Origin: Clostridium ljungdahlii
GTDB lineage: Bacteria; Bacillota; Clostridia; Clostridiales; Clostridiaceae
Direction of reading: 5' to 3'
DNA: 64,000 nucleotides
Assembly: GCF_001636845.1 (NCBI RefSeq)
Contig: NZ_LITT01000065.1
Location: forward strand, 62,001 to 126,000
Shown: one piece after another, positions 1 to 64,000 of the stretch
How positions within the stretch are numbered: the first letter of the stretch is position 1
Layout of the letters: each line of letters starts with the position of its first letter
The notes under the pieces: model-generated
What the model was told of the DNA's origin: nothing
Databases searched by the model: none
What the model saw: the letters and a program-made list of their open reading frames with translations, nothing else
Program-made: the position numbers and the translations under genes

Positions 1-2
1 CA

Positions 3-1274
3 GAAAGTCCTGTGTCAATAGCACTAAAACATATACAAGAACCTGTAGTTCCACCAAATCAGTTAAATGAAAATATACCAGATAGTTTAAATAGACTTAT
101 TCTGAAAGCTGTGGAAAAAGAGCCTATAAGAAGATATCAGACAATGGAAGATATGTTAGTGGACTTGAAAAAGATAGAAAATAATCAAAAAATCAATTTA
201 GCAGATGATGACTTAAGTGGCGATATGACTAGGATAATGGATCCTGTAGATGTAAACAATGCTTATAAAAATGAGGACGATTATGATGATGAAGTAGAGC
301 CAGCAAGAAAACCAGTTAAATTAAACTTAGATCCTAAAAAGAAAAAAAGGATATTGACCACCGCAATAGGTGTTCTTGTAGTTGTAATAGGCATAATTTC
401 AGGATATATTTGGTATAACAAGGTATATAGCAGCGGAGACATAACTGTGCCGAGTATTGTAGGCATGAAACAGGATGATGCCAAACAGTTAGTAGAAAGC
501 AAAAAGCTTAATTTTGTAGTAGGTGGCAAAGAAAAAAGTGACAAACCAGAAGGAACAGTAATAGATTGTTTCCCTAAATCAGGAACAAAGGTAAAATCAA
601 ACTCAGATGTAAGGGTAATTATAAGCAGTGGATCTGATTCACTGACTGTTCCAAACTTAGTTGGAGTAGATTTTGCCACTGCAAAGGATATTATATCAAA
701 CAGTGGACTTACTTTGGGAAATGTATCTTACAAACACAGTGACGATGTAGCAGAAGGAGATGTTATAAGTCAGGATCCTACAGCAGATAGTAAAGCTCAA
801 AATGGCACAAAAGTAAATCTTGTGGTAAGCAAGGGAGCAGATGTAAAATATGTAACAGTACCAGATGTTTCAGGCAAAAACATAGAAGAAGCAGCTTCTA
901 TAATGGCAAGTTCAGGACTTAAGGTTTCTAGAAATCCGGTAACTACTTCAGATAAATCTCAGAGTGGAGTTGTAACAAGTCAAAGCATAGGAGGATCACA
1001 GCAAGTTAAGGAAGGCACTACGGTAAGCTTAACTTATTATGAATATAAAGAAACTCAAAATGATCAAAGCAGTAATTTAGGAACTCAACATGGAGGAAAA
1101 AACACTGGAAGCAGCGGACAAAGTAAGGATGAAAACAGCACAGGCAGCGGAAGCGAGTCTAGTGGAAATAAATCTGATAGTGGAAGCGGCACAGGCAATT
1201 CTTCTGATGGAGGTACAGGAAACAGTGGAAATACAAGTACTGGTGGTACAGGAAATTCAGATAAAACAAATTAG
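3..1274 (+). CDS. prkC: Ser/Thr protein kinase with PASTA domains, 3' part (PrkC/Stk type)
   Basis: The gene runs in from the left edge, so most of the catalytic domain is missing. What remains starts in the kinase C-lobe (SIALKHIQEPVVPP, then a region ending in MLVDLKKI). A charged juxtamembrane linker follows, then one membrane segment (about residues 114-138 counted from position 12). Three extracellular PASTA repeats come next, opening with ITVPSIVG, LTVPNLVG and VTVPDVSG. The last 70 residues are a Ser/Gly/Asn/Thr-rich tail. PASTA kinases of this family sense muropeptides or lipid II and regulate growth and spore germination. The following rsgA gene is the classic neighbour, 9 bp downstream. 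Confidence 0.95.
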   Translation, partial: ESPVSIALKHIQEPVVPPNQLNENIPDSLNRLILKAVEKEPIRRYQTMEDMLVDLKKIENNQKINLADDDLSGDMTRIMDPVDVNNAYKNEDDYDDEVEPARKPVKLNLDPKKKKRILTTAIGVLVVVIGIISGYIWYNKVYSSGDITVPSIVGMKQDDAKQLVESKKLNFVVGGKEKSDKPEGTVIDCFPKSGTKVKSNSDVRVIISSGSDSLTVPNLVGVDFATAKDIISNSGLTLGNVSYKHSDDVAEGDVISQDPTADSKAQNGTKVNLVVSKGADVKYVTVPDVSGKNIEEAASIMASSGLKVSRNPVTTSDKSQSGVVTSQSIGGSQQVKEGTTVSLTYYEYKETQNDQSSNLGTQHGGKNTGSSGQSKDENSTGSGSESSGNKSDSGSGTGNSSDGGTGNSGNTSTGGTGNSDKTN

Positions 1275-1283
1275 GAGGAATTT

Positions 1284-2147
1284 ATGCAGGGAACTATAGT
1301 TAAGGGTATAGGTGGATTTTATTATATAAAAACAGATAATGGGGTAATTGAATGTAAAGCAAGGGGAAAGTTTAGGTATAATTCACTTTCCCCTATGGTA
1401 GGAGATAAAGTGGATATTGCACTAGAAAAAGAGCAGGGAGTTATTAATAAAATCTATCCTAGAAAAACTAAATTGAAGAGACCTGCTGTAGCTAATGTAA
1501 CTCAGGCACTGGTGGTTTTTGCATTTAACCGTCCTGAAATAAATGAAGATCTATTGAATAGATTTCTTATAAGCTGTGAATTGAATAATTTGAAAATAGT
1601 AGTTTGCTTTAATAAGCTGGATTTAGCAGAAGAAAAGGAAAAATCCGATATGGCCAATGCTATGAAAAAAATAGGCTATGATGTAATATTTTTAACGGCA
1701 AAAGAGAATCGCGGAATTGATAAAATTAAAGAAAAGCTTAAAGGAAATATTACGGTACTGTGCGGTCCATCGGGAGTTGGAAAATCTACTATTTTAAATG
1801 CCATTTCAGGAAAAGAGATTATGGAAACGGGTGAGATAAGCCAAAAATTGAAGAGGGGAAAACATACTACAAGACACAGTGAGTTAATAGAATTGGAGGA
1901 AGGGCTTATAGTGGATACTCCGGGATTTTCCTCTCTGGATATATCTGATATATCAGAAGAAAAACTTCAGTATTGTTTTCCAGAGTTTACTGACCTTATA
2001 GGAAAATGTAAGTTTACAGGTTGTTTTCATTATAAAGAACCGAATTGCGCCATTAAAGCTTCTGTCGAAGATGGCAAAATAGATAGAAAAAGATATGAGT
2101 TTTATATTAAGGTTTTAAATGAAATTATAAGCAAAAAAAAGTATTGA
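1284..2147 (+). CDS. rsgA: Ribosome small subunit-dependent GTPase RsgA
   Basis: This is a 287-residue circularly permuted GTPase that acts in late 30S subunit maturation. The permuted motif order is visible: NKLD (G4, residues 110-113) precedes GPSGVGKS (G1, 161-168) and DTPG (G3, 211-214). An N-terminal OB-fold precedes them. A C-terminal zinc site is formed by Cys242, Cys247, His249 and Cys255. The length is normal for the family. The ATG sits behind GGAGGAATTT. It forms part of a prkC-rsgA-rpe-thiN run in the B. subtilis order. Confidence 0.97.
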
Positions 2148-2188
2148 ACTGCTCAGATAGCAGTATAAAATTAAGGAGAGAGAAACAT

Positions 2189-2839
2189 ATGATAAGAATA
2201 GCACCTTCAATATTATCTGCAGATTTTTCAAAATTAGGAGAAGATATAAGAAGTCTAGACAAATATGGGGCCGATTTAATTCATATAGACGTAATGGATG
2301 GAAATTTTGTACCGAATATATCTTTTGGAGTACCTATTATTAAAAGCATAAGGCCTCTTACAAAGCTGCCTTTTGACGTACATTTAATGATAGAGGAACC
2401 TTCAAGATATGTGGAGGATTTTGTAAAAGCAGGAGCAGATATTATAACAGTTCATTTCGAAGCGGATAGGCATATAGATAGGACTATAAATTATATAAAA
2501 AGTTTTGGAGTAAAAGCTGCAGTTGCACTAAACCCAGCTACCTTAGTAGATAATATAAAGTACCTAATACCTTATTTAGACATGGTTCTCATAATGTCTG
2601 TAAATCCAGGATTTGGAGGACAAAAATATGTAGAGTATTGTTCTGATAAACTCAAGTACATAAAAGAATTAAGCAATAAATGTAATAAAAATTTAATGAT
2701 AGAGGTAGACGGCGGTGTTTCAAAGGGCAATATAGCAAAAATAGTAGATAGCGGTGCTAATGTAATAGTAGCGGGTTCTGCTGTATTTAAGGGTGGAAAT
2801 ATAGAAGAAAACATAAGATTATTAAGAAGGGAAATTTAA
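2189..2839 (+). CDS. rpe: Ribulose-phosphate 3-epimerase
   Basis: This 216-residue TIM-barrel enzyme interconverts ribulose 5-phosphate and xylulose 5-phosphate in the pentose phosphate pathway. Diagnostic segments are HIDVMDGNFVPNISFG near residue 33, the VNPGFGGQKY phosphate loop and EVDGGV. The reading frame is open further upstream to 2144, but the ATG at 2189 follows AAGGAGAGAG and gives the canonical N-terminus MIRIAPSILSADF, so this start was chosen. It is followed 1 bp later by thiN. Confidence 0.97.
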   Translation: MIRIAPSILSADFSKLGEDIRSLDKYGADLIHIDVMDGNFVPNISFGVPIIKSIRPLTKLPFDVHLMIEEPSRYVEDFVKAGADIITVHFEADRHIDRTINYIKSFGVKAAVALNPATLVDNIKYLIPYLDMVLIMSVNPGFGGQKYVEYCSDKLKYIKELSNKCNKNLMIEVDGGVSKGNIAKIVDSGANVIVAGSAVFKGGNIEENIRLLRREI

Positions 2840-2840
2840 A

Positions 2841-3476
2841 ATGAAAGCAATTATAGTATCTGGGGGCAGTGCTCCATCTAGAAAATTAATTGAAAAGGAA
2901 ATTGATGAAGATTCTATTTTGATTTGTGCAGATGGAGGGGCAAATTGTCTCTATGAGTATAAAATTATACCAGATTATTTAATTGGAGATTTTGACTCTA
3001 TAGACAAGGATGTTTTAACGTTTTTTAAAAGTAAAAAATGTTCTATAGATACATATCCTAGAGCTAAAGATTTTACGGATACTGAAATTGCAGTAGAAAA
3101 GTCCCTGGCATTAAAAGCAGACCAGATAGTAATGCTTGCGTGTACTGGAACCAGGATAGATCATGTTTTAGCTAACTTAGGTATGCTTCTAAAATGTAAC
3201 CGTAGTGGAGTGAAGGCATATATAAAGGATGAACATAATACTATTGAATTATTATGCAAGACAACGACAATAAAAGGATATCCTGGAGAGACCTTTTCCC
3301 TCCATGCCTACTGTAATGTAGTCAAAAATCTAAATATAATAGGTGCTAGATATAAATTAAGTAATTATGATTTGGCTTTAGGTGATGCAAGGACGGTATC
3401 TAATGAATTTATTCAAGAGGAAGCCCGTATAGTGTTTGACAGCGGTATGCTTTTGTGCATGCACAGCAAGGACTGA
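2841..3476 (+). CDS. thiN: Thiamine pyrophosphokinase
   Basis: This 211-residue protein transfers pyrophosphate from ATP to thiamine to make thiamine diphosphate. The family motifs DGGANCLYEY, GDFDSI and DFTDTEIAV occur in the expected order in the N-terminal half, followed by the smaller C-terminal beta-rich substrate domain. It starts one base after the rpe stop and is almost certainly co-transcribed with it. A perfect 11-bp inverted repeat follows at 3491-3522. Confidence 0.95.
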   Translation: MKAIIVSGGSAPSRKLIEKEIDEDSILICADGGANCLYEYKIIPDYLIGDFDSIDKDVLTFFKSKKCSIDTYPRAKDFTDTEIAVEKSLALKADQIVMLACTGTRIDHVLANLGMLLKCNRSGVKAYIKDEHNTIELLCKTTTIKGYPGETFSLHAYCNVVKNLNIIGARYKLSNYDLALGDARTVSNEFIQEEARIVFDSGMLLCMHSKD

Positions 3477-3490
3477 ACAGACAATAAGAC

Positions 3491-3522
3491 AAACTTTTAA
3501 TAGTATAGATGATTAAAAGTTT
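3491..3522 (+). terminator. Hairpin downstream of thiN
   Basis: AAACTTTTAAT and ATTAAAAGTTT form a perfect 11-bp stem with a 10-nt loop directly after thiN. No U-tract follows, so it is at best a weak terminator or an mRNA 3' end stabiliser. It separates the housekeeping run from the sporulation genes behind it. Confidence 0.4.
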
Positions 3523-3541
3523 GCAATTATAAAAAGTAGTA

Positions 3542-3569
3542 ACGATATGAAGACATTATGCATATAATA
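3542..3569 (+). promoter_or_regulatory. Possible mother-cell sigma factor promoter for the spoVM unit
   Basis: CATATAATA at 3561-3569 fits the -10 box of sporulation sigma K (CATANNNTA) and resembles that of sigma E. An AC dinucleotide sits 17 bp upstream at 3542-3543, as sigma K promoters require. In B. subtilis spoVM is transcribed by sigma E, so a mother-cell promoter here is reasonable. The match is short and could be chance. Confidence 0.3.
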
Positions 3570-3598
3570 GTATAAAGCAATTTTTAAGGGATAATAAC

Positions 3599-3772
3599 GT
3601 GAAAAAGAAAAGCTGTATTAGAAGAAGGACAAAGAAAAAAATAGGATTGATAGCTTTATCTATAGGTGTTGGATTTTTAATGACAGTTATTATCCCAATA
3701 TGGGGCTGGATAATAGCTGCAGGTATGGGACTAATTTATTGTGGATGGTATTTAATAAGTTATCATAAATAA
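3599..3772 (+). CDS. Small membrane protein between thiN and spoVM (57 aa)
   Basis: A GTG start follows TAAGGG and opens a 57-codon frame. The product has a very basic N-terminus (KKKSCIRRRTKKK) and then two hydrophobic stretches (about residues 15-33 and 36-53) separated by Pro-Ile-Trp-Gly-Trp. This predicts a small hairpin membrane protein with a positive cytoplasmic end. The stop lies 12 bp before the spoVM start, so the two are probably transcribed together and this one may also be sporulation-linked. I do not recognise the family. Confidence 0.6.
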   Translation: MKKKSCIRRRTKKKIGLIALSIGVGFLMTVIIPIWGWIIAAGMGLIYCGWYLISYHK

Positions 3773-3784
3773 GGGGGTAGTTTA

Positions 3785-3856
3785 ATGAAAATTATTGCAT
3801 TTAAGCTTCCAGGAGTTCTATCTGCAATTATAAAATTTTTTACTAAAAAAAAATAA
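3785..3856 (+). CDS. spoVM: Stage V sporulation protein SpoVM (23 aa)
   Basis: This tiny frame encodes MKIIAFKLPGVLSAIIKFFTKKK behind the strong site AAGGGGGT. It aligns with the 26-residue SpoVM of B. subtilis: MK at the start, a KLP motif with the helix-breaking proline, an amphipathic helix and a basic tail. SpoVM lies flat on the convex forespore membrane and anchors the SpoIVA coat basement layer. Its position between thiN and rpmB is the same as in B. subtilis, which makes the call secure despite the length. Confidence 0.88.
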   Translation: MKIIAFKLPGVLSAIIKFFTKKK

Positions 3857-3868
3857 GTACTTAAAAAC

Positions 3869-3907
3869 AAAAATGCAATTGTATATAAACAACTGCATTT
3901 TTATTTT
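3869..3907. terminator. Bidirectional terminator between spoVM and rpmB
   Basis: AAAAATGCAATTG pairs with CAACTGCATTTTT (one G-U type mismatch) around a short loop. Runs of T follow on the plus strand and of A precede it. It can therefore end both spoVM transcripts from the left and rpmB transcripts from the right. Confidence 0.8.
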
Positions 3908-4099
3908 TTATATAGCACGCTGAACCTTTCCTGAACGAAGGCATCTTGAACAAACATGTATAGTTTTTGGTGTTCCATTAACTATAGCTTTAACTTTTCT
4001 TACGTTTGGAGTCCAAGTTCTTTTAGATTGACGGTGGGAGTGGCTGTATTGTACTCCAAATACTACACCTTTTCCACATATTTCACACTTCTTTGACAT
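3908..4099 (-). CDS. rpmB: 50S ribosomal protein L28
   Basis: This 63-residue protein of the large ribosomal subunit begins MSKKCEICGKG, the standard L28 opening. It carries two Cys pairs (CEIC and CSRC), the zinc-binding form. A GTG three codons upstream lies inside the ribosome binding site AAGGAGGTG and was rejected in favour of the ATG at 4099. It is a single minus-strand gene between spoVM and yloU. Confidence 0.97.
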   Translation of the reverse strand: MSKKCEICGKGVVFGVQYSHSHRQSKRTWTPNVRKVKAIVNGTPKTIHVCSRCLRSGKVQRAI

Positions 4100-4143
4100 T
4101 AAAAACACCTCCTTATGAGTCCTCTAAAATTCAAACACCACTT

Positions 4144-4173
4144 ATTTTATCACAGAAAGCATAATAAGTGCAA
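4144..4173 (-). promoter_or_regulatory. Sigma A-type promoter for rpmB
   Basis: Read on the minus strand, TTGCAC (4173-4168) and TAAAAT (4149-4144) are 18 bp apart. This puts the transcription start shortly upstream of the rpmB ribosome binding site. Confidence 0.5.
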
Positions 4174-4224
4174 GTAAATAGTAAAATTTAAGTAAATGTC
4201 CTTTTTCATAGAGCTAATATTTCC

Positions 4225-4253
4225 TTGAATAAATGTTTTATTTAATATAAAAT
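4225..4253 (+). promoter_or_regulatory. Sigma A-type promoter for yloU-yloV
   Basis: TTGAAT (4225-4230) and TAAAAT (4248-4253) have a 17-bp spacer and lie about 50 bp upstream of the yloU start. The spacing is ideal and the boxes are fair. Confidence 0.5.
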
Positions 4254-4301
4254 ATGTTTATGGTATTATAGAATATAATACTTTAGTAAGGAGGTTTTTG
4301 T

Positions 4302-4652
4302 ATGATAGCTAGTATTGCTGGAGAAAATGGTTATATTGACTATTCGGAAGAAGTAGTTGCAAACATAGTTGGATTATCAACTATGGAATGCTATGGAGTA
4401 GTGGGTATGGCTTCCAAAAATGCAAAAGATGGCTTTTGGGAATTAATAAAAGGTGGAAGTTTTAATAAAGGAGTAAGGGTTCGCTCTCAAAATAACGAAC
4501 TTATAATAGAGTTATATATAATAGTGGAATATGGAACAAAAATATCAGTGATTTCAAATAGTATAATACAGAGGATAAAGTATAATGTAGAAAACTACAC
4601 AGGACTCAAAGTATCAACTATTACAGTAAATGTTCAAGGTGTTAGAGTCTAG
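4302..4652 (+). CDS. yloU: Asp23/Gls24 family envelope stress protein (YloU)
   Basis: This 116-residue protein belongs to the Asp23/Gls24 family, small membrane-associated proteins linked to envelope stress. The sequence shows the alternating alpha-beta pattern of the family, with VANIVGLSTMECYGVVGMA near residue 20 and a conserved C-terminal strand VSTITVNVQGVRV. The start follows AAGGAGG. It lies 17 bp before the DAK2 protein, the pairing found across Firmicutes. Confidence 0.93.
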   Translation: MIASIAGENGYIDYSEEVVANIVGLSTMECYGVVGMASKNAKDGFWELIKGGSFNKGVRVRSQNNELIIELYIIVEYGTKISVISNSIIQRIKYNVENYTGLKVSTITVNVQGVRV

Positions 4653-4669
4653 GGAGGTAATTCGTAAAA

Positions 4670-6334
4670 ATGGAATACTTAAATATAGATGGGCATCACT
4701 TTTACAACATGGTTGTAAATGCTAGCAATAAGCTGGAGAATCAAAAAGATTTTGTTAACTCATTAAATGTGTTTCCTGTTCCCGATGGTGATACGGGAAC
4801 TAATATGTCTATGACCTTTAAAAGTGCAGTACTTGAGGTAAGTAATTCTAAAGATAGCTCTATAGAAAGTATCTCTAAACAATTAGCTAGAGGTGCGCTT
4901 ATGGGAGCAAGAGGAAATTCAGGGGTAATACTGTCTCAGATATTTAGAGGAATAGCAAAAGGTCTTCAGGGAAAAAAACAGGTAAATTCAGAAGAATTTG
5001 CAAATAGCCTACAAGAGGGAGCAAAATCTGCTTATAAAGCTGTTATGCGTCCTACAGAAGGGACCATATTAACTGTTATAAGAGCTGCTGGTGAAAGTGC
5101 TGTTAAGTCCAGTAAAAAGGATATAACTGAGTTACTTCAAGATGTATGTAGTTATAGTAGAACTATATTGAATAAAACGCCTGACATGCTTCCTGTTCTA
5201 AAAAAGGCAAAAGTAGTAGATGCAGGTGGAATGGGCCTTCTAATAATACTTCAAGGAATGCAGGAAGTTTTAAGGGATGGTAAGGAAAATGTAGTTGTAG
5301 AAGAAGCTCACGATAAAGAAGTTAAATCTGCAGTTAAAGATTTAGGACAGCAGGATATAAAATATGGATATTGTACAGAATTCTTTATCCATTCTAAAGG
5401 AACTTGTATAAATGAATTTAAGAAAAAGTTAGAGACTATGGGAGATTCTATGGTAATGGTGGATGATGAAGATATAATTAAAGTTCACATTCACACAAAT
5501 GATCCAGGATGGATTCTTTCAGAGGCAATCAAGCTAGGGGAACTGTCAAAAATAAAAGTAGATAATATGAGAGAACAGCACAGACATCTTTTAAGTATAG
5601 AAAATTTTGAGGGAAATTCTAATGAAGATAAGGCTTATGATGGTGAGAAACTTAGTTATGAAGAAAAAGCTGAGTCACAAAAGTATGCACTTATTTCAGT
5701 AGCTATGGGAGATGGAATTAAGAGTATATTTGAGGACTTGGGAGTAGATTACGTAATAGAAGGCGGACAGACTATGAATCCCAGTACTGAAGATATATTG
5801 AATTGTATAAATAAAGTAAATGCTAAAAATATAATTATATTGCCTAATAATAAAAATATAATTATGTCTGCTAATCAGGCAAAAGAAATATCAAATAAAA
5901 ATGTAAAGGTTGTGCCTAGTAAGACAATACCACAAGGTATTACGGCAATAACATCCTTTAATTCAGATATGGATATAGATGAAAATATAAGTACTATGGA
6001 AAGGGCACTAACTACAGTGACTACTGGTTCTGTGACCTATGCAGTTAGAGATACAGAAATAGATGACATAAGCATAAAAAAGGGAGATATATTAGGACTT
6101 ATTGATGGAAAGATAGAGCAAGTTGGAAAGGATATGTTTGAAGTTTGTGACAAGCTTTTAAAGCATATGATAAAAGAGGATAGTGAACTTATAAGTATAT
6201 ATTATGGTATAGATTGTGAAGAAGAAAAAGTAAAGCATTTTGTAGAAGAGATTGAGAAGAAGTATACAGAAATGGATGTACAATGTTATAGTGGAAAACA
6301 GCCTTTATACTATTTTATAGTTTCTGTTGAATAA
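4670..6334 (+). CDS. yloV: DAK2 domain protein, fatty acid kinase FakA-like (YloV)
   Basis: This 554-residue protein has an N-terminal DAK2 nucleotide-binding domain (PVPDGDTGTNMS from about residue 38, then GARGNSGVILSQI), a middle domain with His-rich HIHTNDPG, and a C-terminal DegV-like part. In S. aureus the homologue FakA phosphorylates fatty acids held by FakB. That role is inferred here from domain order. It is probably transcribed with yloU and recG. Confidence 0.92.
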   Translation: MEYLNIDGHHFYNMVVNASNKLENQKDFVNSLNVFPVPDGDTGTNMSMTFKSAVLEVSNSKDSSIESISKQLARGALMGARGNSGVILSQIFRGIAKGLQGKKQVNSEEFANSLQEGAKSAYKAVMRPTEGTILTVIRAAGESAVKSSKKDITELLQDVCSYSRTILNKTPDMLPVLKKAKVVDAGGMGLLIILQGMQEVLRDGKENVVVEEAHDKEVKSAVKDLGQQDIKYGYCTEFFIHSKGTCINEFKKKLETMGDSMVMVDDEDIIKVHIHTNDPGWILSEAIKLGELSKIKVDNMREQHRHLLSIENFEGNSNEDKAYDGEKLSYEEKAESQKYALISVAMGDGIKSIFEDLGVDYVIEGGQTMNPSTEDILNCINKVNAKNIIILPNNKNIIMSANQAKEISNKNVKVVPSKTIPQGITAITSFNSDMDIDENISTMERALTTVTTGSVTYAVRDTEIDDISIKKGDILGLIDGKIEQVGKDMFEVCDKLLKHMIKEDSELISIYYGIDCEEEKVKHFVEEIEKKYTEMDVQCYSGKQPLYYFIVSVE

Positions 6335-6360
6335 AAAAAGCGTAAAGCTTTTTTTATTTT
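6333..6360 (+). terminator. Possible weak terminator after yloV
   Basis: AAAAAAGC and GCTTTTTT form an A/T-rich stem with a GTAAA loop followed by T-rich sequence, immediately after the yloV stop. Because recG follows closely, it may only partly reduce transcription. Confidence 0.45.
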
Positions 6361-6391
6361 TGGTATTTAATAAGAAGGTAGGTGAGAGTTT

Positions 6392-8431
6392 GTGAAGCTA
6401 AGTGAGGATATCGGATCTTTAAAAGGAGTAGGTGAGGTAACTTGTAAAAACTTAAACAGATGTTGTATATTCAACATACTTGACTTGCTCTTATATTTTC
6501 CAAGAGATTATGACATTATTTCTAGCTGCAGTGATTTAAAAGGGAACACAGAAGGAAAGGTCATGATAGATTGTAAGGTTAATTCAATAGAAAGAGATAT
6601 AAGGACTAAGACTGGTAAAATAATCTCTACAATTGTTTTTGAAAATAGAAATGGACTTTTTAAGGCAAAATGGTTTAATCAACCTTATGTGAAAAAGAAG
6701 TTTAAGATAGATGCTGAATATAGAATAGCAGGTAAAATCCAGCATTACAGAGGAAGCAGCGTTATAACAAATCCTAAAGTGGTAAGTGTTAATTCAAATA
6801 GCAAAATTGAAGAAAAAATACTTCCTATATACCCTTTAAAGTCAGGAATAACTAACAATACATTTATAAAACTTATATCTTATGTACTTACTAAAGTGAG
6901 CATAGATGAAAATTTACCTAAGTGGATAATTACAAAATATAAGCTCTGTAGTTTGGATAAGGCTATAAGAATAATACATAATCCAGTTAATTTTAGAGAA
7001 TTGAGAGAAGGAAAAAAGAGACTTAAATTTCAAGAACTTTTTACTTATTCCCTAAAAATTTTGATGTTAAAAGAGTATTTTGGGAAAAATAAAAAAGGAG
7101 TGGCCTTTAAAATAGCTCCAGAGTTAATAGAACTAAAGAATAAGTTACCATATAAGCTTACAAAGGCTCAAAATAAAGTTATAAGAGAAATACTTATAGA
7201 TGAAAAAAGAGAGGTTCCTATGAATAGGCTGCTGCAAGGAGATGTAGGAAGTGGGAAGACTGTAGTGGCGTTAATATCTATTTTTAATGTAGTAAAAAAC
7301 GGTTATCAAGCAGTTCTAATGGCTCCCACCGAAATATTGGCACAGCAGCACTATGAAGAAGCTATGAAGCTTTTAGAGGGTTTTGACGTAGGAATAGAAC
7401 TATTGTGTGGAAGTGTTACCCAAAAAAACAAAGATGAAATAAAAGAAAAATTAAAAACGGGTGAAATAGATATTATAATAGGAACCCATGCCTTAATTGA
7501 AGATAATGTGGAATTTAAAAATATAGGAATAGTAGTTACAGATGAGCAGCATAGATTTGGAGTGATGCAGAGAAGCAAACTTGTAAATAAGGGAGATCAT
7601 GTAGATACTCTTATTATGACAGCTACGCCTATTCCAAGAACTTTGAGTTTGTATTTATATGGTGATTTAAATGTATCAACTATAGATGAACTTCCTCCAG
7701 GAAGGCAGAAGATAGATACTTATTACAGAGATAAAAATTCAAGAGACAAAGTTTATAAATTTGCTTTGGAGGAAATAAAGAGAGGAAGACAAGTATATGT
7801 AGTATGTCCCCTTGTGGAGGAAAACGAGGAGTTGGATTTAAGTTCTGTAGAAGATATATATGAAGAATTAAAAGAGAAATATTTTAAAAACATACAGATA
7901 GATATACTGTATGGAAAAATGCAGCCGAAACTTAAAGAAGAAAAGATGAATAAATTTAAAAATGGCGAGATAAAAGTTATAATTTCAACTACGGTTATAG
8001 AAGTAGGCATAAATGTGCCAAATGCTACGGTTATGATAATAGAAAATGCAGAGAGATTTGGACTTGCACAGCTGCACCAGTTGAGGGGAAGAGTAGGAAG
8101 AGGATCTTATAAATCATATTGCATTTTGATTGCAGATATTAAAAATGACATAATAAGAAAAAGAATGGAGATAATGAGAAGCAGTAATGATGGATTTTTT
8201 ATTGCAGAGCAAGATCTGAAGATAAGGGGTTCAGGAGAAATTTTTGGATTTAGGCAGCACGGGGAAGATGGACTTGTTTTCTCTAATCTAGTAGAGGATA
8301 TAAATGTACTTAAAGAAGCTAATGGGGAAGCTAAAAGACTTTTAGCAAGTAAAGATGAGGAAGATATAAGAATAAAAGAAGAAATATTAAATAACTTAGA
8401 AAGAACTTCAAAATTTATAAGTTTTAATTAA
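6392..8431 (+). CDS. recG: ATP-dependent DNA helicase RecG
   Basis: This 679-residue helicase reverses stalled forks and processes branched DNA. It has an N-terminal wedge/OB region that contacts the junction. The helicase motifs follow: Walker A GDVGSGKT (residues 283-290), DEQH (about 384), TATPIPRT, and the C-terminal QLRGRVGRG motif. The length is normal. Translation begins at a GTG behind AGGTGAG. An untranslated gap of about 200 bp follows before rsmD. Confidence 0.97.
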   Translation: MKLSEDIGSLKGVGEVTCKNLNRCCIFNILDLLLYFPRDYDIISSCSDLKGNTEGKVMIDCKVNSIERDIRTKTGKIISTIVFENRNGLFKAKWFNQPYVKKKFKIDAEYRIAGKIQHYRGSSVITNPKVVSVNSNSKIEEKILPIYPLKSGITNNTFIKLISYVLTKVSIDENLPKWIITKYKLCSLDKAIRIIHNPVNFRELREGKKRLKFQELFTYSLKILMLKEYFGKNKKGVAFKIAPELIELKNKLPYKLTKAQNKVIREILIDEKREVPMNRLLQGDVGSGKTVVALISIFNVVKNGYQAVLMAPTEILAQQHYEEAMKLLEGFDVGIELLCGSVTQKNKDEIKEKLKTGEIDIIIGTHALIEDNVEFKNIGIVVTDEQHRFGVMQRSKLVNKGDHVDTLIMTATPIPRTLSLYLYGDLNVSTIDELPPGRQKIDTYYRDKNSRDKVYKFALEEIKRGRQVYVVCPLVEENEELDLSSVEDIYEELKEKYFKNIQIDILYGKMQPKLKEEKMNKFKNGEIKVIISTTVIEVGINVPNATVMIIENAERFGLAQLHQLRGRVGRGSYKSYCILIADIKNDIIRKRMEIMRSSNDGFFIAEQDLKIRGSGEIFGFRQHGEDGLVFSNLVEDINVLKEANGEAKRLLASKDEEDIRIKEEILNNLERTSKFISFN

Positions 8432-8491
8432 TTTTTAATTCGGCCACATAATAAATTAACTTAATATAAGAATAATGAAAACTGAATTAAT

Positions 8492-8522
8492 GTACAATTC
8501 ACAGTAATTATGAATTGTGCAG
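8492..8522. repeat. Small inverted repeat in the recG-rsmD gap
   Basis: ACAATTCA and TGAATTGT form an 8-bp stem around a 9-nt loop, followed by a further GTGAATT. The gap from 8432 to 8627 otherwise holds A/T-rich sequence without a clear gene. Confidence 0.4.
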
Positions 8523-8627
8523 GTTGCATTGTGAATTTTAAATAATTTTTGAATAATATAAAAATATATGCTAAAATATTATAAAATGACTATAGTATGT
8601 AAAAAACATAAAGTAGGAGGAAAATTT

Positions 8628-9188
8628 ATGAGAATAATTGCAGGTCTTGCCAGAGGAAGAAAATTAATGTCTCCTAATGGATATAATATTACAAGACCTA
8701 CTTTAGATAGAGTTAAGGAAGCCATGTTTAGTATAATTCAGAATAGAGTCTATGGTTCGAAAGTATTAGACGTATTTGCGGGTACAGGGAGCTTAGGACT
8801 TGAAGCTGCAAGCCGTGGTGCAGAAAAATGTTATTTAGTTGACAGAAGTAGTGACACTTTTTACTTTTTGAAAAAAAATGTGGAAAATTTAGGATTCTCC
8901 AATATATGTAAAACTATTAATAAGGACTCTTATGAAGCTTTACAGGAACTTTCAAGAAAAAATTTAATGTTCGACATAATATTTATTGATCCACCTTATA
9001 AAAAAGATATGATTCCACCAGCTGTAGAGATAATTGAAAATAAAAACTTACTGCAAAAAGATGGAATTATAGTTACTAAAATTGATACCAGTGAAGAACT
9101 ATATCAAGGAAATATTAATATAGTTTTAATGGATCATAGAAAATATGGTAAAACTACAGTATGTTTTTATAAATATAAGGAGGACTAA
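8628..9188 (+). CDS. rsmD: 16S rRNA (guanine(966)-N(2))-methyltransferase RsmD
   Basis: This 186-residue SAM-dependent enzyme methylates G966 of 16S rRNA. The SAM-binding loop [18 protein letters not shown] lies near residue 45, and the catalytic DPPY motif of amino-methyltransferases is present. The frame is open upstream to 8568, but the ATG at 8628 has the strong site GTAGGAGG and gives the family start [13 protein letters not shown]. coaD follows 5 bp later, a common pairing. Confidence 0.96.
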
Positions 9189-9193
9189 TTATT

Positions 9194-9688
9194 ATGAAGA
9201 CTGCGGTATATCCAGGAAGTTTTGATCCAATAACTAATGGGCATTTAGACATAATAAATAGGGCGTCTAAAGTGTTTGATCATTTGATAGTTGGAGTACT
9301 AATTAATCCTGAAAAACAGGGCTTATTTAATATTGAAGAAAGAGTAAAATTAATTCAAAAGGTAGTGAAAGATATACCTAATGTAAAAGTTGAGAGCTTT
9401 AGCGGTCTGTTAATAGATTTTATGAAAAAAAATGACATTCAAGTTATAGTAAAAGGATTGAGAGCAGTATCAGATTTTGAATATGAATTTCAGATGTCTC
9501 TTATGAATAAAAAGCTAGATTCTGATAAAGAGACAGTATTTATGATGACTAGTGCCATGAATTCCTATTTGAGTTCATCCTCAGTAAAGCAAGTTGCTAT
9601 GTTTGGGGGATGTATTAAAGGTTTAGTACCTGAAGAAATAAGGTTTGATATTATAAACAAGATTAATAGAGTTTATAAAAAGTGCTAA
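9194..9688 (+). CDS. coaD: Phosphopantetheine adenylyltransferase
   Basis: This 164-residue nucleotidyltransferase makes dephospho-CoA from 4'-phosphopantetheine and ATP, the penultimate step of CoA synthesis. [15 protein letters not shown] holds the T/HxGH nucleotide-binding motif, and the C-terminal SSSVKQVA segment corresponds to the second ATP motif. Length and start agree with the family. Confidence 0.97.
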
Positions 9689-9709
9689 GGTATCTTAGGG
9701 GGAAAAATT

Positions 9710-10234
9710 ATGGATGCTATTAAATTAATAGAATATCTTGAAGAAATTATAGATACATCTGCAAAAGTTCCTATGACAGGGAAAGTTATGGTGAATAAAA
9801 AGGAAATTTTAGATGTGCTGCAAAAAATAGTGGATTACCTTCCTAGCGAGCTTAAAAAGGCACAATGGATAGTAAACGAAAAAGAGAGAATTTTAAGTGA
9901 AGCTGTACAAGAATCTGAAACTATGAAAAAAGAAAATTTGAGTTTGTTAAGACGTCAAATAGAAAACCATGATATTACCAAAGAAGCTAATATGAGGGCA
10001 GAAGAAATTATATCATCTGCGAAGAAAAACGCCAAGGCAATAAGACTAGGCGCTCGAGACTATGCAGATGAACTATTAAGCCAGCTGGACAATGAATTAT
10101 CAAGGAAAAATGATGAGATGCTGGCAACGCTGAAGGTAGAGCTTCAAAAGATGTTAAACAATTTAGTGAACAGTATGGATCTAAAGACTGAAGATATAAG
10201 AGCAAATATAAAAGAACTAAGAGACATGAAATAA
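9710..10234 (+). CDS. Coiled-coil protein of unknown function downstream of coaD
   Basis: This 174-residue protein is rich in Glu, Lys and Leu with long heptad-like helices (about residues 50-170), resembling stalk subunits of rotary ATPases or DivIVA-like proteins. It has no Cys and no membrane segment. The start follows TTAGGGGGAAAAATT. Its end overlaps the convergent ylbJ stop region by 18 bp. Clostridial homologues are often labelled ATPase, but no nucleotide-binding motif is visible, so no function is assigned. Confidence 0.8.
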   Translation: MDAIKLIEYLEEIIDTSAKVPMTGKVMVNKKEILDVLQKIVDYLPSELKKAQWIVNEKERILSEAVQESETMKKENLSLLRRQIENHDITKEANMRAEEIISSAKKNAKAIRLGARDYADELLSQLDNELSRKNDEMLATLKVELQKMLNNLVNSMDLKTEDIRANIKELRDMK

Positions 10235-11383
10235 TTGCTTTAATTTATATAAAATCCAGGGAGTAATAAGTAAAATCATAGTAAGTATAAATAAGTTATT
10301 GAAGTATGTAGTTATTTTATAATAAGGTAGAAAAGTTTCTTTCGATAATTTCAGAGAGAATAGGTTATAAAGTGATAAGCTAAATATGGAACATATTATT
10401 CCCTGTAGTATTTTCCTAAGAGAATACTTTTTTAAAGATATTTTAAATTTATAGGTAAAAGAGTACACTTGGGATATAATTGATAGTCCGCTAAAGGTGA
10501 ATAAAAAGCTTACTAGTATAATTTTTAAATTAAGAGAGGCAGTAGAAGATGATATTAAGCTGCATCCATTAGTCATTTCTATCATTCCAAGGAAGATTCC
10601 TTCCATTATGTTACCCGAAATATGAGTTATACTTGAAATGCTACTAATTAGTAAATTAAATAGAATATTATTTTTTAAAATACTATTTACAACAGAAAAT
10701 AATATGACAAATCCACCTATCGATATGCAGTTTTTTAAAGAGTCTTCAATACTGTTTTTAAATATCTTTCCGATATTTTCACTTGTATGAGAGTGATTTC
10801 TATAAGTAATAGGTTTGCAATATGTTTTTTTAGAAGGTATCAAAAAACTCATAGCTATACAAGATAGCAAATTAGAAAGTAATAGTACATATCCTATAAA
10901 AGAACTCTTTAGCATGGAAACTCCAACAGAACCTAGCATAAAGAGAGGGCTTGCATTAGAAGCTATATTTAAAAGTCTCTCACAGGTGAAAAGGTCTATT
11001 ATTTTTTTCTCATAGAGTTGGCAAGCATATTTTGCTCCAAGGGGATACCCACAAAGTGTGCTTATAATTAACACGAAGCTGCAGCTAGTTGGTAGTCTTA
11101 AGGGTTTGCACAGGGCTTTGCCTATTAATTTTGAGTATATGTACACTCCATCACAAGAGAGTATTATGTTGGATACAACTAAAAATGAAAATAAAGATGG
11201 AAATACCTTGTAAAAAAATAGAAGACTACCTGAAATTACCCCATCTATGCATAGCTTTGGTGCAAGTATAATTTCAATTATGAAAATTGAACATACTATA
11301 GTTATAAGTAAATTTTTATCTTTTAATAAAATAAAAAGGAGTATTAATATTGCAAATATTAATAGATAAAATAGAACTTCCAA
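10217..11383 (-). CDS. ylbJ: Sporulation integral membrane protein YlbJ
   Basis: This polytopic membrane protein of about 388 residues has many hydrophobic segments and Gate/nucleoside-transporter-like repeats (for example LCGYPLGAKYACQLYE and MIEMTNGC). YlbJ is made in the mother cell and is needed for spore heat resistance. The frame can begin at a GTG at 11392, but that codon lies inside the AGTAGGTG ribosome site. The TTG at 11383, 6 nt behind it, is the better start. It is convergent with the coaD-side gene. Confidence 0.9.
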   Translation of the reverse strand: MEVLFYLLIFAILILLFILLKDKNLLITIVCSIFIIEIILAPKLCIDGVISGSLLFFYKVFPSLFSFLVVSNIILSCDGVYIYSKLIGKALCKPLRLPTSCSFVLIISTLCGYPLGAKYACQLYEKKIIDLFTCERLLNIASNASPLFMLGSVGVSMLKSSFIGYVLLLSNLLSCIAMSFLIPSKKTYCKPITYRNHSHTSENIGKIFKNSIEDSLKNCISIGGFVILFSVVNSILKNNILFNLLISSISSITHISGNIMEGIFLGMIEMTNGCSLISSSTASLNLKIILVSFLFTFSGLSIISQVYSFTYKFKISLKKYSLRKILQGIICSIFSLSLYNLFSLKLSKETFLPYYKITTYFNNLFILTMILLITPWILYKLKQLFHVS

Positions 11384-11391
11384 GAAGATCA

Positions 11392-11453
11392 CCTACTTTT
11401 TAAAAAATTTTATTGAATAAAAACAGTTTATTAAATTATATTTAAAAAGTAGG
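11392..11453 (-). promoter_or_regulatory. Hairpin covering the ylbJ ribosome binding site
   Basis: A perfect 13-bp inverted repeat (CCTACTTTTTAAA at 11392-11404 and its complement at 11441-11453) fills the tmcAL-ylbJ gap. In the minus-strand mRNA the 3' arm ends in AGTAGG, which is the ylbJ ribosome site, so the 5' arm can mask it. Confidence 0.5.
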
Positions 11454-11462
11454 AAACTTATT

Positions 11463-12692
11463 CTAAATTTGATCTGCCATGATAGGACTTTGAAGGTAGT
11501 CATTGTTAAAAGGTATATTTTTGTTTAATAGACTATAGGCTTTTGTGGACTGTATGTCTAATTGAAGCACTTCACTTATTTTTTTGGGAATCTTTACGTA
11601 AATTGGAATGGAAGAGCTATTTTTCATTTCCTTAAGTACTTTTATACCAGTAGAATTAAATCCTAAGACTCTTCCATAGGGACATATATTTCTTCTCAAT
11701 ATTTCAGAATTCAAATTTTCAAATCCTAAAAAAAACTGGCATAATATTCTACTTATTCTGCTGTAGGTATATCTTTTTGTCTTAGATTTAGTTATTATAT
11801 CGCTGTAGGAACAATTATTCTGTAGGGATCTAAGTATTCTATTTTCAATTCCTTCGGATATGTCAGGTAAATTTTTAATTTTATTTTCATATAGAAAGGA
11901 TTTATATCTTAAATAAGGTACCATACAATCTTCGAAAATAAAACCACATCCGGTAGATTGAACTTTCTTTAAAATAGAAAGTACATTTTCTGGAATATTA
12001 GAACTTAAGTCATTTATGTTCCCATTTAACTTTAAGAAATTACGTATAGATGATGAACTGGAAAAAGATTGCTCTATACTTAAGCTATTATATGAACTTC
12101 CAATTCTTTTTATTGATATGGGAGTAATATTGCTTTTTATCCTTATTAGGTTTTTTAAATATTCTATACCTAAAATATTGTTTGGAGATTGAAGTATTTC
12201 ATCTATATTGTACTTTGTAAGGGAACTTTCAGTATTTAATAGAAAATTATTTAAAGCACTATTTCGTGCAGAAGGATAGGACATACCCTGTGACATTTTT
12301 TCTTTTAAAAATAATTTAAATTGGGTAGGCTCTTCTGCAAGAATTTTTGCAATAGATTTTAGCAAGTTTATATTACTACATTCACTTCCAAAACAAAGAT
12401 TTTTTACTATACCCAAATTTTCTAAGAGACTTACAGCACCATAGGCAAAAAATTCAGCGGAAGATAGACTGTAGATAACGGGAAGTTCAAATACCAGGTC
12501 TACTCCATTTAGAAGCGCCATTTTGGTTTTAGTCCATTTGTCAACTATGGATGGTGTACCTCTTTGTACGAAATTACCACTCATAACTGCTATTACAGCA
12601 TCGCATTTTGTAGCAGAACGAGCACTTTCAATATGATATTTATGCCCATTGTGAAAAGGATTATATTCAACTATTATTCCAGTTACGTTCAT
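11463..12692 (-). CDS. tmcAL: tRNA(Met) cytidine acetate ligase TmcAL (YlbM family)
   Basis: This 409-residue enzyme of the nucleotidyltransferase superfamily forms N4-acetylcytidine in the wobble position of elongator tRNA-Met, using acetate and ATP. The N-terminus IIVEYNPFHNGHKYHIE contains the HxGH-type nucleotide motif, and MSGNFVQRGTPSIVDKW matches the YlbM signature. It lies just upstream of ylbJ, as in other Clostridium genomes. Its need for acetate is notable next to pta-ackA. Confidence 0.93.
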   Translation of the reverse strand: MNVTGIIVEYNPFHNGHKYHIESARSATKCDAVIAVMSGNFVQRGTPSIVDKWTKTKMALLNGVDLVFELPVIYSLSSAEFFAYGAVSLLENLGIVKNLCFGSECSNINLLKSIAKILAEEPTQFKLFLKEKMSQGMSYPSARNSALNNFLLNTESSLTKYNIDEILQSPNNILGIEYLKNLIRIKSNITPISIKRIGSSYNSLSIEQSFSSSSSIRNFLKLNGNINDLSSNIPENVLSILKKVQSTGCGFIFEDCMVPYLRYKSFLYENKIKNLPDISEGIENRILRSLQNNCSYSDIITKSKTKRYTYSRISRILCQFFLGFENLNSEILRRNICPYGRVLGFNSTGIKVLKEMKNSSSIPIYVKIPKKISEVLQLDIQSTKAYSLLNKNIPFNNDYLQSPIMADQI

Positions 12693-13098
12693 AGAAATTT
12701 TCCTTTCTAAAATATTTTATCCCATGTCAAGAAATCTGATTATTTCATAATAGAGAACTATAAGTACAAAGTATAAGGTATTTGAAAAATAGGCTAGCAT
12801 ACTGACTGATTATTTCAAATGCCTATGTGAAATACATACATATTATAACAATAAAATAAGTATTAGTGTAGGATTTTTGAACAGAGTATCTATTTTTAGA
12901 TTAAATTTTTACTTATTTGATTTACATTGTATAATATTAGGCAAAGTATTGATTAGTAGAATTTTATCATACTTTAATTTGTTAAATTTCTTAGTGAAAG
13001 TTATTTTTTGAATAACTTTTTATTGAAAAATACAACTAAAAAGGATTATAGTATAAGTGTGTGTAATTTTGTGTTAAATTTAAAGGGAGGAAAAAAAC
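12693..13098. other. Intergenic region between divergent tmcAL and pta
   Basis: These 406 bp are very A/T-rich and contain no convincing gene. The motif CTGATTATTTCA occurs twice (near 12736 and 12807). A promoter for pta-ackA is placed at 13023-13052. No terminator is seen, as expected between divergent units. Confidence 0.6.
13023..13052 (+). promoter_or_regulatory. Candidate promoter for pta-ackA
   Basis: TTGAAA (13023-13028) and TATAGT (13047-13052) are separated by 18 bp and lie about 45 bp upstream of the pta start. Confidence 0.45.
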
Positions 13099-14100
13099 AT
13101 GAAATTGATGGAAAAAATTTGGAATAAGGCAAAGGAAGACAAAAAAAAGATTGTCTTAGCTGAAGGAGAAGAAGAAAGAACTCTTCAAGCTTGTGAAAAA
13201 ATAATTAAAGAAGGTATTGCAAATTTAATCCTTGTAGGAAATGAAAAGGTAATAGAAGAAAAGGCATCAAAATTAGGAGTAAGTTTAAATGGAGCAGAAA
13301 TAGTAAATCCGGAAACTTCAGATAAGCTAAAGGCATATGCAGATGCTTTTTATGAATTGAGAAAGAAGAAGGGAATAACGCCAGAAAAAGCGGATAAAAT
13401 AGTAAGAGATCCAATATATTTTGCTACAATGATGGTTAAACTTGGAGATGCAGATGGATTGGTTTCAGGTGCAGTGCATACTACAGGTGACCTTTTGAGA
13501 CCAGGACTTCAAATAGTAAAGACAGCTCCAGGTACATCAGTAGTTTCCAGTACATTTATAATGGAAGTACCAAATTGTGAATATGGTGACAATGGTGTAC
13601 TTCTATTTGCTGATTGTGCTGTAAATCCATGTCCAGATAGTGATCAGTTGGCTTCAATTGCAATAAGTACAGCAGAAACTGCAAAGAATTTATGTGGAAT
13701 GGATCCAAAAGTAGCAATGCTTTCATTTTCTACTAAGGGAAGTGCAAAACATGAATTAGTAGACAAAGTTAGAAATGCTGTAGAAATTGCAAAAAAAGCT
13801 AAACCAGATTTAAGTTTAGACGGAGAATTACAATTAGATGCCTCTATCGTAGAAAAGGTTGCAAGTTTAAAGGCTCCTGGAAGTGAAGTAGCAGGAAAAG
13901 CAAATGTACTTGTATTTCCAGATCTTCAAGCAGGAAATATAGGTTATAAACTTGTTCAAAGATTTGCAAAAGCTGATGCTATAGGACCTGTATGCCAGGG
14001 ATTTGCAAAACCTATAAATGATTTATCAAGAGGATGTAATTCTGATGATATAGTAAATGTAGTAGCTGTAACAGCAGTTCAAGCACAAGCTCAAAAGTAA
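13099..14100 (+). CDS. pta: Phosphate acetyltransferase
   Basis: This 333-residue short-form Pta converts acetyl-CoA and phosphate to acetyl phosphate and CoA. The whole length is the PTA_PTB fold, with the conserved [23 protein letters not shown] stretch near residues 115-137, and [16 protein letters not shown] near the end. There is no N-terminal DRTGG regulatory domain. The start has GGGAGG. ackA follows 44 bp later, so the pair makes acetate with substrate-level ATP in a fermentative or acetogenic anaerobe. Confidence 0.98.
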
Positions 14101-14144
14101 TAATAAAAAGCATAAATGATTCATTTTTAGGAGGAATATTAAAC

Positions 14145-15341
14145 ATGAAAATATTAGTAGTGAACTGTGGAAGTTCATCTTTAAAATATCAACTTATTGA
14201 CATGCAGGATGAAGAAGTTGTGGCAAAAGGACTTGTAGAAAGAATAGGAATGGACGGCTCAATTTTAACACACAAAGTTAACGGAGAAAAGTTTGTTACA
14301 GAACAACCAATGGAAGACCATAAAGTTGCTATACAATTAGTATTAAATGCTCTTGTAGATAAAAAACATGGTGTAATAAAAGACATGTCAGAAATATCTG
14401 CTGTAGGACATAGAGTTTTGCACGGTGGAAAGAAATATGCGGCATCCATTCTTATTGACGAAAATGTAATGAAAGCAATAGAAGAATGTATCCCACTAGG
14501 CCCACTACATAATCCAGCTAATATAATGGGAATAGATGCTTGTAAAAAATTAATGCCAAATACTCCAATGGTAGCAGTATTTGATACAGCATTTCATCAG
14601 ACAATGCCAGATTATGCTTACATGTATGCAATACCTTATGATTTATCTGAAAAATATGATATCAGAAAATATGGTTTCCATGGAACTTCTCATAGATTCG
14701 TTTCAATTGAAGCAGCTAAATTATTAAAGAAAGATCCAAAAGATCTTAAGTTAATAACTTGTCATTTAGGAAATGGAGCTAGCATATGTGCAGTAAACCA
14801 AGGAAAAGCAGTAGATACAACGATGGGACTTACTCCTCTTGCAGGACTTGTAATGGGAACTAGATGCGGTGATATAGATCCAGCTATAATACCATTTGTA
14901 ATGAAAAGAACAGGTATGTCTGTAGATGAAATGGATACTTTAATGAACAAAAAGTCAGGAATACTTGGAGTATCAGGAGTAAGCAGTGATTTTAGAGATG
15001 TAGAAGAAGCTGCAAATTCAGGAAATGATAGAGCAAAACTTGCATTAAATATGTATTATCACAAAGTTAAATCTTTCATAGGAGCTTATGTTGCAGTTTT
15101 AAATGGAGCAGATGCTATAATATTTACAGCAGGACTTGGAGAAAACTCAGCTACTAGCAGATCTACTATATGTAAGGGATTAAGTTATTTTGGAATTAAA
15201 ATAGATGAAGAAAAGAATAAGAAAAGGGGAGAAGCACTAGAAATAAGCACACCTGATTCAAAGATAAAAGTATTAGTAATTCCTACAAATGAAGAACTTA
15301 TGATAGCTAGGGATACAAAAGAAATAGTTGAAAATAAATAA
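14145..15341 (+). CDS. ackA: Acetate kinase
   Basis: This 398-residue ASKHA-fold kinase converts acetyl phosphate and ADP to acetate and ATP. The family motifs [11 protein letters not shown] (residues 6-16), [24 protein letters not shown] and TAGLGEN are all present. The start is behind TTAGGAGG. It is the second gene of the pta-ackA unit. Confidence 0.98.
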
Positions 15342-15344
15342 AAC

Positions 15345-15373
15345 TTGACTTTTAATGCTCATCTCTATATAAT
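15345..15373 (+). promoter_or_regulatory. Strong sigma A-type promoter for yceD-rpmF
   Basis: TTGACT (15345-15350), a 17-bp spacer and a perfect TATAAT (15368-15373) lie just after the ackA stop. The predicted start is near 15380, giving a leader of about 25 nt before yceD. Confidence 0.8.
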
Positions 15374-15404
15374 AGGTTGTGGCTAATATATAGAGGTGAG
15401 TGAT

Positions 15405-15908
15405 ATGAAATTAAATGTATCAGATTTACTAAGTGAAGAAGTTGTTACAAAGGACATAAATGTTGCAGTAGAAGAAAAGGGATTCTATGATGGAAGTGAA
15501 TACATAAAGTTATTAGAGCCTCTAAAGTTTAGCGGAACTTTAAGTAAAGAAGGAGATATTCTTCTGCTGAAAGGAAGAATTAATACTTTACTAGAGCTTA
15601 CTTGTTCACGATGTCTAGGTAAATTCTCTTATGCTGTGAATGTTGCTATTACTGAAAGATTTACAAATAATAACAAGGAAAATAAGGATGATGAAGCCAT
15701 CTTTATAGATAGTAATATCATTGATATTACGGAAATAATAGAAAATAACATTATATTAATTTTACCAATTAAGAGGCTTTGCAGCGAGAATTGTAAAGGG
15801 TTATGCCAACAGTGCGGCACTAACTTAAATAATTCTAAATGTCAGTGCAAAAGCGATGATATTGATCCGAGATTGGCAAAGCTAAAAGATATGTTTTTCA
15901 CTGATTAA
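15405..15908 (+). CDS. yceD: YceD/DUF177 family protein (23S rRNA accumulation protein)
   Basis: This 167-residue protein belongs to DUF177. Its relatives promote 23S rRNA accumulation and nearly always sit next to rpmF. It carries a CSRC pair mid-protein and a Cys-rich end (CSENC, CQQC, CQC) suggesting metal binding. The frame has a GTG nine bases upstream, but GAGGTG at 15393-15398 acts as the ribosome site for the ATG at 15405. rpmF follows closely. Confidence 0.9.
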
Positions 15909-15921
15909 GGAGGTGTTTACT

Positions 15922-16107
15922 GTGGGAAATCCAGCCAGCAGAATATCAAAAGCAAAAAGAGACTCAAGAAGAGCACAGACTTTTAAATTAGGTTTACCAG
16001 GTTTAGTTGAGTGTCCTCAGTGCCATGAAATGAAACTTGCACATAGAGTTTGTAAGAATTGTGGATATTATAAGGGTAAGGAAATCATTTCAACTGAAAA
16101 TAAATAA
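15922..16107 (+). CDS. rpmF: 50S ribosomal protein L32
   Basis: This 61-residue protein starts at GTG with [18 protein letters not shown], the L32 opening. Two CxxC pairs (CPQC and CKNC) form the zinc site. A GTG nine bases upstream lies in the AAGGAGGTG ribosome site and was rejected. The gene is followed at once by a strong terminator. Confidence 0.97.
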
Positions 16108-16136
16108 AAGAAAGTCATTTGACTTTCTTTTTTTGT
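16107..16136 (+). terminator. Terminator after rpmF
   Basis: AAAGAAAGTCA and TGACTTTCTTT form a perfect 11-bp stem with a 2-nt apex (loop about 4 nt in practice) followed by T-rich sequence. Confidence 0.9.
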
Positions 16137-16148
16137 TCATGGGGTCTA

Positions 16149-16381
16149 TAAACAGAGTTCTTGGTATCAGATGGAGTTTTGACTCCACATGATGCTTATT
16201 AACAGGATTCTTAGTGCTTTAGCACTTAGAAGGCGTTATCCTTTAGGAAAAATCGTTATCCAGGGACGTAGCTGTTCTTTACTCCTACTTTGAGAAAAGC
16301 AGATATCCCAAATCTTTGATTTGGTGATAGTCGCTTTCGCTGTGTACGTGGGGGTATTAGAACAGGTAGTCATCGGATAAA
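16149..16381 (+). repeat. Structured intergenic repeat, copy A (233 nt)
   Basis: The segment recurs inverted at 43709-43892, sharing both ends (TAAACAGAG and GGATAAA). It folds into three helices. P1 is GTATC/GATGC plus TGGAG/CTCCA (16164-16195). P2 is TTCT/AGAA plus AGTGC/GCACT (16208-16231). P3 is a long arm closed by TTATCC/GGATAA (16256-16261 with 16375-16380), containing GAC/GTC, CTGTTCT/AGAACAG and TACTCCTAC/GTGGGGGTA. The P3 apex carries about 49 extra bases relative to copy B, including a CCAAATC/GATTTGG hairpin. It lies between the rpmF terminator and plsX in the same orientation as plsX. I cannot match it to a known RNA or mobile family. Confidence 0.8.
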
Positions 16382-16435
16382 AATTAGACCATATTAAGTA
16401 ACAAAGGTCCAGATTATAGGATAGGATGTGAAAAT

Positions 16436-17449
16436 ATGATAATTGCTGTGGATGGTATGGGAGGAGATTTTGCACCTTGCGCTGTAGTGGAAGGTGTGGT
16501 AGAAGCAGTTAAAAAGCAAAACGTAAATATAATAATAACCGGCCAAAAAGAGCAAATTGAAAATGAATTAGCTAAATATAATTATCCTAAGGACAAAATA
16601 GATGTTTTAAACACTAAAGAGGTTATAACTACAGGTGAATCCCCGGTTATGGCTTTAAGAAAAAAAAAGGATTCTAGCTTAGTTAAAGCACTTAATCTTG
16701 TAAAAGAAGGTAAAGCAGATGCTATTATATCGGCAGGAAGCACAGGGGCATTTATGGCAGGTTCCACTTTAATTGTAGGGCGAATTAGAGGGGTAGATAG
16801 AGTAGCATTAGCTCCTATAATGCCGGGGAAAAATGGAGATTTTATGGTAATAGATGCAGGAGCAAATGTGGACTGTAAGCCTCAGTATTTGCAGCAATTT
16901 TCTCTTATGGGCAAGATATATTTTGAAAGCATACTAAAAGTAAATAACCCATCTATAGGCCTTATAAATATAGGTGAAGAAGAAGAAAAGGGAAATGAAC
17001 TAGCTAAAAGTGCATATAAACTTTTGAAAAGCATGGACTTTAACTTTGTGGGAAATGTAGAACCGAGAGATGTTACTAATGGAGATGTGAACGTATTAGT
17101 TTGTGATGGAGTAGTAGGGAACACAGTTTTAAAGATGTATGAAGGAGTAGCGTTAAATTTATTTTCTATGTTAAAAGAAGAGATTATGAAATCCTTTAGC
17201 AGTAAGTTGGCAGCTTTTATTTTAAGACCTGCTTTTAAAAGTTTAAAAGGTAAATTGGATTATACAGAATATGGTGGTTCTCCTTTTTTAGGATGTAAGG
17301 GCATATGTGTAAAGGCTCATGGAAGTTCTAATGGAAAAGCTTTTAAAAATGCAGTAATGCAAGCCATAAGCTGTTATGAAAATAATGTTGTTGGTAAAAT
17401 AAAATTTGAAATAGAAAAAATACATAATGTAGAAAGTAATAATATATAA
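16436..17449 (+). CDS. plsX: Phosphate acyltransferase PlsX
   Basis: This 337-residue enzyme makes acyl phosphate from acyl-ACP, starting phospholipid synthesis with PlsY. The N-terminal DGMGGDFAP and the central [12 protein letters not shown] and [12 protein letters not shown] segments are family signatures. The ATG follows AGGATGTG. Neighbours rpmF upstream and acpP downstream match other Firmicutes, but no fapR precedes it. The unusual feature is the structured repeat filling its 5' flank. Confidence 0.97.
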
Positions 17450-17507
17450 AGTATATAATATAAATGTATTGATATAATATAAGTTAGTATAATAAATATA
17501 TTTATTA

Positions 17508-17536
17508 TTGACGGTATATAACTTATGTAATATTAT
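17508..17536 (+). promoter_or_regulatory. Promoter for acpP
   Basis: TTGACG (17508-17513), a 17-bp spacer and TATTAT (17531-17536) lie about 30 bp upstream of the acpP start, so the leader would be short. Confidence 0.65.
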
Positions 17537-17567
17537 TTATGTATGAAAAATTTTTGGAGGCGAAATT

Positions 17568-17801
17568 ATGATTTTTGAAAAAATACAAAAAATAATATCT
17601 GAACAACTTGGAATTGGCTCTGATGAAATAAAAATGGAATCATCTTTTATTGACGATTTAGGTGCAGATTCCCTTGACATCGTTGAGTTAATAATGGCTC
17701 TTGAAACAGAGTTTGATATTGAAATACCAGACGAAGAAGCTGAAAAGGTAAAAACAGTGGGAGATGTAGCTGAGTACATAAAAGCTCATACTGAAGAATA
17801 A
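17568..17801 (+). CDS. acpP: Acyl carrier protein
   Basis: This 77-residue acidic four-helix protein carries growing acyl chains. The phosphopantetheine attachment site is Ser35 in [10 protein letters not shown]. The ribosome site is TTGGAGG. It has its own promoter and terminator, so it can be made in excess over plsX and rnc. Confidence 0.97.
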
Positions 17802-17816
17802 ACAGAGTATATGCTT

Positions 17817-17844
17817 AAAAGTCCCGTTAATCGGGACTTTTAAT
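17817..17844 (+). terminator. Terminator after acpP
   Basis: AAAAGTCCCG and CGGGACTTTT form a perfect 10-bp stem with a TTAAT loop and an end rich in T. Confidence 0.88.
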
Positions 17845-17945
17845 TTAAATCTTTGATTATAGTAATGAATTTATTCTTGAGTTTGTTTTTTATATAGTTG
17901 GTCTATGGCAAACTGAAGAATAAACTTCAAAAGGAGAATTATAAA

Positions 17946-18653
17946 ATGGAAGAGATAGGCTTTATTGAATTGCTAGAAAAGAAATTCAATATGAGTTTTA
18001 GTAACAAGGAAATCATAGAAGTAGCTTTAACTCATAGTTCATATGCTAATGGTAGAAAAAATATAAAATTCAATGAAAGATTAGAGTTTTTAGGAGATTC
18101 TGTATTACAGCTTTGTATATCAGAATATTTATTTTTAAAATATAAAAGTAAACCTGAAGGAGAGCTTACAAAAAAAAGGTCTCTTATAGTTTGTGAAAAT
18201 TCCCTTTATCATGTAGCTAAAAAATGGAATGTTGGTAAATACATAAAAATGAGTAAGGGAGAAGAAATTACAGGAGGAAGAAAAAGAACTTCCATATTGG
18301 CAGATTGTGTTGAAGCCATTATTGCTGCAATTTATTTGAATTTTGGATATGAGAGGACAGGAAAATTTATAATTGAAAATTTTCAAGATATTATAGAAAA
18401 TGCTATTAAAAATAGAATAATTATGGATTATAAAACCAAGCTTCAAGAAACTTTGCAAAAAGACGGGGATGTATCTATAGAATATAACCTCGTAAAATAT
18501 GAAGGACCCCCTCATAGAAGAAAGTTTTATACTGAAGTGTGTACAGAAAAAAATGTTTTGGGTAGTGGTGTAGGATACAGCAAAAAGGAATCAGAGCAGA
18601 AGGCAGCTCGAGATGCTTTGATGAAATTAAATGTAAAAGTAAGTATGCTTTAG
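17946..18653 (+). CDS. rnc: Ribonuclease III
   Basis: This 235-residue enzyme cleaves double-stranded RNA and matures rRNA. The catalytic signature NERLEFLGDSVLQL lies near residue 40, with the second acidic site ADCVEAIIAAIY. A C-terminal dsRNA-binding domain ends in KKESEQKAARDALMKL. The frame extends upstream to 17898, but the ATG at 17946 has AAAGGAGAA in register. It is followed by a radical SAM gene and smc. Confidence 0.97.
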   Translation: MEEIGFIELLEKKFNMSFSNKEIIEVALTHSSYANGRKNIKFNERLEFLGDSVLQLCISEYLFLKYKSKPEGELTKKRSLIVCENSLYHVAKKWNVGKYIKMSKGEEITGGRKRTSILADCVEAIIAAIYLNFGYERTGKFIIENFQDIIENAIKNRIIMDYKTKLQETLQKDGDVSIEYNLVKYEGPPHRRKFYTEVCTEKNVLGSGVGYSKKESEQKAARDALMKLNVKVSML

Positions 18654-18671
18654 AAATGGGGATAAGTAAAA

Positions 18672-19739
18672 ATGAAACATTATATAATACCTATATTTGT
18701 GCCTAACGAAGGATGCCCCCATAATTGTGTATTTTGTGACCAGACTGCAATTACAGGAAATGAGGAAAAAGTTGATGCCTGTTTTACTAGAAATACTATA
18801 AATCAGTATTTAAAAACTATAAAACGAGAAAATTCCGTAGTAGAAGTATCTTTTTTTGGAGGTACTTTTACTGCGATTCCTATGGAAAGGCAAAATGAAC
18901 TTTTAAGTGTGGCTAAAGAGTATAAAGATAGAGGAGATATAGATCTTATACATATGTCAACAAGACCAGATTATATAGACAAGAGTATACTGGATAACTT
19001 AAAAAGTTATTCTGTAGACGTTATAGAACTTGGTGTACAGTCATTAGATGAAGAAGTGCTTATAAAATCAGGAAGAGGACATTCTGCGGAGGATGTTGTT
19101 AAAGCATCTTCTCTTATAAAGGAGTACGGATTCACATTAGGACACCAGATTATGCTGGGGTTGCCTTCGGATACTTTCAAAAAAGATATAGAAACTGTAA
19201 AAAAATCCGTACTTATGAATCCAGATATATACAGATTATATCCTGCTCTTGTAATAAAGGGAACTTTCATGGAGACCATGTACAAAAGAGGTATATATAA
19301 GCCTTATACATTAGATGAAGCAGTGGATATATGCAGGAATTTATATTATATTTTGAAAAAAAATGAAATAAATGTAATAAGAATGGGACTGCAACCTACA
19401 GAAGAAATAAATGTAGGTAAGGATGTAATAGCAGGTCCTTTTCATCCTGCCTTTAGGGAACTGGTAGAAGGAAGTATTTACAATAGTATGATAGAAGATA
19501 GCATATCAGAGTCTTATGAGGGAAATGTAGTTATAAAGATAAACAATAAGGATATTTCAAAATTGTATGCAAATAAAAGAAAATATTTCAATGATATGAA
19601 AAAGAAATTTGGTAAATGTTTTGTAAAAGTTATTCAAGATCATTCAATTAGTAGGGAAAACATAGTTATAATTGAAGAGGGAGTAACTAAATCCGTATGT
19701 ATAAATGAATATATAGGAGATAAGTGTAAGGAAAGGTAG
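18672..19739 (+). CDS. Radical SAM protein of the Elp3-like group
   Basis: This 355-residue protein has the radical SAM cluster motif at the N-terminus (CPHNCVFC, followed by DQTAITG) and FFGGTFTAIP soon after. The rest matches the Elp3/coproporphyrinogen-oxidase-like group with a Radical_SAM_C part (GLQPTEEI and GPFHPAFRELVEG). There is no acetyltransferase domain. It sits between rnc and smc, as in other clostridia. The substrate is unknown; tRNA modification is one possibility. Confidence 0.88.
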   Translation: MKHYIIPIFVPNEGCPHNCVFCDQTAITGNEEKVDACFTRNTINQYLKTIKRENSVVEVSFFGGTFTAIPMERQNELLSVAKEYKDRGDIDLIHMSTRPDYIDKSILDNLKSYSVDVIELGVQSLDEEVLIKSGRGHSAEDVVKASSLIKEYGFTLGHQIMLGLPSDTFKKDIETVKKSVLMNPDIYRLYPALVIKGTFMETMYKRGIYKPYTLDEAVDICRNLYYILKKNEINVIRMGLQPTEEINVGKDVIAGPFHPAFRELVEGSIYNSMIEDSISESYEGNVVIKINNKDISKLYANKRKYFNDMKKKFGKCFVKVIQDHSISRENIVIIEEGVTKSVCINEYIGDKCKER

Positions 19740-19764
19740 AGTTTTTTAAAGGAGTGTGTGTATT

Positions 19765-19860
19765 ATGAAAAAGAATACTAGAGATAAAATGATGAAGGTA
19801 ATGATAGTTTTTGTAGTGCTTATGTTTTTAGTTACGCTTCTTCCAATGCTTTTTAGATAA
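19765..19860 (+). CDS. 31-residue single-pass membrane peptide upstream of smc
   Basis: A good ribosome site (AAAGGAGTG) precedes a 31-codon frame. It has a basic N-terminus (KKNTRDKMMK) and one hydrophobic helix (VMIVFVVLMFLVTLLPMLF) ending in Arg. It lies between the radical SAM gene and smc and ends 14 bp before the smc start. The size resembles small DUF4044-type proteins of Firmicutes, but I cannot confirm membership. Confidence 0.6.
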   Translation: MKKNTRDKMMKVMIVFVVLMFLVTLLPMLFR

Positions 19861-19874
19861 GGGGCTGCTCTTCG

Positions 19875-22800
19875 ATGTTTTTAAAGAATATAGAGATAAG
19901 AGGATTCAAATCCTTTGCAGACAAGACGGAACTTATATTTAAAGGAGGAGTTACCTCTATAGTAGGGCCAAATGGAAGTGGAAAGAGCAATATTTCTGAT
20001 GCAATTAAGTGGGTGTTAGGGGAACAAAGTGTCAAAAGCCTTAGAGGCGGAAAGATGGAGGATGTAATTTTTGCTGGTACTCAATATAGAAAACCAGTTG
20101 GATTATGTCAGGTTTCTCTTACCTTAAATAATGAGGATAAGAAACTTCCTATTGATTATTCTGATGTAACTGTTTCAAGAAGACTTTATAGGTCTGGAGA
20201 AAGTGAATACTACATAAATAATACTCAGTGTAGATTAAAAGATGTAAATGAACTATTTATGGACACAGGTATAGGAAGAGAAGGTTATTCAATAATAGGA
20301 CAAGGTAAAATAGATGCTTTATTGAGTGGAAAACCTGAAGATAGAAGGAGCGTACTGGAAGAAGCTGCAGGTATTGTTAAATTTAAGTGGAGAAAAGAAG
20401 AAGCAGAAAAAAAACTATCAAATACTGATGCCAATTTGGTAAGAATAGAAGATATTTTAGAAACTCATACTGAAAGGTTAGAATCACTTAAAGAGGAAAA
20501 TGACAAGGCTAATGAATTTTTGAAACTATCAAAGAATCTGAAGGAAAAGGAAATAAATTTATTAGTTCATTCTATGGAAAAAATAGAAAGCAAAATTGGA
20601 GAAAATCAAAAATCTACAGATTTTATGGATAAAGAAGTTAAAGAATTGAATTTAGAATTTGTGGATTTAAAATGTAAGATAACAAATGGGAATGAACAAG
20701 TTGAGGATTTTAACAATAAAAATTCTGATTGTAAAACAAATTATTATGGAGACCGAGAACGTGTTCAACAAACAGAGGGTGAAATAAAGCTTTTAAAACA
20801 AAGAATAGAAAATTTAAAGGAAACTATAGAAAAAAATTTTTTAGAGTTAAAACAAGTTGAAGAATCTAAGGGAAAAAAACTGCAGCAGGTGGAACTTCAA
20901 AAAAATAGCATTTCCGAGTTAAAAGCGGATAAGGATAAATTAGAGAATAGTATATCTCAGTATAACGATAATATAGGAAATGTGCAAAAAAATGCAGTAG
21001 AAAGAGAAGATTTATATAAGAAATTAAAGGATGATCAGATAGAATATTTAAGTAATATATCTAACTTGAAAAATGATATATCTTCTGCACAAAAGGAAAT
21101 AGAAGATACGCTGGATAAAATTAATAATATGAAAAGTTCCTGCGAAAGCTATATTCATTCTATAAAAATAAATGCTAGTACTAAGGATATGCTGGTTTCA
21201 AAAGTATCTAGTATAAAAGAACTAATATCGGGATATCAAGACAAAGTTAAAGAAAATAAAAGGAAAATTTCAAAATCTAATACTAATCTTGTTTTAGAAG
21301 AAAAAAATCTTAAAGAATTAAACAAAACATATAACAAATTAGAGGCAAATTATGCCGTGCTTTTGAATTTGCAGCAGCACTATGAAGGATATAATAGGTC
21401 TGTAAAATCACTTATTAAGGATATAAAAGATAAGGTAGTAAGAGTACCTGAAAACAGTTGTTTTTTGCTTGGAGAGGTTATAGAGTTACCTAAAGAGTAT
21501 GAAACTTGTATAGAGGTTGCCCTTGGTAGTGCCATATCCAATATAATAACTGAAGATGAAATTACGGCCAAAGCTCTCATAAAGCATTTGAAGAATAAAA
21601 ATATGGGAAGAGCTACTTTTTTGCCACTCAATATAATAAAGGGAAAAAAGATTTCTAATAGTGAAAGATTTAAGAGTATAAGTGGATATATAGGAATCGC
21701 TAGTGAGGTCGTAAATTATAAAGATAAATTTAAAAATGCACTTGAATATGTACTTGGAAGAACAGTTATATGTGAAGACATGGATAGCGCACTTAAAATA
21801 GCTAAATTAAGTGGATATAGTTTTAGAATAGTTACTTTAGCTGGAGATGTAGTAAATTCAGGAGGATCACTTACTGGTGGAAGTTTTCAAAAAAAGAACA
21901 GCAATATAATAGGGCGAAAGCGTGAAATAGAAGAAAGTGCAATTAAAATAAATAAAACAAGTGAATCCCTAAAAGATTTAAATGGAAAAGTACAAGAATA
22001 TAAAAAATGTATAAAAGAATTGGATGAAGAAATTTTAGATTTAAAGGAAAAAGGTTATTCTGAAAATATAGAATTGACTAAGATTCAGGGAAAGATAAAT
22101 AATATAGATAATGAAAGCTCTAAATTGATAGAAAATATGGAAATATCAAATAGAGAGATAGATATTTTGACTAAAAATAAAGAGCTGAAGGAAAAAAATC
22201 TAGAGGATAAAAAGAAGAAATTAGAAAATTCCTTGGGACAACAAAACAAAAATGACAGTTCTATTTTAAAAATAGAAAAGGAATTAGAAGAAAATAAAAG
22301 TAACATAGAAAAAATGAAAGAAAAACTTTTAGATTTTAAAGTAAAAAAGGCTCAATTAGATGAAAGTATCTTAAATAAAAACAGAGAGCTTAAGAGATTG
22401 ACAGATGAAATACAAGAATTAAGCATGAAAAAATCTAGGATAATTGAGCAAGACAAAGATTGTGAAAATAATATACATAATCAAGAGTTGAAGGTAAATG
22501 AAAATAAAGAAAAGATACAAGTTTTAAATAAAAATATAGAAATTTTAAAAAATAGTATAGAGGAAAATGATAAAGAACTTATAAAATTAAAGGATAACGT
22601 AAAAAAATGTAATGAAAAGTTAGAAAGTTTAACTCTTTTAATAAATAAGAAAGAAGAAAAGCTTCATAAAGTGCAAGTAGTTTTAGCTAGGCTTAATTCA
22701 GAAAAAGAAAATATGTGTTTAAAACTAAAAAATGAAATTAAAATTACCTATGAAGAAGCCCTAAAATATAAAAAGGACATAGAAAATTTAGATAAATATA

Positions 22801-23438
22801 ATTCAGACATAGTAAATTTGAAAAATAGTATTTCTAAATTAGGAATAGTGAATTTGGGTGCTATACAGGAGTATAGTGATTTGAGAGAAAAGGTAACATT
22901 CTTAAGTACTCAAAGAGAAGATTTGGTAAAATCAAAAGAAGAGTTAAATAATGTAATAGATGCTATGACGGAAAAAATGAGAACCGTATTCAAAAAAAAT
23001 TTTGATAGATTAAAAGAAAGTTTTAATGACACGTTTAAAGAGTTGTTTAAAGGTGGAAGTGCAGATTTAATAATTACAGGTGGAGATGAACTTAGTGGAA
23101 ATATAGATATAACAGTTCAGCCCCCAGGAAAAAGACTTCAAAACATAAATCTAATGTCTGGAGGAGAAAAGGGGTTATCTGCTATAGCACTTTTATTTGC
23201 AATACTTAAGATAAAACCTACTCCTTTTTGTATATTGGATGAAATAGAAGCTGCCCTTGACGATGCAAATGTAGCACGATATGCAAGCTTCCTAAAGAAA
23301 TTTTCAAATGAGACTCAGTTTATTGTTATAACTCATAGAAGAGGAACTATGGAGGCAAGTGATGTGCTTTATGGAGTTACTATGGAGGAAAAAGGTGTTT
23401 CAAAAATTGTTTCTGTAAGTCTAAAGGATGAATATTAA
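19875..23438 (+). CDS. smc: Chromosome partition protein Smc
   Basis: This 1187-residue condensin ATPase organises the chromosome with ScpA and ScpB. Walker A is GPNGSGKSNI (residues 31-40). Long coiled coils cover about 165-500 and 690-1000, with a hinge between them. The ABC signature LMSGGEKG is near 1094 and Walker B (CILDEIEAALDD) near 1120. The length is typical. In Firmicutes it is grouped with rnc and ftsY, as here, although a repeat element separates smc from ftsY. Confidence 0.98.
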   Translation: MFLKNIEIRGFKSFADKTELIFKGGVTSIVGPNGSGKSNISDAIKWVLGEQSVKSLRGGKMEDVIFAGTQYRKPVGLCQVSLTLNNEDKKLPIDYSDVTVSRRLYRSGESEYYINNTQCRLKDVNELFMDTGIGREGYSIIGQGKIDALLSGKPEDRRSVLEEAAGIVKFKWRKEEAEKKLSNTDANLVRIEDILETHTERLESLKEENDKANEFLKLSKNLKEKEINLLVHSMEKIESKIGENQKSTDFMDKEVKELNLEFVDLKCKITNGNEQVEDFNNKNSDCKTNYYGDRERVQQTEGEIKLLKQRIENLKETIEKNFLELKQVEESKGKKLQQVELQKNSISELKADKDKLENSISQYNDNIGNVQKNAVEREDLYKKLKDDQIEYLSNISNLKNDISSAQKEIEDTLDKINNMKSSCESYIHSIKINASTKDMLVSKVSSIKELISGYQDKVKENKRKISKSNTNLVLEEKNLKELNKTYNKLEANYAVLLNLQQHYEGYNRSVKSLIKDIKDKVVRVPENSCFLLGEVIELPKEYETCIEVALGSAISNIITEDEITAKALIKHLKNKNMGRATFLPLNIIKGKKISNSERFKSISGYIGIASEVVNYKDKFKNALEYVLGRTVICEDMDSALKIAKLSGYSFRIVTLAGDVVNSGGSLTGGSFQKKNSNIIGRKREIEESAIKINKTSESLKDLNGKVQEYKKCIKELDEEILDLKEKGYSENIELTKIQGKINNIDNESSKLIENMEISNREIDILTKNKELKEKNLEDKKKKLENSLGQQNKNDSSILKIEKELEENKSNIEKMKEKLLDFKVKKAQLDESILNKNRELKRLTDEIQELSMKKSRIIEQDKDCENNIHNQELKVNENKEKIQVLNKNIEILKNSIEENDKELIKLKDNVKKCNEKLESLTLLINKKEEKLHKVQVVLARLNSEKENMCLKLKNEIKITYEEALKYKKDIENLDKYNSDIVNLKNSISKLGIVNLGAIQEYSDLREKVTFLSTQREDLVKSKEELNNVIDAMTEKMRTVFKKNFDRLKESFNDTFKELFKGGSADLIITGGDELSGNIDITVQPPGKRLQNINLMSGGEKGLSAIALLFAILKIKPTPFCILDEIEAALDDANVARYASFLKKFSNETQFIVITHRRGTMEASDVLYGVTMEEKGVSKIVSVSLKDEY

Positions 23439-23440
23439 CC

Positions 23441-23814
23441 ACTCAACTTTCACAGTTTAAAAATAATACGACACAACTTTTTAGAGGACAATTGACAGAG
23501 GACATAGGACAGTGAAGGTAAGTTTTCTTACTTATGTCAGAAAACTAATTTATTTTTTTAGGCTTGTTTTGCTAATGCAAAACATCGCTTAAGCAGGCAT
23601 CTAAAATCTATTATTTTAAGATAATTGCTTACTTAGAGAGTATCAAGGAGAAAGAAAAAGAACATGAGTTTCTTTTAAATTAAAGATTTTTCGTAGTGTA
23701 GCGAAGAAAAATCTTCCTTCACTGTCCACTGTCAATTGTCCACTGTCCTCTTGAAAATATTGTTTCGCAATATTCTTATTAAGTTAATTTCTTACGTACG
23801 AAAGTTGAGTCAAT
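23441..23814. repeat. Long palindromic MITE-like element between smc and ftsY
   Basis: The whole smc-ftsY gap is one imperfect palindrome. Exact 11-bp terminal inverted repeats, ACTCAACTTTC (23441-23451) and GAAAGTTGAGT (23800-23810), bracket it. Inside, arms at about 23483-23517 and 23716-23750 are complementary and built of GGACA/ATTGACAG-like units ending in AGTGAAGG. Smaller hairpins include GTTTTGC-TAAT-GCAAAAC (23566-23583) and AATATTG-TTTCG-CAATATT near 23756. No coding frame is credible. It shares its right end with the element at 43430-43618. Confidence 0.75.
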
Positions 23815-23846
23815 ATACCTAAAAAATATGAAAGGATGTGCCAAAT

Positions 23847-24758
23847 ATGCTAAAAGGATTTTTTGATAAATTAAAAAATGGACTTGAAAAAACCAAAAGT
23901 AATTTAACTGGAAAAATAAGTGACATGTTAACTAGTGCTGTCAGTATAGATGATGACTTGTATGAAGAATTGGAAGAGATACTTATAACAGCAGATATAG
24001 GTGTTGAAACCACTACTTATATTATAGATAAATTAAAAGAAAAGATAAAAGAGCAAAAAATAAAGGATCCTTCTCTTATAAACCAGTGCTTAAAGGAAGT
24101 TATTATAGACATATTGGGGGATGAAAAAAATAGTATTGAACCTGAAAAAACTCCTGAAATAATCCTTGTAATAGGGGTAAATGGCGTGGGAAAGACTACT
24201 TCAATAGGGAAAATGTCTTCAAAACTTAAAGATAGTGGTAATAAAGTAATTATGGCAGCTGCAGATACTTTTAGGGCAGCAGCTATAGATCAATTAGAGG
24301 TGTGGAGCAGGAGAGCCGGTGTTGATATAATAAAACATCAGGAAGGTTCTGATCCTGCAGCAGTTATATTTGATGCTGTTCAGGCAGCAAAAGCACGAAA
24401 AGCTGATGTGCTCATATGTGATACTGCAGGTAGATTGCATAACAAGAAAAACTTAATGGACGAATTGAGTAAGATAAATAGGGTAATAGACAGGGAATAC
24501 AAAGAAGCATTTAAACAAACTTTACTTGTATTAGATGCAACTACGGGACAAAATGCAGTACAGCAGGCAAAACAATTTACTGAAGTATGTCCTATAGATG
24601 GTATAATACTCACTAAGCTAGATGGTACCGCTAAGGGTGGAATTGTAATATCTATTAAGCATAGTCTAGATATACCTGTAAAATTAATAGGAGTTGGAGA
24701 AGGCATAGATGATCTCCAGGAATTTTATAGCAGAGATTTTGTAGAGGCATTATTTTAA
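23847..24758 (+). CDS. ftsY: Signal recognition particle receptor FtsY
   Basis: This 303-residue SRP GTPase docks Ffh-ribosome complexes at the membrane. The NG domain shows GVNGVGKTT (from about residue 110), DTAGR and TKLDGTAKGG. The acidic A domain of E. coli FtsY is absent, as usual in Firmicutes. The N-terminus MLKGFFDKLKNGLEKTK is an amphipathic membrane-binding helix. A GTG nine bases upstream overlaps the ribosome site AAAGGATGTG, so the ATG was chosen. Confidence 0.97.
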   Translation: MLKGFFDKLKNGLEKTKSNLTGKISDMLTSAVSIDDDLYEELEEILITADIGVETTTYIIDKLKEKIKEQKIKDPSLINQCLKEVIIDILGDEKNSIEPEKTPEIILVIGVNGVGKTTSIGKMSSKLKDSGNKVIMAAADTFRAAAIDQLEVWSRRAGVDIIKHQEGSDPAAVIFDAVQAAKARKADVLICDTAGRLHNKKNLMDELSKINRVIDREYKEAFKQTLLVLDATTGQNAVQQAKQFTEVCPIDGIILTKLDGTAKGGIVISIKHSLDIPVKLIGVGEGIDDLQEFYSRDFVEALF

Positions 24759-24778
24759 AATCTGTTAAGTAAAAGTAC

Positions 24779-24807
24779 TTGACACCACCCGCAAATTTTG
24801 ATATTAT
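24779..24807 (+). promoter_or_regulatory. Near-consensus promoter for ylxM-ffh
   Basis: A perfect TTGACA (24779-24784), 17-bp spacer and TATTAT (24802-24807) precede ylxM by about 75 bp. This separates SRP synthesis from ftsY. Confidence 0.85.
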
Positions 24808-24882
24808 ATATTTCGTTGAATAAAGAGCTTTTAATTTAGGCAGTCCACGTTCTAATAAATTAATTTAAGTTGAGATGGTATT

Positions 24883-25218
24883 ATGGAAGAGAGGGTACAG
24901 CTTTCAATATTGCTCGATATATATGGTAAGCTTTTAACTGAGAAACAGCAAGATGTGATGGATTTGTACTATAATGAGGATCTTTCTTTAGCAGAAATAT
25001 CTGAACACACTAGTACTAGTAGGCAGGCAGTATATGACATAATAAAGAGATGCCACAAACTTTTATTGCAGTATGAAGAAAAGCTTCATTTGTTAGAGAA
25101 GAATGAAAAGCTGAAAAAAAGTAAGCAATCTCTTTTAGAATTTATAGATTCACTTTGCTGTAATGAAAATAAAGAAATGCTTAGTAAAATAAAGAATTAC
25201 ATAATAGATAATATTTGA
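24883..25218 (+). CDS. ylxM: YlxM/p13 family DNA-binding protein
   Basis: This 111-residue protein has a sigma-factor region 4-like helix-turn-helix ([18 protein letters not shown] and [19 protein letters not shown], about residues 17-53) and a basic helical tail. YlxM genes precede ffh throughout Firmicutes, and in streptococci the protein influences SRP activity. The ffh start is 16 bp after its stop. The ribosome site before the ATG is weak (TTGAGATGG). Confidence 0.94.
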
Positions 25219-25234
25219 ATTTAGGAGGATTATC

Positions 25235-26584
25235 ATGGCTTTTGAAGGATTGGCATCTAAACTTCAGGAAACTTTAAAAAAGCTTAGAGGCAAAGGCAAA
25301 CTTTCTGAAAAAGATATAAAAGATGCTATGAGAGAAGTGAAATTGGCACTTTTAGAGGCAGATGTTAATTACAAAGTTGTGAAAAATTTTATTAAAAGTG
25401 TCAGTGAAAAATGTATGGGAGAAGAAGTATTAAAAAGTTTGACTCCAGCACAGCAAGTTATAAAAATAGTAAATGAAGAACTTACATTATTAATGGGTAA
25501 AAATGAAAGTGGAATTGAGTATAATTCCAATGGATTGACTGTAATAATGCTTGTCGGACTTCAAGGTGCAGGAAAAACTACCATGTGTGGAAAATTGGCA
25601 CTTCAACTTAGAAAAAAGAATAAGAAACCCCTTCTAGCAGCTTGCGATATATATAGACCTGCTGCAATAAAACAACTTCAAGTAGTTGGAAAAGAAATAG
25701 ATGTTCCTGTATTTTCAATGGGAGATAAGGTAACAGCGGTAGATATATGTAAAGGGGCTTTGGAATATGCAAAAAACAACAATTTAAATGTAGTCATAAT
25801 AGATACAGCAGGTAGACTTCAAATAGATGAAGAACTTATGGGTGAATTGAAGCAAATTAAGGAAAATGTAACCCCTGATGAAATCATGCTTGTAGTAGAT
25901 GCAATGACAGGCCAAGATGCAGTTAATGTGGCTTCCAGCTTTAACGAACAGTTAAATATAAGTGGGGTCATACTTACAAAATTAGATGGAGATACGAGGG
26001 GCGGAGCAGCATTATCCATAAGGTCTATGACTGATAAACCTATAAAATTTGTAGGTATGGGAGAAAAAATGAATGATCTTCAAGTATTCTATCCAGATAG
26101 AATGGCTTCGAGAATACTTGGTATGGGAGATGTGCTTTCACTTATAGAAAAAGCACAGCAATCTATAGATAAAGAAGAAGCTGAAAAGTTAGGAAATAGA
26201 ATGCTGAACAAGGAGTTTAACTTTGAAGATTTTCTAGCTATAATGCAGCAGACTAAGAAAATGGGACCTATAAGTAAACTTATGGAGATGGTACCAGGAG
26301 TTAACATGAAAGAATTAAAGGGAGTAGATTTTTCCAAGGGAGAACAGGAACTTGCAAAAATCGAATGTATAATTAACTCCATGACAGTAAAAGAAAGAAA
26401 AAATCCTTCTATTATAAGTGGTTCGTCTTCAAGAAAAAAGAGAATAGCATTGGGTTCTGGTACTACTATACAGATGGTAAATAAACTTCTAAAGGATTTT
26501 GAAAAGATTAAGAAGACTATGAAACAGTTAAATGGAATGAAAAAAGGGTTTAAAAAGGGACCATTTGGAAAGATGCCTTTTTAA
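25235..26584 (+). CDS. ffh: Signal recognition particle protein Ffh
   Basis: This 449-residue GTPase binds 4.5S/scRNA and signal sequences. The N and G domains show GLQGAGKTT (from residue 108), DTAGR and TKLDGDTRGGAALS. The C-terminal M domain is Met-rich with the SGSSSRKKRIALGSG RNA-binding loop and ends in a GMKKGFKKGPFGKMPF tail. It starts behind TTAGGAGG and is probably co-transcribed with rpsP. Confidence 0.98.
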   Translation: MAFEGLASKLQETLKKLRGKGKLSEKDIKDAMREVKLALLEADVNYKVVKNFIKSVSEKCMGEEVLKSLTPAQQVIKIVNEELTLLMGKNESGIEYNSNGLTVIMLVGLQGAGKTTMCGKLALQLRKKNKKPLLAACDIYRPAAIKQLQVVGKEIDVPVFSMGDKVTAVDICKGALEYAKNNNLNVVIIDTAGRLQIDEELMGELKQIKENVTPDEIMLVVDAMTGQDAVNVASSFNEQLNISGVILTKLDGDTRGGAALSIRSMTDKPIKFVGMGEKMNDLQVFYPDRMASRILGMGDVLSLIEKAQQSIDKEEAEKLGNRMLNKEFNFEDFLAIMQQTKKMGPISKLMEMVPGVNMKELKGVDFSKGEQELAKIECIINSMTVKERKNPSIISGSSSRKKRIALGSGTTIQMVNKLLKDFEKIKKTMKQLNGMKKGFKKGPFGKMPF

Positions 26585-26648
26585 AATAGAAGTAAGATTC
26601 ATTGATATGAAAGCCATATGCTTGAATATTTTAAGGAGGTGATTATTA

Positions 26649-26906
26649 ATGGCTGTAAAGATAAGATTGAGAAGAATGGGTGCTAAAAAAGCTCCATTTT
26701 ATAGAATAGTTGTAGCAGATTCTAGATCTCCAAGAGATGGAAGATTTATAGAAGAAATAGGATACTATAATCCTACAACTGATCCAACCACTGTTAAATT
26801 TGACGAAGAAAAAGCTGTCAAATGGATAAAAGATGGTGCTCAACCAACTGATGTTATAAAAAAGCTTTTCGATAAAGCTGGGTTAAAAGATAAACTTGAT
26901 AAGTAG
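26649..26906 (+). CDS. rpsP: 30S ribosomal protein S16
   Basis: This 85-residue protein begins [26 protein letters not shown], the S16 signature, and is of normal length. The ribosome site is AAGGAGGTG. It opens the rpsP-khpA-rimM-trmD-rplS set. Confidence 0.98.
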
Positions 26907-26924
26907 TAACTGGGGGTGTATTAA

Positions 26925-27152
26925 GTGAAAGAGTTAGTGGAAATTATTGCTAAGTCATTAGTGGATAACCCAGATATGGTTCAAGTAAATGAAATTGCAG
27001 GTGAGCAATCTATAATTCTTGAATTAAAAGTTGCACCAGATGATATGGGAAAGGTGATAGGAAAACAGGGAAGAATAGCCAAGGCTATAAGAACTGTTGT
27101 AAAAGCAGCGGCTATAAAAGAGAATAAAAGAGTTGTTGTAGAGATAATATAA
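26925..27152 (+). CDS. khpA: KH domain RNA-binding protein KhpA (YlqC)
   Basis: This 75-residue protein is a single KH domain with the GxxG loop in [18 protein letters not shown] (about residues 43-60). KhpA works with KhpB in RNA binding and cell-size control in Gram-positive bacteria. It begins at GTG behind GGGGGTG, 18 bp after rpsP, its standard neighbour. Confidence 0.95.
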
Positions 27153-27173
27153 GAGTTAGATATTCTAACTCTT
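27151..27173 (+). terminator. Hairpin after khpA
   Basis: AAGAGTTAGA and TCTAACTCTT form a perfect 10-bp stem with a 3-nt loop, overlapping the khpA stop. The downstream sequence is A/T-rich rather than a clean T run, so it may only attenuate. Confidence 0.55.
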
Positions 27174-27276
27174 ATATTTATATATATAATTTTAAAATTA
27201 AACGAAGGGAGTGAAATTATCCTCTTTTAGAAATTAAGCTTAAAACCTTAATTTTTGATATTTGGGATATTGTTCT

Positions 27277-27765
27277 ATGAAAGATTTTATAACTGTAGGA
27301 CAGATAATAAATACTCATGGAATAAAGGGAGAATTAAAGGTGTATCCTTTAACTGATGATATTGAAAGATTTAGGAAATTAAAATCTGCATATATAGATG
27401 GTACACTAAAAAATATAATAGAATGTAAACTTCAGTCAAATAAGGTTATACTTAAAATTGAGGGTATAGATTCTATAGAAGAAGCTATGGCTTATAAACA
27501 AAAATATATAGAAATTCCGCGAGATGATGCAGTTAAGTTGGAAGAAGGAACATATTTTATTACAGATATAATAGGATGCAGTGTAGTGGATGAGGATGGA
27601 ACTTTTTATGGTAAGGTTGGGGATGTAATTCATACTCATAGTAATGATGTTTACTGGATAAAGGGAGAAAATGAACTTTTAATTCCTGCTATAGAAAATG
27701 TTGTAGTTAGCATAGACGTAGAAAAAGAAAAGATAGTTATAAAGCCGGTGAAAACATGGATGTAA
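27277..27765 (+). CDS. rimM: 16S rRNA processing protein RimM
   Basis: This 162-residue 30S assembly factor has the N-terminal RimM domain ([21 protein letters not shown]) and a C-terminal PRC-barrel. The frame continues to a TTG at 27262 with no ribosome site. The ATG at 27277 gives the family N-terminus but its own site is weak. The gene overlaps trmD by 10 bp, which implies translational coupling. Confidence 0.95.
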
Positions 27766-28484
27766 AAATAGATATATTGACACTTTTTCCTGAAATGTTT
27801 GACATATTTAATTATAGTATAATTGGAAGAGCAATTAACAAAGGTATTTTACAAATAAATACTTTTGATATAAGAGAATTTACCATGGATAAACATAGAA
27901 AAGTAGATGATTATCCCTATGGTGGAGGAGCAGGAATGGTAATGGCTGCCCAGCCAATTGTAGATTGTATAAGAAAAGTTAAATGTCAAAATAATGGAAA
28001 AGTGATTTATCTAGGACCTAGAGGAAAAGCTTTTAACCAGTCTATGGCTAAAGAACTTTCAAAAGAGAGTGAAATGATATTTCTATGTGGACATTACGAG
28101 GGAATAGATGAAAGGGTTTATAAATATATAGACACTGAAATATCTATAGGAGATTTCGTAATAACTGGCGGGGAAATGGCGTGTATCCCAATTGTAGATA
28201 GTATATGTAGAATGATTCCTGGTGTACTTGCCAAAAGCGAAAGCTATATGGAAGAATCTTTTTATAATGGATCACTAGAATATCCACAGTATACTAGACC
28301 GGAATGTTTTGAGGGGGATAACGTACCAGAGGTTCTTTTATCTGGACACCATGAAAATATAAAAAAATGGAGACGAATGAAATCACTTGTAATAACTAAA
28401 AGTAAGAGGCCAGATTTATTTCAAAAACTGAAATTATCCACAGAAGACAAAAAATTCATAGATTTATACGAAAAGAACATATAA
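27756..28484 (+). CDS. trmD: tRNA (guanine(37)-N(1))-methyltransferase TrmD
   Basis: This 242-residue knotted SPOUT enzyme methylates G37 of tRNAs to prevent frameshifting. Key segments are DIRDFT-like [42 protein letters not shown] and [14 protein letters not shown]. It begins inside the end of rimM, in the usual rimM-trmD-rplS order. Confidence 0.97.
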
Positions 28485-28504
28485 TGTAAATTTTTAATTA
28501 TATA

Positions 28505-28533
28505 TTGAATTTGATATGTAAATATGCTAGAAT
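28505..28533 (+). promoter_or_regulatory. Promoter for rplS
   Basis: TTGAAT (28505-28510), 17-bp spacer and TAGAAT (28528-28533) precede the L19 leader, so rplS has its own transcript. Confidence 0.65.
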
Positions 28534-28540
28534 GTATTTT

Positions 28541-28600
28541 GTGTGCTATACAGACGTTCCTCTATCTGCTATAAGGCTGGATAAGAACGTTGAATAATTA
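28541..28600 (+). ncRNA. L19 leader (ribosomal protein leader)
   Basis: Between the promoter and the rplS ribosome site, ACGTTC (28554-28559) pairs with GAACGT (28585-28590) around an inner part with CTATCTGCTATAAGG and CTGGATA. Position and layout agree with the Firmicutes L19 leader, thought to let L19 control its own synthesis. The match is from memory of the motif. Confidence 0.65.
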
Positions 28601-28617
28601 TTAGGAGGTAATGCACA

Positions 28618-28965
28618 GTGTTAGATATAATAAAACAAATAGAAAGTGAACAGATAAGAACAGATCTTCCAAAATTCAATGTAGGTGATACAGTAAAAGT
28701 TCATGTAAAGATTAAAGAAGGAAATAGAGAAAGAGTACAGGTTTTCGAAGGTGTAGTTTTAAAAAGACAAAACGGTGGAATAAGAGAAACCTTTACTGTT
28801 AGAAGAGTTGCTTATGGTGTTGGTGTTGAAAGAACTTTTCCAGTAAATGCTCCTATAATAGATAAGATAGACGTAGTTAGAAGAGGTAAAGTTAGAAGAG
28901 CTAAATTATACTATTTAAGAGATAGAGTAGGTAAAGCAGCTAAAGTTAAAGAGATATTAAAATAA
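28618..28965 (+). CDS. rplS: 50S ribosomal protein L19
   Basis: This 115-residue protein of the subunit interface starts at GTG ([25 protein letters not shown]) behind TAGGAGGT. The family end VGKAAKVKE is present. It has its own promoter, structured leader and terminator. Confidence 0.98.
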
Positions 28966-28966
28966 G

Positions 28967-28995
28967 AAAAGGGGGCTTTATAAAGTCCTTTTTTT
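28967..28995 (+). terminator. Terminator after rplS
   Basis: AAAAGG(GG)GCTTTA pairs with TAAAG(T)CCTTTTTT, an imperfect stem followed by seven T. Confidence 0.75.
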
Positions 28996-29020
28996 GTATT
29001 TAAGGTGGTGTGAAGTTTTT

Positions 29021-29545
29021 ATGAAGGAATTGCTAGATCTAGGTAAATCCATACTAGTAGCTATAATAGCAGCATTTTTAATTATAACTTTTGTATTTGA
29101 AACTGTAAGTGTAGATGGGCATTCTATGGATCCAACTTTAAATAATAAGGATAGATTAATTGTAGAAAAAGTTAGCTATTATTTTAGAGCTCCAAAACCA
29201 GGTGATATAGTTGTAATAAAGTACCCGGCAGATCCTAAAGAAAAGTTTATTAAAAGAGTAGTTGCAGTAGGTGGAGACAAAGTTAAGATTGAAAATGGAA
29301 AACTTTATGTAAATGATGTGGCTAAAGATGAGCCTTATATATTAGAACCTATGGTTACAGGAGACTTTAATGAAGTTACTGTACCTAATAATACGGTATT
29401 CGTACTTGGAGATAATAGAAATAACAGCAGGGATAGTAGATTTTCTGATGTAGGTTTTGTAAGCTATAAACTAGTAGTGGGAAGAGCTGCTTTTAGGATA
29501 TATCCATTTAACAGATTTGGAACGTTGAAGTCAGCCCATAAGTAG
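29021..29545 (+). CDS. lepB: Type I signal peptidase
   Basis: This 174-residue membrane protease removes signal peptides. It has one N-terminal membrane segment (about residues 9-28). The nucleophile is Ser35 in GHSMDP and the general base is Lys78 in FIKRVVAVGGD, with GDNRNNSRDSR near the end. The short single-anchor form is typical of Firmicutes. The frame is open further upstream, but AAGGTGGTG supports the ATG at 29021. Confidence 0.96.
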   Translation: MKELLDLGKSILVAIIAAFLIITFVFETVSVDGHSMDPTLNNKDRLIVEKVSYYFRAPKPGDIVVIKYPADPKEKFIKRVVAVGGDKVKIENGKLYVNDVAKDEPYILEPMVTGDFNEVTVPNNTVFVLGDNRNNSRDSRFSDVGFVSYKLVVGRAAFRIYPFNRFGTLKSAHK

Positions 29546-29560
29546 AAAGGAAGAAATTAT

Positions 29561-30415
29561 ATGGATATAAATTGGTTTCCAGGGCATATGGCCAAGACAA
29601 AAAGAGAGATGAAACAAAATCTTAAGTTGGTAGATGCAGTTATAGAGATAAGAGATGCTAGGATAATAAGATCCAGCAAAAATCCAGAAGTAGATGATAT
29701 TTGTGGATCAAAACCTAGAATAATACTTCTAAATAAGAATGATTTAAGTGAGGATAGTGTAACCAAAAAATGGATTAAATATTTATCAAATAAAAACATC
29801 AAGGCTCTTGCTGTAAATTCAAATACAGGACAGGGTATTAAAGGTATAAAACCATTATTAAATGAGCTCTTAAAAGAAAAGCATGATAGAATGAAAAATA
29901 AGGGTATTTCAAGTATAACTGATAGGGTAATGGTAGTAGGTATACCTAATGTAGGTAAGTCTTCATTTATAAACAAAATGGCTAAAAATAGTATAGCAAA
30001 AACAGGAGATAAGCCGGGAGTCACAAGGAGCAAGCAGTGGATTAAAACTAAGCTTGGAATAGAACTGATGGACACACCTGGAATATTGTGGCCTAAGCTG
30101 GAAAGTCAGGAAACCCAGCTCCATTTAGCCTTTACGGGAGCTATAAAAGATGAAATCATGGATATTGAAGAGCTTGCATTAAGCCTTTTGAAGGACTTAT
30201 GTGAAAGATATCCTAAAAGGCTAATGGACAGATATAAGTTATCTGAATTAAGTGAAGATCCTTTAGTAAATATGGATAATATAGCAAGAAAGAGAGGAGC
30301 TATAGTATCTGGAGGAAAGATAGATTACAATAGAGTTTCTGTTATAATTTTGGATGAATTTAGAGGAGGAAAGCTAGGACCTATTTCTCTTGAAGATCCA
30401 TTAGATTTTAATTGA
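29561..30415 (+). CDS. rbgA: Ribosome biogenesis GTPase RbgA (YlqF)
   Basis: This 284-residue circularly permuted GTPase is required for late 50S assembly. Motif order is NKND (G4), GIPNVGKSSFINK (G1) and DTPG (G3). The N-terminus INWFPGHMAKTKRE is diagnostic. It lies between lepB and rnhB as in B. subtilis. Confidence 0.97.
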   Translation: MDINWFPGHMAKTKREMKQNLKLVDAVIEIRDARIIRSSKNPEVDDICGSKPRIILLNKNDLSEDSVTKKWIKYLSNKNIKALAVNSNTGQGIKGIKPLLNELLKEKHDRMKNKGISSITDRVMVVGIPNVGKSSFINKMAKNSIAKTGDKPGVTRSKQWIKTKLGIELMDTPGILWPKLESQETQLHLAFTGAIKDEIMDIEELALSLLKDLCERYPKRLMDRYKLSELSEDPLVNMDNIARKRGAIVSGGKIDYNRVSVIILDEFRGGKLGPISLEDPLDFN

Positions 30416-30445
30416 ATTAAACTTCTGAAAGGTGTATTTTAAATA

Positions 30446-31303
30446 ATGGAAGATAGCGAAAGTGTAGATTTAAACATAAATAAAGAAAATTTTTCATGGA
30501 ATGAACTAGAAAAATTTAAATTCGATAAAATAAAGCATGCAATAAAAAATTTGGAAGAAGGCTATTTTGACCTAAATGAGGATGAAATCAAAAAAGTTAT
30601 AGGAAATTTAAAGTTAGACAAAAGAAAAAATGTGAGATCGTTGTCTTCAAGCTTTTACAAATTTATTTTAAATAAAAATTTAGAGATTTCCAGAGTAAGA
30701 AAAATGTATGAATTCGATAAATCTTTTGGAAATCATATATATACAGCTGGTGTAGATGAAGTTGGAAGAGGACCTCTGGCAGGTCCAATAGCTGCTGGGG
30801 CAGTGGTACTCAATTTGAATTATAATGAAGATAGAGAATTGATTTTAGGCATAAAGGATTCTAAAAAGCTTACGCCAAAACGTAGATGTGAGCTTGCAAA
30901 GGTTATAAAAGAAAGGGCTCTTGCTTATAATATTGCAGTTATAAACAATATTGAAATAGATAAGAGGGGAATATCTTGGTGTAATAATGAAGTGTTAAAA
31001 AGAGCAGTAGAAGGTCTCAAATTACCTGTAACTATGGCATTATCTGATGGATATGCGGTAAAAAACTTGTCCACTAATAATGAGTTTGTAATAAAAGGTG
31101 ATGCAAAGAGTGCTAGTATAGCTGCAGCTTCAATTATTGCCAAGGTATACAGAGATAGCCTCATGGAAGAATACTCTCATCTGTATACAAATTATAAGTT
31201 TGAACAAAATTCTGGATATGGAACTAAAGATCATATAGAATCTATAAAAAAATATGGCGTTTGTAAAATACATAGAATAAGTTTTTTAAAAAACATATTG
31301 TAG
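30446..31303 (+). CDS. rnhB: Ribonuclease HII
   Basis: This 285-residue enzyme cleaves RNA in RNA-DNA hybrids and at single ribonucleotides. The catalytic Asp104 and Glu105 lie in [14 protein letters not shown], followed by IKDSKKL and ALSDGYAV with further acidic residues. About 97 residues precede the catalytic core; this helical N-terminal extension is also known, in shorter form, from B. subtilis. Confidence 0.96.
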
Positions 31304-31309
31304 ATAAGC

Positions 31310-31678
31310 TCATATTTCAAAGGCATCTTTAATTAGCTTTATAGATGAAATGCCGTCATGAGGGTTAACCATAACTTCTATTACATCAAACCTAAAATTG
31401 AATCTAAATAGCTTTTTTTTAGCTATATACATTTTAGCAGTATTACATATTCTCATACGTTTGGTGTAATTTACGGCTTCACCAGGACTGCCATATAGAG
31501 TATTACAGCGTGTTTTCACTTCTATAAAGCAAATATAATTGCCGTCTTTTCCTATTATATCTATTTCCCCAAGTTTACAATGAAAATTTCTTTCTAGCAG
31601 AGTATATCCAATTTGTTTGAGGTAAATTTCAGCTATATCCTCACCTAGAGAACCTATATCTTTATTAAAAGAATGCAT
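31310..31678 (-). CDS. yraN: YraN/UPF0102 family putative endonuclease
   Basis: This 122-residue protein has the restriction endonuclease-like PD-(D/E)xK pattern: LGEDIAEIYLKQIGY, then GEIDIIGKD and FIEVKTR. UPF0102 genes accompany rnhB and the comM-like ATPase across bacteria. Biochemical function is unsettled. It ends 6 bp from the convergent rnhB stop. Confidence 0.92.
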   Translation of the reverse strand: MHSFNKDIGSLGEDIAEIYLKQIGYTLLERNFHCKLGEIDIIGKDGNYICFIEVKTRCNTLYGSPGEAVNYTKRMRICNTAKMYIAKKKLFRFNFRFDVIEVMVNPHDGISSIKLIKDAFEI

Positions 31679-31714
31679 AAAAATCTCCTTTTATTTTTCA
31701 AATTATGAATACGA

Positions 31715-31915
31715 TTACCATAAACTAGATATACTTATTAAGCCTGTTTTTAAACTATGTACAACATCAGGTATATATATATTTATGAAAATCAATAAAA
31801 AGAATATAGAAAGTACACTTCCAATACTTATGATATCAGAATTTTTGTTTTGTATTCCAGTAAAAAATAATATGAAACTGAAAAACATACCAAGTATAAC
31901 AAGTAAAAAGTACAT
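31715..31915 (-). CDS. Small two-segment membrane protein (66 aa)
   Basis: The frame encodes a very hydrophobic protein with segments at about residues 1-20 and 29-50 and a short polar end. The ATG at 31915 is 8 nt behind ATAGGAG. In-frame GTG and ATG codons just upstream sit too close to that site. It lies between yraN and the ComM-type gene on the same strand. No family was recognised. Confidence 0.6.
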   Translation of the reverse strand: MYFLLVILGMFFSFILFFTGIQNKNSDIISIGSVLSIFFLLIFINIYIPDVVHSLKTGLISISSLW

Positions 31916-32018
31916 ACACATCACTCCTATTAAATTGATTTTATGTAAAAAAATAACTTAATTCTATTATACAATTTTTAAAACTTAAAATAAAGCTTTC
32001 ATAGGAATTTTATGGAAA

Positions 32019-33536
32019 TTACAAAAACTTCTCATCTAAAAATTTTCTATAGTGCAAAGCTTCTACTAGGTGGGATTCTTGTATTTTTTTGCTATTGTTT
32101 AAATCAGCTATAGTTCTGGCTACTTTTAATATTCTGCTATAAGCTCTGGTTGTTAAGTTGTACTTAACATAAATTGATTTTATAAGTAACAGACACCTTT
32201 CATCTAGATTGCAGTATTTTCTTATTAATTTGCTGCTCATTTCTGAATTGTAGTGTATTCCTTCATTTTTAAATCTTTGTTTTTGAATTTTTCTTGCCTT
32301 TTCTACTCGGCTTTTTATATTTTTAGAAGGTTCACCTCTGGAGTAATTTTCAATATCTTTGAAGTCTAGAGAATTTACGAAAGTGAATAAATCTATCCTA
32401 TCAAGTATAGGTCCAGATAGTTTTGATATATATCTTTTCCTTTGAAGCTCAGTACAATTACACTCTTTTTTAGAGGCAAAATTTCCACAGGGGCATGGAT
32501 TAGTGGCTAATACAGTCATAAAATTACAGGGAAAGGTTACCCTACCATATGCTCTATTTATAGTTATCTTTTTTTCCTCTAAAGGCTGTCTTAAAGTTTC
32601 AAGGACATTTTTCCTAAATTCTAAAATTTCATCTAAAAAAAGTACTCCATTATGGGCTAGGGATATTTCACCAGGCATCAAATTTTTTCCACCTCCTATT
32701 AGAGAAGCGGTTGTACTTGTATGGTGTGGATTTCTAAAGGGAGGCCTTGTTATTAGACCTTCATTTTTGTTTAAACTTCCAGTTACACTGTATATTTTAG
32801 TTACTTCTAGGGCATCCTCATAACTCAAATTTGGTAGAATAGTTGGAATCCTCTTTGCCATCATAGTCTTACCAGACCCGGGAGGACCTATCATAAGTAT
32901 ATTATGATTTCCAGCAGCAGCAACTTCTAAAGCCCTTTTACAGCTTTCTTGTCCTAATATATCTGAAAAATCTAATGCATTTTTACTTTCAACATTTATT
33001 GTTTTATGACTAAATGGTACCAAATCTCTATATTTTATGAAATACACAACTTCCCTTAAATTATTGAATGCATAACAATTAATTTTATTTATGGCAGAGC
33101 ATTCTTCTGCATTTCCTATAGGAACTATAAAATTCTTAATATTGTTTTTCATACCTTCTATTGTTATAGGAAGAACACCTCTTACCTTGTTGAGTTCTCC
33201 AGATAAAGACAATTCACCCATGATTAAAAAGTTTCTGCAATCGACAAAGTTTATTTGATTTGTGGCCATTAATATACCAAGGGCTATAGGTAAGTCAAAT
33301 AAAGATCCAACTTTTCGCATATCAGCAGGAGCTAAGTTTACTATTATTTTTTTTACAGGAAATTCAAAACCTGAATTTATGATAGAAGCTTTAACTCTCT
33401 CTTTAGATTCTTTTACAGAAGTATCCGCAAGACCTACTATATTAAAGCAGGGAAGCCCTCTTTCTATATCTACTTCTACGGATACTATATTTCCTTCTAC
33501 ACCTAAAAATGAAGCTGTATTTAGTTTAACTGCCAT
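32019..33536 (-). CDS. comM: ComM/YifB family Mg-chelatase-like AAA+ ATPase
   Basis: This 505-residue protein has an N-terminal Lon-like domain (MAVKLNTASFLGVEGNIVSVE), a central AAA+ domain with GPPGSGKTMMAKRIPTILP and Walker B GVLFLDEILEF, and a C-terminal Mg_chelatase_C part with Cys-rich CPCGNFASKKECNC. ComM is a branch-migration helicase in natural transformation in Gram-negative species. The divergent neighbour dprA fits a DNA-uptake or recombination role. The start at the fifth codon of the open frame gives the family N-terminus. Confidence 0.94.
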   Translation of the reverse strand: MAVKLNTASFLGVEGNIVSVEVDIERGLPCFNIVGLADTSVKESKERVKASIINSGFEFPVKKIIVNLAPADMRKVGSLFDLPIALGILMATNQINFVDCRNFLIMGELSLSGELNKVRGVLPITIEGMKNNIKNFIVPIGNAEECSAINKINCYAFNNLREVVYFIKYRDLVPFSHKTINVESKNALDFSDILGQESCKRALEVAAAGNHNILMIGPPGSGKTMMAKRIPTILPNLSYEDALEVTKIYSVTGSLNKNEGLITRPPFRNPHHTSTTASLIGGGKNLMPGEISLAHNGVLFLDEILEFRKNVLETLRQPLEEKKITINRAYGRVTFPCNFMTVLATNPCPCGNFASKKECNCTELQRKRYISKLSGPILDRIDLFTFVNSLDFKDIENYSRGEPSKNIKSRVEKARKIQKQRFKNEGIHYNSEMSSKLIRKYCNLDERCLLLIKSIYVKYNLTTRAYSRILKVARTIADLNNSKKIQESHLVEALHYRKFLDEKFL

Positions 33537-33706
33537 AATTATTATCACCTCTACTTAATTCTTGACAATAAATTTGTATTTTAAACTTTTAAATATAGGT
33601 GGGAATAAATCAAATTATGAAGCTAATACTAATTTTGATTTGAATAAAATGTATGGATTATGAGCATAATTTTTACATAATTATAGATATGGGATGTGAA
33701 TAATAT

Positions 33707-34807
33707 ATGAACATATATGATTTGTGGTTTGCTTGTGTTAAAATATCAAATAAGTTGAAAATTTCTATCTTAAAAAAATTTAAAAGTACAAGAGAAGTAT
33801 ATATTCACAGTATTTACAATGATGGTTTTACATTTTTACGTAAAAGTTATCCTAAAATATACGATGAATTTAAAAAGGCTTGGAATAGCTATGAGTTGGA
33901 GAATATGCTGCAATACTGCAGTACAAATGGAATCAATGCTATAAATTTTTGTGATACAGTATATCCTGCGAGATTAAAAAATTATGAGGATTCTCCAGCA
34001 GTTTTATTTTATAAAGGAAATATAAAAAAACTCAACGATAATTTTAGTGTGTCTATTGTAGGTGCTAGAGATTGTAGCTTGTATGGTAAAAATTTAGCTA
34101 CATTAATAAGTAGAGAAGTTGCTGTGAATAATATAAGTGTAATAAGTGGTATGGCAAGAGGAGTTGATAGTTATGCACAGAGTGCAGCTGTTGAAAAAAA
34201 TGGATATACTTGTGCTGTGCTTGGATCGGGGGTAGATGTTATATATCCCAGACAAAATAGAAAATTATATGAAAGTATTCTGAAGGGAGGATGTGTGCTA
34301 TCAGAGTTTGTTCCTAAGACAAAACCTTATCCTTATAATTTTCCACTCAGAAATAGAATTATAAGTGGATTGAGTGATGTGGTAATTGTAATTGAAGCAG
34401 GTGATAAAAGCGGAGCACTAATAACAGCAAGCTGTGCTTTGGAACAGGGCAAAGATGTTATGGCAGTACCAGGATCTATATTTTCTTCTAAGAGTAGGGG
34501 AACGAATAAACTTATAAAAGATGGAGCTTATGTATTTACATGTTTAGAGGACTTATTTGATATATTACCTGTAGAGTATATTAATAAAACCTGTGAAAAA
34601 AAACATAAATTAAGTTGCAAAGAAGAAAAAATATGTAGTGTAATAGGACATATTCCCATGCATATAGATGAAATAAGTAGAACAACTAATGTTGACATAA
34701 AACGATTATATGAGTTATTATTTGAATTGCAGTTAAAAGGTGAGATAATGTGTCTTGCAGGTAATTATTATGTAAAAGCTGAAGGTAGCGAGAGTATTAC
34801 AAGATAG
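33707..34807 (+). CDS. dprA: DNA processing protein DprA
   Basis: This 366-residue protein loads RecA on incoming single-stranded DNA. The Rossmann-like core shows SIVGARDCSLYGKNLA, SGMARGVDSYAQ, LGSGVDVIYPRQN and GALITASCALEQGKDVMAVPG. An N-terminal helical region and a C-terminal winged helix flank it. It is followed by topA, a very common order. Confidence 0.96.
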   Translation: MNIYDLWFACVKISNKLKISILKKFKSTREVYIHSIYNDGFTFLRKSYPKIYDEFKKAWNSYELENMLQYCSTNGINAINFCDTVYPARLKNYEDSPAVLFYKGNIKKLNDNFSVSIVGARDCSLYGKNLATLISREVAVNNISVISGMARGVDSYAQSAAVEKNGYTCAVLGSGVDVIYPRQNRKLYESILKGGCVLSEFVPKTKPYPYNFPLRNRIISGLSDVVIVIEAGDKSGALITASCALEQGKDVMAVPGSIFSSKSRGTNKLIKDGAYVFTCLEDLFDILPVEYINKTCEKKHKLSCKEEKICSVIGHIPMHIDEISRTTNVDIKRLYELLFELQLKGEIMCLAGNYYVKAEGSESITR

Positions 34808-34869
34808 TACATATAATTTAATTAAAAATAATATTTAGTCAAGGGTTTAAATATGATGGCTAAAATCTA

Positions 34870-34919
34870 AGGGGGGTGTACACTCTGGAGTGAGCTTAAA
34901 TATGCCAGAGTATATATAA
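34870..34919 (+). promoter_or_regulatory. topA leader with mini-ORF and hairpin between ribosome site and start
   Basis: The strong site AAGGGGGGTG ends at 34878, about 40 nt before the topA ATG at 34920. In between, ACTCTGG (34882-34888) pairs with CCAGAGT (34905-34911). A five-codon frame ATG CCA GAG TAT ATA TAA (34902-34919) ends exactly where topA begins. Either folding brings the site into register, or the mini-ORF couples translation. Confidence 0.5.
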
Positions 34920-37028
34920 ATGGGACAAAAATTAGTTATAGTTGAATCACCAGCAAAGGCTAAAACCATAGGGAAATATTTAGGTAAAAATTATGTAGTC
35001 AAGGCTTCAATGGGTCATGTTAGGGATCTTCCCAAAAGTCAACTAGGAGTTGATATAGATAATGAATATACTCCTAAATATATAACTATAAGAGGAAAGG
35101 GTGAGCTTTTAGATAAGCTGAGAAAAGAAGCAAAAAAAAGTGAAAAAGTCTATTTGGCTACTGACCCTGATAGAGAAGGGGAAGCTATTTCTTGGCATCT
35201 ATCTCATGCGTTAAAATTAGATGAAAATGAAAAATGTAGAATAGAATTTCACGAAATTACAAAAAATGCTGTAAAAAGTTCAATAAAATCTGCTAGATTA
35301 ATAAATATAAATTTAGTTAATGCACAGCAGGCTAGGAGAGTACTTGACAGGTTAGTTGGATACAAGATAAGTCCTATACTTTGGAGAAAAATTAAATGGG
35401 GTCTAAGTGCAGGAAGAGTACAATCAGTAGCTCTCAAAATGATATGTGAGAGAGAAAAGAAAATAGTAGATTTTGTGCCACAGGAATACTGGACTATAGA
35501 ATGTGAACTTCATAAAGAAAATGAGAGTAAATGTTTTAATGTAAAGCTTACTACATTTAATAAGAAAAAAATTGAAATTGGTAGTAAAGATGAAGTGGAT
35601 AAAATTATAGAAGAGTTAAAACAAGGACAATTTATTGTAAAATCAATAAAAAATACTAATAAAAATAGGACTCCTCTTCCTCCATTTACTACAAGTACAT
35701 TACAGCAAGATGCCTATAAAAAATTAAATTTTTCTACTAAACGAACTATGTCCATAGCCCAACAGATATATGAAGGAGTGGACATAAAAGGGTATGGAAC
35801 TATAGGTCTTATCACATATATGAGAACTGATTCAGTTAGAATAGCACAAGAAGCTCAGGAAGCTTGTAGAGATTTTGTAGCAAATAAATTTGGAAAGGAG
35901 TATATTGAAGAAAAGCCTAGGAACTTTAAAAGTAAAAAAAATATACAGGATGCACATGAAGCTATAAGACCTACTAATGTAGAAATAACACCTGAAATGG
36001 CAAAGAAAAATTTAAAACCAGAACAGTATAAACTTTATAATTTAATATGGAATAGATTTGTAGCAAGTCAAATGTCATCTTGCCAGATCGATGTTAAATC
36101 CATAGATATAGTGAATAACAATTATGGATTAAAAGTCAGTGGATCGCGAATAAAATTTGACGGATTTATGAAAGTCTACAAATATGCCACAGAAGAAGAG
36201 AAATCCGACATATCCCTTCCTAAGCTTAAAGAAGGAGAGAAATTATTAAAAAAGTCTATAGATGGAAAACAGCATTTTACACAACCTCCAGCTAGATTTT
36301 CTGAGGCATCTCTTGTAAAAACCTTAGAAGAAAATGGAATAGGCAGGCCTAGCACTTATGCTCCAATTTTATCAACTCTTTTGGATAGAAAATATATACA
36401 GAGGGAAAAGAAAACCTTAATTCCAACTGAATTAGGAGATATAGTTAATAATATAGTAAGTCAGTATTTTAAGCAGGTAGTAGATGTGGAATTTACTGCT
36501 GCAATGGAGTCCAAGTTGGATAGTGTTGAAGATGGAAAGGATGATTGGAGAAAAGTAGTAGGTGAATTTTATGAACCTTTAAAAAAATCCATTGAGATAG
36601 CAGAAAAGGAAGTTGCTAGAATTACTATAGAAGATAAGGTTACAGATATAAAGTGCGATAAATGTGGTAGAAATATGGTTATAAAGCATGGAAGATTTGG
36701 AGATTTTCTGGCATGCCCAGGATATCCGGAATGTAAGAATACAAAACCAATAGTGGAAGAGTTGGATGTAAAATGTCCTAAATGCCAGGGAAAAGTTTTG
36801 GTAAAAAGAAGTAGAAAAGGCAGAAAATTTTATGGGTGCAGTAATTACCCTGACTGCGATTTTGTAAGTTGGTTTGAACCTACAAACGAAAAGTGTAAAG
36901 AATGTGGAAACTATATGGTAAAAAAATACAATAAATCCAAAGGAAACTATTTGGAATGTTCCAATTCAGAATGTAAGCATAGAGAATATAAAGCTGTGGA
37001 GGATGGAGATGAAAAAACAGCTAAGTAA
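34920..37028 (+). CDS. topA: DNA topoisomerase I
   Basis: This 702-residue type IA enzyme relaxes negative supercoils. The Toprim domain opens with KLVIVESPAKAKTI and has DPDREGEAIS. The active-site Tyr300 lies in ITYMRTDS. Three C-terminal zinc fingers follow (CDKC, CPKC and CKEC pairs). An in-frame stop lies directly before the ATG, so the start is fixed, yet it has no ribosome site at the usual distance. Confidence 0.98.
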   Translation: MGQKLVIVESPAKAKTIGKYLGKNYVVKASMGHVRDLPKSQLGVDIDNEYTPKYITIRGKGELLDKLRKEAKKSEKVYLATDPDREGEAISWHLSHALKLDENEKCRIEFHEITKNAVKSSIKSARLININLVNAQQARRVLDRLVGYKISPILWRKIKWGLSAGRVQSVALKMICEREKKIVDFVPQEYWTIECELHKENESKCFNVKLTTFNKKKIEIGSKDEVDKIIEELKQGQFIVKSIKNTNKNRTPLPPFTTSTLQQDAYKKLNFSTKRTMSIAQQIYEGVDIKGYGTIGLITYMRTDSVRIAQEAQEACRDFVANKFGKEYIEEKPRNFKSKKNIQDAHEAIRPTNVEITPEMAKKNLKPEQYKLYNLIWNRFVASQMSSCQIDVKSIDIVNNNYGLKVSGSRIKFDGFMKVYKYATEEEKSDISLPKLKEGEKLLKKSIDGKQHFTQPPARFSEASLVKTLEENGIGRPSTYAPILSTLLDRKYIQREKKTLIPTELGDIVNNIVSQYFKQVVDVEFTAAMESKLDSVEDGKDDWRKVVGEFYEPLKKSIEIAEKEVARITIEDKVTDIKCDKCGRNMVIKHGRFGDFLACPGYPECKNTKPIVEELDVKCPKCQGKVLVKRSRKGRKFYGCSNYPDCDFVSWFEPTNEKCKECGNYMVKKYNKSKGNYLECSNSECKHREYKAVEDGDEKTAK

Positions 37029-37344
37029 AAGTTATGTATTTTACATTTTAATAAACATTTAAAATAAAAGCTAGTTAAAAGTATAATCTTCGAGCGTAGA
37101 TAAAGGTAAAATTTAGTCGAATTAAAATGATTATATTGAATTAAAATCATTATTATGTTATCATGATTAGTAGATAAAGAATAATTCTAAATATTTCAAA
37201 AAGTCTAAATTATTAATAATGTAATTAAAGAAAATTTTTTATACGGATATTTGCAAAAGATATATCTTTTTTATTGATAGGCAGGAATGTATATGCAATG
37301 TTTATGTGTAAGAGATAATGTAGTGGTAACAAGGAGGGTTATAA
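37029..37344. other. topA-codY intergenic region
   Basis: These 316 bp hold no gene. A direct repeat GAATTAAAAT(G/C)ATTAT (near 37119 and 37138) also gives AATGATT/AATCATT inverted symmetry. A promoter is proposed at 37136-37164, which leaves a codY leader of roughly 170 nt. Confidence 0.55.
37136..37164 (+). promoter_or_regulatory. Candidate codY promoter
   Basis: TTGAAT (37136-37141), a 17-bp spacer and TATCAT (37159-37164). The -35 box overlaps one copy of a direct repeat. Confidence 0.45.
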
Positions 37345-38121
37345 ATGTCAACACTATTAGACAAAACAAGAAAATTGAATAAGATATTACAGAAATCAGG
37401 AACAGAACCAGTAGCTTTTGAAGATATATGTAAATTGTTAAGTGAAGTTTTGGAATGTAACGTTTATATTATAAGTAGAAGAGGAAAAATATTAGGATAT
37501 AATTTTCCAGATGGTTTTGAATGTTATATAGTTAAGGAGAAAGTAATAAATGAAATGAAATTTCCTGAACAGTATAACAATAAGCTTTTAAATGTACACG
37601 AGACTTTGGCCAATTTAAGTAATAATGGAATTTGCGTTTTTGAAGATGGAACTTCCTGTGATATAGATAATAAGCTTACAACTATAGTTCCTATAGTAGG
37701 TAATAGAGAAAGATTAGGAACCCTATTATTAGCAAGTTTTGGAGAAAAATTTACAGATGATGATTTAGTATTAGGAGAATATAGTGCAACTATAATTGGA
37801 CTTGAGATATTAAGATCTAAAAATGAAGAAATAGAAGAAGAAGCCAGAAAGAAAGCAGTAGTTCAATTAGCTATTGGAACTTTGTCGTACTCGGAATTGG
37901 AAGCAGTGGAACATATATTCAGTGAGTTGGATGGAAATGAAGGATTACTTGTAGCATCGAAAATAGCTGATAAGGTGGGAATAACTAGGTCCGTTATTGT
38001 AAATGCACTTAGAAAATTTGAAAGTGCAGGAGTTATAGAATCTAGGTCACTTGGAATGAAGGGAACTCATATTAAGATATTAAATGAAAAATTAATGGAT
38101 GAGTTAAAGAAGATAAAATAA
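37345..38121 (+). CDS. codY: GTP-sensing transcriptional regulator CodY
   Basis: This 258-residue pleiotropic regulator senses branched-chain amino acids and GTP. The N-terminal GAF domain (about 1-155) is followed by a winged helix with [21 protein letters not shown] (about 203-223). The ribosome site is AAGGAGG. Its position between topA and rpsB is the usual clostridial one. Confidence 0.97.
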
Positions 38122-38138
38122 AAAATACTAATTTTTTG

Positions 38139-38167
38139 TTGAATACATTTAAGCCTTGTGGTATACT
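38139..38167 (+). promoter_or_regulatory. Extended -10 promoter for rpsB
   Basis: TTGAAT (38139-38144), 17-bp spacer ending in TGG, and TATACT (38162-38167). Confidence 0.7.
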
Positions 38168-38198
38168 ACATAAGGTAATTAATACACACATTATCTAA

Positions 38199-38234
38199 TT
38201 CACAAAAAGGTGCCAAAAGGTATTTTGTGAATAT
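38199..38234 (+). promoter_or_regulatory. Hairpin in the rpsB leader
   Basis: ATTCACAAAA (from about 38200) pairs with TTTTGTGAAT (to about 38233), a perfect 10-bp stem enclosing AGGTGCC and AAAGGTA. It lies between the promoter and the S2 ribosome site and may serve S2 autoregulation. Confidence 0.5.
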
Positions 38235-38271
38235 GAAGATGATGGAGGAAAAACCTAGGAGGGAAAAATTA

Positions 38272-38979
38272 ATGTCAGTTATTTCAATGAAACAATTATT
38301 AGAAGCAGGTGTTCATTTTGGACATCAAACAAGAAGATGGAACCCTAAAATGGCTCCTTATATTTTTACAGAGAGAAATGGAATCTATATAATAGATTTG
38401 CAGAAAACAGTAAAAAAAGTAGAAGAAGCTTATAATTTTATAAGGGAAGTTGCAGCAGAAGGAAAAGATATATTATTTATTGGAACTAAAAAGCAAGCTC
38501 AGGAAGCTATTAAAGAAGAAGCAAAAAGAAGCAATATGCATTATGTAAACAACAGATGGCTTGGAGGTATGCTTACAAACTTTGCAACTATAAAGACAAG
38601 AATAGCTAAATTAGAAGAGTTAGAGAAAATGGAAGAGGATGGAACATTTGAAGTTCTTCCTAAAAAAGAAGTTATAAAGTTAAATAATGAAAAAGAAAAG
38701 TTAGAGAAAAATTTAGGTGGAATAAAGACGATGAATGCTGAAAATGTAGGAGCACTTTTCATTGTTGATCCAAGAAAAGAAAAAAATGCTATATCTGAAG
38801 CTAAAATTTTAGGCATTCCAGTAGTAGCTATAGTTGATACAAATTGTGATCCTGATGAAATAGATTATGTTATACCTGGAAATGATGATGCAATAAGAGC
38901 TGTAAAATTAATTACATCTAAAGTTGCAGATGCAGTAATGGAAGGAAGACAGGGAGAACAATTAGCTGAAGAAGAATAA
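38272..38979 (+). CDS. rpsB: 30S ribosomal protein S2
   Basis: This 235-residue protein begins [27 protein letters not shown], the S2 signature. The frame is open 15 codons further upstream, but the ATG at 38272 has TAGGAGGG in register and the upstream part overlaps the leader hairpin. tsf follows after an unusually structured 250-bp gap. Confidence 0.98.
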
Positions 38980-39047
38980 TATATGAAAATTAGAGAATGT
39001 TTATATATAGGTCGAATACAAGTAGGAGAGGAGCTGAAAAACCGTTG

Positions 39048-39215
39048 ATTGGCAATTGCTTAAAAATTATGATTGCCATATAAGTAGGGTGTAATGCATC
39101 CGAATTTACGCTCTGGGAGTGTCAGACCAAGAGAAGACAAAGCTTCAGACACTGTGAGCAGAGAAGTAAGCTATAAGGTTTTGTTGTATTTTTGAATAAT
39201 CTATAGCTTTTAGAT
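39048..39215 (+). ncRNA. Candidate structured RNA in the rpsB-tsf spacer
   Basis: Four helices can be drawn. GGCAAT (39051-39056) pairs with ATTGCC (39072-39077). GGGTG pairs with CATCC (39087-39101). A long arm TTAC/CTCTG/AGTGTC pairs with GACACT/CAGAG/GTAA (about 39106-39169). AAGCTATA (39168-39175) pairs with TATAGCTT near 39202. The last ends 20 nt before tsf. I do not match it to a known leader or riboswitch. Confidence 0.45.
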
Positions 39216-39229
39216 GACGGAATATAATT

Positions 39230-40150
39230 ATGATAACTGCACAGATGGTAAAAGAACTTAGAGAAAGAACCGGAGCAGGAATGATGAACTGCAAAAAAGC
39301 TTTAAATGAAGCAAATGGTGATACTGAAAAAGCCATTGAAATATTAAGAGAAAAGGGTCTATCAGCTGCAGCTAAAAAGTCTGGCAGAGTAGCTTCTGAA
39401 GGACTAGTTAAAACATATATTTCAGAGGATGGAAAAATTGCTTCAATAGTAGAAGTAAACTGCGAAACAGATTTTGTATCTGTAAATGAAGATTTTGTAG
39501 GTTTTGCAGATAATATAGCAAAACAGGCAGCTTTAACAAGTGCGACTACTGTAGAAGAATTAGAAAAAGAAAAATATATAGCAGATGATACTAAGACTGT
39601 AAAAGATGCATTAGTAGACTTAATTGCAAAATTAGGTGAAAATATGACACTTAGAAGATTTAAGAAATTTTCTGTTTCAAAGGGTTTAATCGAAAGCTAT
39701 ATTCACGGTGGCGGAAGAATAGGAGTTTTGGTTAAACTTGAATGTGAAAATGAGAGTCCTGTCCTAAAGGAAGTTGCAAAAGATGTAGCTATGCAGGTAG
39801 CTGCTGCTAATCCACTATTCTTAGATAAGAATACAGTTGATACTGATGCTTTAGAAAAGGAAAAGGAAATATATAGAGTTCAAGCTTTAAATGAAGGAAA
39901 ACCAGAAAAAATCGTTGATAAGATAGTTATGGGAAAAGTTCAAAAATATTACAAAGAAAACTGCTTAGTAAATCAAGTATGGGTTAAGGATTCAGACTTT
40001 ACTATGGATAAATACCTTAAAGATAAATCAAAGGAAGTTGGAGCTGAAATAGAGATTTCTGATTTTGTTAGATTTGAAAAGGGTGAGGGAATAGAGAAGA
40101 AAGAAGAAAACTTTGCCGAAGAGGTTCGTAAGCAGATGGAAGGTAAATAG
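39230..40150 (+). CDS. tsf: Translation elongation factor Ts
   Basis: This 306-residue protein recharges EF-Tu by nucleotide exchange. The N-terminus [25 protein letters not shown] is the UBA-like domain, and [13 protein letters not shown] is the core signature. The length is normal. The ribosome site before the ATG is poor (GACGGA), which fits a start under control of the structured spacer. Confidence 0.98.
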
Positions 40151-40156
40151 TAACTG

Positions 40157-40187
40157 AAAAGAGAACACGCCGTGTTCTCTTTTTTTG
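40157..40187 (+). terminator. Terminator after tsf
   Basis: AAAAGAGAACA and TGTTCTCTTTT form a perfect stem with a CGCCG loop and a run of T. Confidence 0.92.
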
Positions 40188-40246
40188 GGGCATGAACTTT
40201 TTAAGTTTTATATTTCATTTTATCATAATTTGGAGGTATAATATAG

Positions 40247-40960
<714 letters not shown>

Positions 40961-40980
40961 AAATGAGGAGGTATTTTCTT

Positions 40981-41538
40981 ATGATCAAGGATACTTTAAA
41001 TAAAGCAGATGGAAAAATGGGTAAGACCATAGATGCTTTAAAAAGTGAATTAGCTTCTATGAAAGCAGGGAGGGCTAGTGCAGCACTGCTTGATAGAATA
41101 GAGGCAGAATACTATGGCTCAATGACTCCTATAAATCAATTGGGAAACATATCTATTCCAGAACCAAGAGTACTTTGTATACAACCTTGGGATAAAACGG
41201 CCTTAAAGGCAATAGAAAAGGCAATATTGAAATCTGACCTAGGTATAAATCCATCTAATGACGGAGAAGTTATCAGATTGGTTATACCTGAACTTACAGA
41301 AGAAACTAGAAAAGATATAGTAAAGAATGTAAAGAAAGCAGGAGAAGATTCAAAGGTTGCCGTAAGAGCAATAAGAAGAGAATGTAATGATAATATTAAA
41401 GCTCTTAAAAAAGAAAATGATATTTCTGAAGATGAAATAAAAAAGGCTGAGGCAGATGTTCAGAAAAAAACTGATGACTTTATAAAAAGGATAGATGAAA
41501 TAATTAAAAAGAAAGAAAACGAAATTATGTCACTATAA
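40981..41538 (+). CDS. frr: Ribosome recycling factor
   Basis: This 185-residue protein splits post-termination ribosomes with EF-G. It has the standard length and the segments LASMKAGRASAALLDRIEAEYYG and EPRVLCIQPWD. The frame begins at 40963, but GAGGAGGT serves the ATG at 40981. Confidence 0.98.
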   Translation: MIKDTLNKADGKMGKTIDALKSELASMKAGRASAALLDRIEAEYYGSMTPINQLGNISIPEPRVLCIQPWDKTALKAIEKAILKSDLGINPSNDGEVIRLVIPELTEETRKDIVKNVKKAGEDSKVAVRAIRRECNDNIKALKKENDISEDEIKKAEADVQKKTDDFIKRIDEIIKKKENEIMSL

Positions 41539-41576
41539 AGCAAGCAGTTATTGTATAAAAATATATTTGGATTTTT

Positions 41577-41606
41577 AAAACCTGCGCAAATCCGCAGGTT
41601 TTTGTT
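41577..41606 (+). terminator. Terminator after frr
   Basis: AAAACCTGCG and CGCAGGTTTT form a perfect stem with a 6-nt loop and T run. Confidence 0.9.
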
Positions 41607-41697
41607 AAATATGGTTTTATCCAAGGGCTATGCGCTTTAATACTCCTATGCACTCTGTTTATTAAAATTAAAACTTTGTATTGAAATGAGGTGTACT

Positions 41698-42465
41698 ATG
41701 GTAAAATTTTTTAATTTGAATAAAAACGAAGACCAGGACAATAAAGAAGTACATATTGATTTAAACAATATTCCAAAGCATATAGCTATTATAATGGATG
41801 GAAATGGTAGATGGGCTAAAGAAAGAAACTTGCCTAGAGCTATGGGACATAAAGCAGGAGTAGAAGCTGTAAGAGAGATCGTAAAAGAGTGCAGCAAGTT
41901 AAATGTAAAGTATTTAACACTATATGTTTTTTCTACAGAAAATTGGAAAAGGCCTAAGGATGAAGTAAGTACTCTTATGAAGCTTTTAGTTCAATATTTA
42001 AAAAAAGAATTAAATGAGTTAAATGAAAATAATGTTATTATAAACTATATTGGAGATATAAGTAAGCTGCCTGTGCCTTGTCAAGAGCAATTAATCATAT
42101 CTCATAAGAAAACTAAAACTAATACCGGACTTGTTCTAAATTTGGCAGTAAATTATGGTGGAAGAAATGAAATTGTAAGGGCCTTTAAACTTATGTATGA
42201 AGATATAAAATCTAAAAAGATAAAAGAAGAAGATATAGATGAGGACACTATATCAAAGTATTTGTATACTAGAGGTATGCCAGATCCTGATATTATAATA
42301 AGGCCAAGTGGAGAACAGCGTTTAAGCAATTTTCTATTGTGGCAGTGTGCATACTCTGAATTTTGGACTTCCAACGTAAAGTGGCCTGATTTTAAAAAAG
42401 AACATCTTTATAAGGCTATTTCTGATTATCAAAATAGAGATAGAAGATTTGGAGGATTAAAATAA
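41698..42465 (+). CDS. uppS: Undecaprenyl diphosphate synthase
   Basis: This 255-residue cis-prenyltransferase makes the C55 lipid carrier for cell wall synthesis. Asp34 lies in the MDGNGRWAKERNLPRAMGH signature, and the C-terminal RPSGEQRLSNFLLWQ and SEFWTSNVKWPDF motifs are present. The start at 41698 follows GAGGTG. It is the first gene of a uppS-cdsA-dxr-rseP-ispG lipid and isoprenoid group. Confidence 0.97.
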   Translation: MVKFFNLNKNEDQDNKEVHIDLNNIPKHIAIIMDGNGRWAKERNLPRAMGHKAGVEAVREIVKECSKLNVKYLTLYVFSTENWKRPKDEVSTLMKLLVQYLKKELNELNENNVIINYIGDISKLPVPCQEQLIISHKKTKTNTGLVLNLAVNYGGRNEIVRAFKLMYEDIKSKKIKEEDIDEDTISKYLYTRGMPDPDIIIRPSGEQRLSNFLLWQCAYSEFWTSNVKWPDFKKEHLYKAISDYQNRDRRFGGLK

Positions 42466-42538
42466 CTGTATATTGGGGATGTAAGTTAGAATTTTACTTA
42501 AAATCCCCAGGGATACTTTATTCTATGGAGGTGGAGCT

Positions 42539-43336
42539 TTGAATAATAGATATTTAGGAGCATTTGCACTTATACCATTTATTTTAATATTATTCTTAGG
42601 TGGAATTTATTTAAAATATGGGATTATGATCATTTCACTTATGGGAATGTATGAATTTTATAAAGTAATAAAACAAAAAAATATAAATCCTATAAATATA
42701 GTAGGATATCTGCTTTGTATATCATACTATGTAACCTTAAGAGTAGAGGCAAATTATAAATTTGTATTTTTTGCTATTATAGTGTCAATTTTTATGACGC
42801 TTTGTATTCCAGTTTTAGATGTGGAATATAATTTTTTAGATGTAGCAACTACTTTGTTTGGTTTTCTGTATGTAGCAGTATTTTTTAGCACTATAGTTTT
42901 AGTAAATAGCAGTAGTTATGGTAACTATTTAGTGTGGATTATAGTTATATCTTCCTGGTGCTGTGATACAGCAGCTTATTATACGGGGAAATTTTTAGGT
43001 AAGAGAAAACTATGCCCTAAGGTGAGTCCTAAAAAGACGGTGGAAGGTTCTATAGGTGGAATAATTGGCAGTGCAGTGGCTTGTGGAGTCTTTGGACTTT
43101 TTTTAATTCAAAGAGGTGTTCCCATATCATTTTATCATTATATAGTAATGGGAATAATTTGTGGAGCATTTTGTCAGTTCGGAGATCTAGCAGCTTCTTC
43201 TATAAAGAGATATGCGGGGGTAAAGGATTATAGTAATCTTATACCAGGTCATGGTGGGATCTTAGATAGATTTGACAGCATACTTTTTTCAGGAGTTATA
43301 GTTTATTACTATCTAACCTTTGTAGCTGTAATTTAA
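42539..43336 (+). CDS. cdsA: Phosphatidate cytidylyltransferase
   Basis: This 265-residue multi-pass membrane enzyme makes CDP-diacylglycerol. The C-terminal signature runs from KVSPKKTVEGSIGG to GDLAASSIKRYAGVKDYSNL and PGHGGILDRFDS. Translation begins at TTG right after TGGAGGTGG. A 646-bp repeat-rich gap separates it from dxr. Confidence 0.96.
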   Translation: MNNRYLGAFALIPFILILFLGGIYLKYGIMIISLMGMYEFYKVIKQKNINPINIVGYLLCISYYVTLRVEANYKFVFFAIIVSIFMTLCIPVLDVEYNFLDVATTLFGFLYVAVFFSTIVLVNSSSYGNYLVWIIVISSWCCDTAAYYTGKFLGKRKLCPKVSPKKTVEGSIGGIIGSAVACGVFGLFLIQRGVPISFYHYIVMGIICGAFCQFGDLAASSIKRYAGVKDYSNLIPGHGGILDRFDSILFSGVIVYYYLTFVAVI

Positions 43337-43344
43337 GTAGTGAA

Positions 43345-43364
43345 CCCAAATCTCCGATTTGGTG
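43345..43364. repeat. Short hairpin repeat CCCAAATC..GATTTGG
   Basis: CCCAAATCTCCGATTTGGTG matches 16307-16326 (CCCAAATCTTTGATTTGGTG) except for the two loop bases, and similarity continues into the following AGTC-CTT bases. The stem is identical and only the loop differs. Confidence 0.7.
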
Positions 43365-43429
43365 TGAGTCACTTACTCATTCGACCGAAGGGAGAAGGAG
43401 TTACATAAATTAGAACCCAAATCTTAACA

Positions 43430-43618
43430 AGTTAAGAATTAATAATTAAAAGTTAATAGTGAAGGATGATTTTTAGCTATCGCAAAAAATTCTTAAATTT
43501 ATATAAATCAGCAATGTTTCGCTTTAGCGAAACGAGTGATGAAAATCTACATTAACTATTAATTCTTCATTCTTAACTATTAATTAAAAAATTTTATATG
43601 TGCAAAAGTTGAGTTAAT
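43430..43618. repeat. Palindromic MITE-like element between cdsA and dxr
   Basis: Arms at 43430-43457 and 43551-43578 are complementary at 25 of 28 positions. Between them lies a perfect hairpin GTTTCGC-TTTA-GCGAAAC (43516-43533). The left arm ends in AGTGAAGG and the right end is AAAGTTGAGTTAAT, both shared with the element between smc and ftsY. The left terminal repeat of that element is not found here, so this copy looks truncated or replaced at its left side. Confidence 0.65.
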
Positions 43619-43669
43619 AATAGAGAAGTATATTCTATAAAAAGGATATATTTCTCTATTATTTTATTT
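43618..43669 (+). terminator. Terminator-like hairpin downstream of cdsA
   Basis: AATAGAGAA pairs with TTCTCTATT, extended by TATA-rich pairing, and is followed by ATTTTATTTT. It could end transcripts crossing the repeat region. Confidence 0.6.
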
Positions 43670-43708
43670 TAAGTATTAGCTGTGAATTTAATATAGATCA
43701 TGTGCGTA

Positions 43709-43892
43709 TTTATCCGATGACTACCTGCTCTAATACTCCCACTTTTCCAAGTGGAAGTAAAGAGCAGCTATGTCTCTGGATAACGATTTCCCCTAAAGGA
43801 TAACGTCTTCTAAGCGCTAAAAGCACTAAGAATCCTGTTAATAAGCATCCAGGTGGAGCCAAAACTCCATCTGATGCCAAGAACTCTGTTTA
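43709..43892 (-). repeat. Structured intergenic repeat, copy B (184 nt, inverted)
   Basis: Read on the minus strand this copy follows copy A at 16149-16381 almost base for base and shares both ends. The P3 stem here is CTGCTCT/AGAGCAG (43761-43767 with 43725-43731) instead of CTGTTCT/AGAACAG, a true compensatory change. P1 and P2 changes keep pairing through G-U. The P3 tip is a simple CCACTT-GGAA-AAGTGG hairpin, where copy A carries about 49 additional bases. It is antisense to cdsA and dxr. Confidence 0.8.
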
Positions 43893-43982
43893 TTTTATAG
43901 CATAAATATGGTATAGTTAATCATGTTAAAAATCTTATTTAATGTGTTATAAGGACTAGAGGGAAATAAGGAGTTGTTATGA

Positions 43983-45140
43983 ATGAAAAAAATTTCAATA
44001 ATTGGAGCCACAGGTTCTATAGGAACCCAAACTCTTGATGTAATTAGAAAACAAAAAGGATATTTTCAGCTTATAGGCGTATCTGCCAATAGTAGTATAG
44101 ATAAACTTTTACATATAATAGATGAATTTAACCCCAAATATGCGGTACTAACCGAAAAAGAATCTTATTTAAAGCTAAAAGATATTTTTAGTAATAAAAA
44201 ATCAAATACAAAAATATTATTTGGAGTAGATGGATTAAATACTATAGCTAGTCTTCCTGAAGTTGACATGGTGGTAACATCTGTAGTTGGAATGATAGGA
44301 CTTGTACCAACTATAAAAGCAATTAAAGCGAAGAAAGACATAGCTTTAGCTAATAAGGAGACATTAGTTGTAGGCGGAGAACTGGTTACAAAATTATCCA
44401 AAGAAAATAATGTAAAAATATTTCCTGTAGATTCAGAACATAGTGCTGTTTTTCAATGCCTTCAGGGAAATAATTTTGACGAAGTTGCTAATTTGATTTT
44501 AACTGCTTCAGGTGGACCTTTTAGGGGAAAAACAAAAGATCAACTCTCAAAAGTAACTGTAAAAGAGGCGCTGAATCATCCAAATTGGAGTATGGGAAAA
44601 AAGCTCACGATAGATTCTGCTACTCTTATGAATAAGGGACTTGAGGTTATAGAAGCTCACTTCCTATTTAACTTACCTTATGAAAACATAAAAGTTGTAG
44701 TTCATCCACAAAGTATAGTACATTCTATGGTGGAATATAGGGATGGAAGCGTTATGGCACAGCTTGCCACTGCAGATATGAGGTTGCCTATACAATATGC
44801 ACTGAATTACCCGAAAAGAAAAAAAGCTGTAATAGATAAATTGGACTTCTATAGCGTAGGAAATTTAAGCTTTGAAAAGCCTGATACAGATACATTCAAA
44901 CCACTTAAATTAGCTTATGAAGCGGGGAAGATAGGAGGCACAATGCCAGCTATATTGAATTGTGCCAATGAGGAAGCAGTAAGTTTATTCCTTGCTAATA
45001 AAATAAATTTTTTGGATATAGGTAACATATTAGAAGAATGTATGAATAAATTTACTTCACAAAATAAATACACTTTGGAAGATTTACTTGATGTAGAAAT
45101 AAAAGTTAAGAAATATGTAAAAGATAAATTTATCAAATAA
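43983..45140 (+). CDS. dxr: 1-deoxy-D-xylulose 5-phosphate reductoisomerase
   Basis: This 385-residue enzyme makes MEP in the non-mevalonate isoprenoid pathway. The N-terminal NADPH site is IGATGSIGTQTLDVI. ALANKETLVVGGEL, FPVDSEHSAVFQCLQG and ATLMNKGLEVIEAHFLF are family motifs. It pairs with ispG two genes later, giving two MEP-pathway steps in this cluster. Confidence 0.98.
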   Translation: MKKISIIGATGSIGTQTLDVIRKQKGYFQLIGVSANSSIDKLLHIIDEFNPKYAVLTEKESYLKLKDIFSNKKSNTKILFGVDGLNTIASLPEVDMVVTSVVGMIGLVPTIKAIKAKKDIALANKETLVVGGELVTKLSKENNVKIFPVDSEHSAVFQCLQGNNFDEVANLILTASGGPFRGKTKDQLSKVTVKEALNHPNWSMGKKLTIDSATLMNKGLEVIEAHFLFNLPYENIKVVVHPQSIVHSMVEYRDGSVMAQLATADMRLPIQYALNYPKRKKAVIDKLDFYSVGNLSFEKPDTDTFKPLKLAYEAGKIGGTMPAILNCANEEAVSLFLANKINFLDIGNILEECMNKFTSQNKYTLEDLLDVEIKVKKYVKDKFIK

Positions 45141-45158
45141 GATTGGGAGGAATACCAT

Positions 45159-46169
45159 TTGTATATAATAGCAGCGATAATAGCCTTTGGCGTATTGATC
45201 ATAATTCATGAACTGGGACATTTTACTATGGCAAAATTAAATGGAGTAAAGGTTGAAGAATTTTCTATAGGAATGGGGCCTAAACTCTTTGGAATAAAGG
45301 GCAAGGAAACGGAATATCATATAAGGCTTCTTCCAATTGGTGGATATGTGAAAATGCTGGGTGATGAGGGAGAAAGTGATGACCCCAGGGCTTTCAATAA
45401 TAAAAGCCCTCTTAGAAAACTTAGTGTAGTAATAGCTGGACCTATAATGAATTTTGTACTTGGAGTTATACTATTTGCAATAATAGCTTCTGCAAGGGGG
45501 TATCTATCTCCTGTAGTAAATAAAGTAACTCCAAATCAGCCTGCAGCTTTAGCAGGCATTAAATTGGGGGATAAAATAACCAAGGTGAATAATTCAAAGA
45601 TATCTACCTGGGAGGATTTTGTAACAGAAGTTTATACTACAAGTGGAAATCCAATTAATATAACCTATGAACGTAGCGGAAGTACAAATCAAGTTAGAGT
45701 AACTCCTGTAAAAGATAAAAAAGAGAATAGATATATTGTAGGAATTGAAGCAACTCAAGTAACTAAACCTACTTTAGGGCAGTCAGTATCCTATGGGTTT
45801 ATAGAAACTAAATCTTTAATCAAACAGACATTTAGCTTTTTTAAAACACTATTTAGAGGAAAAGCATCTATGAATGATGTAGGTGGACCTGTTACTATAA
45901 TAAAGATATCAGGTGCAGCAGCAAAAGCAGGTATATTGAGTTTGATGGCATTTTCAGCTTATATAAGTATACAGCTTGCTATATTTAACATAATACCTTT
46001 TCCAGCTCTAGATGGGGGATATATATTTTTATTTTTGTTTGAAATAATAACAGGTAAAAGGGTAGATGAAAACAAGGTTGGAATGATAAATTATGTTGGG
46101 TTTGCAATACTTATGGCACTTATGGTACTAGTTACAGTAAAGGATATATTCTATCCTATAAAATTTTAA
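45159..46169 (+). CDS. rseP: Site-2 protease family RIP metalloprotease RseP
   Basis: This 336-residue intramembrane zinc protease cleaves membrane-bound regulators or signal peptides. The zinc motif is HELGH (residues 17-21) in the first membrane segment. A PDZ domain follows (about 105-185), and the second metal-site segment is NIIPFPALDGGYI. Translation starts at TTG behind GGGAGG. It lies between dxr and ispG, the standard order. Confidence 0.96.
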   Translation: MYIIAAIIAFGVLIIIHELGHFTMAKLNGVKVEEFSIGMGPKLFGIKGKETEYHIRLLPIGGYVKMLGDEGESDDPRAFNNKSPLRKLSVVIAGPIMNFVLGVILFAIIASARGYLSPVVNKVTPNQPAALAGIKLGDKITKVNNSKISTWEDFVTEVYTTSGNPINITYERSGSTNQVRVTPVKDKKENRYIVGIEATQVTKPTLGQSVSYGFIETKSLIKQTFSFFKTLFRGKASMNDVGGPVTIIKISGAAAKAGILSLMAFSAYISIQLAIFNIIPFPALDGGYIFLFLFEIITGKRVDENKVGMINYVGFAILMALMVLVTVKDIFYPIKF

Positions 46170-46210
46170 GTAATACTTAATTGTGAATTGAATAAATTGG
46201 TGGTGAAATT

Positions 46211-47260
46211 TTGAATAGAGCAAAAAAGAAAACAGTAAAAGTAGGCAATATATTTTTAGGTGGAGATTTTCCAGTAGCCGTACAGTCTATGACAAATACG
46301 GATACTAGGAATGTAGAAGCCACTACAGCTCAGATATCTGAACTAAAAGAAGCAGGTTGTGATATCGTCAGATGTGCGGTGCCTGATGATATAGCTTGCA
46401 GTTCCATGAAAAAAATCATAGAAAGAGTAGATATTCCACTTGTAGCAGATATACATTTTGATTATAAGTTGGCACTTAAATCTATAGAAAATGGAATATC
46501 TGCACTTAGAATAAATCCTGGAAATATTGGAAACATAGAAAGAGTACGAGAAGTGGCAAGAGCAGCAAAAGAAGCTAATATTCCAATTAGAATAGGGGTA
46601 AACTCTGGATCCTTAAAAAAGGATATTTTAAATAAATATGGTAGAGTTTGTTCGGATGCACTAGTAGATAGTGCTCTAGAACATGTAAAAATTTTAGAAA
46701 ATGTAGGATTTTATGATATAGTCATATCCATAAAATCTTCAAATGTAAACCAAATGGTAGAAAGTTACAGAAAAATATCTGAAATTGTAGATTATCCACT
46801 TCACCTTGGAGTAACAGAAGCAGGAACTATTTGGCGAGGAACTATAAAATCAAGCATAGGCATAGGTACTCTTCTGATGGAAGGTATAGGAGACACTATA
46901 AGAGTATCCCTTACAGGAAATCCAGTGGAAGAAGTAAGAGTGGGAAAAGAAATATTAAAATCCTGTGGACTTATAAAAGAAGGTGTGGAATTTATATCAT
47001 GTCCTACCTGTGGCAGAACTGAAATTGATTTAATTAAAATAGCTGAGCAAGTGGAAAAAAGACTTTTAAATATGCATAAAAACATAAAGGTTGCAGTTAT
47101 GGGATGTGTAGTAAATGGACCGGGTGAGGCCAGAGAAGCGGATATTGGTATAGCAGGAGGCAAAGGTGAAGGCATCATATTTAAAAAAGGAAAAATAGTA
47201 AAAAAAGTAAGTGAGGAAAATTTGGTAGAAGCACTTATAGAAGAGATAAAAAACATTTAA
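46211..47260 (+). CDS. ispG: 4-hydroxy-3-methylbut-2-en-1-yl diphosphate synthase
   Basis: This 349-residue [4Fe-4S] enzyme makes HMBPP in the MEP pathway. The N-terminal TIM barrel begins VGNIFLGGDFPVAVQSMTNTDT. The cluster cysteines lie in SCPTCGRTEIDL and MGCVVNGPGEAREADIG. Translation starts at TTG, as for rseP and cdsA in the same cluster. Confidence 0.98.
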   Translation: MNRAKKKTVKVGNIFLGGDFPVAVQSMTNTDTRNVEATTAQISELKEAGCDIVRCAVPDDIACSSMKKIIERVDIPLVADIHFDYKLALKSIENGISALRINPGNIGNIERVREVARAAKEANIPIRIGVNSGSLKKDILNKYGRVCSDALVDSALEHVKILENVGFYDIVISIKSSNVNQMVESYRKISEIVDYPLHLGVTEAGTIWRGTIKSSIGIGTLLMEGIGDTIRVSLTGNPVEEVRVGKEILKSCGLIKEGVEFISCPTCGRTEIDLIKIAEQVEKRLLNMHKNIKVAVMGCVVNGPGEAREADIGIAGGKGEGIIFKKGKIVKKVSEENLVEALIEEIKNI

Positions 47261-47318
47261 TTTTTGCATGATTAATTCAAATTATTTACATTTAGGGTAA
47301 CCTTGTGAATAATTTTTC

Positions 47319-47347
47319 TTGAAATAAAAATTACAGTGTGTTAAAAT
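47319..47347 (+). promoter_or_regulatory. Promoter for the rimP-nusA-infB operon
   Basis: TTGAAA (47319-47324), 17-bp spacer and TAAAAT (47342-47347) lie just upstream of the leader hairpins. Confidence 0.6.
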
Positions 47348-47385
47348 ATAAATGGTAAATCTACAGAAGTTTATTTAGAATGTAG

Positions 47386-47444
47386 GAGTGGGTTTTAACC
47401 CGCTCTTTCTATTTGTGAAAAACGCAGCGAAAGTTGCGTTTTTA
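47386..47444 (+). promoter_or_regulatory. rimP leader with two attenuator-like hairpins
   Basis: GAGTGGGTT/AACCCGCTC (47386-47405) is followed by TTTCT. Then AAAACGCA/TTGCGTTTTT (about 47419-47443) forms a second terminator-like hairpin. Both lie after the promoter and before rimP, in the position of the rimP-leader attenuator known in Firmicutes. They could equally close ispG transcripts. Confidence 0.6.
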
Positions 47445-47524
47445 AATTTAATTAGCTATTTAACATTTTTTTTAGCAAGATTGTATAACATAAACGTATA
47501 ACCTGTAAATGGAGGAGGATTTAA

Positions 47525-47989
47525 ATGACAAAAAATACTTTTATGGAAAGAATGTCAGCATTAATACAGCCTATAGTTCATAATTTAAATTATGAATTAT
47601 ACTATTTAGAATTTAAAAAAGAAGGTAACAATAATTATTTAAGAATATACATAGATAAAAAAGAAGGAAACATATCGTTAGAAGATTGTGAAAATGTAAG
47701 TAGAGCAGTTAGTGATATGTTGGATAAAGAAGATCCTATAAAAGATCCTTATTACCTAGAAGTTTCATCACCAGGTGTAGAGAGAAAGCTATATACGGAA
47801 GAACACTTAAAAAGATACATTGGATATAGCGTAGAGGTTAATATATCAGGACTTTTAAAAGGAAAGAAAAAATATGAGGGGGAACTTCTGGATTTTAATG
47901 CAGATGAATTGAAGATAAAATGTGAAGAAGAAGATATCGCTATTCCAAGGGACAAAATTTTAAACGTAAATTTAAAAGGTGATTTTTAG
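47525..47989 (+). CDS. rimP: Ribosome maturation factor RimP
   Basis: This 154-residue protein binds S12 regions during 30S assembly. The N-terminal domain holds [29 protein letters not shown], and [16 protein letters not shown] is the family signature. The site is GGAGGA. It starts the nusA-infB operon. Confidence 0.97.
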
Positions 47990-48006
47990 GGGAGGTATAT
48001 TTTAAA

Positions 48007-49071
48007 ATGAATCAGGAGTTTATAGAGGCCTTAAAAGAAATAGTTAAGGAAAAGGGAATAAGTGAGGATTTACTATTTACTACCATAGAGGATGCACTAG
48101 TGGCTGCGTATAAAAAGAATTATATGGGGCATGGAGTAGGTAGCCAAAATGTTAAGGTTACTATGAATAGAGAAAATGGAGAAATTCATGTGTATTCACA
48201 AAAAAATGTAGTAGAGGAAGTTTGTGATAAATTCGGTGAGATAAGTGTAGAAGATGCTAAAGGCATGGATTCAAGCTATGAGGTAGGTGATATAGCAAAT
48301 ATAGAAGTTACACCTAGAAAATTTGGAAGGGTAGCTGCACAGGCTGCAAAACAAGTAGTTATACAGAGGATAAAGGAAGAAGAAAGAAGAATTATATACA
48401 GTGATTTTGCGGAAAAGGAAGACGATATAATAACAGGTACAGTCATAAGAAAAGATAAAAACAATGTACTTATAGACTTAGGAAAGACAGAAGCAGTACT
48501 TGGACCAAATGAGCAGATACCGGGAGAAAAGTATAACTTCAATGACAAACTGAAATTATATATTATTGAAGTAAAGAATACTACAAAGGGAGCCCAAATT
48601 GTAATATCAAGAACTCATCCTGGACTTATAAAGAGATTGTTTGAACTAGAAGTACCTGAAATATTTGATGGAACGGTTGATATAAAGTCCATAGCAAGGG
48701 AAGCTGGCTCTAGAACAAAAATTGCAGTACACTCTAATGATGAAAATGTAGATCCTATGGGAGCTTGTGTAGGACCTAAAGGAGTAAGGGTTCAAAATAT
48801 AGTAAACGAGCTAAAAAATGAAAAGATAGATATAATAAAGTGGAGCAAACTTCCAGAAGAGTATATAGCTAATTCCCTAAGCCCTGCTAAGGTATTGGAT
48901 GTGGATCTAAATGAAGACATTAAATTTGCACAAATTGTAGTAGATGACAATCAGCTATCTCTGGCTATAGGTAAAGAAGGTCAAAATGTAAGACTGGCAG
49001 CAAAGCTTACAGGATGGAAAATAGACATAAAGAGCAAATCACAGGCTGAGACGCAAGATGAAGAAAATTAA
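48007..49071 (+). CDS. nusA: Transcription termination/antitermination factor NusA
   Basis: This 354-residue protein has an N-terminal RNA polymerase-binding domain, an S1 domain (about residues 135-200, IITGTVIRKDKNNVLIDLGKTEAVLG) and two KH domains (MGACVGPKGVRVQNIVNEL and LAIGKEGQNVRLAAKLTGW). It lacks the C-terminal acidic repeats of E. coli NusA, as in other Firmicutes. Confidence 0.98.
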   Translation: MNQEFIEALKEIVKEKGISEDLLFTTIEDALVAAYKKNYMGHGVGSQNVKVTMNRENGEIHVYSQKNVVEEVCDKFGEISVEDAKGMDSSYEVGDIANIEVTPRKFGRVAAQAAKQVVIQRIKEEERRIIYSDFAEKEDDIITGTVIRKDKNNVLIDLGKTEAVLGPNEQIPGEKYNFNDKLKLYIIEVKNTTKGAQIVISRTHPGLIKRLFELEVPEIFDGTVDIKSIAREAGSRTKIAVHSNDENVDPMGACVGPKGVRVQNIVNELKNEKIDIIKWSKLPEEYIANSLSPAKVLDVDLNEDIKFAQIVVDDNQLSLAIGKEGQNVRLAAKLTGWKIDIKSKSQAETQDEEN

Positions 49072-49088
49072 TTAAGGTGGTGTTTAGA

Positions 49089-49358
49089 ATGAAGCAAAAA
49101 AAAGTACCACAGAGAATGTGTACAGGATGCATGGAAATGAAACCCAAAAAGGAACTCATACGAATAGTAAAAAGCAAAGAGGGAGAAGTTTCTGTAGACC
49201 CTACAGGAAAGAAAAATGGTAGGGGAGCCTATGTATGCAGAGATGTGGAATGTTTGGAGAAAGCTTTTAAGAACAAAAGGCTCCAGAAAAATCTTGAAAT
49301 TCAGATAGACGAAACCTTATACCAAAGTCTAAAGGAACAGATAGAAAATGGTAGATAA
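49089..49358 (+). CDS. ylxR: YlxR/RnpM family RNA-binding protein
   Basis: This 89-residue protein opens with KVPQRMCTGCMEMKPKKELIRIV and has GRGAYVCRDVEC. In B. subtilis the homologue RnpM binds and modulates RNase P RNA. The site AAGGTGGTG serves the ATG at 49089. It overlaps the next gene by 11 bp, a sign of coupled translation. Confidence 0.94.
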   Translation: MKQKKVPQRMCTGCMEMKPKKELIRIVKSKEGEVSVDPTGKKNGRGAYVCRDVECLEKAFKNKRLQKNLEIQIDETLYQSLKEQIENGR

Positions 49359-49665
49359 ATTTCTTCAGTTTATGGGATTAATAAAGCGTGCAGGAAAACT
49401 TTTAGAGGGATATAATAAATGTGAAGAAGCAATCAGGAGGAATAGAGTGCATTTTGTGATAATGTCTCAAGATGTTTCTAAAAATACATGGGAAAAATTT
49501 TTAAACTACAATGATAAATATAAAGTACCAGTTGTAAAGACAATATATACTGGAGAAGAAATTGGAAATGCAATTGGATCAAGTGAAATAAAAGTTGTAG
49601 GGGTTACAGATAAAAACATGGGTAAGGCACTAATGAATTTATTGAAGAAAAATGAGAAACTTTAG
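49348..49665 (+). CDS. ylxQ: L7Ae-family ribosomal-like protein (YlxQ)
   Basis: This 105-residue protein belongs to the L7Ae/L30e/S12e group that binds RNA kink-turns. [21 protein letters not shown] and a VPVV segment fit the fold. It sits between ylxR and infB in the same order as in Bacillus. The exact RNA partner is unknown. Confidence 0.93.
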
Positions 49666-49682
49666 TTTCGGGGGTGTATAAT

Positions 49683-51785
49683 TTGTCAAAAATAAGAATA
49701 TATGAATTAGCCAAAGAGTTAAATATATCCAGTAAAACATTAATATCCATACTTCTAGATGAGTTTGGAGTAAAAGTGAAAAACCATATGAGCGTAATAG
49801 AAGAGGAAGATGCAGAACTAATTAAAGAGTTTATTGAAGAAAATGAAAGTAGCGAAGACGGAGAAGAGGGCATAGAGGATAAATACAAAAATTTAGTTCA
49901 GGAGAATTCTCCAAAAGTTAAAAAGAAAACCATAGGTGTTAAAAATAATACTAAAAGTAAAAACACTCAAGGAAAGAAAGAGTCAAAGGACGGAGAGTTA
50001 CAAGAAAATGAAAGAACTGAAATAGAAATGGAAGATACTATAACTGTAAAAGAGTTTTCTGAAAAAATAGGTAAGCCATCTACAGAAGTTATTAAGCAAC
50101 TTATATTTATGGGAGTAATGGCGGCTATAAATCAAGAAATAGACTTTAATACAGCTGAAAAACTAGGAGAAAAGTTTGATGTAACTGTACTTCGAAAAGA
50201 AGAAGACATTAATAAGGAAGCGGTAGAACAAGAAGTAGAACAGGAAGATGCTGAGGATGATGATCCTAATTCAGAAAAAAGACCACCAGTTATAACTGTT
50301 ATGGGACACGTTGACCATGGTAAGACTTCTCTTTTAGATGCTATAAGGAAATCAAAGGTAACTGAGACGGAAGCTGGAGGTATAACTCAGCACATAGGTG
50401 CTTATACTGTTAATATAAATGGAGAAAAGATAACCTTCTTAGATACCCCAGGACACGAAGCTTTCACTGCCATGAGAGCAAGAGGAGCTCAAATTACAGA
50501 TATAGTTATTTTAGTTGTAGCTGCAGATGATGGAATAATGCCGCAAACTGCAGAAGCAATAAATCACTGTAAAGCTGCAGATGTACCTATAGTAGTAGCT
50601 ATAAATAAAATAGATAGACCAGGAGCCAATGTAGATAAGGTTAAACAGGAACTGTCAGATTATGGACTAATACCAGAGGACTGGGGTGGAGATACTATAT
50701 GTGTACCAGTATCTGCTCATACTAAAGAAGGTATTGATAGTTTACTTGAAATGGTACTTTTAACTGCTGAAATGCAGGAAATTAAAGCAAATCCTCACAG
50801 AAATGCAAAGGGAACAGTAATAGAAGCAAAATTGGATAAAGGAAGAGGAGCAGTTGCTACGCTTCTTGTTCAAAATGGAACTCTTCATGTTGGGGATTCT
50901 ATAATAGTTGGAAGTACTTATGGTAGAATTAGAGCTATGTTTGATGATAAGGGAAAGAAAATTAAAGTTGCAGGACCTTCAATACCAGTAGAGATACTTG
51001 GATTATCAGAAGTGCCTGCAGCAGGAGACAGATTTCATCAAGTTAAAGATGAAAAGACTGCAAGGGATATAGCAGCAAAGAGAAAACAAAAGGTAAGAGA
51101 GGAATATCTGCAGTCCGCTCATAAAGTTTCTCTGGAAGATCTTTACAATCAAATAAAAGAGGGAAAAGTAAAGGAACTTAATATAATAGTTAAGGCAGAC
51201 GTACAGGGATCTATAGAAGCATTAAAACAATCCCTTCAAAAATTATCAAATGAAGAAGTTAAGGTAAGGGTACTTCATGGAGCAGTTGGTGCTATAACGG
51301 AAACAGACGTCACATTAGCATCTGCATCAAATGCTATAATAATAGGATTTAATGTTAGACCTGATAGCAATGCTCAGGCAGCGGCAGAAAAAGAATCAGT
51401 TGATATAAAAACTTATAGAGTTATATATAATGCAATAGAAGATATAAAGGCTGCTATGGTTGGTATGCTTGAACCTGATTATAAAGAAGTTGTGCTTGGA
51501 AAAGCTGAAATCAGGCAGACTTATAAAATATCCAATGTAGGAACTATTGCAGGATGTTATGTACAGGAAGGAAAGATAGTTAGAAACTCCCAGGTAAGAA
51601 TAATAAGAGATGGTATAGTTATATTTGAGTCTGAGCTTGCTTCCCTAAAGAGATTTAAAGATGATGTAAAGGAAGTAGCAGAAGGATATGAATGCGGACT
51701 TTCCATTGATAAATTCAATGATATAAAAGATGGAGATATAGTTGAAGCTTATACCATGGAGGAAATTAAGAAAAAAGAGTTATAA
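49683..51785 (+). CDS. infB: Translation initiation factor IF-2
   Basis: This GTPase of about 700 residues places initiator tRNA on the 30S subunit. A short N-terminal IF2_N domain ([20 protein letters not shown]) and an acidic/basic linker precede the G domain with GHVDHGKTS (from residue 208), DTPGHEAF and NKID. Domains II to IV follow. The TTG at 49683, behind CGGGGGTG, gives the conserved N-terminus; the GTG at 49674 lies in the ribosome site. Confidence 0.97.
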
Positions 51786-51803
51786 ATAGTGAGGTGGTAG
51801 TTG

Positions 51804-52169
51804 ATGACTAACTACAGAAGTGGAAGAATAAACGAAGAAATGAAAAAGGAAATAAGCAATATAATTAGAAATGATATCAAGGATCCTAGAGTTACTGCTA
51901 TGGTAAGTGTTACTAAAGTTGATGTTACAAAAGATCAAAAATATGCAAAAGTATATGTGAGCGTTTATGGTGAAGGCAAATCACAGGAAGATACTTTTGA
52001 GGCACTTAAAAATTCGGCAGGTTTTATAAGGAGAGAAGTTGGGCATAGAGTAAAGCTTAGAAATACTCCAGAAATAATTATAGAACAGGATAATACTATA
52101 GAATACGGCATGCATATAGATAAAATTCTCCAAGAGATAAAGGAGAATGAGAAAAATGATAATGAATGA
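51804..52169 (+). CDS. rbfA: Ribosome-binding factor A
   Basis: This 121-residue single KH-like protein helps 16S 5'-end maturation. YRSGRINEEMKKEISNIIRNDIKDPRV is the RbfA opening, and VKLRNTPEIIIEQDNTIEYGMHIDKIL the end. The ATG at 51804 has GAGGTGG in register. It overlaps the next gene. Confidence 0.97.
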   Translation: MTNYRSGRINEEMKKEISNIIRNDIKDPRVTAMVSVTKVDVTKDQKYAKVYVSVYGEGKSQEDTFEALKNSAGFIRREVGHRVKLRNTPEIIIEQDNTIEYGMHIDKILQEIKENEKNDNE

Positions 52170-53118
52170 TATTATAAGTGAGATAAGAAGAAGTAATAAA
52201 ATTGCAATTACTTTTCATTCTTCTCCAGATGGTGATTCTATAGGAAGTTCTTTAGCACTATTTCAAGGTATGAGAAAATTGGGAAAGGAAGTTGAAATAC
52301 TCTCAAAGGAAAAAATTCCGGAGAGTTTCAGCTTTTTACCCTGTAGTGAAAATATAAATGGCAAAAAGTTTGAAGTGGACCCTGAAGTGGAGTGTGTTAT
52401 AGTGCTTGATTGCGGAGATGTAAAAAGAATAAATGCAGATTTGAAGTTTGAGCAGGGAAACTATACTGTAATAAATATAGACCATCATCTAACAAATGAG
52501 TTATATGGAAATTTAAATTACGTGGATACTAATGCAGCTGCAGTATCTGAAATAGTATACCAGTTACTAAAACTTATGGATGTTGAACTGGATAAAAATA
52601 TAGCTCAGTGTCTTTATACTTCAATAATAACGGACAGCGGGTCCTTTAGATATCCCTCAACTACTTGTGTAACCCACACTATAGCAGGAGATCTGATAAA
52701 TACAGGCATGGACTTTAGTGAAATTCACAGGATAATTTTCGAAAACAAGAAGTTTAATAGAATAAAACTTTATGGAAAAGCAATTGAGAGTATGGAGCTT
52801 ATAAAAGACAGTATCTGTGTAATAAGTATCACTAAAGCTATGCTATCTGAGGTTGGTATAGAGGGAGATATAGACACTTCAGATATTGTAAATATAGGCA
52901 TGAAGGTCAATACTGTAGAAGTTGGAATTTTGTTAAAGGAAGTAGAAGGTAAGATAAAAGTAAGTTTGAGGTCTAAATCAAAGGTAGATGTAAGAAAGAT
53001 AGCAGAAAAATTCAATGGCGGGGGACATGTAAGAGCAAGTGGTCTTGCAGTTAGTGATAAATCTATAGATGAAGTAAAAGATATGATATTAAAAGAGGTT
53101 GAGAAAGAACTGATATGA
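52156..53118 (+). CDS. nrnA: DHH/DHHA1 family phosphoesterase (NrnA-type)
   Basis: This 320-residue protein has the DHH motifs: HSSPDGDSIGSS, VLDCGD, INIDHHLTNELYG, and the DHHA1 signature FNGGGHVRASG near the end. NrnA degrades nano-RNAs and dephosphorylates pAp; some relatives cleave cyclic dinucleotides. ATG codons at 52147, 52156 and 52162 compete. 52156 has the best distance from AAAGGAG, and overlaps rbfA by 14 bp. Confidence 0.9.
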   Translation: MIMNDIISEIRRSNKIAITFHSSPDGDSIGSSLALFQGMRKLGKEVEILSKEKIPESFSFLPCSENINGKKFEVDPEVECVIVLDCGDVKRINADLKFEQGNYTVINIDHHLTNELYGNLNYVDTNAAAVSEIVYQLLKLMDVELDKNIAQCLYTSIITDSGSFRYPSTTCVTHTIAGDLINTGMDFSEIHRIIFENKKFNRIKLYGKAIESMELIKDSICVISITKAMLSEVGIEGDIDTSDIVNIGMKVNTVEVGILLKEVEGKIKVSLRSKSKVDVRKIAEKFNGGGHVRASGLAVSDKSIDEVKDMILKEVEKELI

Positions 53119-53996
53119 TTGATGGAATTTTAAACATAAATAAACCTGTTGGAATGACTTCCTTTGATGTAGTTAAAAAAATTAGATCAATATCAGATAA
53201 TAAAAAAGTTGGCCACACAGGTACTCTTGACCCTATTGCATCAGGAGTACTTCCCATTTGTATAGGTGGTGCCACAAAATTTGCAGATTATATAATGAAA
53301 AGCCATAAAATTTATCTAGCTGAGTTGAAGCTTGGAGTTAATACGGATACCTATGATAGGGAAGGAACTATAGTAGATACTTTAGAGGTTAAGCTTGATG
53401 AAAAAAGTGTAAGAGATACAATTTTAAGTTTTCAGGGAGAAATGGAACAACTTCCACCTATGTATTCAGCAATCAAGATTAATGGAAAAAAGCTCTATGA
53501 TTTAGCAAGACAAGGTATAGAAATAGAGAGAAATAAAAGAAAAATCAACATATATTCTATAGAAATTATTAATATGGAATTACCTTATGTAGTGTTCCAA
53601 GTTAAGTGTTCTAAAGGAACTTATATAAGAAGTTTGTGCCATGATATTGGTGAAAAATTAAATTGCGGTGGCATAATGTGGAACCTAAAGAGAATGGCTA
53701 CGGGAAATTTTAATATTTCAAATTCTATTTTACTAGAAGATCTGCAGAAAGATAGCATATCAAAATACATTATTCCAGTAGATAAAGCACTAGAAGAATA
53801 TCCTATGGTTATAGTTGAAGATAGATATTTAAAACATGTTTTAAATGGTATCACCATAAAAGACAAAGAGTTTCTAGATAAAATTCAAGAAGGTAAAATC
53901 TATAGGGTATATATACATGAAAGCAAATTTATAGGTATTGGAAGTAGGGGAACTTTTGGATTTAAGATGGTAAAATTATTCGTTAGAGGTAATTGA
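53115..53996 (+). CDS. truB: tRNA pseudouridine(55) synthase TruB
   Basis: This 293-residue enzyme makes pseudouridine 55 in the T arm. INKPVGMTSFDVV and the catalytic Asp in GHTGTLDPIASGVLP are present, with CSKGTYIRSLCHDIG further on. It overlaps the previous stop by 4 bp (ATGA) and the following ribF start region is adjacent. Confidence 0.97.
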   Translation: MIDGILNINKPVGMTSFDVVKKIRSISDNKKVGHTGTLDPIASGVLPICIGGATKFADYIMKSHKIYLAELKLGVNTDTYDREGTIVDTLEVKLDEKSVRDTILSFQGEMEQLPPMYSAIKINGKKLYDLARQGIEIERNKRKINIYSIEIINMELPYVVFQVKCSKGTYIRSLCHDIGEKLNCGGIMWNLKRMATGNFNISNSILLEDLQKDSISKYIIPVDKALEEYPMVIVEDRYLKHVLNGITIKDKEFLDKIQEGKIYRVYIHESKFIGIGSRGTFGFKMVKLFVRGN

Positions 53997-53998
53997 TT

Positions 53999-54937
53999 AT
54001 GATAATAATGGAAGATAATTTTAAAAAACATTTTACAAAAAGTACATATATTGCTTTAGGAAGTTTTGACGGACTTCATTTAGGACATATAAACCTTATA
54101 AATAAAACTGTTAAACTTGCAAGAAATAACAAGGCAAACAGTATGGTGTTTACCTTTAAAAATCATCCACTTTCTACAATAAACCCTGAGATATCTCCTA
54201 AAATTTTAATGAATAATGAATCCAAAATAAGTGTATTGAAAGATGCTGGTTTAGACATAATAAATATGGCTAACTTTAATGAAGAATTTATGAAAATATG
54301 TCCTGAGGATTTTGTTATTCATCTTTTAAACAATTATAGAGCTAAAGGACTCATAGTTGGTTTTAACTATAGATTTGGGTATAAGAACTTGGGAGATGTA
54401 AGCTTACTCAAGAAAATGAGCAAGGTACATAAATTTTCTTTAAATGTTATAGATTCAGTAAAATATAAAGGTCAGGTAGTTAGTAGTTCAATAATAAGAA
54501 CTATTATATCCGATGAAGGGGATATAAAAAAGGCGAATAAACTTTTGACAAGACCTTTTATGCTGCAGGGCGAGGTAATACACGGTAAACAACTAGGAAG
54601 AAAATTAGGATTTCCAACTGTAAACCTTGACTATGACAAGAGATTTGTTATACCTAAAGGTGGTGTATATTACACTATAGTTGAATGTAATAATGATTTG
54701 TTTAAAGGTATAACAAATGTAGGTTATAATCCGACTACCTGTGACAACAAGTTGAGCATTGAAACACATATACTTAATTTTAATGAAAACATGTATGATA
54801 AGAATATAAAGATATATTTCATTGAGAGAATTAGGGATGAATCAAAATTTGGCAGTTTAACAGAACTGGCAGATCAATTAAAAAAAGATAAGGTGTATGC
54901 AAGTAAGAAAAGAATAGAAATTAATTTTAAAAATTAA
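53999..54937 (+). CDS. ribF: Bifunctional riboflavin kinase/FAD synthetase RibF
   Basis: This 312-residue enzyme makes FMN and FAD. The N-terminal adenylyltransferase half has LGSFDGLHLGHINLI. The C-terminal kinase half begins with GEVIHGKQLGRKLGFPTVNL. Several ATG codons compete; 53999 lies 9 nt behind AGAGG and was chosen, while 54008 is possible. Confidence 0.95.
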   Translation: MIIMEDNFKKHFTKSTYIALGSFDGLHLGHINLINKTVKLARNNKANSMVFTFKNHPLSTINPEISPKILMNNESKISVLKDAGLDIINMANFNEEFMKICPEDFVIHLLNNYRAKGLIVGFNYRFGYKNLGDVSLLKKMSKVHKFSLNVIDSVKYKGQVVSSSIIRTIISDEGDIKKANKLLTRPFMLQGEVIHGKQLGRKLGFPTVNLDYDKRFVIPKGGVYYTIVECNNDLFKGITNVGYNPTTCDNKLSIETHILNFNENMYDKNIKIYFIERIRDESKFGSLTELADQLKKDKVYASKKRIEINFKN

Positions 54938-54966
54938 TTTACAATAACGACTTTATTTGCTATAAT
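54938..54966 (+). promoter_or_regulatory. Strong promoter for rpsO
   Basis: TTTACA (54938-54943), 17-bp spacer and a perfect TATAAT (54961-54966). Confidence 0.85.
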
Positions 54967-54971
54967 TACAA

Positions 54972-55033
54972 TCGTGATCCGTATGCTAAGAATTCCGAAT
55001 TGCCGACGACATTCTTGGAATATAGGGGATTAA
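54972..55033 (+). ncRNA. Structured rpsO (S15) leader
   Basis: The leader contains AAGAATTCCGAAT and ATTCTTGGAAT segments, where AGAAT (about 54989-54993) and ATTCT (55011-55015) pair around CCGAATTGCCGACGAC. GATCC upstream and GGGGATT downstream can close the fold. Position and layout suit S15 autoregulation. The class assignment is inferred. Confidence 0.5.
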
Positions 55034-55052
55034 CAATTGGAGGTGTAACAAA

Positions 55053-55316
55053 ATGGAAAAGGCATTTAAAGAAGAAATAATGAAGAAATATGCAAGACAT
55101 GAAGGAGACACAGGCTCACCAGAAGTTCAGATAGCATTACTTACTGAGAGAATTAATCATTTAAATGATCATTTAAAGATCCATAAGAAAGATCATCACT
55201 CAAGAAGAGGTCTTTTAATGATGGTTGGTAAGAGAAGAGGTCTTCTTAACTATTTAATTAAGCAAGATATTGAAAGATACCGTGCTATTATTAAAGCGTT
55301 GAATTTAAGGAAATAA
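55053..55316 (+). CDS. rpsO: 30S ribosomal protein S15
   Basis: This 87-residue helical protein has the S15 signature [27 protein letters not shown] and [20 protein letters not shown]. The site is TTGGAGGTG. It has its own promoter, leader and terminator before pnp. Confidence 0.98.
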
Positions 55317-55321
55317 TCTTT

Positions 55322-55349
55322 AGAGCGGCTGTAACCGCTCTATTATTTT
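55322..55349 (+). terminator. Terminator between rpsO and pnp
   Basis: AGAGCGG and CCGCTCT form a stem with a CTGTAA loop, followed by ATTATTTT. Some read-through into pnp is likely. Confidence 0.78.
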
Positions 55350-55388
55350 AACAAAATTGTAACCTATTGAGAGGAGGTATGTTTTTTT

Positions 55389-57518
55389 ATGAGTGAAATT
55401 ATTCAAACTACTATTGCTGGAAGAACTTTGAAAGTTGATTATGGTAAAATAGGCAGACTTTCTAATTGTGCTTTTTTTATAAGCTATGGTGATACGGTAG
55501 TTTTAATCAATGCTAATGCTTCAGATAAACCTAGAGAAGGAGTGGACTTTTTTCCTTTAAGTATAGAGTATGAGGAAAGGTTGTATTCTGTTGGAAAAAT
55601 ACCTGGAGGTTTTATAAAGAGGGAAGGAAAGCCTTCTGAAAAGGCTATATTACACGCGCGGGCAATAGATAGACCTCTTAGACCACTGTTTCCAAAAGGA
55701 TATAGAAATGATGTTCAAGTCGTTTGTACGGTGGTATCTGTAGATCAAGATAATGCACCAGATATATTAGCTATAAATGGCGCATCACTGGCTCTTTGTA
55801 TGTCAAGTATTCCTTTTACTACTCCAGTAGGAGCAGTATCTGTAGGACTTGTAGATGATAAGTTTGTAATAAATCCTAACTTAGAGGAAAGAAGTAAAAG
55901 CAGTTTAAATCTCACAGTATGTGCTACGGATGAAAGAGTTATGATGGTAGAGGCTGGTGGAGATGAAATACCAGAAGATACCATGTATGATGCTATAATG
56001 TTTGGATTTGAAGAATGTAAGAAGATAGTTGCATTTCAAAAAGAGACTATGAATAAATATGGAAAACAAAAGGAAGAACCAGAACTCTATAAAGTAGAGG
56101 AATCCATAGAAGAAGAAGTTAGAAAATTTGCATTTCAAAAAATAAAGGATGCCATGTACGTAATGGATAGAGACGAAAGAAATGCAGCTTTAGAAGATGT
56201 GGATAAAGAATTAAATGAGCAATTTTCAGAGAAATATCCAGATAATGGACCAGATATAGCTGATGTAGTATATAAGATTAAGAAAGAAATAGTAAGAAAT
56301 ATGATGTTAAACGAACACAGGAGAGTTGATGGAAGGGCTTTTGATGAAATAAGGCCAATAAGTTGTGAAGTTGGTATTCTTCCAAGAACTCATGGAACTG
56401 GATTGTTTACAAGAGGATTGACGCAGGTAATGACTGTTGCTACCCTTGGTTCTTTAGGTGATGTACAAATACTTGATGGAGTAGGTTCTGAAGAATCAAA
56501 GAGATATATACATCATTATAATTTTCCATCGTACAGTACAGGTGAGACTAGACCTTTAAGAGGACCTGGAAGAAGAGAAATAGGACACGGTGCGTTAGCT
56601 GAGAAAGCTTTAGAACCACTTATACCAAGTGAGGATCAATTCCCATATACTATAAGACTTGTATCAGAGGTATTGAGTTCCAATGGATCTACTTCCCAAG
56701 CAAGTATATGCGGAAGTACACTAGCACTTTTAGATGCAGGAGTTCCTATAAAGAGACCAGCAGCTGGAATAGCCATGGGACTTATAACTAGTGAAGATTT
56801 GTCTAAGGAAGAAATAGTTACTGACATACAAGGAATTGAGGATTTCTTTGGAGACATGGATTTTAAAGTTGGCGGAACAGAAAAAGGTATTACTGCCATT
56901 CAATTTGATACAAAGATTCATGGATTATCTGAAAGCTGTATAAAAGAAACTCTTAACAGAGCAAGGACAGCTAGGTTGTTTATATTGGATAAAATTCACA
57001 AGTGTATTCCGGAAGCTAGAGAAGAATTATCAGAGTATGCCCCAAAAACATACACAATGTCTATATCTCCAGATAAAATAAGAGATGTAATAGGAGCTGG
57101 TGGAAAAGTTATCAATAAGATAATAGCAGAAACTGGTGTAAAGATAGACATAAAGGAAGACGGAAAAATATTTGTAATGTCAGAGGACAGTAGTAGTGCT
57201 AAGAAAGCATTGAAAATTATAGAGGACCTTACTAAAGAAGTAAAAGCAGGAGAAATATATTTAGGAAAAGTTACTAAAACAACTAACTTTGGTGCATTTG
57301 TAGAAATACTTCCAGGAAAAGAAGGATTAGTGCACATATCGAAGCTAGATTTTACAAGAGTTAATAAGGTAGAAGATGTAGTTTCAGTAGGAGATAAGAT
57401 ATTGGTAAAGGTAACTGATATAGATAATCAGGGTAGAATAAATCTCTCCAGAAAAGATGCAATAAAGGATTCTGAAGAAAATAATTCTGAAGAAAATAAC
57501 TTAAAGCAAAAGAAGTAA
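55389..57518 (+). CDS. pnp: Polyribonucleotide nucleotidyltransferase
   Basis: This 709-residue 3'-5' phosphorolytic exonuclease degrades RNA. It has two RNase PH domains (the first with [24 protein letters not shown], the second with [15 protein letters not shown]), a KH domain ([17 protein letters not shown], about 560-574) and an S1 domain ([20 protein letters not shown]). The end is a low-complexity [10 protein letters not shown] tail. rpsO-pnp is the standard order. Confidence 0.98.
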
Positions 57519-57524
57519 TAAATA

Positions 57525-57550
57525 GAAGGGCTTATATGCCTTTTTATTTT
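57525..57550 (+). terminator. Terminator after pnp
   Basis: AAGGGC and GCCTTTT form a short stem with loop TTATAT, followed by TTATTTTTT. Confidence 0.7.
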
Positions 57551-57624
57551 TTAAAGATGAAAGGGGTGAAAACTCTTGCAGTATAGTGTGTAGGGTTAAT
57601 ATCACTATAGGGCAGTAAAAGCCA

Positions 57625-58923
57625 ATGTATAATCTGTTTCAATTAGATAATGGACTTAAGGTAATTGTAGAGAATATAGATTATGTAAACTCTATAAGTG
57701 TAGGTCTATGGGTAAAGAATGGATCTAGAAATGAAAATGAGCAAAATAATGGCATATCCCACTTTATAGAACATATGTTTTTTAAAGGGACATCAAATAG
57801 AACATCTCTTGAGATAGCTGAATGCATAGAAGATGTAGGAGGACAGATAAATGCTTTTACAGGTAAGGAAGCTACATGTTTTTACGTAAAAGCATTGGAT
57901 TCACATTTCGAACTGGCAATAGATGTTATATCTGATATGTTATTTAACAGCAAATTCTCCCATGAAGACATAGAAAAGGAAAAAGGAGTTATAATTGAAG
58001 AGATAAATATGAATGATGATTCTCCAGAAGATGTACTGTCGGATCTCCATAGCAAAGCTATGTGGGGAGATGATCCGATATCATTACCAATACTGGGAAA
58101 TGCTGATACTGTAAAATCTTTTACAAGAGAAGAATTGCTAGAATATATAAGGTCTCGCTATACACCTGAAAATTCTGTAGTGTCTATAGCAGGTAAGATT
58201 GACATGAATACAGTTGAAAAATTGATGGAAAAGTATTTTGGAAAATGGAATTCCAATGGAAATAGTTTAATTAATTATTCTAGCCCCCAATTTTTAAAAA
58301 ATCATCTTTTTAAAAGAAAAAGTATAGAACAGTTACACATAAGTCTTGGTGTACCTGGAGTTGAAAGTGGCAATGATGATATTTATGCACTTTTGCTTTT
58401 AAACAATGTGTATGGAGGAGGAACTTCTTCCATACTATTTCAAAAAATAAGAGAGGAAATGGGAATTTGTTATTCAATTTATTCTTATCCAGCTTCCTTT
58501 AATAACATAGGAGTAGTTAATATTTATACAGGATTAAATGTGAAATATTCTTATGATGTAATATGCAGAATAAAAGATGAATTGCAAAAATTTGTAAGAG
58601 AAGGCATAGACTCTAACAGATTGAAAAAAGCAAAGGAACAATTAAAAGGAAATTATGTACTAGGGCTTGAAAGTATGAGCAGTAAAATGTTTAATAATGG
58701 AAAATCAGTCTTGCTTTTGAATAAGTTGAGTACTCCTTCAGATATAATAGACAAAATAAATAAAATAGATCAAGACACTATTAAAAGGGTTATGAAAAAT
58801 ACTTTTTGTAAGGGAATAGTAAATTCTGCTTTTGTAGGAGAAAAAGTAGATATATATCTTATGGAAAATTTATTAGAGAAAGATACAGATTTATTTCCAA
58901 AATCGGAACACACTTTATTGTAA
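57625..58923 (+). CDS. M16 family zinc peptidase (processing peptidase-like)
   Basis: This 432-residue peptidase has the inverted zinc motif HFIEH (His46, Glu49, His50) and the downstream acidic ligand in GVIIEEINMN (near residue 125), so it is probably active. The second, non-catalytic M16 half shows YGGGTSSILFQKIREEMGICYSIYSYP. It is the counterpart of B. subtilis MlpA/YmxG, next to pnp and ymxH. The ribosome site is weak. Confidence 0.95.
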   Translation: MYNLFQLDNGLKVIVENIDYVNSISVGLWVKNGSRNENEQNNGISHFIEHMFFKGTSNRTSLEIAECIEDVGGQINAFTGKEATCFYVKALDSHFELAIDVISDMLFNSKFSHEDIEKEKGVIIEEINMNDDSPEDVLSDLHSKAMWGDDPISLPILGNADTVKSFTREELLEYIRSRYTPENSVVSIAGKIDMNTVEKLMEKYFGKWNSNGNSLINYSSPQFLKNHLFKRKSIEQLHISLGVPGVESGNDDIYALLLLNNVYGGGTSSILFQKIREEMGICYSIYSYPASFNNIGVVNIYTGLNVKYSYDVICRIKDELQKFVREGIDSNRLKKAKEQLKGNYVLGLESMSSKMFNNGKSVLLLNKLSTPSDIIDKINKIDQDTIKRVMKNTFCKGIVNSAFVGEKVDIYLMENLLEKDTDLFPKSEHTLL

Positions 58924-59010
58924 AGCATTTAATTATTAAAAAATTAGTTGGTAATAAAGAGAAAATATCCCTCATAGTATTTAATATACAATTGAATAGG
59001 GGGATATAAT

Positions 59011-59283
59011 ATGGATGAAAATATAAAGTTTTATAGTGAAATGGAAAGATATGAGATTATAAATGTAAATGACGGGAATAAATATAATTGCCTGGGAAAT
59101 AATGATATAATAGTGGATTCTTCTGGAAACTTAAAAATACTTATTTTAAGTGAAAACAAATCAAAATTTTCAATTTTTGGTAAAAGCGAATTTATAGAAG
59201 TTCCTTGGGAATACGTAAAAAAAATAGGGGCTAAGACTATTATAATAGATGTAGAAGAAAAATCTTTAAAAAGGGTTCATTAA
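59011..59283 (+). CDS. ymxH: YlmC/YmxH family PRC-barrel sporulation protein
   Basis: This 90-residue protein is a single PRC-barrel: SEMERYEIINVNDGNKYNCLG, then FIEVPWEYVKKIGAKTIIIDVE. Members are conserved in spore formers and listed as sporulation proteins without a known activity. The site is TAGGGGG. It lies between the M16 peptidase and tepA. Confidence 0.9.
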   Translation: MDENIKFYSEMERYEIINVNDGNKYNCLGNNDIIVDSSGNLKILILSENKSKFSIFGKSEFIEVPWEYVKKIGAKTIIIDVEEKSLKRVH

Positions 59284-59389
59284 AATAAATATGATTTTAA
59301 TATAAAAGATAAACTTATGAGCTTCACTCAGAAAGGTATATGAATCTCCTAAAATGCATAAGCTAAACTTGTTCAAGGAGGAGATTAAA

Positions 59390-60055
59390 ATGCCAGAAGA
59401 TGAGACTAAGAATAGAAAATTGGAAAATATCAAAGAACTAGGGTCTGTAAATTTAGCTGAAGGAAGAGATAATATTCAGATACTTCCAATAATAGGCCAA
59501 ATAGAAGGTCATGTAAATCTTTCATCTGAAACTAAAACCACTAAATATGAACATGTGATACCAAATTTAATAGCAATTGAAAATGATAAAAGAGTAGAAG
59601 GATTGCTTGTAGTTTTAAATACTGTAGGAGGAGATGTAGAAGCAGGCCTTGCTATAGCAGAGATGATAAGAAGCTTAAGTAAACCGACGGTATCTCTTGT
59701 TATAGGAGGAGGACATTCTATAGGCGTGCCACTTGCTACAGCCTCTGATTATTCCTTTATATCTCCTAGTGCAACCATGATTATACATCCAATAAGGATG
59801 AGTGGTATGGTTATTGGAGTACCTCAGACTTTTGAATATTTTAATAAGATGCAGGAGAGAATAAATGAATTTATAGTTCGAACATCTAAAATAACTGGAG
59901 AAAAGTTAACTGAGTTGATGCTTCAGACAGATGAGCTTCTAAATGATATGGGTACTATATTGATTGGGAAACAGGCAGTGGAGCAGGGCTTAATTGATGA
60001 AGTGGGTGGAATAAGTCAGGCTATTAATAAACTAAATGAAATGATGGCAAAATAA
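59390..60055 (+). CDS. tepA: ClpP-family serine protease TepA (YmfB)
   Basis: This 221-residue ClpP/crotonase-fold protein has LNTVGGDVEAGLAIAEMI, the nucleophile region GGGHSIGVPLATA and a His in IIHPIRM, so a Ser-His pair is retained. B. subtilis TepA degrades spore SASP proteins on germination and was earlier linked to protein export. The ATG at 59390 follows AAGGAGGAG. spoIIIE is next, as in Bacillus. Confidence 0.93.
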   Translation: MPEDETKNRKLENIKELGSVNLAEGRDNIQILPIIGQIEGHVNLSSETKTTKYEHVIPNLIAIENDKRVEGLLVVLNTVGGDVEAGLAIAEMIRSLSKPTVSLVIGGGHSIGVPLATASDYSFISPSATMIIHPIRMSGMVIGVPQTFEYFNKMQERINEFIVRTSKITGEKLTELMLQTDELLNDMGTILIGKQAVEQGLIDEVGGISQAINKLNEMMAK

Positions 60056-60074
60056 ATTTACTTTTATTAAATTA

Positions 60075-60105
60075 GCCATAGGATTTATCCTATGGTAATT
60101 TATGT
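60075..60105 (+). terminator. Terminator after tepA
   Basis: CCATAGGAT and ATCCTATGG (60076-60095) form a perfect 9-bp stem with a 2-nt apex, followed by an A/T-rich stretch with few consecutive T. Confidence 0.65.
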
Positions 60106-60238
60106 TTTAATATAAATATGTAAAGTCTTATCTATTAAAAACATTAAAGGAAAAAGGAAAGCTGTGTAGAATATTTAATTTAGAAATATCTATTTTTAAA
60201 TTAAAGTGTGTCTGTAATTTACTGGAGGCGATATAGAT

Positions 60239-62497
60239 ATGGCTAAAAGCAGAAAAAAAGAAACTCATGTACTTGACAAAGAAATAAAAGGAATAGTGCT
60301 ATTTACAGTAGGCGTGCTTATGATGATAAGTGTATTTTCGCCATCTTCCTCTGGTATCATTGGTAGATTTATAAAAAAAATTTTAATAGCAGTATTCGGA
60401 ATAGGATCTTATATATTACCATTCTTTATAATATTTATAGGATGCTGCTGTATAGCGAAGAAAAATAAGATAAATTTCAACAAAAAATTTTATGGAATTT
60501 TAATATTTATTATAAATACACTGCTATTTATACAACTAATAGTTATGTCTGACTATTATGTAGAAGATAGCTTGATTTTAGGCATAGAACGATTGTATCA
60601 ATCAAATACTGTATTTCATGGAGGAATAATAAGTTTCCTAATAGATGTTCCACTTTTTAAATTGTTTGGAAAAACAGGCTGCTATGTTATATTTATATCA
60701 ATTTACATAATATCTTTTATAATAATGAGTAAAGTTACTATATATGATATATTACATAATATAAAGAATTTTTTCTTTGGAAAAAATATAAATAAGGATA
60801 CTAAGATAGAAGATAAAATTTTAAATCAGGGTAAAATTGAAAATGAAGAAGTAAACAAAGATGATTTTATTAAAAATATAAACAATAGAATAAAGATATT
60901 AGACTTTATGAAGTCATCAGATATAAAAGATAATTATAGAGCAGAAAAGCCTAAGGAAAACAGTGAAAATTTAACGTATCCTGCTGAACTTGAAAATGAT
61001 ACTTACAAAAAAAATTGTGAATTAATAAATGAAGAACTTGAAAAAAATATGACAGAGAGTGAAAAAAACTTAGTTTCAGTATATAATTTCCCGCCAGTGG
61101 ATTTATTAAAGCAGAATATACAATCAAAGTTAAACAAGCATGATAAAAAAGAATTAATAAGCAGTGCCAATAAGCTGGAAGAAACTCTTGCAAATTTTGG
61201 GGTAGATGCAAAAGTGCTTCAAGTAAGCAAGGGACCATCTGTAACTAGATTTGAACTTCAGCCAAGTCCTGGAGTCAAAGTAAGTAAAATTGTAAATTTA
61301 TCGGATGACATAGCCCTTGGACTTGCAGCTTCAGGAGTGAGAATAGAAGCTCCCATACCAGGAAAATCTGCCATAGGTATAGAAGTACCAAATAAAGATT
61401 TGACACCAGTTTATTTAAGGGAAGTTGTAGAATCGGAGGAATTTATAAATTCAAAGTGTAAACTGGCTTGCTGTCTTGGAAAAGACATAGGAGGAAATTG
61501 TATAGTATCAGATCTTACTAAAATGCCACATATGCTTATTGCAGGTGCAACGGGGTCAGGTAAAAGTGTGTGTATAAATACTCTTATAATAAGTTTGATT
61601 TATAAGTATTCTCCTGATGATGTTAAACTTTTGATGGTAGATCCTAAAGTGGTAGAATTAAATGTATATAATGGCATCCCACATCTTCTTATACCTGTAG
61701 TTGTAGACCCTAAAAAGGCATCAGGTGCGTTAAACTGGGCTGTACAAGAAATGACAAGGAGATATAAGCTCTTTGCAGAAAATAATGTAAGAAATATAGA
61801 GGGATATAATCAATTGTTTCAAGAAGGAAAAACAGATAGCAAGCTTCCTTTTGTAGTTATAATAATTGATGAACTTTCTGATTTGATGATGGTATGTCCA
61901 AATGAAATTGAAGATTATATAGGACGTCTCGCCCAAATGGCAAGGGCAGCTGGAATGCATTTGGTTATAGCTACTCAGAGACCTTCTGTAGATGTAATCA
62001 CTGGAGTAATTAAAGCAAATATACCTTCAAGAATATCTTTTGCAGTATCCAGTCAAATTGATTCTAGGACTATACTGGATAGTGCTGGAGCTGAGAAATT
62101 ACTTGGAAAAGGAGATATGTTATTTTATCCTGTAGGTGAAGCAAAACCTATAAGAATACAGGGTGCCTTTATATCCGAAGGTGAAGTTGAAAAAGTAGTA
62201 AATTATATAAAAGATGAACAAAGTGGACCTAATTATGAGGATAAAATAATTGAGCAAATAGATACAAATGTAGTGAAAGCTAGTAGTGATAGTGATGAAC
62301 TTTTAGATGAGGCAATTAGAACTGTAGTAGATGCAGGACAAGCATCTACATCTTTACTTCAAAGAAGGCTTAGAATAGGATATAATAGAGCGGCTAGAAT
62401 AATAGAAGAAATGGAAGACAGAGAAATAATATCAAAAAAGGATGGAACAAAGCCAAGACAAATTTTAATTGACAGAAATCATTATGAAAATACGTAA
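60239..62497 (+). CDS. spoIIIE: DNA translocase FtsK/SpoIIIE
   Basis: This 752-residue DNA pump moves chromosome through the septum. About four membrane segments fill the first 165 residues, followed by a charged linker. The RecA-like motor has GATGSGKSVC (Walker A, near residue 440) and PFVVIIIDELSDL (Walker B). The C-terminal gamma winged helix ASTSLLQRRLRIGYNRAARIIEEME reads DNA polarity. The tepA neighbour favours the SpoIIIE name. Confidence 0.96.
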   Translation: MAKSRKKETHVLDKEIKGIVLFTVGVLMMISVFSPSSSGIIGRFIKKILIAVFGIGSYILPFFIIFIGCCCIAKKNKINFNKKFYGILIFIINTLLFIQLIVMSDYYVEDSLILGIERLYQSNTVFHGGIISFLIDVPLFKLFGKTGCYVIFISIYIISFIIMSKVTIYDILHNIKNFFFGKNINKDTKIEDKILNQGKIENEEVNKDDFIKNINNRIKILDFMKSSDIKDNYRAEKPKENSENLTYPAELENDTYKKNCELINEELEKNMTESEKNLVSVYNFPPVDLLKQNIQSKLNKHDKKELISSANKLEETLANFGVDAKVLQVSKGPSVTRFELQPSPGVKVSKIVNLSDDIALGLAASGVRIEAPIPGKSAIGIEVPNKDLTPVYLREVVESEEFINSKCKLACCLGKDIGGNCIVSDLTKMPHMLIAGATGSGKSVCINTLIISLIYKYSPDDVKLLMVDPKVVELNVYNGIPHLLIPVVVDPKKASGALNWAVQEMTRRYKLFAENNVRNIEGYNQLFQEGKTDSKLPFVVIIIDELSDLMMVCPNEIEDYIGRLAQMARAAGMHLVIATQRPSVDVITGVIKANIPSRISFAVSSQIDSRTILDSAGAEKLLGKGDMLFYPVGEAKPIRIQGAFISEGEVEKVVNYIKDEQSGPNYEDKIIEQIDTNVVKASSDSDELLDEAIRTVVDAGQASTSLLQRRLRIGYNRAARIIEEMEDREIISKKDGTKPRQILIDRNHYENT

Positions 62498-62556
62498 ATT
62501 AATGTAATGGTAGTATTTTACGTAAGATTAAAAATAACTAAGTAGGAGGAAGTTTG

Positions 62557-63879
62557 GTGGATAAACTAAGAGTTGGACTAATAAGTTTAGGCTGTGACAA
62601 AAATAGATTGGATTCTGAAGTGATGTTAAGTAATTTAAATCAAGAATACAGTTTAGTTCACGATCCTAAATTAGCGGATGTAATAATTATAAACACATGT
62701 GGATTTATAGAATCAGCTAAGCAGGAATCCATAGATACAATACTTGAAATGTCACAGTATAAAGAAAAATTTAATTGCAAATTAATTGTGGCAACAGGAT
62801 GCCTGGCTCAGAGGTATGGTAAGGAACTTATGAAGTTATTGCCGGAAGTAGATATAATGCTTGGAGTAAATGATTATGATAAGTTAAATGACACTATAAA
62901 GAAATGTATTGAAACTAACAACAGTAGGATTTATAATTGTGATTACAGTGATTCTAATATAAATGAAGGAAAAAGAATACTTACTACGTCAACACACACT
63001 GCTTATTTGAGAATTGCAGAAGGATGTGACAATCACTGTACCTATTGTATAATTCCTAAAATTAGGGGAAAGTATAGAAGTAGAACCATTGAAAACATAA
63101 TAACTGAATGTAATGATTTAGCTAATCAAGGTGTTAAAGAGATAATACTTATTGCACAGGATACTACAAGATATGGAATAGACATATATGGTAAAAAAAT
63201 GCTTCCTGAACTCATTCAAAAAATATCTAAAATTAATGAAATAGAGTGGATAAGGCTTTTGTATTGCTATCCTGAGGAGTTAACGGATGAAATCATAAAT
63301 GAAATTTCAATGAATGATAAAGTATGTAAGTATATAGATATACCTATTCAGCACATAAGTGATCCTATACTGAAGCTTATGGGAAGAAAAGGAAGAAGAA
63401 TAGACATAATAGAAAATATACATAAGCTTAGAGCTAGAGCAAAAGGTATTGCAATTAGGACTACAATAATAGTTGGCTTTCCTGGAGAGACAGAAGAAAA
63501 TTTTCAAGAACTAAAGGACTTTGTAAGTACTATGAAATTTGATAACTTAGGTGTATTTAAGTATTCCAGAGAGGAAGGAACTGCAGCTGCAGAAATGAAA
63601 GATCAGGTTCCTGAGGAGATTAAGTCTGCAAGAGAAGGAGAACTTATGGTACTTCAAAAGCAGGTAATGAGTTCCATAAATAAAAGTAAAATTGGCAGCA
63701 TTTACAAAGTAATTGTAGAGGGAAAAAAGGGAGAACTGTGGTACGGAAGAAGTTATGAAATGGCTCCAGACATAGACGGAGTTATATATATAAAGTGTAA
63801 AAAAGCTTTAAAAATGGGCACTATGGTTAATGTAAAAATTACTCATAGCCTTGAATATGATTTGGTAGGAGTTGTATGA
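62557..63879 (+). CDS. rimO: Ribosomal protein S12 methylthiotransferase RimO
   Basis: This 440-residue radical SAM enzyme methylthiolates an Asp of S12. The N-terminal UPF0004 domain ([17 protein letters not shown]) holds the auxiliary cluster. The radical SAM motif is CDNHCTYC in [21 protein letters not shown] domain ends the protein. The [12 protein letters not shown] form indicates RimO rather than MiaB. Start codons TTG 62554 and GTG 62557 are both possible after AGGAGGA. Confidence 0.95.
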
Positions 63880-63880
63880 A

Positions 63881-64000
63881 ATGAATCTAGCAAACAAGCT
63901 TACAATGATTAGAATGATATTGATTCCGTTTTTTTTAATATTTATAACGGTAAAGGGTATGCCTTATGGTAAACTTATTGCAATAGCTATTTTTATATTG
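63881..64000 (+). CDS. pgsA: CDP-diacylglycerol-glycerol-3-phosphate 3-phosphatidyltransferase, 5' part
   Basis: The first 40 codons run off the right edge. MNLANKLTMIRMILIPFFLIFI is the characteristic PgsA opening with the first membrane segment. The enzyme makes phosphatidylglycerophosphate from the CDP-diacylglycerol supplied by CdsA. It starts one base after the rimO stop, the usual order. Confidence 0.92.
   Translation, partial: MNLANKLTMIRMILIPFFLIFITVKGMPYGKLIAIAIFIL

What the first reader, a model, noticed from the sequence alone, without database searches (positions are those of the whole stretch)
16149..16381. Dispersed structured repeat with a compensatory base-pair change (copy A)
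The segment recurs inverted at 43709-43892, 27 kb away, with shared ends. Both copies draw the same fold: two hairpins and a long arm closed by TTATCC/GGATAA. In the arm, pair T275-A362 (16275 with 16362) is C-G in copy B (CTGTTCT/AGAACAG against CTGCTCT/AGAGCAG). Other differences keep pairing by G-U. This suggests selection on an RNA or single-strand DNA fold rather than passive decay. I cannot match it to a known class. It could be a non-autonomous mobile element, perhaps of the palindrome-ended IS200/IS605 kind, or a small RNA family that spreads.
Basis: partly seen in the sequence, partly recalled or inferred. Interest (0 to 1): 0.75.

Follow-up and report, generated by a model that had tools for sequence, protein, structure and literature searches.

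The report
Clostridial mobile hairpin repeat family
The two look-alike segments belong to a large family of short folded DNA repeats, not found in the RNA-family library searched, that have jumped around the chromosomes of many clostridia, landing mostly at the sequence ATAAA without carrying any gene of their own.

Summary
Segments A and B are two of at least 49 copies in this genome. A covariance model of the arm gives 129 matches in one complete relative, G006, and matches in 81 of 206 Clostridiaceae genomes and seven further families. No Rfam 15 family matches.

It is mobile DNA. For 23 of 38 copies tested, a related genome has a readable empty site: 17 contain ATAAA and 6 are one base off. 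Variant bases at five sites place the join at A^TAAA, without target duplication. Copies are modular (about 132, 182, 233, 285 nt).

The fold is real, but compensatory changes do not prove selection: two copies show template-switch homogenisation of the arm, and G·T pairs (70) do not significantly exceed A·C (55). A new coupling: the left end (TNAAC or TNAAG) changes together with an internal GTTATCC or CTTATCC, which also pairs with the right end.

Best explanation: a non-autonomous element moved as folded single strand by an IS200/IS605-type (HUH) enzyme in trans. Mobility is shown; the enzyme is inferred, and no partner gene was identified.

The parts
16149..16377 (+). Copy A of the element (type 1, both left-hairpin units and one loop module)
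16378..16381 (+). TAAA of the target site; between the same flanks G008 reads ACAAA and G006 reads ATAAA with one extra A beside it
16149..16153 (+). Left terminus TAAAC, able to pair with the internal GTTA
16163..16196 (+). First left hairpin (GGTATCAGATGGAG/CTCCACATGATGC)
16199..16241 (+). Second left-hairpin unit TTAACAG...GTTATCC; absent from the ~132-nt copies and similar in layout to the first unit
16255..16261 (+). Internal GTTATCC ('guide-like' word), able to pair with the left end or with the right end GGATAA
16256..16380 (+). Long arm closed by TTATCC/GGATAA; includes three target-site bases
16296..16347 (+). Loop module of about 53 nt (limits approximate); other copies carry none or two
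43713..43892 (-). Copy B of the element (no loop module)
43709..43712 (-). TAAA of copy B's target; empty site ATAAA in both relatives
17798..17802 (+). ATAAA where G006 carries a ~132-nt copy and this genome has none; the next five bases also match the element's left end, so loss here by deletion is not excluded

Best explanation
It is a short, gene-less, modular transposable element that inserts once, without duplicating the target, between the first and second base of ATAAA on the strand drawn (3' of TTTA on the other strand). SHOWN: fixed ends, precise empty sites, target preference, recent proliferation, modular internal structure, conserved fold. INFERRED: a trans-acting HUH (Y1) transposase of the IS200/IS605 type recognises the subterminal hairpins on single-stranded DNA. 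Also inferred: the internal S-TTATCC word works like the guide of that family, pairing in turn with the left terminus (TNAAC or TNAAG) and with GGA+TAA at the right junction, and so fixes cleavage points and target. Size variants arise by slippage across the hairpins and by module gain at the loops (inferred).
For: Empty sites: 23 of 38 tested copies have a relative with the flanks joined by one ATAAA-like word. 17 contain ATAAA in at least one relative (13 exactly, 4 with a small length difference beside it); 6 are one base off. Background is 0.54% of five-base words, 0.93% in AT-rich windows. Five targets with a variant base (GTAAA, ACAAA, AAAAA, ATGAA, ATAAG) put position 1 on the left flank and positions 2-5 on the right, hence A^TAAA. 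Type 2 copies begin TCAAG, not TAAAC, yet in 3 of 7 tested the empty site is readable and contains ATAAA (2) or AAAAA (1). Head-to-tail tandems with 129-130 nt spacing occur in Haloimpatiens lingqiaonensis and C. simiarum. In G173, 14 of 16 copies read differ from a reference copy at 0-3 of ~130 positions and sit in different flanks. Left end and internal word change together: of 154 copies with an xTTA word, 143 form a Watson-Crick pair at the variable position (C-G 106, G-C 36, T-A 1), 4 a wobble, 7 a mismatch. Fold: 97.8% of cells paired; 86 double-change cells against a mean of 31 in shuffles and 2-23 in slid controls.
Against: No partner gene was identified. G006 (complete, 129 arm matches), G004 and the MAG G153 have no Pfam Y1_Tnp match at E <= 0.001, although G006 has one RAYT-like protein match at E 5.9e-7 that I did not see in the row list and could not inspect. 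Of 60 Y1 loci, one lies beside a clear element and one beside a weak match of 19.6 bits. RAYT-like matches are not clearly associated with the element: 49 of 81 element genomes against 61 of 125 others, p = 0.12; stricter set 28 of 81 against 27 of 125, p = 0.053. Replication-strand bias is weak: 76 against 53, p = 0.05. Some sites do not follow the split-target rule: L059 (ATATA in G006, but TAAA to the right of the copy; ATAAA can be read two bases off) and L061 (ACAAA to the right of the copy, ATAAA in a diverged G006 site). A class seen in C. magnum has CGAATCC in place of STTATCC and still lies beside GGATAAA, although those copies were found through that very sequence. In IS608 the guide lies just 5' of the hairpin foot; on the strand that target logic predicts, the word here lies on the other side.
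Confidence: 0.55

Rival explanations
1. An RNA-level mobile element or small-RNA family: the transcript folds, and is copied or reverse-spliced into A^TAAA sites by pairing of the internal TTATCC with the target; the fold is conserved as RNA.
For: Strong conserved fold with covariation; the internal word can pair with both junctions; conserved unpaired stretches.
Against: G-T pairs do not significantly exceed A-C in the arm (70 against 55, p = 0.21; decay after insertion could blur this). No Rfam match. No strict orientation to neighbouring genes: of 41 copies with both neighbours called, 18 (+,+), 12 (-,-), 8 (+,-), 3 (-,+) (crude ORF calls). No reverse transcriptase link was looked for.
Confidence: 0.15
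2. A double-strand 'cut-and-paste' MITE moved by a DDE transposase, with ATAAA as target duplication.
For: Both ends of type 1 copies read ATAAA.
Against: Type 2 copies lack ATAAA at the left, and five variant targets are split, not duplicated. No terminal inverted repeats in the alignment.
Confidence: 0.04
3. A folded-site recombination substrate (integron attC-like or another tyrosine or serine recombinase) inserted by a site-specific recombinase of the host.
For: Imperfect hairpin with conserved bulges; no target duplication; head-to-tail tandem copies.
Against: Dispersed insertions at many genomic A^TAAA sites rather than arrays at one attachment site. No recombinase was tested as a partner.
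Confidence: 0.12
4. The family is the cognate REP of the RAYT-type Y1 enzymes found in many of these genomes.
For: RAYT genes of G005, G017 and one of two copies in G173 lie within about 200 nt of an element. In most copies GTAG precedes the inner arm hairpin on the drawn strand.
Against: The RAYTs of this genome and of G173 appear to have different repeats of their own beside them (read by eye). The paralogous RAYT in G173 has an empty ATAAA site. In G017 both elements sit in a decaying comM-like gene. Element-rich G003, G004 and G011 have no RAYT-like match.
Confidence: 0.14

Closest known systems
IS200/IS605-derived palindrome-associated elements (PATEs)
   Same: Short, gene-less, subterminal hairpins, no terminal inverted repeats, no target duplication, insertion beside a fixed short word (family features from passages of PMC7290912 and PMC6006769)
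   Different: No parental IS with the same ends found; three element-rich genomes have no Pfam Y1_Tnp match; one internal word appears to serve both ends
REP/REPIN repeats with RAYT (TnpA-REP)
   Same: High-copy hairpin repeats; GTAG beside a hairpin; RAYT genes in many of the same genomes
   Different: Several times longer than the 20-40 bp given for REPs (abstract of PMC3733652 in a listing), fixed target word with precise empty sites, no consistent RAYT neighbour
BOX elements of Streptococcus pneumoniae
   Same: Modular small interspersed repeat with a variable number of internal units, highly folded, no gene (passages of PMC3049150)
   Different: BOX is described as having terminal inverted repeats likened to ISSpn2; none here. 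Sequence comparison with BOX was not made
Clop-1 / Clot-1 stem-loop families of C. perfringens and C. tetani (tables in passages of PMC2267715)
   Same: Clostridial repeat families with conserved stem-loops
   Different: Sequences not available to me, so identity with this family is not tested; listed sizes are 93 and 74

Membership tests
IS200/IS605 (as non-autonomous derivative) | No terminal inverted repeats and no target-site duplication | tested here: met
   23 readable empty sites of 38 and five split variant targets; ends
IS200/IS605 (as non-autonomous derivative) | Insertion next to a fixed tetra- or pentanucleotide | tested here: met
   17 of 23 contain ATAAA, the other 6 one base off (background)
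IS200/IS605 (as non-autonomous derivative) | Subterminal hairpins at both ends | tested here: met
IS200/IS605 (as non-autonomous derivative) | Guide word at the 5' foot of the hairpin pairing with cleavage site | tested here: inconclusive
   Left end and internal word change together, but the geometry is not that of IS608 and the CGAATCC class departs
IS200/IS605 (as non-autonomous derivative) | A parental tnpA/tnpB element with the same ends | tested here: not met
   2 of 60 Y1 loci have any arm match nearby, one of them weak; no Pfam Y1_Tnp match in G006, G004, G153. tnpB was not searched for
IS200/IS605 (as non-autonomous derivative) | Bias to the lagging-strand template | tested here: inconclusive
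   76 against 53 in G006, p = 0.05
REP/REPIN | Repeat flanks a RAYT gene | tested here: inconclusive
   Adjacency in G005, G017 and G173; most RAYT or Y1 loci scanned have none
Rfam 15 families | Score above gathering threshold | tested here: not met
   0 matches in the window; the three matches at E up to 5 in 16000-16500 all lie outside the element
DDE-type MITE | Terminal inverted repeats and target duplication | tested here: not met

The most novel reading that the evidence does not exclude
A self-guiding miniature element: one seven-base internal word (GTTATCC or CTTATCC) base-pairs alternately with its own left end and with the host target at the right junction. The element thereby programs where a borrowed enzyme cuts, and a paired change in word and end creates a new specificity. 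The enzyme may be of an unrecognised kind, since the element is abundant in a complete genome with no Pfam Y1_Tnp match and only one weak RAYT-like match.
Probability: 0.22. Interest if true: 0.82.

Novelty: new variant of a known kind. Interest (0 to 1): 0.62.

Why it matters
An abundant, recently mobile, structured repeat runs through many clostridia (among them C. ragsdalei and C. carboxidivorans, gas fermenters by my recollection), is missing from Rfam 15, and was not seen in the listings of my literature searches. It offers dozens of precise insertion differences between close species and a testable case of base-pair-guided target choice. It is also a warning that compensatory changes in dispersed hairpins can come from template switching rather than selection.

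Tried and rejected
Known RNA family: no. DDE MITE with duplication: set aside because of the split variant targets. RAYT or TnpA as obvious partner: adjacency in G005, G017 and G173 looked promising, but those of this genome and G173 appear to sit by their own repeats, G017's lies in a decaying comM-like gene, and co-occurrence is not significant. Replichore bias and gene-orientation bias: weak. One-strand RNA signal from G-T against A-C: not significant. Spread by phage or plasmid: no match in either collection, nor of an exact 17-mer in viral contigs. A viral-contig search with the neighbouring plsX protein gave nothing and was of no use. Gene-bearing copies between the same ends: a motif scan of 331 loci found 23 left-end-like and 70 right-end-like sequences without a partner within 400 nt (all 23 and the first 60 of the 70 were printed); I did not pursue each, and recognised no gene-bearing element. 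ISfinder, R-scape and tnpB were not tested.

Full report
WHAT IS THERE. Copies A and B exist as described and fold as described. BLAST of the window's own assembly with either copy gives 59-60 match pieces (40 candidates scored each). In the 42 stretches I read there are 49 merged places longer than 100 nt. The ends are the same in most copies: ATAAACAGAGTTCT at the left and ATCGGATAAA at the right. A second type begins ATCAAGTGATTCTTAGG. Sizes cluster near 132, 182, 233 and 285 nt. The differences are modules: a second left-hairpin unit of about 50 nt, present or absent, and a loop module of about 53 nt in none, one or two copies. 28-nt forms also occur (the tail of L050 and the site L110 in G008): the left end joined to the right end at the shared CATC, as expected of slippage across the hairpins.

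MOBILITY. I joined 75-nt flanks of 38 copies and searched the two closest relatives, G006 and G008, then read the candidate empty sites. 23 of 38 copies have a readable empty site; the other 15 were occupied, diverged, deleted or unmatched. In 17 of the 23 at least one relative contains ATAAA: 13 exactly between the flanks, 4 (L001, L058, L071, L081) with a small length difference beside it. The other six read ATGAA, GTAAA, ATATA, ATAAG, ACAAA and AAAAA. ATAAA makes up 0.54% of five-base words in a 400-kb sample of G006 and 0.93% of AT-rich windows. Five variant targets show how the word is shared out: GTAAA (L054, both relatives) has its first base on the left flank; ACAAA (L067), AAAAA (L068), ATGAA (L045) and ATAAG (L060), each from one relative, have theirs on the right. 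So the element is TAAAC...CGGA (type 1) or TCAAG...CGGA (type 2) inserted at A^TAAA, without duplication. Exceptions: L059 reads ATATA in G006 while TAAA lies to the right of the copy (ATAAA can be read two bases off), and L061 has ACAAA at the right against ATAAA in a diverged G006 site. At L001, L056 and L073 the two relatives disagree, so one has changed. G006 carries a copy where this genome is empty, at 17798-17802; there the empty site reads ATAAACAGAG, ten bases shared with the element's left end, so loss in this genome is also possible.

SPREAD AND AGE. A covariance model of the arm (R1, 40 sequences) gives 129 matches in G006, where 150 candidates were scored. It matches in 81 of 206 Clostridiaceae genomes and 23 of 46 genera at E <= 0.001 (at most 23 scored per genome). 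In an even draw of the class it matches in 26 of 391 genomes at E <= 1e-5, 13 of them outside Clostridiaceae, in seven families. In G173 I read 16 copies, picked from the best-scoring list: 14 differ from L365 at 0-3 of about 130 positions (6 are identical), L350 and L351 at 8 and 6, and all sit in different flanks. That points to recent activity. No match was found in 72,556 plasmid or 50,697 phage records, and none for an exact 17-mer in viral contigs.

FOLD AND COVARIATION. In the 26-sequence alignment 97.8% of cells pair; 13 of 54 pairs show a change on both sides, with 86 double-change cells against a mean of 31 in shuffles and 2-23 in slid controls. Between lineages the same arm pair is G-C, C-G or U-A, and so on. 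This supports a real, kept fold. It does not by itself show selection. In L069 the 5' strand of the arm has become the exact complement of the 3' strand (20-bp perfect), and in L019 the 3' strand matches the 5' strand instead. Both look like template switching at a quasi-palindrome, a process reported to make compensatory changes (abstract and opening of PMC8794818). Nor does the arm show a significant one-strand RNA signal: G-T 70, A-C 55, p = 0.21, over 173 distinct rows after dropping the 12 lowest-scoring of 119 rows in one alignment and duplicate rows in both; these alignments were fitted to the model. Decay after insertion would blur such a signal.

A COUPLED END AND INTERNAL WORD. Just before the arm lies GTTATCC (type 1) or CTTATCC (type 2). 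The right end GGA plus target TAA pairs with TTATCC. The left end TAAAC or TCAAG can pair with GTTA or CTTA, leaving the second base out. Of 221 arms, 165 had a left end I could assign by motif, and 154 of those had an xTTA word. The variable pair was C-G in 106, G-C in 36, T-A in 1, wobble in 4 and mismatch in 7. In 42 of these the assigned 'left end' is the start of the second internal unit, which follows the same rule. Eleven others do not have an xTTA word (six have CGAA, as in C. magnum), and 56 arms had no assigned left end, 15 of them with CGAA. Copies related by descent count many times; the switch is seen in at least three settings (type 2 left ends, the second unit in C. mobile, G017).

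MECHANISM. On the other strand insertion is 3' of TTTA, and the element ends in TTTA or TTGA. Hairpins lie near both ends. That is the logic of the IS200/IS605 family: hairpins, a short target word flanking one end, guide pairing, no duplication (passages read in PMC6006769 and PMC7290912). But the partner is missing. Pfam Y1_Tnp is found in 10 of 13 genomes of the genus and not in G004, G006 or G010, and in 17 of 18 element-bearing relatives, not in G153, which is a MAG by its contig lengths. Of 60 Y1 loci scanned, one has a clear element beside it and one a weak match. RAYT-like proteins occur in 49 of 81 element genomes and 61 of 125 others (p = 0.12); G006 is among the 49 on a match of E 5.9e-7 only, whose place was not listed. 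The RAYT genes of this genome and of G173 appear to have other repeats beside them (read by eye). In G173 one of two RAYT paralogues has an element about 90 nt upstream while the other has an empty ATAAA. Strand bias along the G006 chromosome is weak (76 against 53, p = 0.05). I therefore hold HUH-type movement in trans as the best explanation at about 0.55, with mobility itself near certain.

NOVELTY. No Rfam 15 family matches the element. The listings of my literature searches for clostridial dispersed or folded repeats show no description of it. One 2008 survey lists stem-loop families in C. perfringens and C. tetani whose sequences I could not compare (passages), and the finished C. autoethanogenum genome paper speaks of repeats only in general in the passages I saw. 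ISfinder could not be searched. I file it as a new variant of small non-autonomous structured repeats.

Noticed in passing
L010 1462-2010 (own genome, contig C12): A RAYT-type Y1 gene flanked by copies of a different short repeat (core ggtgcctgtcac), apparently its own REP family (read by eye).
   Followed up: partly
L201 963-1553 and 5583-6173 (G173); L393 1483-2181 (G017): RAYT-type genes sit in or beside a broken comM-like (Mg-chelatase-like) gene in two different genera; G173 has two similar RAYT copies with a repeated palindrome around them.
   Followed up: no
L122 1468-2055 and 2041-2227 (G005): The RAYT open frame ends inside the left end of an element copy.
   Followed up: partly
L286 57-135: A contig labelled Acholeplasmataceae MAG carries an arm scoring the same as several Haloimpatiens lingqiaonensis copies (92.4 bits), perhaps a misbinned contig.
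   Followed up: no
L167 (first hairpin) and copy A 16296-16347: A loop module of a similar kind appears at the tip of either hairpin in different copies and can be tandem, as if it were itself gained at hairpin loops.
   Followed up: no
window 17798-17802: G006 carries a copy exactly at the TAA that ends a small frame after plsX (acyl-carrier-protein-like, read by eye); several copies in this genome also abut the end of a reading frame.
   Followed up: partly
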